From a virus, in the IMG/VR virus record IMGVR_UViG_3300033143_002211, positions 1-35,083 of that record: a stretch of 35,083 nucleotides of DNA, one strand, 5' to 3'. Under the pieces are notes generated by a model. That model saw nothing but the letters and a program-made list of their open reading frames with translations, was not told where the DNA came from and did not search any database. The translations under genes were made by a program, and so were the position numbers. Positions 1 to 35,083 of this stretch are shown in pieces (position 1 is the first letter of the stretch; each line of letters starts with the position of its first letter).

Positions 1-207
1 AAACAGCTTGATGAGTATGTCTGGAGTGAGCATAGAGGTTCATTCAAAGACGAGAAACAGCCAAAGGGCAGGCCAAAAGATATTAATGACCATCAAGTCG
101 AGAACATGCACAGATTGTTATTGCACAATACGCCATTTATCCCGTATTCATTAAGAAGGTCGAGTGCAATACCACATAGTATTTATAATCCAGATCCATA
201 CGATTAA
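1..207 (+). CDS. Terminase large subunit, C-terminal fragment
   Basis: An open frame enters from the left edge and ends at TAA 205-207, giving the last 68 residues of a protein. The end is basic and then finishes in NPDPYD. A gene just before the portal is normally the large terminase (the ATPase/nuclease motor that packages DNA into the prohead), and the D-, K- and R-rich tail with DINDHQVENMHRLLLHNTP fits the C-terminal part of such nucleases. No ATPase or nuclease motif lies inside the window, so the call rests mainly on position. The next gene starts two bases after the stop. The last codons share an 11-base string with the end of the gene at 2897-3196. Confidence 0.5.
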   Translation, partial: KQLDEYVWSEHRGSFKDEKQPKGRPKDINDHQVENMHRLLLHNTPFIPYSLRRSSAIPHSIYNPDPYD

Positions 208-209
208 AT

Positions 210-530
210 ATGACATTCAAAGGTACACCTTTAAAAAAGAGAGGTAAGTCTTGGCACACAAAACACATGGCCAGGTTAAAGAAAAGGAAAGCGCACAGAC
301 ATTTAATGCTTACAAAGAGTCGTGCGTCAAGAAAACACAGCAGAGCTTTGAGTAAAAAGTATAATACAAAAGAGCTGGAAGAAAGAAAGTTGTTAGAGAA
401 AGAGCTTGAGAGAGGTAAGATATATTGGTTCTTCGTTCGATGGCTAGGTAGAATCAGAGCTTTTTTTCCAACAATCATAAGTATAATTAAAAGAAGATTT
501 AATAAAGGAGGAGAGCTGAGCAAATCATGA
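210..530 (+). CDS. Small highly basic protein of unknown function
   Basis: The product is 106 aa and very rich in K and R (about residues 8-75). It ends with an aromatic, possibly membrane-associated or amphipathic stretch (IYWFFVRWLGRIRAFFPTIISII, about residues 71-93). I do not recognise a family. It starts two bases after the terminase stop in the context TAA-at-ATG with no Shine-Dalgarno, so termination-reinitiation is the likely route of translation. Its TGA stop overlaps the next start (ATGA). Nucleic-acid binding is plausible from charge alone, but the hydrophobic C-terminus would also suit a small membrane-active protein. Confidence 0.55.
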   Translation: MTFKGTPLKKRGKSWHTKHMARLKKRKAHRHLMLTKSRASRKHSRALSKKYNTKELEERKLLEKELERGKIYWFFVRWLGRIRAFFPTIISIIKRRFNKGGELSKS

Positions 531-964
531 AGATTACTGTATTGAGGAAAATGCGTTATGTCCAGTCATTCATCTATATTCTGCAATTTCAGTATGAGTT
601 TCAGTATTTAGTTCCGCATGGCAACGACATTTATCAAGACAGACTAACCGTAATACCAGGACTATTTAAAAGAGTTTTATGGAGACTAGGGTTTATCAAG
701 AGTCCATATACTCGAAAGCAGATTGAAGAGTATGAAACTATTGTCTTATCTGGAGCAATGAGCAAAATTGATCAAGTTAATGATCCGAAGTATAAAAAGG
801 AACGTCGCAAAAAGATTAAAGAGTTAAAGTTATCACGAGCCAAAGAACGCCAAAAGGACTGTGTGTGGCAAGCAAGACACTTCAAAAAAGAAATCTATTA
901 TTACTGCTTAGTACATAAAGAAGTTGTCAAGATGAAAGAAGGCGTAGCTCCAAAGCATAACTAA
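527..964 (+). CDS. Hypothetical basic protein between terminase and portal
   Basis: The product is 145 aa, starting at the ATG that overlaps the previous TGA. An AGGAGG string lies upstream, but about 15 bases from the ATG, too far for a normal Shine-Dalgarno; it also encodes Gly-Gly of the preceding protein. The N-terminal half is rich in aromatic residues (FIYILQFQYEFQYL). The C-terminal half is strongly basic (KYKKERRKKIKELKLSRAKE) and probably helical. No motif or family is recognised. The position suggests a packaging or portal-associated role, but nothing in the sequence proves it. Confidence 0.5.
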   Translation: MKITVLRKMRYVQSFIYILQFQYEFQYLVPHGNDIYQDRLTVIPGLFKRVLWRLGFIKSPYTRKQIEEYETIVLSGAMSKIDQVNDPKYKKERRKKIKELKLSRAKERQKDCVWQARHFKKEIYYYCLVHKEVVKMKEGVAPKHN

Positions 965-965
965 T

Positions 966-2894
966 ATGGCCATAACAAAAGTAAAAATTACGTATCAAGA
1001 CATTGAAAGGGAGGTTGTTGAAGATAAGAAAGAGACAACTGAAATCATAAGTGCTTCTTTACAGGGTAGGATTATCAAACAGATAGAGAAAGAGTATGAG
1101 CTTTGTTTCTCATTCAATGAAGCAAAGCGAGCAGTTAATCTTCTCAGACTAAAGCTTTATAACAATCAACGCAGGGATTCCAAAGCTGTTGGAGATCCTT
1201 TACTATTTACTGTTTTTAATACTATTCATGCAGCACTTTACGATGATCGATTAAATGTTCTATGGGAGGGCAGAGGTGGCCAGGGAGACGAAGACGTGGA
1301 GGATAATTTAAACGCTCTTTCAAGATTTGATTATGACGTAATGGAAAAGAATAAGCTGGATTATTTCTGGAACTGGGACGCAGAGTTCTTTGGAAGAGGG
1401 TTGGTATTGATGATGGAGTTTGACAGAAGCAAGGAAAAAATGTGTCCTATACCAGAACTGATTGATGCTATTACTTTTATAAGAGATCCCCGGGCAACAT
1501 CTGTTAATGGTATAAATGGAAAAGGTGCCATGAGGTTTGGAGGCTGGGAGACTGGTTCTACTTATTATGAGTTAAAAGGATTGCCAGGATATTTCAATAT
1601 TGGTTCGTTAAAAAAAGACAAAGACCTTAAATCTACGATGGACGAGGCTAGAGCAGCTCGCAGAGAAGCTCAAGGATTAGAAGCCTTTTATCAAAAAGAA
1701 GAAACACTAGGCAAGTATGACAATTATGAATTTCGTTTACTGAACTGGTTCACCACTATTAAAGGGCAAAAGTATCTTGTTACGCTAGGCAATTCCAGGT
1801 CTATTATTACTCGTATGATTAAGTTGAATTATAACGGGAGGTGGCCACTTTTAGATAGAGCAATATATCCAATGTCTAATAGCTGGGACGGAGTATCTAT
1901 TCCAGACCTAACTGAAGACAAGCAAAGAGCTAAAGCTGTGTTGCTTAACCTGGGAATGATGTCAGCAAAATCAGAAGTAATACCTTCTTATTTGTTTGAT
2001 AGAAATCGTATTAAAAATAAAAATGATTTAAACTTTAAGGTTAATAAATTTGTGGGTGTAGATGGCCGGGTAGATAATGCTATCGCACCAATTCAGAAAT
2101 CTACTGCTCATCAATACGTTAATCTTATTATGGAAATTCTTGACACTGCTGCACAAAGAGCTACTGCTACTCCAGAGATTCAGCAAGGCATTCAGCCAAA
2201 GCAAGAAAGAACGCTAGGAGAATTAGAGCTAGTGTCAGCAAAGGTTGATACTCGCTATTCAATGTCAGCTAAGGTATATGGTTGGAGTGAAGCAGACTTT
2301 TGGAGATTATCATACACACTTTATAAAAAGCACTTTAAAGACAAAATCGATGAGAAGATTGTTCGTATTCGTGGAGCAATGTCTCCTACTTATAGACCAT
2401 TAAAACGTGAGAACATTATCGCAACAGTTGATCCTGACGTTAAGATTGAATCAAGGGTTATGTCAGAGGCAAAGAGAATGCAGAAACAAAGGGCTTTCGC
2501 TCCTTTTGCAGCTACGGTTTTACAGGATCCAGATAACAACAGGAGGTTTGTTCAGAAATACATGGCTAAACTGATTGGAATGACGAAGGAAGAAATCAAT
2601 CTTACCTTTCCTCCAACGGTTGATGAGCTTCAGGCAGAAGATGAGAATGTTTTACTCAATGATAATAAAATGCCTAAGATAGGAGTAATGGACGATCATA
2701 AAATACATTTAGAAATACATGCAAAGGCAGACCAAAACGCAGCATTAGTAGCTCACATAAGAGCGCATAAGAAACTAATGGTTGTAAGACGTAATAGAAC
2801 TGACCTTTTTGAAGCGCCAGAAGCTCCACAGTTCCAATTACCAGGACAAGGTAAGCAAGTTAAGCCACGGGCATCAGCGCCTGCGACAAAATAA
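966..2894 (+). CDS. Portal protein
   Basis: The product is 642 aa, the usual size for portals of podovirus-like phages. Portals form the dodecameric ring at one capsid vertex through which DNA enters and leaves. Supporting features are the place between terminase and scaffold/capsid, the length, a conserved-looking core with DPLLFTVFNTIHAALYDDR (about residues 77-95) and FWNWDAEFFGRGLVLMMEFDR (about 134-154), and a helical C-terminal part. A repeat of charged and aromatic segments around 230-300 would fit the clip/stem region, but this is inference. The start follows the previous stop by one base (TAA-t-ATG) with no Shine-Dalgarno. The last ~20 residues are a flexible P/Q/K-rich tail. Confidence 0.72.
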   Translation: MAITKVKITYQDIEREVVEDKKETTEIISASLQGRIIKQIEKEYELCFSFNEAKRAVNLLRLKLYNNQRRDSKAVGDPLLFTVFNTIHAALYDDRLNVLWEGRGGQGDEDVEDNLNALSRFDYDVMEKNKLDYFWNWDAEFFGRGLVLMMEFDRSKEKMCPIPELIDAITFIRDPRATSVNGINGKGAMRFGGWETGSTYYELKGLPGYFNIGSLKKDKDLKSTMDEARAARREAQGLEAFYQKEETLGKYDNYEFRLLNWFTTIKGQKYLVTLGNSRSIITRMIKLNYNGRWPLLDRAIYPMSNSWDGVSIPDLTEDKQRAKAVLLNLGMMSAKSEVIPSYLFDRNRIKNKNDLNFKVNKFVGVDGRVDNAIAPIQKSTAHQYVNLIMEILDTAAQRATATPEIQQGIQPKQERTLGELELVSAKVDTRYSMSAKVYGWSEADFWRLSYTLYKKHFKDKIDEKIVRIRGAMSPTYRPLKRENIIATVDPDVKIESRVMSEAKRMQKQRAFAPFAATVLQDPDNNRRFVQKYMAKLIGMTKEEINLTFPPTVDELQAEDENVLLNDNKMPKIGVMDDHKIHLEIHAKADQNAALVAHIRAHKKLMVVRRNRTDLFEAPEAPQFQLPGQGKQVKPRASAPATK

Positions 2895-2896
2895 AT

Positions 2897-3196
2897 ATGC
2901 TTTCATTAAAAAACAAAAAAGACCACGAAGCAATAAAGGAAGTAATAAAGGCTGGCGTAAAGACTGATTTTTGGAGATTGATAGTAGAAGCATTGAAAGA
3001 CAGCAGACATCAGGTCAAAAAGATGAGAGACAGTGATGACTTAATGGATTATCCTGCTGAACAATATAAGACAGAAAGCGAATTGTTAAAAACAAAAATT
3101 AAGTACCTTGAAAATTTAATAGACTTACCAGAATCTCTGATGTCATGGGCGGAAAACCCTGACAACAGAAAACCTAACTTTGATCCATACGACTAA
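2897..3196 (+). CDS. Small helical head-module protein, unknown function
   Basis: The product is 99 aa. It starts two bases after the portal stop (TAA-at-ATG) and is predicted from composition to be mostly helical, with charged heptad-like stretches (about residues 8-45 and 55-75). It ends in KPNFDPYD, resembling the NPDPYD end of the terminase fragment. The family is not recognised. Position between portal and scaffold would suit a head-assembly accessory protein. The stop codon lies within the 5' arm of the long hairpin at 3195-3248, so ribosomes finishing this gene would run into that structure. Confidence 0.5.
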   Translation: MLSLKNKKDHEAIKEVIKAGVKTDFWRLIVEALKDSRHQVKKMRDSDDLMDYPAEQYKTESELLKTKIKYLENLIDLPESLMSWAENPDNRKPNFDPYD

Positions 3197-3248
3197 TTAG
3201 GTCTTTACCTTGAGGATAATTCGTTGTCCTTAATGCAAAGTCCTAATT
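3195..3248 (+). promoter_or_regulatory. Long intergenic hairpin with TTCG tetraloop
   Basis: The outer stem pairs 3195-3206 with 3237-3248 (AATTAGG and CTTT with AAAG and CCTAATT, one T-T mismatch). An internal loop follows, then an inner 10-bp stem pairs 3210-3219 with 3224-3233 around TTCG (3220-3223). The inner stem includes two G-U pairs. No U-tract follows, so it is not a simple terminator. It could be an mRNA stability or processing element between portal and scaffold/capsid cistrons. About 70 further bases separate it from the scaffold ATG; they hold shorter CGGCT/AGCCG pairing but no clear gene. Confidence 0.6.
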
Positions 3249-3317
3249 GGGCTTAAATATACCGTCCGGCTAATGTGTTTTCGTCATTTCACAGAAGCCG
3301 AGCAATACCAAACCATT

Positions 3318-4049
3318 ATGACAGAAAAGAAAAAAGCCACTTTTGATCCAGAGGTTAAAGAACCAAAGGAAGAAAGTGAGAGTGCAGAGGATGAGGCACT
3401 TGAAACAAAGACATCCGAAACAGAAACAGAAACTGAGTCGTCAGAAGAAGAAGACGACAAGGAAGAAGAAGGTGATGACGAAGACGAAGATGAGGAAGTC
3501 ACACCTGAAAACGTTCCAGTTAGGAAAAGCACTCAACAGCATATTATCAACAGGCAGTCAATTAAGATTAAAAAGCTTCGTAGTAAGAAAGACGAAGAAT
3601 CTGTTGACGAAGAAGACGACGATGAGTTATCTTCTGAAGCTAGTAATGCTGTTAGTAAAGAGGTGAAAAGGCAAGTTGCTCCAGTTATAGATGCTCTTGT
3701 TTCAACAACAGACGATCAAGAGCTTAAAGATCTATATACAAGTGAGCCTGCTGCTAAAAAATATGACAAAAGGATTAAGTCATATATGAAAAGCGAACAC
3801 TGGAAAGGCGTTCCAGTCTCAGCTATCTTTCACCATCTCGCTTTCAAGGACGCTGAGTTTATTGGAAAAGAACGTAAAAGAATTGCTGATAAAGAGGCTG
3901 ATCTTAATAAAGGAGGAGGTAGGCAATTAAAGGTTAAGAAAGCTTTTACCGGGAAGATGCCTTCAGCAGAAGAAATTGAAGGGATGGATCCAAAAGCCTT
4001 TGAACAACTTCAGCTAGATGTAAAGCGAGGAAAGTATTTAAAAAAATAA
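3318..4049 (+). CDS. Probable capsid scaffolding protein (acidic)
   Basis: I take the start at ATG 3318 (243 aa, MTEKKKATFDPEV). The frame is open from ATG 3273, but those extra 15 residues look like leader sequence. Residues ~12-60 are extremely acidic (E, D, S and T runs), followed by a basic patch and a second acidic block. The C-terminal half is helical and more conserved-looking (residues ~120-243), ending in a basic KRGKYLKK. Acidic, helical, low-complexity proteins immediately before the major capsid gene are typically scaffolds, which template procapsid assembly and leave before DNA packaging; the basic tail would be the usual capsid-binding end. Function is inferred from position and composition, not from a motif. 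Confidence 0.6.
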   Translation: MTEKKKATFDPEVKEPKEESESAEDEALETKTSETETETESSEEEDDKEEEGDDEDEDEEVTPENVPVRKSTQQHIINRQSIKIKKLRSKKDEESVDEEDDDELSSEASNAVSKEVKRQVAPVIDALVSTTDDQELKDLYTSEPAAKKYDKRIKSYMKSEHWKGVPVSAIFHHLAFKDAEFIGKERKRIADKEADLNKGGGRQLKVKKAFTGKMPSAEEIEGMDPKAFEQLQLDVKRGKYLKK

Positions 4050-4051
4050 AT

Positions 4052-4106
4052 ATAGGAGATTGTCGCGATTTCCTATGACGGTATAGGTTATAGCCGCGAT
4101 ATAGCC
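4052..4106 (+). promoter_or_regulatory. Twin hairpins upstream of major capsid gene
   Basis: Hairpin 1 pairs 4052-4060 (ATAGGAGAT) with 4068-4076 (ATTTCCTAT), one G-U pair, with GTCGC in the loop. Hairpin 2 pairs 4086-4092 (GGTTATA) with 4100-4106 (TATAGCC), one G-U pair, with loop GCCGCGA. Both loops carry a CGCGA-type string (4064-4068 and 4095-4099). Only 10 bases separate hairpin 2 from the capsid ATG. There is no Shine-Dalgarno. A role in mRNA stability or translational control of the most highly expressed protein is plausible but inferred. Confidence 0.55.
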
Positions 4107-4116
4107 ACTCGAAAAA

Positions 4117-5070
4117 ATGTCTGACACAACAACCGCCGAAGTAGCTGCTGGGATTAACAATTTTTACGTAAAGACAATGCTTAAAGAAGCTCGTCCTTTA
4201 TTAGTCCATACTAGATGGGCGCAAGTAAAAGATATTCCAGCACACACATCTTTGAACATTAAGTTCAGAAGATATTCATTACTTAGTGCTGCCACTACCG
4301 CTTTGACAGAAGGAGTAACTCCTGCTGGCTCTCAATTAAGTGTTACCGATGTTTCAGCTACTGTTGCTCAATACGGAGATTACGTTACCTTGACTGATGT
4401 TTTACAATTTTCTACTCTCGATCCTATTATTACTGAAACTAAAGAAATTCAAGGTCAACAGGCCGGGAACACTTTAGATCAGCTTTGTAGGAATGTTATA
4501 GTCGCAGGAACTACTATTCAGTATGCTTCAACAGCTACTGATACTGCTGAAGTTACAGCTGGAATGAAATTAGACAGAGCAGAGATTAAAGAAGCTGTTA
4601 GAACATTACACGGTAACAACGCTCGTAAGTTGACTAAGATAGTAAATCCTTCAACGGGGTTTAACACTTCTCCGATTAATGCCGCATACGTTGGTATTAT
4701 CTCAGAAGATACTCTTTTCGACTTAAAAGACGAGACAGGTTGGGTTTCTATTGAAGAATACTCAAGCAGAATGAATGTTATGGATGGAGAGGTAGGAAAG
4801 CTTGACGAAGTTAGATTTGTAATGACAACTAATGCTGCTACCGAAGCTTCAACTGTCACTGTTCACAAGACACTGATATTGGCAGCAAACTTCTATGGAA
4901 TCTCAAGGATCTCTGGCCAAGCAATGCAAACCATTGATAAGTCATTAGGTTCAGGAGGTACTGCCGATCCTTTAAATCAGCGTTCAACTTTAGGATGGAA
5001 AGCAACTTTTGTTGCCAAGATTCTTAATGAGAACTTTGCTGTTCTTATTGAACACGCAGTCTCGAGCTAA
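4117..5070 (+). CDS. Major capsid protein, N4-gp56-like family
   Basis: The product is 317 aa. The run ALTEGVTPAGSQLSVTDVSATVAQYGDYVTLTDVL (about residues 67-102) closely matches the pattern of N4-gp56 family major capsid proteins, HK97-fold proteins that build the icosahedral shell. The family hallmark of a TEG-containing N-terminal arm, then an alternating beta region and a GxQAGxTLD helix (GQQAGNTLDQLCRNV, about residues 113-127), is present. Length is typical. It sits directly after the scaffold, as expected. The start is ATG 4117 after a leader with two hairpins and no Shine-Dalgarno. Repeated copies would self-assemble on the scaffold in the cytoplasm. No cleavage signal or protease gene is evident. 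Confidence 0.88.
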   Translation: MSDTTTAEVAAGINNFYVKTMLKEARPLLVHTRWAQVKDIPAHTSLNIKFRRYSLLSAATTALTEGVTPAGSQLSVTDVSATVAQYGDYVTLTDVLQFSTLDPIITETKEIQGQQAGNTLDQLCRNVIVAGTTIQYASTATDTAEVTAGMKLDRAEIKEAVRTLHGNNARKLTKIVNPSTGFNTSPINAAYVGIISEDTLFDLKDETGWVSIEEYSSRMNVMDGEVGKLDEVRFVMTTNAATEASTVTVHKTLILAANFYGISRISGQAMQTIDKSLGSGGTADPLNQRSTLGWKATFVAKILNENFAVLIEHAVSS

Positions 5071-5077
5071 TATTCTA

Positions 5078-5130
5078 GTTAAGTAGGGTTATAGATAGAC
5101 CATAATGGTTCTCACTAATCCTTGCTTAAC
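5078..5130 (+). promoter_or_regulatory. Long hairpin after the capsid gene
   Basis: GTTAAG (5078-5083) pairs with CTTAAC (5125-5130), and AGGGTTA (5085-5091) pairs with TAATCCT (5116-5122), separated by small bulges. Inside, AGACC and GGTTCT can form a further small stem. It lies just after the capsid stop and before a GTCG-type box, with no U-tract. It may protect the 3' end of the capsid message or attenuate read-through; this is inference. Confidence 0.55.
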
Positions 5131-5133
5131 ATC

Positions 5134-5148
5134 GTCGTATTACTAATT
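5134..5148 (+). promoter_or_regulatory. GTCG-N4-ACTAATT leader box (variant)
   Basis: GTCGT at 5134 is followed by ACTAATT (5142-5148), and the ATG of the next gene is 28 bases from the G. This is the most divergent of the leader boxes (GTCGT rather than GTCGC), but the order and spacing match the others at 5712, 6075 and 28596. It could be a phage promoter or a translation leader. Confidence 0.4.
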
Positions 5149-5161
5149 ATTCATTTCTTTT

Positions 5162-5458
5162 ATGGCTAAAAAATTAAACAAAGCACAACTTGTTGCAGAA
5201 TTAAAAAAATTAGGTATTGAAGTAGATCCTGCAAAAAAGTTGACTAATCCAAAGCTAGAGACCAGAATGACAGTCCTGCTCCTGAGGCTTCAGAAGAGGC
5301 TCCTCCAAAAATTGAGTCTAAGGGTTCAGCAGAGAGAGAAGAACTCCCTGCGCCAGAGACTGAAAAGGATTATCTTCAGAAGTATCAGTATAAAAAGCAA
5401 ATACTCTTTGGTAGTTTGGCTACTAATCCTACTCCCGGGACTAAGAAATACAGGATGA
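5162..5458 (+). CDS. N-terminal fragment of a frameshifted SAP/HeH-like protein
   Basis: The frame opens with MAKKLNKAQLVAELKKLGIEVD and DPAKKLTNPKLE (residues 1-33), the pattern of a helix-extended-helix (SAP-like) motif common at the ends of phage proteins. After about residue 35 the frame turns into an implausible L/R-rich sequence ending at 5458. Meanwhile frame 1 from about 5248 reads a normal acidic linker (SPAPEASEEAPPKIES). The real coding sequence therefore switches frame between about 5248 and 5275, consistent with one base missing (for example near 5268) or another small indel. The portion after the switch should not be trusted. It may be an assembly error, a true mutation or recoding. 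Confidence 0.5.
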   Translation: MAKKLNKAQLVAELKKLGIEVDPAKKLTNPKLETRMTVLLLRLQKRLLQKLSLRVQQREKNSLRQRLKRIIFRSISIKSKYSLVVWLLILLPGLRNTG

Positions 5459-5712
5459 AGCAAAAACTCTTAATGCAACCTAGAGTAAGAATTATTATCC
5501 CAAGAGCGCCAAAAGAGCCAGCAATCGTTAAGCTTTCTGTCAATTTGAATGGTTACAGATTAGATTTTCCAAAACAGGAATATATTGAAGTTCCTGAGCA
5601 AGTTGCAAAGATAATCATGAAATCTCAAAGACAGACAGAAGAAGCTTTAAGCTTTCGCAGACTTGATGCTGGTTCTACGAACAAAGCAGACAAGGAGGCT
5701 TTAAACTTATAG
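5416..5712 (+). CDS. C-terminal part of the frameshifted head-module protein
   Basis: The listed frame begins at a TTG (5416), but the coding signal in this frame continues upstream to about 5248, where no ATG, GTG or TTG exists. The region therefore only makes sense as the continuation of the gene starting at 5162. The combined protein would be about 180 aa: SAP/HeH-like N-terminus, P/A/E-rich linker, then a conserved-looking domain with VRIIIPRAPKEPAIVKLSVNLNGYRLDFPKQEYIEVPEQVAKII (split here: VRIIIPRAPKEP, YRLDFPKQEYIEVPEQ). The C-terminal part is the kind of small structural domain seen next to N4-gp56-type capsid genes; its role is unknown. TAG 5710-5712 overlaps the first base of a GTCGC box. 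Confidence 0.55.
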   Translation: MATNPTPGTKKYRMKQKLLMQPRVRIIIPRAPKEPAIVKLSVNLNGYRLDFPKQEYIEVPEQVAKIIMKSQRQTEEALSFRRLDAGSTNKADKEALNL

Positions 5713-5729
5713 TCGCAAAAATACTAATT
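5712..5729 (+). promoter_or_regulatory. GTCGC-ACTAATT leader box
   Basis: GTCGC starts at the last base of the upstream stop codon (TAG). ACTAATT lies at 5723-5729 and the next ATG is 31 bases from the G. Spacing is identical to the box at 6075, but these two leaders sit in front of paralogous genes and may be copies of each other. Confidence 0.5.
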
Positions 5730-5742
5730 TAAAATTACTAAA

Positions 5743-6072
5743 ATGACCATAACATCTACGCAAACAAAACATCCTGCTTCAGTTAATAACGTTGCAGTCG
5801 GTAGATACCTTACGGATGGTACAGCCGCTGCTTACAATATTAATACTGGTTTTAAACCTCGTTATGTTAGAGTGATCAATCTGACTGACAGAAATGAAAA
5901 CGAATGGCTTGAAGGTATGGCTGACGCGTCTGCTTTACATACAATAGCTGACGGAACCAGGACTTTAACTACTACTTTAGGAATTACTCCGCTTGATAAT
6001 GGATTCACAGTAGGTTTAGATACAGACGTTAATGTTACAGCCAAACAGATTAGTTGGATCGCCATCGGCTAA
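5743..6072 (+). CDS. Putative capsid decoration protein, copy 1
   Basis: The product is 109 aa, predominantly beta by composition. It is clearly paralogous to the next gene: both start MTITSTQ, share VGRYLTDGTAAA/HGRYITDGTAAA, PRYVRV, EWxEGMADASA and a C-terminal GFTVGLDxDVNV...W.AIG. The size, the absence of a signal peptide and the place just after the capsid gene suggest a small structural protein, perhaps decorating the head. I recall similar short proteins in other phage head modules, but none with a proven function. It is preceded by a GTCGC box and has no Shine-Dalgarno. Confidence 0.6.
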   Translation: MTITSTQTKHPASVNNVAVGRYLTDGTAAAYNINTGFKPRYVRVINLTDRNENEWLEGMADASALHTIADGTRTLTTTLGITPLDNGFTVGLDTDVNVTAKQISWIAIG

Positions 6073-6074
6073 AA

Positions 6075-6092
6075 GTCGCATAAATGCTAATT
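6075..6092 (+). promoter_or_regulatory. GTCGC-GCTAATT leader box
   Basis: GTCGC at 6075-6079 lies three bases after the TAA of the upstream gene. GCTAATT is at 6086-6092 and the ATG is 31 bases from the G. This is the same layout as the 5712 box. Confidence 0.5.
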
Positions 6093-6105
6093 AACAAAAA
6101 CTATC

Positions 6106-6438
6106 ATGACTATCACTTCTACACAGTCAAGAGAACCAGCTTCAGTTGTTAATGTTGCACATGGCAGATATATCACCGATGGTACTGCTGCGGCTTTTGT
6201 AATAACGACTGGATTTATTCCACGTTATGTAAGAGTTACAAACGTTACTTCTGGAGATCAATACGAGTGGTTTGAAGGCATGGCCGATGCTTCTGCTTAT
6301 AAAATAACAGCAGCGACATCAGCAAGATCCTTGATTACTACTCTTGGTGTTACCGTTGATTCTAGAGGATTTACAGTTGGATTAGATCTTGATGTCAACG
6401 TTATATCAGAACAGTTAAACTGGATGGCAATAGGTTAA
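6106..6438 (+). CDS. Putative capsid decoration protein, copy 2
   Basis: The product is 110 aa and the tandem paralogue of 5743-6072. The two align end to end with only a one- or two-residue length difference in the middle (TIADGTRTL versus ITAATSARSL). Conserved positions cluster in the RYVRV and EWxEGMADA blocks and the C-terminal GFTVGLD strand, so both probably keep the same fold. Divergence is large enough that the duplication is old or the copies are specialised, for example occupying different surface sites. Function is inferred only from position after the capsid gene. Confidence 0.6.
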   Translation: MTITSTQSREPASVVNVAHGRYITDGTAAAFVITTGFIPRYVRVTNVTSGDQYEWFEGMADASAYKITAATSARSLITTLGVTVDSRGFTVGLDLDVNVISEQLNWMAIG

Positions 6439-6442
6439 ACAA

Positions 6443-6493
6443 GTCGCGTTCAAAGTCGCCTTATTAAGTAATTATTATTCAGTAGTGAGGCGA
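6443..6493 (+). promoter_or_regulatory. Two GTCGC boxes and an 11-bp hairpin
   Basis: GTCGC occurs at 6443 and 6455. The second is part of the hairpin arm 6456-6466 (TCGCCTTATTA), which pairs with 6483-6493 (TAGTGAGGCGA) through 11 pairs including two G-U, around a 16-base AT-rich loop. The rest of the gap to ATG 6524 is AT-rich and contains no Shine-Dalgarno. The structure could hide or present the GTCGC element. Confidence 0.55.
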
Positions 6494-6523
6494 ACACTTC
6501 TCGCTGGATAATACAATAATTAA

Positions 6524-7510
6524 ATGAGTTTTAAGGAAAATATTTCAGATGCAGTAGTCAAAAAGCTACTCGATCCAGTATTGAGAGCAAACTACTTATC
6601 TGCCGGGGAAATGTTTTGGGTTTTTGAAGATTCTGATACAGGATTTCAAAAGATGACTCAAGACCATCCCAAAAACACTTTCGTAACCGTACAAGAAGCT
6701 TACGATGCTTGTACTACTAACCGTAATGACGTAATTAACGTCAATTCACACAGCGCACACGCCATAACCACTGGAATCGCCTGGTCTAAAAGCAGGATTC
6801 ACGTTATTGGTTTAGACGGTGGTGACAGATTAATTCAGCAAGGTTCAAGGTTTGTAGGCGCTACCGCTGATGACACCGGTTATGTTGTTAAAATCACTGG
6901 AACTAGAAATAGTTTTAGGAACATTAAGTTTGAACAGAGAAGCACTGACGCTGCTGGATTGACAGTTGTTCAATTTGGTGGTGAAGGAACTCTTGTAAAA
7001 AATTGTTCTTTTGTGTTTGGTGTAGCAACTAGGCTTGGCGGAACTACTACTCATGAAGTAGTAATGGGTGAAGATTCAGGTACATTTATTAATTGTACTT
7101 TTGGAAACGACACCTTAGAAACCTCAGGCGCTAGAGCTGTCATGTTGATTGACATAGTAACAGCTAGTCAGGAAATGAAAAGCAATATATTTAAAGATTG
7201 CGTATTTAGTATTAACTCAAGTGAAGCTACTGCTCATTTTATCAGAGTAAAAGCTAATACTGACTTGAAGTTCTCTAATACATTCATAAATCCTGTCTTT
7301 GTTTGTGCTATAACCGCCTCAATGAGTACCGCCGTTCTTAGCGAAGCAGTTGAAAATGAAGTGCAAGCAGGTGAAGGTAATTTGTTATTTATCTGGCCTG
7401 CGTCAAACACTACTAATTTCTCAACAGCAACTAACGCTAATACCAACATTCAGGTTATCTCTCCTGTCACTAGCGCTAATGATACGGAAGCAAAAACTCC
7501 TGTTGCCTAG
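6524..7510 (+). CDS. Beta-helix structural protein (spike- or decoration-like)
   Basis: The product is 328 aa. Residues ~50-230 show the short repeating turns of a right-handed parallel beta-helix (FVTVQEAYDACTTNRNDVINVNS, then NSFRNIKFEQ, LVKNCSFVFG, GTFINCTFGN, NIFKDCVFS), with the N/C-rich turns typical of pectate-lyase-like folds. Such folds are common in tailspikes and in phage surface proteins next to the capsid genes. I see no catalytic residues I can assign, so whether it binds or cuts glycans is unknown. No signal peptide is present, unlike the next gene. It starts after a gap with GTCGC and a hairpin. Confidence 0.6.
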   Translation: MSFKENISDAVVKKLLDPVLRANYLSAGEMFWVFEDSDTGFQKMTQDHPKNTFVTVQEAYDACTTNRNDVINVNSHSAHAITTGIAWSKSRIHVIGLDGGDRLIQQGSRFVGATADDTGYVVKITGTRNSFRNIKFEQRSTDAAGLTVVQFGGEGTLVKNCSFVFGVATRLGGTTTHEVVMGEDSGTFINCTFGNDTLETSGARAVMLIDIVTASQEMKSNIFKDCVFSINSSEATAHFIRVKANTDLKFSNTFINPVFVCAITASMSTAVLSEAVENEVQAGEGNLLFIWPASNTTNFSTATNANTNIQVISPVTSANDTEAKTPVA

Positions 7511-7512
7511 TC

Positions 7513-7562
7513 TTTCTGGATTCACTCAGCTCATTCTTTGTGGGCTGAGACGAGTTCTGAAA
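7513..7562 (+). promoter_or_regulatory. 21-bp intergenic hairpin
   Basis: The apical stem pairs 7525-7534 with 7540-7549 (CTCAGCTCAT with GTGGGCTGAG) around a five-base loop. A basal stem pairs 7513-7523 with 7552-7562 with one T-T mismatch. It begins two bases after the stop of the beta-helix gene and is followed within four bases by GTCGC. There is no U-tract, so a processing or stability role is more likely than termination. Confidence 0.6.
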
Positions 7563-7565
7563 AAC

Positions 7566-7583
7566 GTCGCAATAATTAGTCGC
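7566..7583 (+). promoter_or_regulatory. Tandem GTCGC boxes
   Basis: GTCGC occurs at 7566-7570 and 7579-7583, 13 bases apart, separated by AT-rich sequence containing ATAATTA. The second is followed by AATTAAA. The ATG of the next gene is 35 and 22 bases from the two G residues. Confidence 0.45.
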
Positions 7584-7600
7584 AATTAAATAAAAACAAA

Positions 7601-8134
7601 ATGAAGATTACAAAAAAGATTGAAAACAATTTATTTTTTCTCGGACTTGTCTGCATAGGTCTTTTATTCTCAACAGCATTATACGTTCAAAGTGTTAGTG
7701 TTCTTGAAACCGATTATTCTTTAACCACAACTTCAACAAATTCAATAACTTTAAGCATTTATAGCCAGGCAGATAATACTACTTCTACTCAAAATGCTAC
7801 TACGACATTTGCTACCGTTGGAGTAGATCTTATTAGTTTGAATATACAATTTACTGGTAGTAGTACAGATTCAACATTGAATTGGAGATATGAATTTTCA
7901 GATGATTTTCAAGAATGGTTTGGTGAAGATTTAATTCAAGCTTCTACTACTTCTATTGCTCATTCTAGTACAACGGTTGCTCATTCATGGAATCCTCAAA
8001 CTACTTCTAAAGTTAGAAAAAGTGTTAGTATAGATCCAATAGCAAGTAGGTTCATGAGAGTTATATTCTTTACTACCAATTCAACAAGCTCTGTATGGTT
8101 TAGAGTCGCACTCAAATCAGAATTAAATAGATAA
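7601..8134 (+). CDS. Exported or membrane-anchored beta-rich protein
   Basis: The product is 177 aa. The N-terminus is a basic MKITKKIENN followed by a hydrophobic segment (FFLGLVCIGLLFSTALYV, about residues 11-29), so it is a signal peptide or single anchor. The rest is rich in S and T (TTTSTNSITLSIY) and beta-like, with WRYEFSDDFQEWFGED around residues 88-103. No family is recognised. An exported protein inside a head-tail module is unexpected; it may act at the host surface or be membrane-associated in the virion. A 61-base gap follows that holds AT-rich sequence without a GTCGC box. Confidence 0.6.
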   Translation: MKITKKIENNLFFLGLVCIGLLFSTALYVQSVSVLETDYSLTTTSTNSITLSIYSQADNTTSTQNATTTFATVGVDLISLNIQFTGSSTDSTLNWRYEFSDDFQEWFGEDLIQASTTSIAHSSTTVAHSWNPQTTSKVRKSVSIDPIASRFMRVIFFTTNSTSSVWFRVALKSELNR

Positions 8135-8195
8135 TTCTGGTTTGTTGTTGTTTTGGGTTTGATAGTTTCGGATTAGTAATTAAATAATTAGAAAA

Positions 8196-8918
8196 ATGAC
8201 AGGAGCAAAGTTAAATACACTTATAAACATCAAGTGTGGAACAAATGACGTAACCTTTACACAGGCAAATAAACTTGTCTTGGTTAATGTTTTTATTAAA
8301 GAGATTTCTTCAATGGTAGTTGAAAAGAATAACGGAATGTTTCTTGTTCCTTCTACTTTTAATTTGGTTGACGATCAGCGCGAATATGGATTACCAGATG
8401 ATTTATTGAATCGTATGCATAAGCTAGAGATAAAGTTTGCCTCAGCTGATTCCCGTTTTCCTTCAACGTATCTAAAAGACTACTATGGCTCTGAAACTGA
8501 AAGTGAAATTGTAAAACGATTTGGCAACGCAGAAGGTGATTTTGCTCATACTATAAGACGAAGGGCAGTCCTTATTTTATCAGGAACTATCGTTGCAGTT
8601 ACAGGAGGAGGAAGATTGTGGTATCACGCTTATCCAGCTGACCTGGCAAACCTCACAGGAAGCACAGATTTGTCCGTAGATCCATCAACTACTACGTTTG
8701 GGTTCCCACGTCAGTTCCATGAGCTTTTGGCTCGTAGAATCGGTATTGAGTATAAAGGATCTAAACCAAAACCATTGAAACTTAATAAGCATGAGCTGAA
8801 CTATGAAAACGACTTAAAGGTTCAATTAGATGCCGTTGCCTCAATCGATAACTCAGGAGAAATTATTGGGAGACTCCCTAGTTCAGAGGATTTAGGTAAT
8901 GATGGTTGGGATTATTAA
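8196..8918 (+). CDS. Head-tail adaptor (connector) protein
   Basis: The product is 240 aa. The layout resembles podovirus adaptor/tail-tubular-A proteins: a helical N-terminus (TQANKLVLVNVFIKEISSMVVEKN), a middle strand region that includes FNLVDDQREYGLPDDLLNRMHKLEI, and a C-terminal long helix after FPRQFHELLARRIGIEYKG, then an ELNYENDLKVQLDAV helix. Such proteins form a ring under the portal and join head to tail. The position after the capsid and decoration genes fits. It has no signal peptide. Confidence is moderate because the fold is recognised by pattern, not by a catalytic motif. Confidence 0.55.
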   Translation: MTGAKLNTLINIKCGTNDVTFTQANKLVLVNVFIKEISSMVVEKNNGMFLVPSTFNLVDDQREYGLPDDLLNRMHKLEIKFASADSRFPSTYLKDYYGSETESEIVKRFGNAEGDFAHTIRRRAVLILSGTIVAVTGGGRLWYHAYPADLANLTGSTDLSVDPSTTTFGFPRQFHELLARRIGIEYKGSKPKPLKLNKHELNYENDLKVQLDAVASIDNSGEIIGRLPSSEDLGNDGWDY

Positions 8919-8920
8919 AT

Positions 8921-9121
8921 ATGGCTAAAGAAGCAAAACAAGCAAATACATTTACAAAGGAAGCTAGGCCAGTAACCGGGAGAAAAAAAAGTCCTCAAGG
9001 ATTTGGACGTGGAGTCTTTGGAACAGCAATTTTTGACCATGAGAGCGGATATGAACAGATTAAAGAGCCACTGGAATCAAACGCACAAACAAAAGAAGCA
9101 TTACCTTCAAAAATAACATGA
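8921..9121 (+). CDS. Small structural-module protein, unknown function
   Basis: The product is 66 aa, basic at the N-terminus (KEAKQANTFTKEARPVTGRKK) with a central GFGRGVFGTAIFDHESGY. I take ATG 8921, two bases after the adaptor stop (TAA-at-ATG), rather than the in-frame TTG at 8906. Its TGA overlaps the fibre ATG (ATGA). The glycine-rich GRGVFGTAIF string and the place between adaptor and fibre recall short tail-joining proteins, but no family is assigned. Confidence 0.45.
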   Translation: MAKEAKQANTFTKEARPVTGRKKSPQGFGRGVFGTAIFDHESGYEQIKEPLESNAQTKEALPSKIT

Positions 9122-10284
9122 ATATTAAAAAAAGAATTACTATTATATTGTCTATTCTGGTTCCAGTCTTTTTGGTATCGTTTATTGTTTTTGCTGCTAA
9201 CTCATTTCCAACAACAGTAAATGATTGGAGCGATGGAGACGTTATTGAATCTGATTGGGCGAATGCTTTAGAATCTAAAATAGGAGCTGATGGTTCTGCT
9301 ACCGCTACATCATTAGATTATATTCTTAAACAATCTACCTCAACTCTTTATACTTTAGATAAAACTAACAGTGGATTTATTGTTGGAGATGGGACTAAGT
9401 GGGTTTTAGAAAGTGGCGCAACTGCTAGAACTTCACTTGGATTAGGAAGTATGGCCACTGAAACAGCAACAGATTATTTAACTATTGCCAACGCGCTAAC
9501 AACATATCTTCAAATAGGGTTTGCTTCAAGCACTTATTATCTTCAAAGAGACGCAACAACCACGATGGATTATTGGGAGACTCAACAAGCTACAAGGGCT
9601 TTTTCAACTACCACTGCTGATTATTGGGGATCTCAAAGAGCAGATACAGCGATAACTTGGAGTGCCAGTGGATTTGCTGTTACTGCCGATGGAATAGGAG
9701 ATACTCAGCTAGCCTTTAATACTGGACAGCATCTAACAACCGCTTCTAATCCTACTTTTAACGATTTAACCCTAACTTATGGACTAACATCGGCCACAGG
9801 GACGTTCTCTGGGGTTCTAACGGCAAATAGTGGGGTTATAAGTGCTACGACTACTGTTTTAGGAGATTTAACGGTTAATGGTCTTTATCAAGGAAAGATT
9901 GCTTCAACTACTCTTGGAAGTGGATTTGGAACAGAAACAATATTTCAATTAACAACAGACACTTCTCCGTCTGGTATTTATGACACAATCACAATAACAG
10001 ATGAGGGCGGTACAACCATATCTTATAATGCAGGTGAAATATATGACCAAGCTAATGAATTAATAGTAGATACAGACGCTCACGCAGGAATAGTGTTAGC
10101 GGATAATGATATAATTTATATTATTTGGAACTCAGGATCTTCTCTTACTACTTCAACGTCTCCGGCTTCGGGAAATCAAATTGGAATCGCAAGTGTCAAC
10201 GTTCAAAATGGTGATATTTATGACATTCATCAAGACAGTTCCTGTTTTAGTAACAAGTGGAATGATTTATTCAGAAGACGTTGA
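9118..10284 (+). CDS. Giant fibre/adhesin, N-terminal part, with signal peptide
   Basis: The first ~370 residues of a fibre-type protein interrupted by a frameshift near 10230. The N-terminus MNIKKRITIILSILVPVFLV plus VFAANS is a canonical Sec signal peptide (cleavage likely after FA or FAA, about residue 30). It is followed by FPTTVNDWSDGDVIESDWANALESKIG, a pattern seen in surface proteins of uncultivated bacteria. Then come T/S-rich fibre repeats (STTTADYWGSQRAD) and a beta-structured region up to NGDIYDIHQD. Only the residues up to about 10230 look genuine; the remainder (CFSNKWNDLFRRR) is out-of-frame. A true signal peptide on a phage fibre is odd: either the virion uses a membrane stage or this protein is exported to the host surface. 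Confidence 0.6.
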   Translation: MNIKKRITIILSILVPVFLVSFIVFAANSFPTTVNDWSDGDVIESDWANALESKIGADGSATATSLDYILKQSTSTLYTLDKTNSGFIVGDGTKWVLESGATARTSLGLGSMATETATDYLTIANALTTYLQIGFASSTYYLQRDATTTMDYWETQQATRAFSTTTADYWGSQRADTAITWSASGFAVTADGIGDTQLAFNTGQHLTTASNPTFNDLTLTYGLTSATGTFSGVLTANSGVISATTTVLGDLTVNGLYQGKIASTTLGSGFGTETIFQLTTDTSPSGIYDTITITDEGGTTISYNAGEIYDQANELIVDTDAHAGIVLADNDIIYIIWNSGSSLTTSTSPASGNQIGIASVNVQNGDIYDIHQDSSCFSNKWNDLFRRR

Positions 10285-13200
10285 TGCTACTTATGCTTTT
10301 GATTTATCATTAAGCGTTGGAGAATATTATCACGATTTACACGAGCAACACACCGTTTCGGCTACAACGTCCCAAACTTCAATTATTTCAATTTGGTGTG
10401 GAGAAACTCTTTATCAAACAAGACCAGATATTATTGCAAATAGTTGGTGTGATACTGGTTCAATGTCATCTACAACAGCAAACAAATATTATGCTTGGAT
10501 GACATTTACCGTTGACGGTCAAATGCATGCCGTTGCTCCAACCGTAGAATATGCAACACAAAATGGTGCTATTGTCGGAGGAGCAACACAATCACTTCCG
10601 TCAGGTCTTGAAAATCATCCAAAATCTACTTGTATTATTTTAAAAGGAGACGACTCTGCTTTACCAACAGCGGGAGGTGATAGATGGATAGATATTAGAC
10701 TTACGTTGCCTTCAAGTCCAGGAGGAACCGTGTCTGACCACGGAAATCTAAGTGGATTAGCAGACGATGACCATCCTCATTATGTTTTAAATACAGGAGA
10801 TGCTATGGGTGGTACTTATACTATTGGAAATATAGTTACAACTTATGGTTTAACTGCGGCAACTTCTACTATAACAAATTTAACAATAAGTACAGGAATT
10901 GTTTTACCTAATGATGTTATTTTAGATGCACACATTGATTGGGGAAATTTAACAGATTTAAATGCAGGTGGTGAAGTGGTTTGGGGAAACGTAGGAGCAG
11001 GAGAACTAGCAGACGACTCAGTTCAAGCTGACGATATAGACACTATAAATTGTGGAACTGGTTGTACTTGGGATACTACTAATGATGAAATAGATATTGA
11101 TATTACCGACCAAGTGGGAACTTTAACTACTGGAGATTTATGTATCAACGATGGCTCTGTTGTTAATTGTACGGTTAATACAATAGCTGAATTAGAAACG
11201 GCTTTAGACGCTGAAAATATTCTAATAGAAGACGAAATAGATGGTTCGAGTGAATTAGCGGCAATAATGGATGATGAAACTGGAGATGGACTTTTAGTAT
11301 TTAATAACAACCCAACAATAACAGATTTAACTATAACTTATGGAATGGCTGCTGCCACCTCTTCAATAACCAACCTAACAGTTGTTACGGGAATAGTGTT
11401 TCCTAATGATGTGATATTAGATGCGATGATAGATTGGGGAAACCTTGCTGATTTAGTAGCTGGAGGTGAGGTAACTTGGAGTAATTTAGCTTCAGGAGAA
11501 TTAACTTCAGAGGTATTACTTTTAGGAACGGATGTAAAGGCTGGGACTTTAACTGATACTAAAATATGTACCTGGGATAATAGTAACAGTCAAATTAGTT
11601 GTGACTATACAGACTTAACGGGTGGTGGCGGGGGATCGGGAGCGTGGGCGACTACAACAGACGGCATAGAAATTATATACGCAGTAGAAACAACAAGCGA
11701 TGTTGTTATAGGTTCGAACGCAACAGCAACAGCAGAGTTCTGGTTTGACGAATCTGCTGGAAATCTAACCATTACCGGAAACTTAATTTCAGCTGATGGA
11801 TTTATTTCTACATCTGACTGGACTACAACCTCAGCTCAATACCTACTTTCTCAATCGGCAGGAGATAATTTAACCTGGGATGGAACTGAGTTTGACATAG
11901 ATGACGTTTTTCTTACATTAACGAATTTTTATTCAACTACTACCGAAGACATAGCAGAAGGAGGAACTAATTTATATTTTACAACAGCGAGGGTTGATTC
12001 TCATTTATCAGGTGGAACGGGGATTGGTTATAGCTCTGGAGCGATAACTTTTGATTGTTCAGAAGTAGAAGGAACGGGCATAAATTGTGGAGGTTCAGAA
12101 GAAATAGAGTTAGACGCCACAGGAGATTGGACAGGAATTTTTGATGGATTAGAAGGAAGCGTTTATTACAACACAACCTCAACACAAATGTCAAACGATG
12201 ACTTCGGAGACTTTAGTTGTGATGGAACTGACCAGGGCTGTTCGTTAGACACAGGCTATCTTACTTTAACGGCTTGGTACTCAACCACAACCGAAGATAT
12301 TGCCGAGGGTGGTACTAATTATTATTATACAACTCAAAGATTCGCTACTGATTTAGCGGCAACGAATACTGATGCTTTAGCACAAGGTTCTACTAATTTA
12401 TATCAAAATTCTGAAATAACTAATTGGATTGACGATGTGACCTTGGGGGCTTCTGGAGCTTTAACTCTACCAGCAGGACAAGACTTTATAATTGGAGCAA
12501 TAACTTGGTCAACGACTGACGATAAAATAGATGGTGAGCAAATTTATGATGACACCGTTGATAACGATTCTATTGATTGGGCAGATATGATTGACTTAAC
12601 CACAGATGGTGCAGTTTCTTGGAGTAATCTGGCGTCAGGAGAATTAACTTCAGAAGTATTGCTTATAGGAACTGATGTGAAAGCAGGTACGCTAACAGAT
12701 ACAAAGTATTGTATCTGGGACACTGCTAATACGCAGATAGTTTGTGATTCTACTCCAGCAGGTTCAGGTGACGTTGAAGCCGTAGGAGATTGCGCTTCTG
12801 GGCTTTGTTTAGACGGAACTTCAGACGGAGGAACTAATATAACTTTTTACAATATAGACTCTAATAAAACTCAGTTGATAGCCTCTGACATAGCTTCGGA
12901 TTTAGTAATTACATTACCGATTGCCTCAATGACGATTAAAGACTGGGAAATAAACTCTGGAACAATACACACAGACAATTATATTGAAAATCCCTTTGGA
13001 GCTTCTATTGATACAGGAGAAATAACTGCAGGAACTATTTTAGAGGTAGATTTAGATGTAGATGAAGAGCCAGCGGATGACGATATTTTAACTTTTGACA
13101 CTACTGGAGATAATTTTTCTTGGCAAACGCCAACGGAATTGGGGTTACTTTATAGTGGTGGAACTTTAACAGACACTCAGATTTGTGTGGCAGACGGAAC

Positions 13201-13561
13201 TTCGGGAGGAGTAGATTGTAATATAGCTGCAACCTATTATGTCCAAGATGGTTGTACTGACTGCTTAAACGATACAGAAATTGATGATATTTATTTGCAC
13301 GATGGAGCTAATGATACAATGACAGGAACTTTAACTGCTGATGGATTTACTTTGGGATCTACTGAAATTTTAACGATAGGTTCTGGAACATTAACTCACG
13401 ATGCAACAGATTTTGTGTTTGATGACACGGTGACAATCACAGGAGATAGTGGAGGTGCAGATGACCCTTCTGTTCCAATGACGCTTTATAATACAGATGA
13501 CACTCCACCTGCGGCTTCAGGATTTCCAATAGGAACAATTTATATTCAATACACACCATAA
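10181..13561 (+). CDS. Giant fibre/adhesin, C-terminal part with repeats
   Basis: This is the continuation of 9118-10284 in another frame. The open frame starts at TTG 10181, but coding becomes sensible from about 10235 (VPVLVTSGMIYSEDVD). The whole protein would be about 1480 aa. It is built from degenerate beta-rich repeats: two copies of FYSTTTEDIAEGGTNLYF-like units (about nt 11928 and 12273), two copies of PNDVILDAxIDWGNL and two of WSNLASGELTSEVLL (11477 and 12620). A Gly/Ser linker (GGGGSGAWATTT) lies around nt 11620. The end (PPAASGFPIGTIYIQYTP) resembles fibre C-termini. Repeats suggest a long shaft or adhesin built by duplication. The frameshift may be an assembly error. Confidence 0.6.
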   Translation: MESQVSTFKMVIFMTFIKTVPVLVTSGMIYSEDVDATYAFDLSLSVGEYYHDLHEQHTVSATTSQTSIISIWCGETLYQTRPDIIANSWCDTGSMSSTTANKYYAWMTFTVDGQMHAVAPTVEYATQNGAIVGGATQSLPSGLENHPKSTCIILKGDDSALPTAGGDRWIDIRLTLPSSPGGTVSDHGNLSGLADDDHPHYVLNTGDAMGGTYTIGNIVTTYGLTAATSTITNLTISTGIVLPNDVILDAHIDWGNLTDLNAGGEVVWGNVGAGELADDSVQADDIDTINCGTGCTWDTTNDEIDIDITDQVGTLTTGDLCINDGSVVNCTVNTIAELETALDAENILIEDEIDGSSELAAIMDDETGDGLLVFNNNPTITDLTITYGMAAATSSITNLTVVTGIVFPNDVILDAMIDWGNLADLVAGGEVTWSNLASGELTSEVLLLGTDVKAGTLTDTKICTWDNSNSQISCDYTDLTGGGGGSGAWATTTDGIEIIYAVETTSDVVIGSNATATAEFWFDESAGNLTITGNLISADGFISTSDWTTTSAQYLLSQSAGDNLTWDGTEFDIDDVFLTLTNFYSTTTEDIAEGGTNLYFTTARVDSHLSGGTGIGYSSGAITFDCSEVEGTGINCGGSEEIELDATGDWTGIFDGLEGSVYYNTTSTQMSNDDFGDFSCDGTDQGCSLDTGYLTLTAWYSTTTEDIAEGGTNYYYTTQRFATDLAATNTDALAQGSTNLYQNSEITNWIDDVTLGASGALTLPAGQDFIIGAITWSTTDDKIDGEQIYDDTVDNDSIDWADMIDLTTDGAVSWSNLASGELTSEVLLIGTDVKAGTLTDTKYCIWDTANTQIVCDSTPAGSGDVEAVGDCASGLCLDGTSDGGTNITFYNIDSNKTQLIASDIASDLVITLPIASMTIKDWEINSGTIHTDNYIENPFGASIDTGEITAGTILEVDLDVDEEPADDDILTFDTTGDNFSWQTPTELGLLYSGGTLTDTQICVADGTSGGVDCNIAATYYVQDGCTDCLNDTEIDDIYLHDGANDTMTGTLTADGFTLGSTEILTIGSGTLTHDATDFVFDDTVTITGDSGGADDPSVPMTLYNTDDTPPAASGFPIGTIYIQYTP
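11477..11578 (+). repeat. Fibre-coding direct repeat, copy A
   Basis: About 100 bases encoding WSNLASGELTSEVLLLGTDV and the following KAGTLTDTK, ending in CTWD. It is paralogous to 12620-12721, with most differences at third codon positions, so the protein module is under selection. Confidence 0.6.
12620..12721 (+). repeat. Fibre-coding direct repeat, copy B
   Basis: The second copy of the module at 11477-11578, encoding WSNLASGELTSEVLLIGTDV and KAGTLTDTK, ending in CIWD. It differs mostly at synonymous positions. Confidence 0.6.
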
Positions 13562-13562
13562 T

Positions 13563-15569
13563 ATGTTTGAAAAACAAATCATTTGGTTAAAAGAAAAATG
13601 GGAAGTATTAAAGTCTTGGTGGAAAAAACAATGGAAAAAGGTGGCGGTAATTGCTACGACTACGGCTTTAGCTGCTCAATTATTACCAGTATCAATTCCA
13701 GCAGAACATATTACTGCTCCAGAGAACAATATTTTTGTAATTGGGATTCAAAATTACCAAACAGAGTTTAAAGAAAATATAATTGATAGTAATTCTTTAC
13801 AATATAAATTAGACAATAAATACATAGCATTTAAACCAGTTGGAATGCGTTGGAACACAAGTCAGGAAATAAAAAAAGAAGCAGTAAGCTCTATTAAAAC
13901 AGACAATAAAACTGAATACATAGATGTGTTTGGAAAAGGTATAGATATTGTTATGGAAACCGAAAGTAGAACATGGAGTAAGATTGTTAAAATAGATTCT
14001 TTAAAAGATTTAGGAGAAATACCATATAATGCAGAATACTTAGAAATTATTTTTGAATTAGATACTAATTTTATTATAGATGGTTGGAATAAAAAAGATG
14101 AATTAGAGGTGATTGATACTGTTAGGGTTGGAGATTATTCTTACTTAGAACCAGCAAGGGCTTGGGATAGTTTTCAACCGAATGAGGAAGAAGATTTTAA
14201 TAACGTTCAAATTAAAAGTTTTTTAAAAGAAGGAATATATATAAAACAAATTCCAATTAATTGGTTAAAGTCAGCTCAATATCCAATTTATAGTGACGCA
14301 GATGTTGTATTTGGAACAGCTTATGAATATAACAGCACGGGAGCAGTTCTTAATGTTAAAATGGAAGAATTAGATACAAATAAATTTGTTGTCTGTAATA
14401 TAGACGACACAGACGATGATGCTGGAGATTGTAGAGTAGCTACCGTAGTTGGAACAACAATGACTTGGGGAGCTTCAAGTGAATTTGAGGCAGACGCTAT
14501 GGAATCATCACAGTATGTTTCTATGGGTGTTGCAAAGTTAGGAACAGATAAATTTGCGGTTGCTTTTAACGATGGAGATGACGGAGGCGTTGGTAGTCAA
14601 AGAGCAGTTACAGTATCTACCAGAACTATTGGAACTTGGGGAACTAAAGATTTATTTGAAAACCCGGGTGATGCTGAAAATGTAACAGCAGTAGGAATAG
14701 CAACTGATAAATTAGTGGTTTGCTATAACGATGAGGGCAATGGTGATACTGGAAAATGTAATGTAAGCACTGTTTCTGGAACAAGCATAACTACAGGAAG
14801 TTCTAATGATATGTCGTCAACTGATTACTATCCACTTGAGTCTCGGGTCTGTAAATTAGATACTGATAAATTTATTTATTGTTGGGATTCTTCTGATACG
14901 GCAGATGGACATTGTGCTGCAGCCACGGTAGCAACCAGAACAATAACGTGGGGAACAGTAGTAACATTTGAAGAGAACCCAATGAGGTATTTAGATGTTA
15001 CTTGTTTAGATACTGATAAATTTTTAATATCTTGGAATGACGATACGGAATCATCAGTAGACGTTATGGCTGGGACAGTTTCTACAAGAACAATAACACT
15101 TGGTTCGGAATATGAACTTAGTTCAGATGGTGCTTGGGGAACAGCTGGGGCTGTATTGTCTGGAACTGAAGTATTAATAGCCTTTGTGGATGTTGGGGAT
15201 ACCAATCATGGAAAAACTACAAAAGTCACGATTGATTGGGCAGACAAATCAATAACATTTGGGGAGGAGATTGAATTTAATAACACCGATACTGGTGGTT
15301 ATGCCGACCAAGGATTAGACATTAAAACAATAAATTCTGCTGAACCACAAAAAGTAGCTATTTGTTATCAAGATAACACTCAGGCTGATAATGGATATTG
15401 TATTATAGGAGATATGGAGGCAGCCGCCCCAGAAGGAACAAACATACAAATAAACATAGGAGATGTTTGGAAAGACGTAGATGCTATGCAAATAAATATA
15501 GGAGATTCTTGGAAAGCGGTCGAAGGAGCTTGGGTTAATATAGGAGATACTTGGAAAATAATATATTAA
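13563..15569 (+). CDS. Signal-anchored propeller-like adhesin with C-terminal NIGD repeats
   Basis: The product is 668 aa. The N-terminus has amphipathic W/K-rich residues 1-26 and then a hydrophobic VAVIATTTALAAQLLPVSIPA (about 27-47), a signal-anchor. Residues ~50-245 form a beta-rich domain ending with WLKSAQYPIYSDADVVFG. Residues ~255-610 carry about six repeats with the pattern LDTDKFVVC...D..GDC..A TV..TTxTWG, the spacing of beta-propeller blades. The last ~45 residues contain three copies of INIGDxWKxV (INIGDVWKDVDAM, INIGDSWKAVEG, VNIGDTWKIIY), a pattern I associate with tail and surface proteins of AT-rich phages. The likely role is binding at the host surface; the exported form is unusual for a phage. 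Confidence 0.55.
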   Translation: MFEKQIIWLKEKWEVLKSWWKKQWKKVAVIATTTALAAQLLPVSIPAEHITAPENNIFVIGIQNYQTEFKENIIDSNSLQYKLDNKYIAFKPVGMRWNTSQEIKKEAVSSIKTDNKTEYIDVFGKGIDIVMETESRTWSKIVKIDSLKDLGEIPYNAEYLEIIFELDTNFIIDGWNKKDELEVIDTVRVGDYSYLEPARAWDSFQPNEEEDFNNVQIKSFLKEGIYIKQIPINWLKSAQYPIYSDADVVFGTAYEYNSTGAVLNVKMEELDTNKFVVCNIDDTDDDAGDCRVATVVGTTMTWGASSEFEADAMESSQYVSMGVAKLGTDKFAVAFNDGDDGGVGSQRAVTVSTRTIGTWGTKDLFENPGDAENVTAVGIATDKLVVCYNDEGNGDTGKCNVSTVSGTSITTGSSNDMSSTDYYPLESRVCKLDTDKFIYCWDSSDTADGHCAAATVATRTITWGTVVTFEENPMRYLDVTCLDTDKFLISWNDDTESSVDVMAGTVSTRTITLGSEYELSSDGAWGTAGAVLSGTEVLIAFVDVGDTNHGKTTKVTIDWADKSITFGEEIEFNNTDTGGYADQGLDIKTINSAEPQKVAICYQDNTQADNGYCIIGDMEAAAPEGTNIQINIGDVWKDVDAMQINIGDSWKAVEGAWVNIGDTWKIIY

Positions 15570-15582
15570 ATAATAAAAATTT

Positions 15583-15822
15583 ATGAAAAAACTAATAATC
15601 GTTCTAATAATTATCTTAATACTTTCTGTGGGAGCAAATCTTTATCATTTTGGTTGGAAAGGAATTATAAATAAAATTGCACAAATAAAAGCAGAAGCTT
15701 TTAAAAATGGACAATTAAATACAATAAATATTTTATTTCAGCAATTACAAGACACAGGTCAAGTTAGAATACAAACAGAGGGTGGGGTAATAATTTTAGT
15801 GCCACTAAAAAATGAACAATAA
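15583..15822 (+). CDS. Small single-pass membrane protein
   Basis: The product is 79 aa: a hydrophobic N-terminus MKKLIIVLIIILILSVGANLYHFGW (about residues 3-22, single membrane segment or signal) followed by a helical, charged segment (INKIAQIKAEAFKNGQLNTINI) and a short beta tail. The family is not recognised. It resembles small accessory lysis or spanin-type proteins only in architecture (one N-terminal membrane segment plus helix), which is weak evidence. The start is ATG 15583, with AT-rich DNA upstream and no Shine-Dalgarno. The next gene overlaps its end by 11 bases, so the two are co-translated. Confidence 0.5.
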   Translation: MKKLIIVLIIILILSVGANLYHFGWKGIINKIAQIKAEAFKNGQLNTINILFQQLQDTGQVRIQTEGGVIILVPLKNEQ

Positions 15823-16027
15823 AACAAAAGTAATTATAGGAACAGCAATAGCTTCTTTATTAGGAGGCAGTGCATATATAGGAAGCGAGATTGGGAGGCC
15901 AGAATGTGATTATGTAATTCTTCACGAAAGAAAAGAAATTTGCATAACAGAAGAACTTAAACAAATTATTGAGTCCGGCCTAAAAGCAAATGATGGATTT
16001 GGCGGGGTAAAATTTGGTGATAAATAA
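15812..16027 (+). CDS. Small exported/membrane protein
   Basis: The product is 71 aa with a short N-terminal hydrophobic stretch (VIIGTAIASLLGGSAYIGSEIG, about residues 6-27). A region with two Cys follows (GRPECDYVILHERKEICITEEL, C at about residues 32 and 43) and then FGGVKFGDK. The spacing of the cysteines could allow a disulphide outside the membrane. No family is recognised. It overlaps the upstream small membrane protein by 11 bases and ends just before the propeller-type tail protein; a paired function with 15583-15822 is possible. It lacks a Shine-Dalgarno. Confidence 0.45.
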   Translation: MNNKTKVIIGTAIASLLGGSAYIGSEIGRPECDYVILHERKEICITEELKQIIESGLKANDGFGGVKFGDK

Positions 16028-16030
16028 ATT

Positions 16031-17449
16031 ATGGCAATAATATTACAAAACATAAACGGATTGGCTGACAGCAAATGGTCTGGGATAGCAGGTAGCGTTG
16101 CAGAATGTGTGGGTTTAGATTTACATTCAACTCCCGGATTAACAAAGGTCAGACAGAAATTAGCATTAGAAAGTGGAGCAACAGTTGATGGATTAGTCAA
16201 AATAGCAGTTGCAGTCTCAACAGGAGAAAGCTTTTGGTTTTCAGCAGATACTGGGAAAATATGGAGAAGATCCTCAACGGGAACTTGGCTCTTAGTTCAC
16301 ACGACAACGCCTGGCGCTGGAGAAGCTAAATGTCTTGGTGCTGTTGAATATAATGGTTATCTTTATTGGGCTACTCAAAGCAAGCTTCATAGAATCGCAA
16401 TGGCTACCGCTCATGCAACACTAGCGAACTGGACTACTAACGCAGTAGAAGATTGGGCTACTTTTGGAGTAACAGATATTAGTTTTCATCCAATGGCCAT
16501 TCAAGACTTATCTTTATTTATAGGAGACGGAAATCAAGTTGCAGAAGTAAATGAAGATGGAGACTTTGATAATAACGTTTTGGACATTAAAACACCGTTA
16601 CGAATAAAAGCAATGATTCCTTACGACATTGATTTGTTGATAGGAACCTACGTTGCAGATACAGTCAATAGAACAGAAATAATCAGATGGGACACCGTAT
16701 CTCCTTCTTGGAATACATCAGATCCTATTGAAGAAGTAGGAATTAATGCCTTCATTCGTGATGATAATTATGTTTATGTTAATGCCGGAAGAGCTGGTAG
16801 AATCTATTTTTACAACGGAGAACAGCTTGTTCCTTACAAAAGAATACCTGGTGATTATTCAAATACTAAATATGGAACGGTACATCCAGGATCAACAGCT
16901 AACTTTAAAGGAGTCCCAATTTTTGGATTTTCTAATGGTGCTGGTAATCCTGCAAAGCAAGGAGTTTATAGCTTTGGATCATACTCAAGAGATTATACAA
17001 AAGTAATTGATTTGTCGTGGGTAAATTCACAAGACAAAGTGTCAACACAGGAAACAGGAGCTATTTTAGTTTTAGATTTTGACTTAATAGTGGCTTGGAA
17101 AGATACCGCGAATTACGGAGTAGATAAGCTTGATTATTCTAACAAATACACTTCAGCATATTTCGAAACAATGATGTTAGCTCAAGACAAACGAGATATA
17201 GAAAAAACCCTTGCAGAAGTAGTAGCTTATTATCAATCATTACCGGCAAGTACAGGTTTTACAATTTCATATAAAATAAATCATGGCAGTTATATTGCAA
17301 TGACAGGTGTTATTCATAGCAACGAAAGTGCGGTTAAAGCAGAGTTAAGTGTAGAAAAAATAGGTTCATTGCAAGTTAAAGTCGTTTTTACTGTTAATAG
17401 TAATGACGCTCCAACATTAGAAGCGCTTGGGGTGACATATCAAGAATAA
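16031..17449 (+). CDS. Propeller-type tail/stopper protein
   Basis: The product is 472 aa, without a signal peptide. The sequence is a series of blade-like beta repeats (GESFWFSADTGKIWRR, GYLYWATQSKLHRIA, DLSLFIGDGNQVAEV, IDLLIGTYVADTV, YVYVNAGRAGRIYFYNG), consistent with a beta-propeller in about residues 60-330. It ends with a beta domain (KAELSVEKIGSLQVKVVFTVNS). Podoviruses such as P22 place a propeller-fold plug (gp10-like) between adaptor and needle; the fold, size and position in the tail module suit a comparable closure or hub protein, but I cannot show homology from sequence alone. It follows two small membrane proteins and overlaps the next ATG by one base (TAATG). Confidence 0.5.
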   Translation: MAIILQNINGLADSKWSGIAGSVAECVGLDLHSTPGLTKVRQKLALESGATVDGLVKIAVAVSTGESFWFSADTGKIWRRSSTGTWLLVHTTTPGAGEAKCLGAVEYNGYLYWATQSKLHRIAMATAHATLANWTTNAVEDWATFGVTDISFHPMAIQDLSLFIGDGNQVAEVNEDGDFDNNVLDIKTPLRIKAMIPYDIDLLIGTYVADTVNRTEIIRWDTVSPSWNTSDPIEEVGINAFIRDDNYVYVNAGRAGRIYFYNGEQLVPYKRIPGDYSNTKYGTVHPGSTANFKGVPIFGFSNGAGNPAKQGVYSFGSYSRDYTKVIDLSWVNSQDKVSTQETGAILVLDFDLIVAWKDTANYGVDKLDYSNKYTSAYFETMMLAQDKRDIEKTLAEVVAYYQSLPASTGFTISYKINHGSYIAMTGVIHSNESAVKAELSVEKIGSLQVKVVFTVNSNDAPTLEALGVTYQE

Positions 17450-19395
17450 TGCCAATTATAATTTCACAACCAATTCCAGAAATTAAAGAACGAATGAGTT
17501 TCTCTGGGTTAAGACAATCTTTCCAGACGATAGGGCTTAAAGCAACAAAGCGTTCTTTTCAATCTGCTAATTATGTGAGTGGTTCAGCTGGTTGGAAATT
17601 AACAGCAGAAGGAGATTTTGAAGGAAATTCAGGAACTTTTAGAGGAGATACTGGAGGAATTATTCAAACTGCTTCTTCAGGACAAAGGATTGTTTTGACA
17701 GATACTGACGACTCATTGACTTTATATGATTCTAGTGAAAATCAACTTTTTAAACTTTTTGTAGATGCTAGCATAATAGCTGGTATCAGTACTTTTGCTG
17801 GTTCAGCTGCCACTGCGGTCAATATAGCAGTGGCTGGAACTGGAGTAGGACTCGCTTCTGAAATATCTAATGCTGCTAATGCTGATTCTGCTGGATATTT
17901 TAGAACAAATGGATTAGGATATTCTTTGTATGTTTTAGTAGCTTCAAATGCTAGTAGGACTAAACCTACTCTTTATCTTAACGCTACGGCTGGTCAAGGC
18001 GCTCATATTGGACTTTATCCTATCGCTACTGAGCCACAGACTCCATCAGAAGGAGAAATCTATGCTAACGAGAACGGAAATCTTTACTATCACGATGGAT
18101 TGTCATTTAAATCTCTAAATCGTCCTACTACAATCGCTACTTCCAAAGAAGCAGGAGAAGATTTGTTAGAAGGAGAGGCTGTTTATCTGTCCACAGGAGG
18201 GTTGACAGCTACTAAAGAAGCCGAGAACACCACAGGGACAACAGACGCGACTATCTGGGGAGTGAGATGGGGAGGACAAACTTTTCTGTTCGCAGACGAA
18301 AAGACCATTACAAAAGTTAATCTAATGCTCAAGAAGGTTGGAACACCCGTGGGGAACATAACATTAGAAATATTTGCTACTTCTGCAGGAGAACCCACTG
18401 GCGCAGCTTTAGCTTCGAAAGTTCTTGTTGCCGATGACGTTCTGACCACTTCTTATGCTCTGGAGGAATTTGTCTTAGATTCACCTCTTGACATTGATGC
18501 TGACACGGTTTATGCGATTACCTGGAAAGTTCCTGATACAAACGAAGCGAATAGAGTTGTAGCTCAGTTTGCCAATTCTGGTAACCCCTATGCCGATGGA
18601 ACATTCCTCTACTCAACAGACTCAGGAAGTAATTGGACGATTGAAGCCGATTATGATTTTAGATTTGATATATATGGAAAACCTAGAGCAAATAGAGTTT
18701 ACAAAACAGACGCTTCGTTTGATGACGAAAGGACTACTAAGTTTTTGGGCTTTGTCAACGAGAATACTTCGGTTGGAGATAACGTTGATGTCAATACGGT
18801 AGGAGAACAGATAGGTTTTTCTGGACTAACTGTTGGAAGCATATATTATTTGTCAGATACAGCAGGAGAAATATCTGATGTGGCAGGAACAAGATCGGTC
18901 AAGGTGGGTATTGCTGTTTCTGCTACTGAACTTTCATTATATTCACGAAGCACAGCCAATAAAAAAACTAAAGTGAGTAGTGGTTTACGTAATTCTAACG
19001 ATGCAGAGCAAAACACAACTGAAACATCTTACGTAAAATTAAAAGAAATCTTATTAAACGAAGATATTGATGTTTTAAAAATAGGTTTTACGTCAAAAAT
19101 GGGTAGTGGTGGAACAAGCGGTAAGGCAAGAATATATAAAAATGGAGTTGCTTTAGGAACTGAACAGTCTATTGTTGATAGTGGTGACCAAACTCATACT
19201 CAAGATTTTACTGAATTTTCATCTGGTGATTTAATTCAAATATATGCTCACGTAAATACTGGTGGATGGACTATCTATGTTTGGAATTTTAGATTTTATT
19301 ATACTGATTATATAACTGCTTTTGGAGGAAACAATCTAGCGGCAGATATAGAATTAGAAACAGTCGTAAAGTCAACCACTAATCAAGATCCATAA
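17449..19395 (+). CDS. Tail fibre with choice-of-anchor-R-like domain
   Basis: The product is 648 aa. The N-terminus (MPIIISQPIPEIKERMSF, residues 1-18) likely anchors to the tail; residues ~40-70 hold the fibre motif SAGWKLTAEGDFEGNSGTF and RGDTGG found in many tail fibres. Residues ~115-190 are a low-complexity beta shaft with A- and G-rich turns. Residues ~255-410 resemble a choice-of-anchor-R-type jelly-roll (VGTPVGNITLEIFATSAGEP, DADTVYAITWKV, YSTDSGSNWTIEADYDFRFD). The C-terminal domain (about 520-640) is a beta sandwich with STDGW-like and IYVWNFRFYY aromatic residues. Such modules bind carbohydrates, so this is a probable receptor-binding fibre. There is no signal peptide, in contrast to the giant fibre. 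Confidence 0.65.
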   Translation: MPIIISQPIPEIKERMSFSGLRQSFQTIGLKATKRSFQSANYVSGSAGWKLTAEGDFEGNSGTFRGDTGGIIQTASSGQRIVLTDTDDSLTLYDSSENQLFKLFVDASIIAGISTFAGSAATAVNIAVAGTGVGLASEISNAANADSAGYFRTNGLGYSLYVLVASNASRTKPTLYLNATAGQGAHIGLYPIATEPQTPSEGEIYANENGNLYYHDGLSFKSLNRPTTIATSKEAGEDLLEGEAVYLSTGGLTATKEAENTTGTTDATIWGVRWGGQTFLFADEKTITKVNLMLKKVGTPVGNITLEIFATSAGEPTGAALASKVLVADDVLTTSYALEEFVLDSPLDIDADTVYAITWKVPDTNEANRVVAQFANSGNPYADGTFLYSTDSGSNWTIEADYDFRFDIYGKPRANRVYKTDASFDDERTTKFLGFVNENTSVGDNVDVNTVGEQIGFSGLTVGSIYYLSDTAGEISDVAGTRSVKVGIAVSATELSLYSRSTANKKTKVSSGLRNSNDAEQNTTETSYVKLKEILLNEDIDVLKIGFTSKMGSGGTSGKARIYKNGVALGTEQSIVDSGDQTHTQDFTEFSSGDLIQIYAHVNTGGWTIYVWNFRFYYTDYITAFGGNNLAADIELETVVKSTTNQDP

Positions 19396-19415
19396 ATAAT
19401 ATAAACAAAAAGATT

Positions 19416-19652
19416 ATGGCAATACCAATAAAACAACGGACTAAAAGGAAGAGACAGGTGGGATTTCAAAAACGAATTGAAGTTGCTCAAGAAGAAGAAA
19501 TGAAAATTTATAAGAAAGCAAAAATAGCTAGGACTTTGCTTGTGTATTTTCCAAATAAAGTAAAAGTTCCATTTTTGGCAAAAGTAGCGTCGTATATTCT
19601 TGCAAAATGTGGAGGTATCTTAGACGTTCAATATAGAGATATTAAAAAATAA
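19416..19652 (+). CDS. Small basic protein in the tail/internal module
   Basis: The product is 78 aa, strongly basic at the N-terminus (KQRTKRKRQVGFQKR). A helical segment rich in charged residues follows, then a short hydrophobic VPFLAKVASYILAKCGGIL (about residues 51-69). No family is recognised. The AT-rich leader has no Shine-Dalgarno. Its basic character and its place between the receptor-binding fibre and the internal virion proteins would be compatible with a DNA-associated internal protein, but the sequence does not establish this. Confidence 0.45.
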   Translation: MAIPIKQRTKRKRQVGFQKRIEVAQEEEMKIYKKAKIARTLLVYFPNKVKVPFLAKVASYILAKCGGILDVQYRDIKK

Positions 19653-19657
19653 AAAAC

Positions 19658-21193
19658 ATGCCAACACAATACACAGGAACGTCAATAGTCGATTATCTAA
19701 AAGCTGTTGGGCAACCAAGTGATTTTGCGAGTAGATCTAAAATAGCAGCAGAAAAAGGTATTGCAAATTATGCTGGAACGGCACAACAAAACACTCAGCT
19801 TTTAGGATTATTGAACGTTGCTTCTCAAGATCAAACTAAGGCTAAACCATTAACGCAAATACCGGGTTATCAAACACCGGCAGAATCTATTACTCAAGTT
19901 CAAACTAAAGATAAGCCATTAACAGAAGTTCCAGGATATAAAGCACCACCAGGAGGGCTTTCTCCTTTGGCAAAACAAACTAAACAAACAGCAACAGGTG
20001 GAGCTTATGCAGGTGTTTCAATAGTTGATTATCTTAGCTCAATAGGACAGTCAAGTGATTTTCAGTCAAGGTCAAGAATGGCTAGAGATTTAGGTATTAC
20101 AAATTACATAGGTTCAGCAACTCAAAATACTCGCATGCTTCGTTTGCTTCGTGAAGATCAAGAGACAGAAGACGAAAAAGTTGAAGTTACACCTGAAGAA
20201 ACAACAGTAAAAACTGGAGAAGATGAAGAACCACAAGATAAGCAAGAAGAAATAATCGATATTGACAAAACAGCCAATGAAGATTCAGACGCAGAATATG
20301 AAATTTTGACTGAAGATGGAGATAAAGACGTTGAAGTGTCAGACTCAGCAAAGCTTGTAAAAAAACTGCTTGCAAAGTTAGACGAAGAACCAGAAAAGGA
20401 TAAAACAACGACTGAAGTTTATAGTGAACAAAGAGAATTGTTAGGCATAGATGATTTAGAGAATCAATTTGCTGCTTCGGAAGCAGCATTGGAAAAACTT
20501 GACGCTGACTTTGCTTCTACTTTAGAGGAAGAAGAAGGTCGTAGGGTTGGAATGCGTACAATAAGAAGAAGGCAAACAGCTCAAGAGTTGAAATATAATC
20601 GTCAAAGACGTGATTTAGTAGCAGATAGAAATTCTTTAGCGAATCAACTTAATATGAAATACAATGTGCTTAACAATATAGTTAAGTACACTGGCCAGGA
20701 CTATGATGACGCTCAACAGGACTATCAATTCAAATTCAATGCAACAATGCAGCTTACTAATCTTTTAGTAGGAATTGAAGATAAGGCTAAAACAGTTGAG
20801 GAGAGACAAAATGATAACGCAAGAGCAAATCTTCAAATTATGTATGGTTTATTCAAGGGTGGAAACGTTAGTTACGATAGTCTTGATAGTGCAACTCAAT
20901 TAGATATTAAAAATATGGAATTACAGGCGGGCAAATACTCAATCAGTAACGTTAATATAGGACAAGCTGGAGCTACGAGTACTACTAAGTTAATTTCACA
21001 AGCAAAGATAAATACATTGGCGGCTGCTGGAGTGCCAGAGGCTATTGCTCTAGACATTCAACGTTCTCTTAACGCTGGAATAACAGAACCAACTATCATC
21101 GCTCATTTAGATAAACAATTAGGAGAAGGGAAGGGAAAAGCAATGATGGAAGCATATAAAAGTATTATGTCTGATACTACATTTCAATTTTAA
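19658..21193 (+). CDS. Virion protein with two amidase-type cell-wall-binding repeats
   Basis: The product is 511 aa. Residues ~6-52 and ~117-163 are a duplicated module: TSIVDYLKAVGQPSDFASRS...GIANYAGTAQQNTQLLGLL and VSIVDYLSSIGQSSDFQSRS...GITNYIGSATQNTRMLRLL. This matches the pattern of the C-terminal cell-wall-binding domain of N-acetylmuramoyl-L-alanine amidases (Amidase02_C type). A linker with duplicated KPLTQIPGY and KPLTEVPGY (about 65-95) lies between. Residues ~170-250 are an acidic low-complexity linker; ~260-400 are a long helical, coiled-coil-like region (ALEKLDADFASTLEEEEGRR). There is no catalytic amidase. The likely role is anchoring or guiding the ejection machinery at the peptidoglycan, upstream of the giant internal protein. 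Confidence 0.65.
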   Translation: MPTQYTGTSIVDYLKAVGQPSDFASRSKIAAEKGIANYAGTAQQNTQLLGLLNVASQDQTKAKPLTQIPGYQTPAESITQVQTKDKPLTEVPGYKAPPGGLSPLAKQTKQTATGGAYAGVSIVDYLSSIGQSSDFQSRSRMARDLGITNYIGSATQNTRMLRLLREDQETEDEKVEVTPEETTVKTGEDEEPQDKQEEIIDIDKTANEDSDAEYEILTEDGDKDVEVSDSAKLVKKLLAKLDEEPEKDKTTTEVYSEQRELLGIDDLENQFAASEAALEKLDADFASTLEEEEGRRVGMRTIRRRQTAQELKYNRQRRDLVADRNSLANQLNMKYNVLNNIVKYTGQDYDDAQQDYQFKFNATMQLTNLLVGIEDKAKTVEERQNDNARANLQIMYGLFKGGNVSYDSLDSATQLDIKNMELQAGKYSISNVNIGQAGATSTTKLISQAKINTLAAAGVPEAIALDIQRSLNAGITEPTIIAHLDKQLGEGKGKAMMEAYKSIMSDTTFQF

Positions 21194-21200
21194 TAAAATT

Positions 21201-24200
21201 ATGGCTTATCAACCACTTACTCCAATAAAAGAAGAGACTAAAGAGACAGGTTCTTTAATACCTGAAGCATATATTCCTTTGCATCAACAGCCAAAGGAAT
21301 ACATGGAATCATTACAGACTGACATCAACGAAAGCGTTGGAAACGTTAGAGATTTTGACATGGAAACAGGAAACGTCCAGGAAAGTGATATTAAAGACAT
21401 TTGGGACAATTTTTATCTTGGAGCTAGGAACATGCTTCAGACAAGTAAAAATTATTTTCTTAACACATTGCCGAATATAGTCTTCAAAAACATTAGAGAA
21501 GGGGATCCAGCTCCTTTTACAGGAGAGCCGGCAACAAAGGAGTATGTAAAAACTATTAACGAAAGAAATGAAAAATTAAGAAATTGGTTTAAAGATGCCT
21601 ATAATAAGTCAGAAGAAAAATACGAAGAATGGCTTGCTAAAAATCCACAATTACAACCGCCAAAGTATAGAGAAGAATGGAATAAACCAGCACTTGATGC
21701 CATAAAGGCAAATCCAAAACTTTTAGCCGATCCTGCATATATAGCTTATAAGGCAGCTGGTTCTGCTTCTTTTACTCTTGGAGTCTTAGGAACTACTTTG
21801 GCCGTAGGAGCAACTACTGGAAACCCTGTGCTTGCACTTGGCGCTGGTGTTGCAGTCGCTACTCCTATGATTTCACAAGACCTTTTTGAAGACTTAATAG
21901 TAAACGGAGCAACCGAAGAACAGGCGGCAGATCTTACAAAATACATTGCTCCAATTATTGCTTCGGTAGAAGTTGCAGGTGATTTACCTCTTATTAAGCA
22001 ATTAGGTGGTAAAATTTTCTCAAAGGCCTTAACAACCAACATACGAAAAGAAGTTGTTAAAAAAACAATGGCTTATGTTCTAAAGAAAGGATTTAAAACA
22101 ATAGCTCAAATTGAAATTGCTGAAACCATGGAAGAAGTTTTACAGGCAGCGATTCAAGACGCAACCGTTAGAACTGTTAATAAAAATAGAAAGATTTTAG
22201 GCGATGCTGCCAATCTAATAACAGAAACATTGATTGCTACCTTGCCATTTGCTTTAGTTGGTGGAACTTCTGCTGTTCAACAGGAAATTAAATTAGCAAA
22301 GGCACAACCTAAAACAGAAATGAAAATGGAAGAACCTTCTGTTAAAGAGATTGCTATTGAAGGAAAACCAGAAGTTGTTGAAGAACCAGAAGTTACTCCG
22401 ATAAAAAAAGATATTAGAAAATTAACAAAAGAAGCAATTCACAACATAGTAGCAAAAATTATTCCAGAAGACACAGCAGACATAAAGGTTGATTTGATTA
22501 AGGAAAGCTTCGTAACTGAATTATTAAATAGAAACGTGTCTGAGAGGCAGGCAGGAGTAGCAGCAGACAACGTAGTCCCCGGTGCTGTGGCTGTATTTAC
22601 AGAAGGTATAGGGACAGAAGCTGAAAGGTTAAAAGGCTTTGCAGAAACTTTAGAGAATGAATTGTTAGTTAAGATTCCTGAAATAAAACCAGAGGTCAAA
22701 GCAATAATTCCTAAAGAACTTGAATCATTAGCGACAGACGCAAAGAAATTTAAGACAGTAGAAGAATTTGTATCTTCAACAATTTTTGAAACATCGTTAA
22801 GTGGAATAGAAACAAAGGCGCTTTCAAAGTTTGAAGGTGAAATTGTGTCTGACCAATTAATTGATTTCTATAATCAAATAACTAAAGAAATTGGAAAGAA
22901 ACCTGAGGTAGAAAAACCTAAAATTGAAAAGAAGCCAAAAGTCATCGAAGATGTTGAGGTTCCAAAAGCAAAAGAAGTTAAGGCAAATAAAGATTGGGAA
23001 GAAAATTATGCTAAAGAATATGGAAAATTAGAGAGTAGGTCTATGGATATTACTCAACAAATAAAAAAAGCTAAAAAAGCTGAACGAGAAGTATTGCAGA
23101 AAAAACTTGATAAAATAACCGAAAGACAAGTTGAAATGGAAGAAGAATGGATCAGTAAGTGGAGTGACAAAGTTGAAGAAAAACCTAAGAAAAAAGTATC
23201 ACCAGAGGAAGTAGTTCAAGCACGAAAAAAGATTACTAAAGCTATTACGACACTAGAAACAGATTTGTCAAAACAATATACTACTCAAGAAAAAGCTCAA
23301 GAGGAGATAATAAATATATGGGTTGAAATGGATGTAGCAGAAGCTGGAAAAAGAGTTCCTGTGATTGATAAAGAAGGAGAAATAGTAAGTTGGCTTGGAG
23401 AACCATCTAAATTTCCTAAATGGATTCCAGCAGACTTACGCCACAAAAAGCTTTTAAACAAAGTAATGGATGGGTTTAAAGATATAAATAATATAAAATA
23501 TCCTACTGGGATAAGGTCAGCTCAGAGGGAATTATTTAATACTATATTAGAGGAACTTGATTCTAGGCTAGGTATTGATACCAGTCAGACAAGAAACTCT
23601 ATATTAGACAATTATGACAAAAAATACAAAAAAGAAGTTACAGAACAACTTAGTGAAAGCACTAAGGGAGGAGAAGAACTTGCAGAGATTGCGCAAAGCT
23701 CTACGGGTGAAGAAGAAATAAGCGTTGAAGATATTTTTGGTAAAGCAGAGCCAGAAGTTGTTGAAGTTGAAGGAATTGGAGAAGTTCCAATCGTAGGAGA
23801 GATAGAAAGTAAAACAGGGAAGATAACGTTTTTTGAGAAACCAGTTCAAGTTGAAGCAAAAGCACCAACTCCGTCGGAAGAAATTTTGAAAACTAGACCT
23901 GTTTTCGGTGAAGAAAAGTCAATTAAAAAAAGAGATCGTCTTGTGGCTTTAGAGTCAGAGCTTCTTAAAAAGAAGGTTAAACCAAAACCAACTTTACCTG
24001 GCCAAAAAGGGTTTTACTTACCTCCAAAAGAGTTTGACCAAACTAATTTATTTAAACAGATTGAGAAAGGCGCGCCTGGTGCTGCTGAAGGAATGTTTCG
24101 TGAAAATGTTCCAGTAGAGCTTGGCAACGTTGATAAGATTCGTCCTATTAAATTTGTTGAGATGGTATCTATCGCTCGTGAGTTGTCTGGCAAATTTCCA

Positions 24201-27200
24201 GAAGTTAAAAAGTTAAGAAAATATAAAGGGTTCCAACAAGGAAAAAGGCTTGTCTTAAATCGCAACCTATTTGAAAAAGGCAATCACAAACAGCTAGCTG
24301 CAACATTAGCACATGAAATAGGGCATCTAGTTGACTTTCTACCAGACCTTACTAGCTCAAGAGGTAATTTACTAAGCCGTCTTTTAACTATGCGAAAATT
24401 CCTTAAAAATACTTTTGGAACAACAGAAATAACGAATAAAGAATTAAGAGAGGAACTTTGGGAATTATCTAAGTGGTGGAGACCATTCGATGAGGGAACG
24501 TCAACTTTATCTCATACAAAGTATCGTAAAAGTTCTTCTGAGCTTTATGCTGATGCAATCTCAGTTTTATTTAACACACCCGGTACATTAGAACGTATGG
24601 CTCCTAATTTCTATAAAGAGTTCTTTGAACATTTAGACAACAAACCAGAAGTTAGAAAAGCATTCTTTGATTTACAGGAGATACTCGCTGAAGGAGAAGA
24701 TGTTGTTATGTCTAAAAGAGAAAAAGCTATCAGGAACATGTTCAAAAAAGGAGAAGATTTATACAAAATTAAAGAAGCAGAACGTGAATCAAGACAGAGA
24801 AGCATTTGGTTTAAATTGAAGTATGAACTGATTGATCAAAACCAGGCCGTTATTGACCTTATAGAAAAAACTAAAAAAGAGGGGAAGCAGATTAACGATG
24901 ACGAGAATCCTATTTATTATTTAGAAGAACGTAATTATCTTGGTGGTGAAATTAAAAACTTTATTGAAACTAAAATTGATCCTATCTATAAGGAATTAAA
25001 CAAGAATGAACTGTCCTGGGAAGATTTTGGTGTTGTTATGTTCCTTAATCGTGTAATGACTGAACGAGGAGATTTAGCAAATCCGCTTGGCCATACTCCT
25101 GAGTCAGCTAAAAAGCAACTAGAAGACATGAGAAAAAAAATGGGTAATGAAGCTTTTGAGATTATTGATAGCAATGTAATCAAATTCAGAGACGCCATTA
25201 AGGGTATTCTGCAAGAAGGATATAATGCCGGTTTATACAAACCTGAACTTTATCAAAAAATGATAAACAATCCTGCCTACGCTACGTTTCAAGTGCTTGA
25301 CCACTTACAAGAGAATATACCAGCTTCTATAAAGCGCCAGATAGGAACTCTTAAAGAGATTTCTAATCCAGCTACGGCCACTCTTATAAAAACCGTATCA
25401 ACCATACGTTCTATTGAACGTAATAAAGTTATAAATAAAACAAAGGGCTTCTTAGAAAAATATCATTCAGACGAAATTAAGCCTGCTAAAAAAGTATTCA
25501 CTGGAAAGACTCATCTCCCGGTTGAGTCAAAGGAATCAAACGAAAAGCTTGTTATTTATATGGATCAAGGAAACGTTGAAGGTATTTACGTTGATCCGTA
25601 CATAGAAAAATCACTTAGAAGAAATACAACAGCTTATAATAATGGAATTATAGAGGTTTTAAGAATGATGAACGGTAAGGTGTTCAGGCCACTGTTCATT
25701 ACATTCAACTTAGGGTTCCAGGCCTTTAACCTTGCAAGAGACTTTGTGCGTACTTGGAAAAATGTTCCAGATATGACGTTGTTTAATTTAGTCAAACTAT
25801 ATGGTGAATCTTATAAACATGCAAAAGCAAGAGCGTTTGGAATATCAGATGAATTAATTTCTGAAATGGAAAAATCAAGAATGTTAGGAATTACATACAA
25901 CGATTTGATTAAGGGTAGGAGTAGCATAGATGACAAAATAGACAAAATGATGTTGCAATATGGTGTGTTAAAACCAAAACCATCAAGTAAAAATCCAGCA
26001 ATGAGATTTCTTTTACCTATCTTAGATTTCATTGAAAGAACTGGAAACTTAGTTGAAACACTTCCTAAAGTAGCTGGTTATAAACAGTTAAACGGAAAGC
26101 TTCCTCCAAAAGAGTTTGCTAAATTTATTCGTACCAGGGTTGGATCTCCAGACTTTTTACGACGTGGAGCTGGTTATGGTTGGTACAATGAAGTATTTTT
26201 ATTCTCTAATGCTATTAAGGAAGGTATGCGTGCAGATTACGTAAGCGCGATTGGTGATCCAAAAACACGTTCTGGTTTCTGGTGGAAAACTGCAAAGATT
26301 ACTTTTCTTCCAAAAGTTCTTATGTTCGCAGCACTATTGGGATTGCTTGGGGATGACTTAAAAGAAATGATGGAAGATGCTTCGGAATATGACAAAACAA
26401 ACTATATAATTATTCCATTAGGAAAAGATGCAAATGGCAAAACAATTTATTTTAGAGTCCCACAAGATGAAACTGGCCGTTTTCTAGGAGGTTTGCTTTG
26501 GAAAGGATTAAACCTACCGAGAAACGGGGTTCATCCTAAAGACTTTGCACAAATATTGAGTTATACAGGAGGGCAATTACCTTCCGTTACTCCAGTGATA
26601 GACGCTGCTTTCTCCATTTCACAATTCTTAGCAGGTCAAAATCCTTATGATTTCTTTAGAGGCAGGAACGTGTTAAAAGATGATGAATTTAAAGCCGGTG
26701 GTAAGTATGCGCTAATTCCATTTCTTAAATGGCAATTCCAGCAACTAGGAGGAGGAACGTTTATGCGCTTTGAGATTCACGAGCAAACACCAACAGAAAA
26801 GTCTTTATTGCAAGTAGGTCTTAATGCTCCTCTTGTAAATAATATAATAGGCAGATTCATTAAGGTTAGCGACTATGGAGTTTCTGAAAGAGCCAGGGAT
26901 GTAACAGACATAATAGAACAGGAGCGTGCAGCTAATAGGATAGAAGAGACCAGAGTTATAAATAAGTATATTGAAAAGTTTCAAAAAGCTGGATCTAATC
27001 AGAAAGACATTCAGCCGATGATGAATGAAGCTACGAAAGAAGCTTTCAAAGGACAAATTAAAACAAAAGGTGAAGTTAGGTATTTTCAAAAGAAATTCAA
27101 AGTCGCAATACTAAGAGGACAATCAGATTCAAGGATTAATTCATTGATTTATGCAACGTCGGTTGATTCACAGATTGCTTTATTGGTAGAATATAAGAAG

Positions 27201-27302
27201 AACATGAACAAAGAGGATTTCAATGATTTATTTGGATTCATACAAGAACAAAATATAATTAGTAGCAACACGGCCAGAAAGTTTTTTGAATCTGCAAAAT
27301 AA
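21201..27302 (+). CDS. Giant internal virion/ejection protein with HEIGH metallopeptidase motif
   Basis: The product is 2033 aa, the largest gene in the window. Domains: N-terminal helical region; a membrane-like stretch (about residues 182-225, GSASFTLGVLGTTLAVGA and GNPVLALGAGVAVATP); a second hydrophobic stretch near 335-355; then a long E/K-rich charged linker (about 370-900). A zincin-type motif AHEIGHLVD has H1038, E1039 and H1042, with a likely third ligand E1114 or D1118 (SELYADA). From ~1495 to ~1770, FITFNLGFQAFNLARDFVR and later segments resemble the LPD38 domain of polyvalent phage proteins; a further membrane-like segment is near 1700 (KVLMFAALLGLLGDD). Such proteins are packaged in the head and injected with the DNA; the peptidase may cut host or cell-wall targets or process virion proteins. 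Confidence 0.65.
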   Translation: MAYQPLTPIKEETKETGSLIPEAYIPLHQQPKEYMESLQTDINESVGNVRDFDMETGNVQESDIKDIWDNFYLGARNMLQTSKNYFLNTLPNIVFKNIREGDPAPFTGEPATKEYVKTINERNEKLRNWFKDAYNKSEEKYEEWLAKNPQLQPPKYREEWNKPALDAIKANPKLLADPAYIAYKAAGSASFTLGVLGTTLAVGATTGNPVLALGAGVAVATPMISQDLFEDLIVNGATEEQAADLTKYIAPIIASVEVAGDLPLIKQLGGKIFSKALTTNIRKEVVKKTMAYVLKKGFKTIAQIEIAETMEEVLQAAIQDATVRTVNKNRKILGDAANLITETLIATLPFALVGGTSAVQQEIKLAKAQPKTEMKMEEPSVKEIAIEGKPEVVEEPEVTPIKKDIRKLTKEAIHNIVAKIIPEDTADIKVDLIKESFVTELLNRNVSERQAGVAADNVVPGAVAVFTEGIGTEAERLKGFAETLENELLVKIPEIKPEVKAIIPKELESLATDAKKFKTVEEFVSSTIFETSLSGIETKALSKFEGEIVSDQLIDFYNQITKEIGKKPEVEKPKIEKKPKVIEDVEVPKAKEVKANKDWEENYAKEYGKLESRSMDITQQIKKAKKAEREVLQKKLDKITERQVEMEEEWISKWSDKVEEKPKKKVSPEEVVQARKKITKAITTLETDLSKQYTTQEKAQEEIINIWVEMDVAEAGKRVPVIDKEGEIVSWLGEPSKFPKWIPADLRHKKLLNKVMDGFKDINNIKYPTGIRSAQRELFNTILEELDSRLGIDTSQTRNSILDNYDKKYKKEVTEQLSESTKGGEELAEIAQSSTGEEEISVEDIFGKAEPEVVEVEGIGEVPIVGEIESKTGKITFFEKPVQVEAKAPTPSEEILKTRPVFGEEKSIKKRDRLVALESELLKKKVKPKPTLPGQKGFYLPPKEFDQTNLFKQIEKGAPGAAEGMFRENVPVELGNVDKIRPIKFVEMVSIARELSGKFPEVKKLRKYKGFQQGKRLVLNRNLFEKGNHKQLAATLAHEIGHLVDFLPDLTSSRGNLLSRLLTMRKFLKNTFGTTEITNKELREELWELSKWWRPFDEGTSTLSHTKYRKSSSELYADAISVLFNTPGTLERMAPNFYKEFFEHLDNKPEVRKAFFDLQEILAEGEDVVMSKREKAIRNMFKKGEDLYKIKEAERESRQRSIWFKLKYELIDQNQAVIDLIEKTKKEGKQINDDENPIYYLEERNYLGGEIKNFIETKIDPIYKELNKNELSWEDFGVVMFLNRVMTERGDLANPLGHTPESAKKQLEDMRKKMGNEAFEIIDSNVIKFRDAIKGILQEGYNAGLYKPELYQKMINNPAYATFQVLDHLQENIPASIKRQIGTLKEISNPATATLIKTVSTIRSIERNKVINKTKGFLEKYHSDEIKPAKKVFTGKTHLPVESKESNEKLVIYMDQGNVEGIYVDPYIEKSLRRNTTAYNNGIIEVLRMMNGKVFRPLFITFNLGFQAFNLARDFVRTWKNVPDMTLFNLVKLYGESYKHAKARAFGISDELISEMEKSRMLGITYNDLIKGRSSIDDKIDKMMLQYGVLKPKPSSKNPAMRFLLPILDFIERTGNLVETLPKVAGYKQLNGKLPPKEFAKFIRTRVGSPDFLRRGAGYGWYNEVFLFSNAIKEGMRADYVSAIGDPKTRSGFWWKTAKITFLPKVLMFAALLGLLGDDLKEMMEDASEYDKTNYIIIPLGKDANGKTIYFRVPQDETGRFLGGLLWKGLNLPRNGVHPKDFAQILSYTGGQLPSVTPVIDAAFSISQFLAGQNPYDFFRGRNVLKDDEFKAGGKYALIPFLKWQFQQLGGGTFMRFEIHEQTPTEKSLLQVGLNAPLVNNIIGRFIKVSDYGVSERARDVTDIIEQERAANRIEETRVINKYIEKFQKAGSNQKDIQPMMNEATKEAFKGQIKTKGEVRYFQKKFKVAILRGQSDSRINSLIYATSVDSQIALLVEYKKNMNKEDFNDLFGFIQEQNIISSNTARKFFESAK

Positions 27303-27303
27303 T

Positions 27304-27525
27304 ATGGATAACAACAACGGTAAAAAAATAATAGCGTCGATAGCAGCTAGCTTAACAGTTATAATTTTTGGTTGGCTTTTTACCTCAATAGGTAGAGTGA
27401 ATGGTAGGATTGACGATACAAATGATAGGGTGAATGAATTAAACGGAGCCGTTATGGCCATAGAGGGAGATATTAAAGAAATTAATGTTAATATTGCGTG
27501 GATTAAAGAATCACTTGGAAATTAA
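27304..27525 (+). CDS. Membrane-anchored coiled-coil protein, possible lysis accessory
   Basis: The product is 73 aa from ATG 27304, one base after the stop of the giant protein (TAA-t-ATG). I reject the in-frame TTG 27286 inside the previous gene. A single hydrophobic segment (IIASIAASLTVIIFGWLFTSIG, about residues 8-29) is followed by a helix with heptad spacing (RVNGRIDDTNDRVNELNGAVMAIEGDIKEINVNIAWIKE). This topology resembles XhlA-type and spanin-like accessory lysis proteins in mirror orientation, so a lysis role is plausible from position just before the endolysin region. No family is proven. Confidence 0.5.
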   Translation: MDNNNGKKIIASIAASLTVIIFGWLFTSIGRVNGRIDDTNDRVNELNGAVMAIEGDIKEINVNIAWIKESLGN

Positions 27526-27547
27526 AAATAAATAGTTCTTTTAAAAA

Positions 27548-27616
27548 GGCGAAAGGATAGCTGAGTTTAAACCCCACAGAGGTAATCTTTGTTAAGCGAA
27601 CTCCAGCTATCCCGCC
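27548..27616 (+). ncRNA. Structured RNA or leader, unassigned class
   Basis: GGCG (27548-27551) pairs with CGCC (27613-27616), then an AAA bulge, then GGATAGCTG (27555-27563) with CAGCTATCC (27604-27612). A one-base C bulge follows and AGTTT (27564-27568) pairs with GAACT (27598-27602, last pair T-G). Inside, CAGAG (27577-27581) pairs with CTTTG (27587-27591). This is about 18 pairs in a 69-base segment with a capped internal hairpin. No poly-U follows. It lies 26 bases upstream of the window's only perfect Shine-Dalgarno, so a cis leader (riboswitch- or attenuator-like) or a separate small RNA are both possible. I do not match it to a known class. Confidence 0.55.
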
Positions 27617-27642
27617 AAATTACTTTACAAAATTCACACAAC

Positions 27643-27656
27643 GGGAGGTGATCGAA
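27643..27656 (+). promoter_or_regulatory. Perfect extended Shine-Dalgarno
   Basis: GGGAGGTGATC fits the 3' end of bacterial 16S rRNA (anti-SD ending in GATCACCTCC). The TTG at 27657 is eight bases from GGAGG, so translation starts there, not at the GTG 27648, which is inside the SD itself. No other gene in the window has a comparably strong site. Confidence 0.75.
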
Positions 27657-28016
27657 TTGGGTAAAGACATTAAAGAGAGAGAACGAGTGAAAAAGATGAC
27701 CGATGAAGTTGCTCTGTATTTTAGGACTATTCTTCACAATGACTATCTTATGTTGCAAGGGACTTCAGGTGAATTAGATCCAGACAAGGTTAAGCCTAAA
27801 GATAGAGGAACTCTTTTAGCACTTAAAACTGCTTTAGATTCTGCTATATTAATGCTTGATTCTTGGTTAGAGTTTAATTCCTTGACTGAATTTGCCAGCA
27901 AAGAAGAAATGACCTCAGATGAGCTTGGATGGGAATATGATAATACCAAAAAAGCAACAGAGAAGCTTCAGGAAGCAATGGATAAAATTACTAACGGAGG
28001 AACACTTTACATTTAG
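27657..28016 (+). CDS. Unknown 119-aa helical protein with strong Shine-Dalgarno
   Basis: TTG start set by the upstream SD (119 aa). The product is helical and moderately acidic: KDIKERERVKKMTDEVALYFRTIL, ALKTALDSAILMLDSWLEF and KATEKLQEAMDKITNGG. The family is not recognised. It lacks signal or membrane segments. It differs from all neighbours in translation signal and is preceded by a structured RNA, so it may be an inserted, independently regulated accessory gene (moron-like). The downstream sequence is a C/T-rich tract with a T9 run, without a hairpin. Confidence 0.5.
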   Translation: MGKDIKERERVKKMTDEVALYFRTILHNDYLMLQGTSGELDPDKVKPKDRGTLLALKTALDSAILMLDSWLEFNSLTEFASKEEMTSDELGWEYDNTKKATEKLQEAMDKITNGGTLYI

Positions 28017-28057
28017 TTTCTCTCTCTCCTTTTTTTTTACTAATTTAATAAAATAAT

Positions 28058-28591
28058 ATGACAAAATCATTTTTAGAACAGTTGTTAGAGAAGTTAATGT
28101 TACAGCTTTTAATTTTAAAGCTTCAGCTACGGGTTAAACTTTTACGTCAAAAAATAACAATTCCAAATTTACTTCAACCGAAAATTGTTATGGTTCATAA
28201 TAGCGGAGGAGACTGGACGTTTGAGCAAGTAAATAAACATCACGGAGATAAGTGGGGATTCAAATCTTCGCTTGGATATACTCTTGGTTATCAGAAATGG
28301 ATTAGAGACGGCGGAGAAGTGGTTGTTGCTCGTAGGGATAATGAAGAAGGAGCGCACTGTGTAGATCCAGCCAGACCAGGCTATTGGAATAAAAATTCAG
28401 TGGGTATATGCGTCAAAGGCAATGCAGACCTTAAAAAGCCGACAGAATGGCAATTAAGAGCCTTAAAAGACGAATTAGATGAGTATGTGGCAAGAGGATT
28501 CAAGGTTAAGTATCATGGACAAATTGTTCCTACTGCTTGTCCTGGCAAATATTTAAAAGAATGGTTGAAAGAGGGTGGATATATTAGATAA
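28058..28591 (+). CDS. N-acetylmuramoyl-L-alanine amidase (endolysin)
   Basis: The product is 177 aa with an Amidase_2/PGRP-type domain (about residues 40-165). Zinc ligands are recognisable: H47 (MVHNSGG), H153 and C161 (YHGQIVPTACPG), with the same eight-residue H-to-C spacing as T7 lysozyme. GAHC (H100) and SVGICVKG are conserved family strands. It should cut the amide bond between MurNAc and L-Ala in peptidoglycan, releasing progeny phage. The N-terminal ~36 residues are a leucine-rich amphipathic helix (LEQLLEKLMLQLLILKLQLR), perhaps a membrane-targeting or signal-arrest-like segment. A likely holin follows at 28625. Confidence 0.85.
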   Translation: MTKSFLEQLLEKLMLQLLILKLQLRVKLLRQKITIPNLLQPKIVMVHNSGGDWTFEQVNKHHGDKWGFKSSLGYTLGYQKWIRDGGEVVVARRDNEEGAHCVDPARPGYWNKNSVGICVKGNADLKKPTEWQLRALKDELDEYVARGFKVKYHGQIVPTACPGKYLKEWLKEGGYIR

Positions 28592-28595
28592 CGAA

Positions 28596-28612
28596 GTCGC
28601 ATTATACTAAAT
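28596..28612 (+). promoter_or_regulatory. GTCGC-ACTAAAT leader box
   Basis: GTCGC (28596-28600) starts four bases after the endolysin stop. ACTAAAT is at 28606-28612 and the holin ATG is 29 bases from the G. It is far from the boxes in the head module, so it supports the motif independently. Confidence 0.55.
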
Positions 28613-28624
28613 AATCAAACTATT

Positions 28625-28876
28625 ATGTTACCTAAAGTTTTAACATCTAGTGTAGATTCAAGTAAGTTGGCCTTGACTATCAAAGGAATTTTAATTGGAA
28701 TTATTCCATTGGCTTTATTTATTGCTTCCTCATCTGGGGTAGCACTTGTTCAAGGTGAATTAAATGGTCTGGTAGAAGCTATTTCAGAATTAATTATAGC
28801 TTTTGGTGGAGTGCTTTCTGCTGGAGTGACTCTTTACGGACTTTTTAGAAAGATAGCGGTAAAATTTGGTAGGTAA
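28625..28876 (+). CDS. Holin, two membrane segments
   Basis: The product is 83 aa. Hydrophobic segments at about residues 20-38 (IKGILIGIIPLALFIASSS) and 55-75 (ISELIIAFGGVLSAGVTLYGL) and a basic tail (RKIAVKFGR) are typical of small holins that permeabilise the inner membrane and let the endolysin reach peptidoglycan. The place directly after the endolysin supports this. The ATG follows a GTCGC box. A second two-segment membrane protein follows immediately and might be an antiholin or a second pore component. Confidence 0.65.
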   Translation: MLPKVLTSSVDSSKLALTIKGILIGIIPLALFIASSSGVALVQGELNGLVEAISELIIAFGGVLSAGVTLYGLFRKIAVKFGR

Positions 28877-29104
28877 ATGATAAACTTTCTTTATAGATTA
28901 TCAGCAATACCAATCATGTTGATACCTGTTGTGGCCTGGTATTTTGTTATGACAAACGTCAGAGAAGAAGAATATCCAAAGTGGCTGCAAAGTTTTTTTA
29001 ATCAAAAACATTTTGGTAAAACGATTGAAAGTGTTTTAATTTTTTTATCAGCTTGTATAGTTATTTATATGATTGTGTGTTTTAGGTTGCCATCAAGTTT
29101 TTAA
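28877..29104 (+). CDS. Small two-segment membrane protein, lysis-associated?
   Basis: The product is 75 aa. Hydrophobic segments at about residues 8-25 (AIPIMLIPVVAWYFVM) and 52-69 (VLIFLSACIVIYMIVCFRL) flank a charged loop (REEEYPKWLQSFFNQKHFGK). Its ATG abuts the holin stop (TAA-ATG), so it is coupled. An antiholin, second holin or membrane lysis cofactor would fit, but no family is recognised. Its stop codon is joined directly to a GTCGC box. Confidence 0.5.
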   Translation: MINFLYRLSAIPIMLIPVVAWYFVMTNVREEEYPKWLQSFFNQKHFGKTIESVLIFLSACIVIYMIVCFRLPSSF

Positions 29105-29120
29105 GTCGCGTTTATAATTA
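29105..29120 (+). promoter_or_regulatory. GTCGC leader box before the KH gene
   Basis: GTCGC follows the stop codon directly (29105). ATAATTA is at 29114-29120 and the KH-protein ATG is 33 bases from the G. A weaker GTCGA variant sits upstream of the next gene at about 29420. Confidence 0.5.
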
Positions 29121-29137
29121 AATTATTGATTACTTTT

Positions 29138-29410
29138 ATGGATTCAAAGGAATTACAGGAGTGGCTAAAAATGATATTATCTGGGTTAGTCTCAAATCCT
29201 GATGAAATAGAGATAGAACACGTGTCAGATGAAATGGGTATTAAATATACGGTCAGGGTTGCGAAAGACGATCGTGGAAAAGTTATCGGAAAGGGAGGCG
29301 CAATAGCAAATGCATTACGTACCATTTTACGATCTGCCGGGTATCGTGGAGACATCCGCGCGTCATTGATATTTGATATGCCAGATCATATTTATCCTCC
29401 AAGAAATTAA
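29138..29410 (+). CDS. KH-domain RNA-binding protein (KhpA-like)
   Basis: The product is 90 aa from ATG 29138 (the frame is open from a TTG at 29126, rejected). The core GIKYTVRVAKDDRGKVIGKGGAIANALRTIL matches the single KH domain of KhpA/YlqC-type bacterial proteins: an N-terminal helix with NPDEIEIEH, the VIGKGG GXXG loop (GKGG, about residues 51-54) and the following helix. Known KhpA proteins bind RNA, often with KhpB, and affect mRNA stability and translation; they are common in Firmicutes and, as I recall, in Patescibacteria. Finding one in a late/lysis region is uncommon. It may bind phage RNAs such as the GTCGC leaders, but this is speculation. Start at 29138 is also supported by the GTCGC box. 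Confidence 0.75.
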   Translation: MDSKELQEWLKMILSGLVSNPDEIEIEHVSDEMGIKYTVRVAKDDRGKVIGKGGAIANALRTILRSAGYRGDIRASLIFDMPDHIYPPRN

Positions 29411-29458
29411 ATAGAAAAAGTCGAATAAAAAATTAACTTAATTAATAAGATTAATAAA

Positions 29459-29737
29459 ATGCTTGTTTATATAAAGTTTTTAGCAGACGGATATGTAAAA
29501 GAATTTACAACCGCTCTGGAAGCAAAAGAACATCTTAACAAATGCGGAGAAGGAGAAGAGAAGTTTTATATCTTATCGTCTAGAGAACCGATTGAAGATA
29601 AAGAATTTAAAGGATTTGCCTTTTCAGTTTTTGAAAAAGATGAGGTAGAGAAAGCACGTGCAAAGATTGATAATGAATTTTTCAATTCAGAAGGGACAGA
29701 AGAAGAAGAGGAAGAGGAGGAGGACGAAGAATTGTAA
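29459..29737 (+). CDS. Small protein with acidic C-terminal tail
   Basis: The product is 92 aa with a compact alpha/beta-like N-terminal part (MLVYIKFLADGYVKEF, then KFYILSSREPIEDKEFKGFAFS) and a long, very acidic C-terminus (GTEEEEEEEEDEEL, about residues 79-92). No family is recognised. Poly-acidic tails are seen in SSB-like and DNA-mimic proteins, but also in many unrelated ones. It ends the late unit, just before the terminator at 29757. The leader has GTCGA at 29420, a degenerate form of the recurrent box, 39 bases from the ATG. Confidence 0.5.
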   Translation: MLVYIKFLADGYVKEFTTALEAKEHLNKCGEGEEKFYILSSREPIEDKEFKGFAFSVFEKDEVEKARAKIDNEFFNSEGTEEEEEEEEDEEL

Positions 29738-29756
29738 ATTTAGGTAATTGCAACGT

Positions 29757-29787
29757 ACCAACAAAACTGCTTCGGCAGTTTTTTGGT
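29757..29787 (+). terminator. Rho-independent-like terminator
   Basis: AAAACTGC (29763-29770) pairs with GCAGTTTT (29775-29782) around a TTCG loop, extended by ACCAA (29757-29761) with TTGGT (29783-29787); C29762 is bulged. The T-run that follows GCAG acts as U-tract. It lies 20 bases after the acidic protein stop and 30 before a promoter. Confidence 0.75.
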
Positions 29788-29816
29788 TGTGGATAAGTGC
29801 GTAAAATAAAGCTAAT

Positions 29817-29844
29817 TTGACAGGGTTTTTAAATTTGGTAAAAT
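29817..29844 (+). promoter_or_regulatory. Sigma70-type promoter
   Basis: TTGACA (29817-29822) and TAAAAT (29839-29844) are separated by 16 bases. Transcription would start near 29851, giving an almost leaderless message to ATG 29858. It should drive the replication and recombination genes. Confidence 0.65.
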
Positions 29845-29857
29845 GGTAAATGAAACT

Positions 29858-30046
29858 ATGAAAAGAAAAAAAGGTGCAAACAAAAAAAGGATGAGAAGAG
29901 TCAACGAGGTTGAGAAACAGAAAATTATTGCCATGAGAAAAGATCCTAAAATGAATTACACTTATCGACAGATTGGTGGGACTTTTGGTTTAACACATCC
30001 AGCCATAATTTATATTTGTAAAAAGGCCGAAAAGATTAACCAATAA
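29858..30046 (+). CDS. Small helix-turn-helix DNA-binding protein
   Basis: The product is 62 aa. I take ATG 29858 because the earlier in-frame ATG 29843 overlaps the promoter's -10 box. The N-terminus is basic (KRKKGANKKRMRR). Residues ~20-60 form a helix-turn-helix: VEKQKIIAMRK as first helix and TYRQIGGTFGLTHPAIIYICKKAE as turn and recognition helix, like small resolvase- or sigma-type HTHs. As first gene after the promoter it could be a regulator of the early/replication unit, possibly autoregulating or switching late genes. Confidence 0.65.
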   Translation: MKRKKGANKKRMRRVNEVEKQKIIAMRKDPKMNYTYRQIGGTFGLTHPAIIYICKKAEKINQ

Positions 30047-30056
30047 AAATAAAAAC

Positions 30057-30869
30057 ATGCAAAATTATAAACTTTACAAAGATAAAATTACATTATCTTT
30101 TGACGAAAAAAAACACATATACAGAGTTGGTAAAAAAATCGTTTATGGAGTTACCAGTATTACGAGTGCAATGGCAAAGCCATTTCTTATAAATTGGGCT
30201 GTAAAACTAACAAAAGAAAAAGCTTATTCAGAAGCAAAAAGATTAGGTGGTGTAGAATTTCTTAAAAACCTAAAAGATGTTTTAATGACAGCCGGCAGAG
30301 AACATTATGTTGTTAGTAAAGAAGCAAGAGAATTAGGAACCAGGGTTCATAAAAAAGCAGAGCAGTGGCTCACTAAAGGAGCAAATAAAGCTGAGTTAAT
30401 AATAGAAATGATAATGATAGAAAAACAAAAAGAAAGATTGGCTTGTAGTGCTATGTTGAGATTTTTTAATGAACATAAGTTTGAGCCAATAGCACTAGAG
30501 GGTAGGTGTTATTCTAAAGAACATGAGTACGCAGGCACAGTTGACTATTATGGTGGTGTAGATGGCAAGTTAAGTGTCTTAGATTTTAAAACAAGTACAG
30601 GTATCTACTCTAGTTATCCCTTGCAGGCAACAGCTTATGCTCAAGCCAAAGAAGAAGAAGGATTCGAAGTTGAGCAGACGATGATTGCAAGATTTGGAAA
30701 AGATGGAGTCCTGGAAGTTCAAATAGAAAAAGATTGGAAAAAATATCTACCATCATTTTTAGCAGCTAAGGTTTTGAAAGAATACGAAATGAGTTTAAAG
30801 GCCGAAGAATTTAACAAAGTAGAAAATGAACCAGTAAAGGTCAAAAAAGTTATTAAAACTAAAAAATAA
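30057..30869 (+). CDS. PD-(D/E)XK exonuclease
   Basis: The product is 270 aa. The nuclease core is EGRCYSKEHEYAGTVDYYG followed by LSVLDFKTSTG: E148, D163 (GTVD), D176-x-K178 (DFK) and a Q/Y-containing helix YPLQATAYAQA. This order matches the PD-(D/E)XK (AddB/RecB-like, Cas4-related) phage exonucleases that resect double-stranded ends for recombination. The N-terminal half (about residues 20-110) is the domain usually found before the core, with YGVTSITSAMAKPFLINWAV. Together with the SSB-like and NinB-like genes downstream it forms a recombination module. The frame has no Shine-Dalgarno (AAAAAC-ATG). Confidence 0.8.
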   Translation: MQNYKLYKDKITLSFDEKKHIYRVGKKIVYGVTSITSAMAKPFLINWAVKLTKEKAYSEAKRLGGVEFLKNLKDVLMTAGREHYVVSKEARELGTRVHKKAEQWLTKGANKAELIIEMIMIEKQKERLACSAMLRFFNEHKFEPIALEGRCYSKEHEYAGTVDYYGGVDGKLSVLDFKTSTGIYSSYPLQATAYAQAKEEEGFEVEQTMIARFGKDGVLEVQIEKDWKKYLPSFLAAKVLKEYEMSLKAEEFNKVENEPVKVKKVIKTKK

Positions 30870-30875
30870 ATAATT

Positions 30876-31403
30876 ATGGAAGAAAAATCAGCATCCAAAA
30901 AGTTAATGGACAGGGCAATAGAAGAAGGCAAGGTTCCTCCTCCTTTTCTTAAATTAGCAACTCAAATTAAAGACGCAGCAGGAAATAAAAAAGGAGTTGA
31001 AGGAACCGGCAAACATACAGTTAGGTTTATCTCAGACAAAGCGATAGAGGGTGAAAACTTTATAACTAAAGAGAAAAGGCCAGAGGTGCAATATATTTTT
31101 GAAGAAGATGGCCAAAAGAAAAAATATAGTGTTCCAGTTCATAATAAGAACGGAGAACTTCATTATTTCGTTCAAAGAATGGCTGACATTCAAAGAGGTG
31201 AAACAATTACTCTTGAGTATCAAAAGATTCCAAACTCTTTTAAGGGATATATTGAGATTAAAAGGATCGAGATTAAAAGGATTGAGGCTGGTTCTAAAGT
31301 AGCAGAAAAAGAAGTAAGAAACGAAGAGACTCAAGGAGCTGAACCTGTAATACCAATTATTGATGATGAAGAAGAAATAAATGTTAATGAGATTCCTTTT
31401 TAA
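30876..31403 (+). CDS. SSB-like protein with acidic C-terminal tip
   Basis: The product is 175 aa. The body is beta-rich with an OB-like segment (TVRFISDKAIEGENFI, VQYIFEEDGQKKKYSVPVH, GETITLEYQKIP). The end is an acidic tail finishing in EINVNEIPF, which resembles the conserved C-terminal tip (DDDIPF) of bacterial SSBs that recruits partner enzymes. I therefore read it as a phage single-stranded DNA-binding protein; the OB domain itself is not decisive. A 15-base tandem duplication (31254-31283) gives IEIKRIEIKRIE in the strand before the tail. The stop TAA overlaps the next ATG (TAATG). Confidence 0.6.
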   Translation: MEEKSASKKLMDRAIEEGKVPPPFLKLATQIKDAAGNKKGVEGTGKHTVRFISDKAIEGENFITKEKRPEVQYIFEEDGQKKKYSVPVHNKNGELHYFVQRMADIQRGETITLEYQKIPNSFKGYIEIKRIEIKRIEAGSKVAEKEVRNEETQGAEPVIPIIDDEEEINVNEIPF

Positions 31404-31792
31404 TGGATTTCTTATTCGCAGGAGAAGTTAAAAACGGAAAGCTAAAATTAGACGATATAACAGGGTTCAAGAGATATTTGATTGGATTAGAAGATAAGAA
31501 AATTCAAGTTATTGTTAGAAAATACAAAACATCTAGGAGTAATGAGCAGAATAGATATTACTGGGGAGTAGTAGTAAAAATTCTTGCTGATTCTTTTGGC
31601 TACGATCCAGAAGAAATGCACGAAGCTCTCAAGTGGGAATTTCTTAAAAAGAAAGGCGTAAAGATTCCAACGGTTATTAGCACAACAAAACTTACTACTA
31701 CTCAGTTTCAAAACTATGTAGAAAAAGTTCAACGCTGGGCTTCTGTGGAACATGGAATAATAATCCCAGATCCACACGAGGTTTTAGTTTAA
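31403..31792 (+). CDS. NinB-like recombination protein
   Basis: The product is 129 aa. The signature RSNEQNRYYWGVVVKILADSFG (about residues 45-66), the following helix MHEALKWEFL and a C-terminal T...F..YVEKVQRWASVEHGIIIPDP are the typical pattern of phage NinB/YqaN-like proteins, which occur next to exonuclease and SSB genes and are thought to act in recombination. Size is typical. The ATG overlaps the SSB stop and the next gene follows four bases after the stop, so this is one tightly coupled operon. Confidence 0.75.
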   Translation: MDFLFAGEVKNGKLKLDDITGFKRYLIGLEDKKIQVIVRKYKTSRSNEQNRYYWGVVVKILADSFGYDPEEMHEALKWEFLKKKGVKIPTVISTTKLTTTQFQNYVEKVQRWASVEHGIIIPDPHEVLV

Positions 31793-31796
31793 AAAT

Positions 31797-32576
31797 ATGG
31801 CAATTCCAAACACAACTCCAACTCCAAACGAATTATATAATGGCGAAATGAAGAGAATGAACGATACTGAACTAAGAGTGGTTTTAGTAGTTACAAGAAA
31901 AACATTGGGTTGGGAATTAGATCCAAAAACAAAAACAAGAAAAAAAGAAGATTGGATTGCCAGAAGTCAGATAATTCAACAAACAGGTAGAAGTGGTAGA
32001 GCAATTTCAACTGCAATAGAAAATTGTATTAAAAATCATTGGATAGAAGCAAGAGATATTAATGGAAAACTACTCAATACTCCACAAAAGCGTTCAGGTA
32101 AGAAGATTTTTTACAGATTAGGTAGGATATTTCTTAGTAAAATAGCCAGTGAAGAAATTTCACAGGTTAAGAAAGATAACAAAACCAGTGAAGAAAGTTC
32201 ACTTGAACCTGTGAAAAAAGTTCATATGAAAAAAGTTCACACTACAAAAGAAAACGCTATAACAAAAGAAACTATTACAAAAGACGTTGCAACTTCAAAA
32301 GTTGCAGGATTAAATCTCTTAATAGAAAGATTTAAAAAAGTAAATCCTTCTTATGAGCGTTTGTTTTCAAATAAGACTCAAAGGGCAGCTTTAGAAAGAA
32401 TGGTTAAAAAGCATGGAAAAGAAAAAGTTGAAAATATGATTGATTATCTTCCAAAGATTTTTGGAAAACCTTATGCTCCCGTAATTTTTACTCCATATCA
32501 ATTAGAAAATAAACTTGGTCAACTTATTTCTTTTATTAAAAAAAATCAATGTTCGGATCACAGAAGAAGAATTTAA
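31797..32576 (+). CDS. Replication initiator, phage O-like
   Basis: The product is 259 aa. The N-terminal ~110 residues (TPTPNELYNGEMKRMNDTELRVVLVV, GRSGRAISTAIENCIKNHWIEA) resemble the winged-helix DNA-binding domain of phage O/DnaA-like initiators. Residues ~115-160 are a K/E/T-rich linker encoded by four DNA iterons (see 32149-32306). The C-terminal domain (LIERFKKVNPSYERLFSNKTQRAALERMVK) would contact a helicase or loader. It ends at a TAA shortly after an A8 tract (32538-32545). The +1 frame then continues for another ~100 sensible codons (32515-32862), so the true protein may be longer. Confidence 0.65.
   Translation: MAIPNTTPTPNELYNGEMKRMNDTELRVVLVVTRKTLGWELDPKTKTRKKEDWIARSQIIQQTGRSGRAISTAIENCIKNHWIEARDINGKLLNTPQKRSGKKIFYRLGRIFLSKIASEEISQVKKDNKTSEESSLEPVKKVHMKKVHTTKENAITKETITKDVATSKVAGLNLLIERFKKVNPSYERLFSNKTQRAALERMVKKHGKEKVENMIDYLPKIFGKPYAPVIFTPYQLENKLGQLISFIKKNQCSDHRRRI
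32149..32306 (+). other. Probable intragenic replication origin with iterons
   Basis: Four 15-bp units with dyad symmetry, consensus GTGAARAAAKTTCAC: 32149-32163, 32188-32202, 32211-32225 and 32226-32240 (the last two directly adjacent). They are followed by three ACAAAAGA repeats (32244, 32262, 32277) and the dyad TGCAACTT-CAA-AAGTTGCA (32288-32306). Intragenic iterons followed by AT-rich DNA inside an O-type initiator gene mirror the lambda origin arrangement. That the protein binds them is inferred. Confidence 0.6.
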
Positions 32577-32862
32577 AAAAATAAATGGTAGAAGTGGTGC
32601 TGTTTATATTTTAAGTATCAATGAAATTATTAATCTAAATAGAGTTGAAAGGGTTTATGAGCCTAAAGATATAGGACAAAAGAATCTTTTTTTACCAAAA
32701 CCAAAGCCTGCTTTTGAAAAACTCGGAATATCTGAAGGAATGGAAAAATGTTTTAATACTTTAAAAGAAAAAGGTTTGTTTAAAAACTTTAAAAACTATC
32801 CTGAATGGTGTGAAAGAAAAAATGAAAATAAAGCAAATAATAGTTTATTAAAAGAAAAATGA
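32515..32862 (+). CDS. C-terminal continuation of the initiator or separate small protein
   Basis: The frame opens at TTG 32515 (115 aa), overlapping the end of 31797-32576 by 62 bases. From about residue 12 it reads INVRITEEEFKKINGRSGAVYILSINEII, a coherent small domain, then a P/K-rich linker and EKLGISEGMEKCFNTLKEKGLFKN. No good start or Shine-Dalgarno is visible. An A8 tract at 32538-32545 sits at the point where the two frames meet; removing one A, by assembly error or transcriptional slippage, would fuse the frames into one protein of about 350 aa. I favour fusion or recoding over a separate gene. Confidence 0.45.
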   Translation: MVNLFLLLKKINVRITEEEFKKINGRSGAVYILSINEIINLNRVERVYEPKDIGQKNLFLPKPKPAFEKLGISEGMEKCFNTLKEKGLFKNFKNYPEWCERKNENKANNSLLKEK

Positions 32863-33041
32863 AAACAAAACTTCAAAAGTATAAAGAGCAACAGATTCAA
32901 ATATATAGAGAAAAACAAAGATATAATTTTTGTGGATTGATAGTGAAGTACAAGGCAGCACAAGTGTTGTTTAAATATTATCAAAAAATAGGCAAAGTTT
33001 TAGAAACAGAAGAATTAGAAGATTATGCCATAGGGATTTGA
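32859..33041 (+). CDS. Small basic helical protein, unknown function
   Basis: The product is 60 aa, mostly helical and basic at the N-terminus (KTKLQKYKEQQIQIYREKQRYN), with NFCGLIVKYKAAQVLFKYYQKIG in the middle. It has no recognised family. Its ATG overlaps the preceding TGA (ATGA), and a five-base gap leads to the next gene, so it belongs to the replication operon. Function is unassigned; a small accessory of the initiator is possible given the coupling. Confidence 0.4.
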   Translation: MKTKLQKYKEQQIQIYREKQRYNFCGLIVKYKAAQVLFKYYQKIGKVLETEELEDYAIGI

Positions 33042-33045
33042 TTAA

Positions 33046-33555
33046 ATGAAAAACAAACTTTTATCAATATTTATATTAGAGCTAATGTTAATTCCTTTCT
33101 TTGTAGTTGCTCCCGTTTTAGAAAATCCTTATTTATTAAAGGTAATAAAGTATGATTCAGAATATCCAGAGAGGTGGGCAGTAGAAATTGGTTTGGTAAA
33201 AGAAGATGATCTGGCCAGTAGAATAGTGTTTTGTGAAAGCTCTTGGGAAGACTGGGAATGTAATCGTCAGTATGGATGTATTGCTGGAATGGGATTGTTT
33301 GGCATTATTAGTGGAACGTGGAATAAAACAATAGTTGAAATGTCTAAAAATGATATTTATATGCCTGAGCGTTGCTGGAATTTTGTTTATCTACCCATGA
33401 GCGAAAAAAGAACAGAAGTAATTTTTGACGGAGAATGTAATTTAAGAGTAGGGTTGTATCTTTTAGAAAAAGATGGAACAAAACACTGGGGAATAGAAGA
33501 TAGTTCGTGGGGATCCCGGGATTGTTGGAATAAGTATTATGTTAATAATTTATGA
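33046..33555 (+). CDS. Exported transglycosylase-like protein
   Basis: The product is 169 aa. An N-terminal signal peptide or anchor (MKNKLLSIFILELMLIPFFVV, cleavage about residue 24-28) precedes a domain with ASRIVFCESSWEDWECN and GCIAGMGLFGIISGTWNK. This is the ES (catalytic Glu-Ser) plus GLFQI pattern of SLT-type lytic transglycosylases and goose-type lysozymes, with GLFGI in place of GLFQI. A C-terminal NLRVGLYLLEKDGTKHWGIEDSSWG matches the family's second half. Cysteines (C64, C74, C79 by eye) would suit an extracellular protein. It would cut glycan strands outside the membrane. Its location among replication genes, away from the endolysin, is unusual. Confidence 0.6.
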   Translation: MKNKLLSIFILELMLIPFFVVAPVLENPYLLKVIKYDSEYPERWAVEIGLVKEDDLASRIVFCESSWEDWECNRQYGCIAGMGLFGIISGTWNKTIVEMSKNDIYMPERCWNFVYLPMSEKRTEVIFDGECNLRVGLYLLEKDGTKHWGIEDSSWGSRDCWNKYYVNNL

Positions 33556-33905
33556 AAATAATTTTTAAAGGCAATCCATTGAGTACGCAAACTATTTATA
33601 GATCTGCTTGTCGTGGTAGATTTCCTACCATGTATATGACTAAGAAAGGAAAAGAGTTGAAAGCGTTGTATCATTCAGAGGCCAAAAAGCAGTATAAGAA
33701 AAAGGTTGTATCTATTGATTGCGCATTAGAAATTACTTTGTTCTTTAAAGACAAGCGCAGGAGAGATGTTGATAATTTTAATAAAATAATTCTTGATGCT
33801 TTAGAAGGTGTAGTTTATGAAGATGATAAACAAATTCAAAAGCTAACAATCACTAAAGATTATTCTAAAGAAGATCCAAGAGTAGAAATTAAAATAATTA
33901 TATGA
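33552..33905 (+). CDS. rusA: RusA-type Holliday junction resolvase
   Basis: The product is 117 aa, the normal size. The catalytic region RRRDVDNFNKIILDALEGVVYEDDKQI carries D72, D74 and D91 (with D92), matching the three essential aspartates of RusA, which cuts Holliday junctions as a dimer with divalent metal. The N-terminus PLSTQTIYRSACRGRFPTMYM has the usual first strand. The ATG overlaps the previous stop by four bases (ATGA), and the stop overlaps the next gene. It belongs to the recombination/replication module. Confidence 0.8.
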   Translation: MKIIFKGNPLSTQTIYRSACRGRFPTMYMTKKGKELKALYHSEAKKQYKKKVVSIDCALEITLFFKDKRRRDVDNFNKIILDALEGVVYEDDKQIQKLTITKDYSKEDPRVEIKIII

Positions 33906-34189
33906 AAAGAATAGGAAGAATAGGAAAAATAAACCTCAAGGCCAACAAGATTTTAAAACAAAAATATACAGAACGAGGGACAATAAGCTGTGAGATTAGA
34001 CTGCCAGGGTGTATGCCGAACTTTGCTTTAAGTTTTGCTCATAAACATAAAAGGGTTTGGTACAAAGCTGATTTAGGACTTTTATCCTCAGTAAAAGAAA
34101 CGCTAGTTGCTTGTCCTTGTTGCCACGATAAAATAGAAAACAATAAAAAATTAACAGAAGAAGTTTTTAAAAGGTTGAGGGATAACTAA
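33902..34189 (+). CDS. HNH-like zinc protein
   Basis: The product is 95 aa. Two Cys-rich parts, CEIRLPGC and CPCCHDKIE, bracket FALSFAHKHKRVWY. This is the layout of small HNH (His-Me finger) proteins with a zinc ribbon: C...C, a middle AHKHKR histidine pair and C..CH at the end. As phage HNH proteins often help packaging or homing, either role could apply. The metal-binding His and the final H are present, but the central Asn of HNH is not clear. Coupled to rusA by ATGA. Confidence 0.5.
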   Translation: MKRIGRIGKINLKANKILKQKYTERGTISCEIRLPGCMPNFALSFAHKHKRVWYKADLGLLSSVKETLVACPCCHDKIENNKKLTEEVFKRLRDN

Positions 34190-34229
34190 GTTAATTAGTC
34201 TTACAATCTGCGTAAAGAGACATTTAAGT

Positions 34230-34487
34230 ATGGCGAAATTAAACAAGTGTTCAAAAAATGCAATTCTTTTAGCTAATAGGATTAAAAAAGAAATAGGGAT
34301 TGAGGTTGAGTCAGTAATCAATCGCACAAGAGCTGGTCGTTGGCAAAGAGCTGCTGGAGCTTGGAAATGGTATATGCTTACTAAAAATAGACGTTTTGTG
34401 GGTAGTCAAGATAGAGCCATATATTGTTTAAAAGCAGAAAAATGGTCAATAAGTAATCATTTTCAAGATATTTGTATTGATATATAG
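34230..34487 (+). CDS. Unknown 85-aa protein
   Basis: The product is 85 aa: a Lys-rich N-terminus, then NRIKKEIGIEVESVINRTRAG and a W-rich middle (RWQRAAGAWKWYMLTKNRRFVGS) and a C-terminal beta-like end with two Cys. The family is not recognised. The compact basic/aromatic make-up suggests a nucleic-acid or nucleotide contact, which is not proven. The stop TAG shares its last G with the following GTCGC box. Confidence 0.4.
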   Translation: MAKLNKCSKNAILLANRIKKEIGIEVESVINRTRAGRWQRAAGAWKWYMLTKNRRFVGSQDRAIYCLKAEKWSISNHFQDICIDI

Positions 34488-34504
34488 TCGCACAACAATA
34501 ATTT
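34487..34504 (+). promoter_or_regulatory. GTCGC leader box in the replication module
   Basis: GTCGC begins at the last base of a TAG stop (34485-34487). ATAATTT is at 34498-34504. The next ATG is 55 bases from the G, longer than elsewhere, and a second imperfect GCGTCTAATC lies at 34505-34514. The first half matches the recurrent pattern. Confidence 0.35.
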
Positions 34505-34541
34505 TGCGTCTAATCTAACTAACTTAAAATAAATATATATT

Positions 34542-34682
34542 ATGGGAAAAGTAAAATGGAGTATAGAGGAAATCAAACAATTTTTAGCAGATGCTAAAGC
34601 AAGAAAGTTAATTAGTAGAGGTGATACAGTAGTGGTTGAATGGTTTATTGAGCAATTAGAAGATTTTACAGAAGAAGACTAA
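34542..34682 (+). CDS. Small 46-aa protein
   Basis: The open frame encodes 46 residues, MGKVKWSIEEIKQFLADAKA followed by a short strand and DTVVVEWFIEQLEDFTEED. It is charged, helical and ends acidic. No family is recognised. Its length and the surrounding operon make it a plausible real small gene rather than a chance frame; it has no Shine-Dalgarno. It lies in a stretch of short phage accessory genes. Confidence 0.4.
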   Translation: MGKVKWSIEEIKQFLADAKARKLISRGDTVVVEWFIEQLEDFTEED

Positions 34683-34702
34683 ATTAAACTTATAGAGGTT
34701 AG

Positions 34703-34915
34703 ATGAATGAAATATTAAACAGAGCAATACAAGAACAAAAAGCAATAAGCGAGTGGGGTAAAATAGAAGGAGAAAGATTAGTTTTGGCGTGCGAATGGAA
34801 AATGAGATATCAGAATTGTTCTTCGTTCTGGAAAAAAGTTATATTGTGGATTGCTCCTAAAAGTTTATTTATACTAACTCCATTACCTAGGTATTTAAAC
34901 CAAAATAAATTATGA
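34703..34915 (+). CDS. Small membrane-associated protein, unknown
   Basis: The product is 70 aa: helical N-terminus (NEILNRAIQEQKAISEWGKIEGERL), then a hydrophobic stretch FWKKVILWIAPKSLFILTPLPRYL (about residues 43-66) that may insert into a membrane. A GAGG lies five bases before the ATG, one of few weak Shine-Dalgarno-like sites in the window. The stop is TGA and overlaps the next small frame (ATGA). Function unknown. Confidence 0.4.
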   Translation: MNEILNRAIQEQKAISEWGKIEGERLVLACEWKMRYQNCSSFWKKVILWIAPKSLFILTPLPRYLNQNKL

Positions 34916-35007
34916 AAAAGATAGTGAATAACAAAGGTTTACAAAGAGCTAAAAAGGGGTTTACAAACAATATAAGTCTTAAAAAAATAAAGCTAAGATT
35001 GGACTAA
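34912..35007 (+). CDS. Very small basic open frame
   Basis: A 31-residue frame, MKKIVNNKGLQRAKKGFTNN followed by ISLKKIKLRLD, starting at the ATG that overlaps the previous TGA. It is basic and short. The coupling supports it weakly; it may be chance. Confidence 0.25.
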   Translation: MKKIVNNKGLQRAKKGFTNNISLKKIKLRLD

Positions 35008-35043
35008 ATATAGAAAAATCGCTTAAAATTATATCAATAAACT

Positions 35044-35083
35044 ATGAAAAAGATAGAAGCATATATAGTTATTATTAAAAAAG
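35044..35083 (+). CDS. Start of a gene cut by the right edge
   Basis: ATG 35044 opens a frame reading MKKIEAYIVIIKK to the window end. It may be a gene continuing to the right; no function can be given from 13 residues. Confidence 0.25.
   Translation, partial: MKKIEAYIVIIKK

Follow-up and report, generated by a model that had tools for sequence, protein, structure and literature searches.

Fibres of tailed phages fold and assemble in the cytoplasm. What, then, would fibre- and adhesin-like proteins with export signals do when they are encoded within the virion genes of such a phage? The question is raised by IMG/VR record IMGVR_UViG_3300033143_002211, the whole of which (35,083 bases, the entire virus record) was analysed and is referred to here as the window. 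The original prediction for this DNA was that five genes between positions 7601 and 16027 start with a signal peptide or a hydrophobic anchor, and that export of their products points either to display at the surface of an episymbiotic host or to a virion stage at the membrane. A survey of DGR target proteins reported that those of phages lack signal peptides, unlike bacterial ones, which underlines how unusual an exported set would be.

Methods

N-termini were scored as signal-bearing when they had a positively charged n-region and a 12-residue h-region with a mean Kyte-Doolittle value of at least 1.7. The rule recovered six of six known signal peptides and flagged one of 349 core virion proteins of the relatives. 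The host search covered 384 Paceibacteria genomes (a class-level draw) and 380 Patescibacteria genomes, class and phylum being set by taking L069 (Zambryskibacteria) as centre.

Genome organisation of the phage

The late region of the window is podovirus-type, and the window is probably a podovirus-type phage of Patescibacteria. The major capsid protein (MCP, gene 4117) matched phrog_1357 (E=7e-64). The landmark used for the region is an SU10-like head-tail adaptor gene (8196-8918, + strand), which lacks a signal, is kept in relatives and matched PF24175 with an E value (3.8e-4) short of the Pfam cut-off. Gene 8906, within 7601-16027, is likewise signal-less. The tail hub-like propeller protein (16031-17449, + strand), also without a signal, was used as the tree marker, and hub searches returned 36 relatives. 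A probable virion-borne fibre without a signal (17449-19395, + strand; PF09327, E=0.0055, below cut-off) comes next, and its N-terminal stretch matches L076, L077, L078, L081, L082 and L085. Further downstream lie genes for a 2033-aa protein (21201), an amidase (28058) and a KhpA-type KH-domain protein (29126-29410, + strand; PF13083, E=6e-16), the last serving as clade marker. All genes from 7601 to 16027 are on a single strand, with intergenic gaps of -13 to 61 bases, one frame break aside.

Two further features of the window were observed. Near position 5261 (5162-5712), 46 bp are absent relative to L002, a second assembly of this phage, and a 198-aa gene is broken into two frames; the gap is an assembly error or a variant. 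At 33046-33555, a signal-bearing, Cys-rich protein is encoded that looks lysozyme/transglycosylase-like by eye, gave no Pfam match, and has a homologue in the L103 record; its product is possibly an exported lysis enzyme.

Signal-bearing genes between adaptor and hub

The products of genes 7601, 9118, 13563, 15583 and 15812 all begin with basic residues followed by an uncharged hydrophobic stretch, and this composition, together with the signal rule and its single false positive, bears out the claim of five signal peptides or anchors. At the rate of 13/284 seen outside the clade described below, the chance that at least three of the four genes of at least 120 aa in this interval would be flagged is P ~4e-4. 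As in most of their homologues, 7601, 9118 and 13563 have the basic n-region, hydrophobic h-region and small residues at -3/-1 of type I signals, with possible SPase-I-like sites. No Cys was found near the cut site of any of the three, so that none resembles a lipoprotein of the Cor/Llp type.

Gene 7601 (7601-8134, + strand), just before the adaptor gene, encodes a signal peptide and a beta-rich body of 150 aa, for which the AlphaFold model was of too low quality for use. Gene 9118 (9118-10284, + strand) encodes a signal peptide and the first part of a giant repeat fibre, the remainder of which (10181-13561, + strand) lies in a different frame and contains 21 Cys with 9 close pairs. The protein is thus fibre-like with a signal, as predicted, but its reading frame is split; like the 46-bp gap, the break may be an assembly error. 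Against PHROGs, 9118 gave a weak match to a tail fiber family (phrog_2282, E=0.005).

Gene 13563 (13563-15569, + strand) encodes a signal peptide whose n-region is long and basic, repeats of a beta-propeller-like type that contain paired Cys, and a weakly phage-like C-terminus with GxWK repeats. The propeller-type repeats have homologues in Patescibacteria proteins that range from 502 to 3610 aa, and the reading of this protein as a propeller-like adhesin finds support in the homology to cellular surface proteins, but not in the AlphaFold model (pLDDT 39). A LamG domain (PF13385) did not reach the cut-off in 13563; it did so in its slot counterparts in L067 and L082, and also in L085 and L057.

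The two remaining genes, 15583 (15583-15822, + strand; 79 aa) and 15812 (15812-16027, + strand; 71 aa), encode single-anchor membrane proteins. The former is weakly Rz-spanin-like, its best match (phrog_214, E=0.057) being too weak to class it as a spanin. The latter has a conserved C-terminus and homologues directly upstream of the hub gene in L067 (L067:3873, 71%) and L082 (L082:2234, 50%). Grouping this pair with the fibres was unjustified, since small transmembrane proteins directly upstream of the hub occur family-wide; both are treated here as belonging to that ordinary type, and 15812 as a conserved small family.

In the isolate-phage collection, no matches to 9118, 13563 or 15583 were found, viral scans with 13563 and with an alignment of the 9118 N-terminus found no relatives, and PDB sequence searches were empty.

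Conservation and spread of the signal-bearing genes

The nearest relative, L003/L067 (MCP 70%), appears complete because its contig ends overlap by ~120 bases. Signal-bearing homologues of 7601 (L003:13170-13703), 9118 and 15812 are in place in this phage, together with an extra signal protein (L003:13708), and a signal-bearing LamG protein occupies the slot of 13563. In L082, a 9118-like fibre, a LamG protein with signal peptide (SP-LamG) and the 15812 homologue follow in matching order, and a different signal-bearing protein of 221 aa stands at the place of 7601. Both phages share with the window the order signal protein, adaptor, fibre with signal peptide (SP-fibre), SP-LamG, small signal-bearing protein and hub. 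The signal peptide of 9118 and the motif NSFPTTVNxWSDGDxIESDWANALExKIG are common to L067:896 (77%) and L082, and the mature start is conserved immediately behind the predicted cut. In comparisons with L003 and L082, the signals are conserved in layout and stay hydrophobic, yet drift faster than the mature parts (identity 64 vs 80%, 40 vs 63% for 7601, and 54 vs 80%), in which dN is lower than dS.

In the hub tree, a clade of 11 rows (support 99/100) includes all six phages initially scored as bearing signal peptides; L077 was added later. The KH gene was confined to nine records of this clade (L003, L077, L078, L079, L081, L082, L084, L085 and L107): it was not found in the 18 records from outside the clade nor, within it, in L080 and L083, both of which are short. 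SP-fibres, SP-LamG proteins or both were further identified in L077, L079, L085, L083/L084, L208 and L209/L210. Altogether, the search in related phages and host genomes that the original prediction had called for found signal-bearing fibre or LamG-lectin genes within the virion modules of some ten IMG/VR relatives and of one Paceibacteria-binned phage contig (L152/L153), which has an adaptor-like gene, an SP-fibre, a signal-bearing protein, a small transmembrane protein and the hub. The LamG domains of the SP-LamG proteins were confirmed by Pfam, the SP-fibre of L083 is a tail fibre by PHROGs (phrog_9942, E=1.6e-34), and the C-terminus of the L079 SP-fibre is baseplate protein-like (E=2e-9). 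SP-fibres also occur outside the clade, in L088 and L108, and whole-contig counts (18/245 in the clade vs 13/284 outside, P=0.2) refuted the idea that such genes are exclusive to the KH clade.

Several other arrangements were observed in these records. The SP-fibre gene of L088 spans the record ends (36359-36982 and 62 onwards); an identical stretch of 31 residues is encoded at either end, which suggests a circular or complete genome. In L083 (7677-8507) and also in L084, a Xer-type tyrosine recombinase, recognised by eye, lies beside the SP-fibre in the virion module and might invert or integrate DNA. A distant MCP relative (34%) encodes an SP-LamG and several other signal-bearing proteins in the module (L057:12188-18993), and two Patescibacteria-binned phage contigs have signal-bearing, opposite-strand genes at a matching place downstream of the hub (L148:4425-4967 and L149:12560-13075). 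Glycosyltransferase, methyltransferase and PIG-L-like cassettes occupy the adaptor-hub slot in L107 (403-5454), L110 (4762-8963) and L086 (1919-4368), suggesting that the slot is surface-modifying.

Outside the clade, the place between adaptor and hub is taken in L100, L102 and L103 by LamG fibres that lack a signal and are homologous to the SP-LamG proteins; the original function may thus have been one within the virion. This bears on the possibility that Sec exports the fibres, that disulfides form as they fold and that, once the cell has lysed, they dock on the hub as extra receptor-binding fibres. The position of the genes between adaptor and hub, tightly packed with both and in some cases overlapping, would suit such docking, as would the resemblance of two of the signal-less slot homologues to virion structural proteins and the GxWK repeats that end both 13563 and the slot proteins of L102 and L103. 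However, no docking domain was seen, the mature 9118 fibre begins within a few residues of the predicted cut, the phage has another fibre that lacks a signal (17449), and we know of no tailed phage that assembles Sec-exported fibres. We regard docking on virions as unlikely.

The conserved setting also bears on whether the genes are mere passengers, that is, surface-protein genes of cellular origin that were acquired from hosts and are maintained as morons, whether selfish or neutral. The repeats of 13563 and 9118 do resemble Patescibacteria chromosomal proteins; among these, the surface or secreted proteins L133, L134 and L135 have homologous propeller repeats, and L134 has a signal peptide as well. 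These proteins are chromosomal and do not adjoin virion genes in the stretches seen, whereas 13563 is phage-borne. A passenger origin is nevertheless very improbable: three phages share the layout, dN is lower than dS, the genes are closely packed among the virion genes, and L083 has tail-fibre ancestry.

Probable host of the phage

Relatives of the hub were found in 5/384 Paceibacteria and 9/380 Patescibacteria genomes, two of them inside contigs of 819 kb and 1.10 Mb, that is, as prophages in Patescibacteria chromosomes. The prophage module of the 1.10-Mb contig also contains a KH gene (L199:13868-14146). At the level of phylum, these prophage relatives support episymbiotic Patescibacteria as hosts, as originally proposed; because the hub matches are only 23-39% identical to that of the window, we infer rather than prove the host phylum for the window's own clade. 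A spacer-type DNA search with the first 20 kb against the 380 Patescibacteria genomes gave low-complexity or AT-rich chance matches only.

Cysteine content and probable export

The putatively exported set (7601, 9118/10181 and 13563) contains 34 Cys in 2476 aa, as against 13 in 5814 aa of virion proteins (P=2e-9), and 17449, 19658 and 21201 have none in ~3190 aa. Pairing of Cys is non-random both in the giant fibre (10181), where 0 of 20,000 random placements gave as many pairs, and in 13563 (P=0.007). The enrichment is strong in the window phage, moderate in the clade (P=4e-4) and slight when all lineages are pooled. This pattern fits disulfides formed outside the cytoplasm.

Taken with the conserved yet faster-drifting signals, the cleavage-like sites and the recurrence in related phages, the paired Cys support export, and we consider it highly probable that the fibre/adhesin set is exported through Sec. 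To this extent the earlier reading of export stands for the fibre/adhesin set; no evidence was found for a virion stage at the membrane, and that idea was dropped. The same features bear on another explanation, in which the proteins remain in the virion and their hydrophobic N-termini serve at entry as helices that insert into the membrane or dock on the virion. The location in the virion operon and the lack of a strict cleavage site in some members, such as 15812, would agree with an entry helix, but nearly all large members combine a basic n-region and a short h-region with A-x-A-like sites, similar signals occur on chromosomal proteins (L134), and the paired Cys and the fast drift also speak against such a helix, which we consider improbable.

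Proposed function of the set outside the cell

It is plausible that the exported set acts at the host surface, and we tentatively favour masking of receptors or of the surface over extracellular decoration of virions or altered adhesion. The 7601 protein, the giant fibre and 13563 would be produced late, from the row of genes that also encodes the adaptor, the hub and the virion fibre. Sec would carry them across the membrane and the signals would be cut off, perhaps with the exception of 13563. Outside, they would bind carbohydrates or proteins in the envelope of the producing cell and its neighbours, masking receptors to which the virion fibre (17449) would otherwise attach, which would limit superinfection and the loss of progeny on debris. 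The genes, their signals and conservation, the slot and the spread through the family were observed; we infer export, cleavage, disulfides and masking alike, and masking is the weakest step of this explanation. Against it, known exclusion proteins are small lipoproteins, unlike giant fibres, and no receptor-binding domain common to the exported set and 17449 was found; late co-expression also suits exclusion less well than early expression would. The signal-less LamG fibres in the slot of relatives outside the clade, the SP-fibres of L088 and L108, the genome-wide share of signal-like ORFs, which is no higher in the clade than outside, and the slight Cys enrichment in the pooled lineages also count against this explanation.

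A precedent for masking is provided by phage T5, whose purified receptor-binding protein blocks infection when added from outside and whose exclusion protein Llp is encoded adjacent to it (PMC9586334). The superinfection-exclusion lipoproteins Llp/Cor resemble the proposed set in being exported, encoded beside a receptor-binding protein and able to block adsorption (PMC9586334), but are small lipoproteins acting on an outer-membrane receptor, whereas the window encodes large fibres without a lipobox. PblA and PblB of Streptococcus mitis phage SM1 are phage tail proteins that double as adhesins on the bacterial surface; their release requires the phage holin and lysin, whereas the window genes carry Sec signals (PMC7600539).

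The original prediction had instead given altered adhesion of an episymbiotic host as an example of surface display. In this alternative, exported adhesins would change the attachment of the infected episymbiont to its own host or to other cells, and the phage would thereby meet new cells more readily. LamG and propeller bodies are a typical feature of surface proteins in Patescibacteria, giant proteins that carry adhesion domains and are targeted to the surface have been noted in Absconditicoccaceae (PMC13059738), and phage lectins have been proposed to raise adhesion (PMC12911398). Nevertheless, the genes lie in a late operon and no recognised integrase was found in the window, so that the cell would be near lysis; the set is absent from the prophage relatives, where conversion would pay most; and no cell-wall anchor was seen. 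Altered adhesion is, in our estimate, also unlikely.

More generally, some tailed phages of episymbiotic Patescibacteria might export their tail-fibre-type proteins, with disulfides, through Sec and use them outside the cell, where they would either attach to virions once lysis has occurred or cover the infected cell, with receptor binding split between cytoplasmic and exported fibre systems; this broader proposal is speculative.

Conclusions

Lectin genes of Patescibacteria phages, and a role for them in adhesion, have already been proposed: PMC12911398, citing Wu et al. 2024, describes Concanavalin A-like lectin 'AMGs' of groundwater Patescibacteriota phages, which are LamG/ConA-like, as are the SP-LamG proteins described here, and proposed to act at the cell surface. 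In that text they are listed as auxiliary genes with no mention of a signal peptide, whereas the SP-LamG proteins have Sec signals, lie in the virion module and have signal-less slot homologues. The signal-bearing, tail-fibre and virion-slot nature of such lectin and fibre genes appears to be new; a search of the open-licence literature found no earlier description of tail fibres with Sec signals from phages of Patescibacteria, which is weak evidence of absence.

A recurring, conserved set of fibres and lectins with export signals within a virion operon contradicts the expectation that fibres are cytoplasmic, and suggests that the lectins listed as 'auxiliary genes' in Patescibacteria phages may derive from a fibre slot. 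It also gives a testable starting point for asking how phages cope with the surface of ultrasmall cells that live on other cells and, if the exported set acts outside, it would represent an unusual phage route to reshaping the cell surface.
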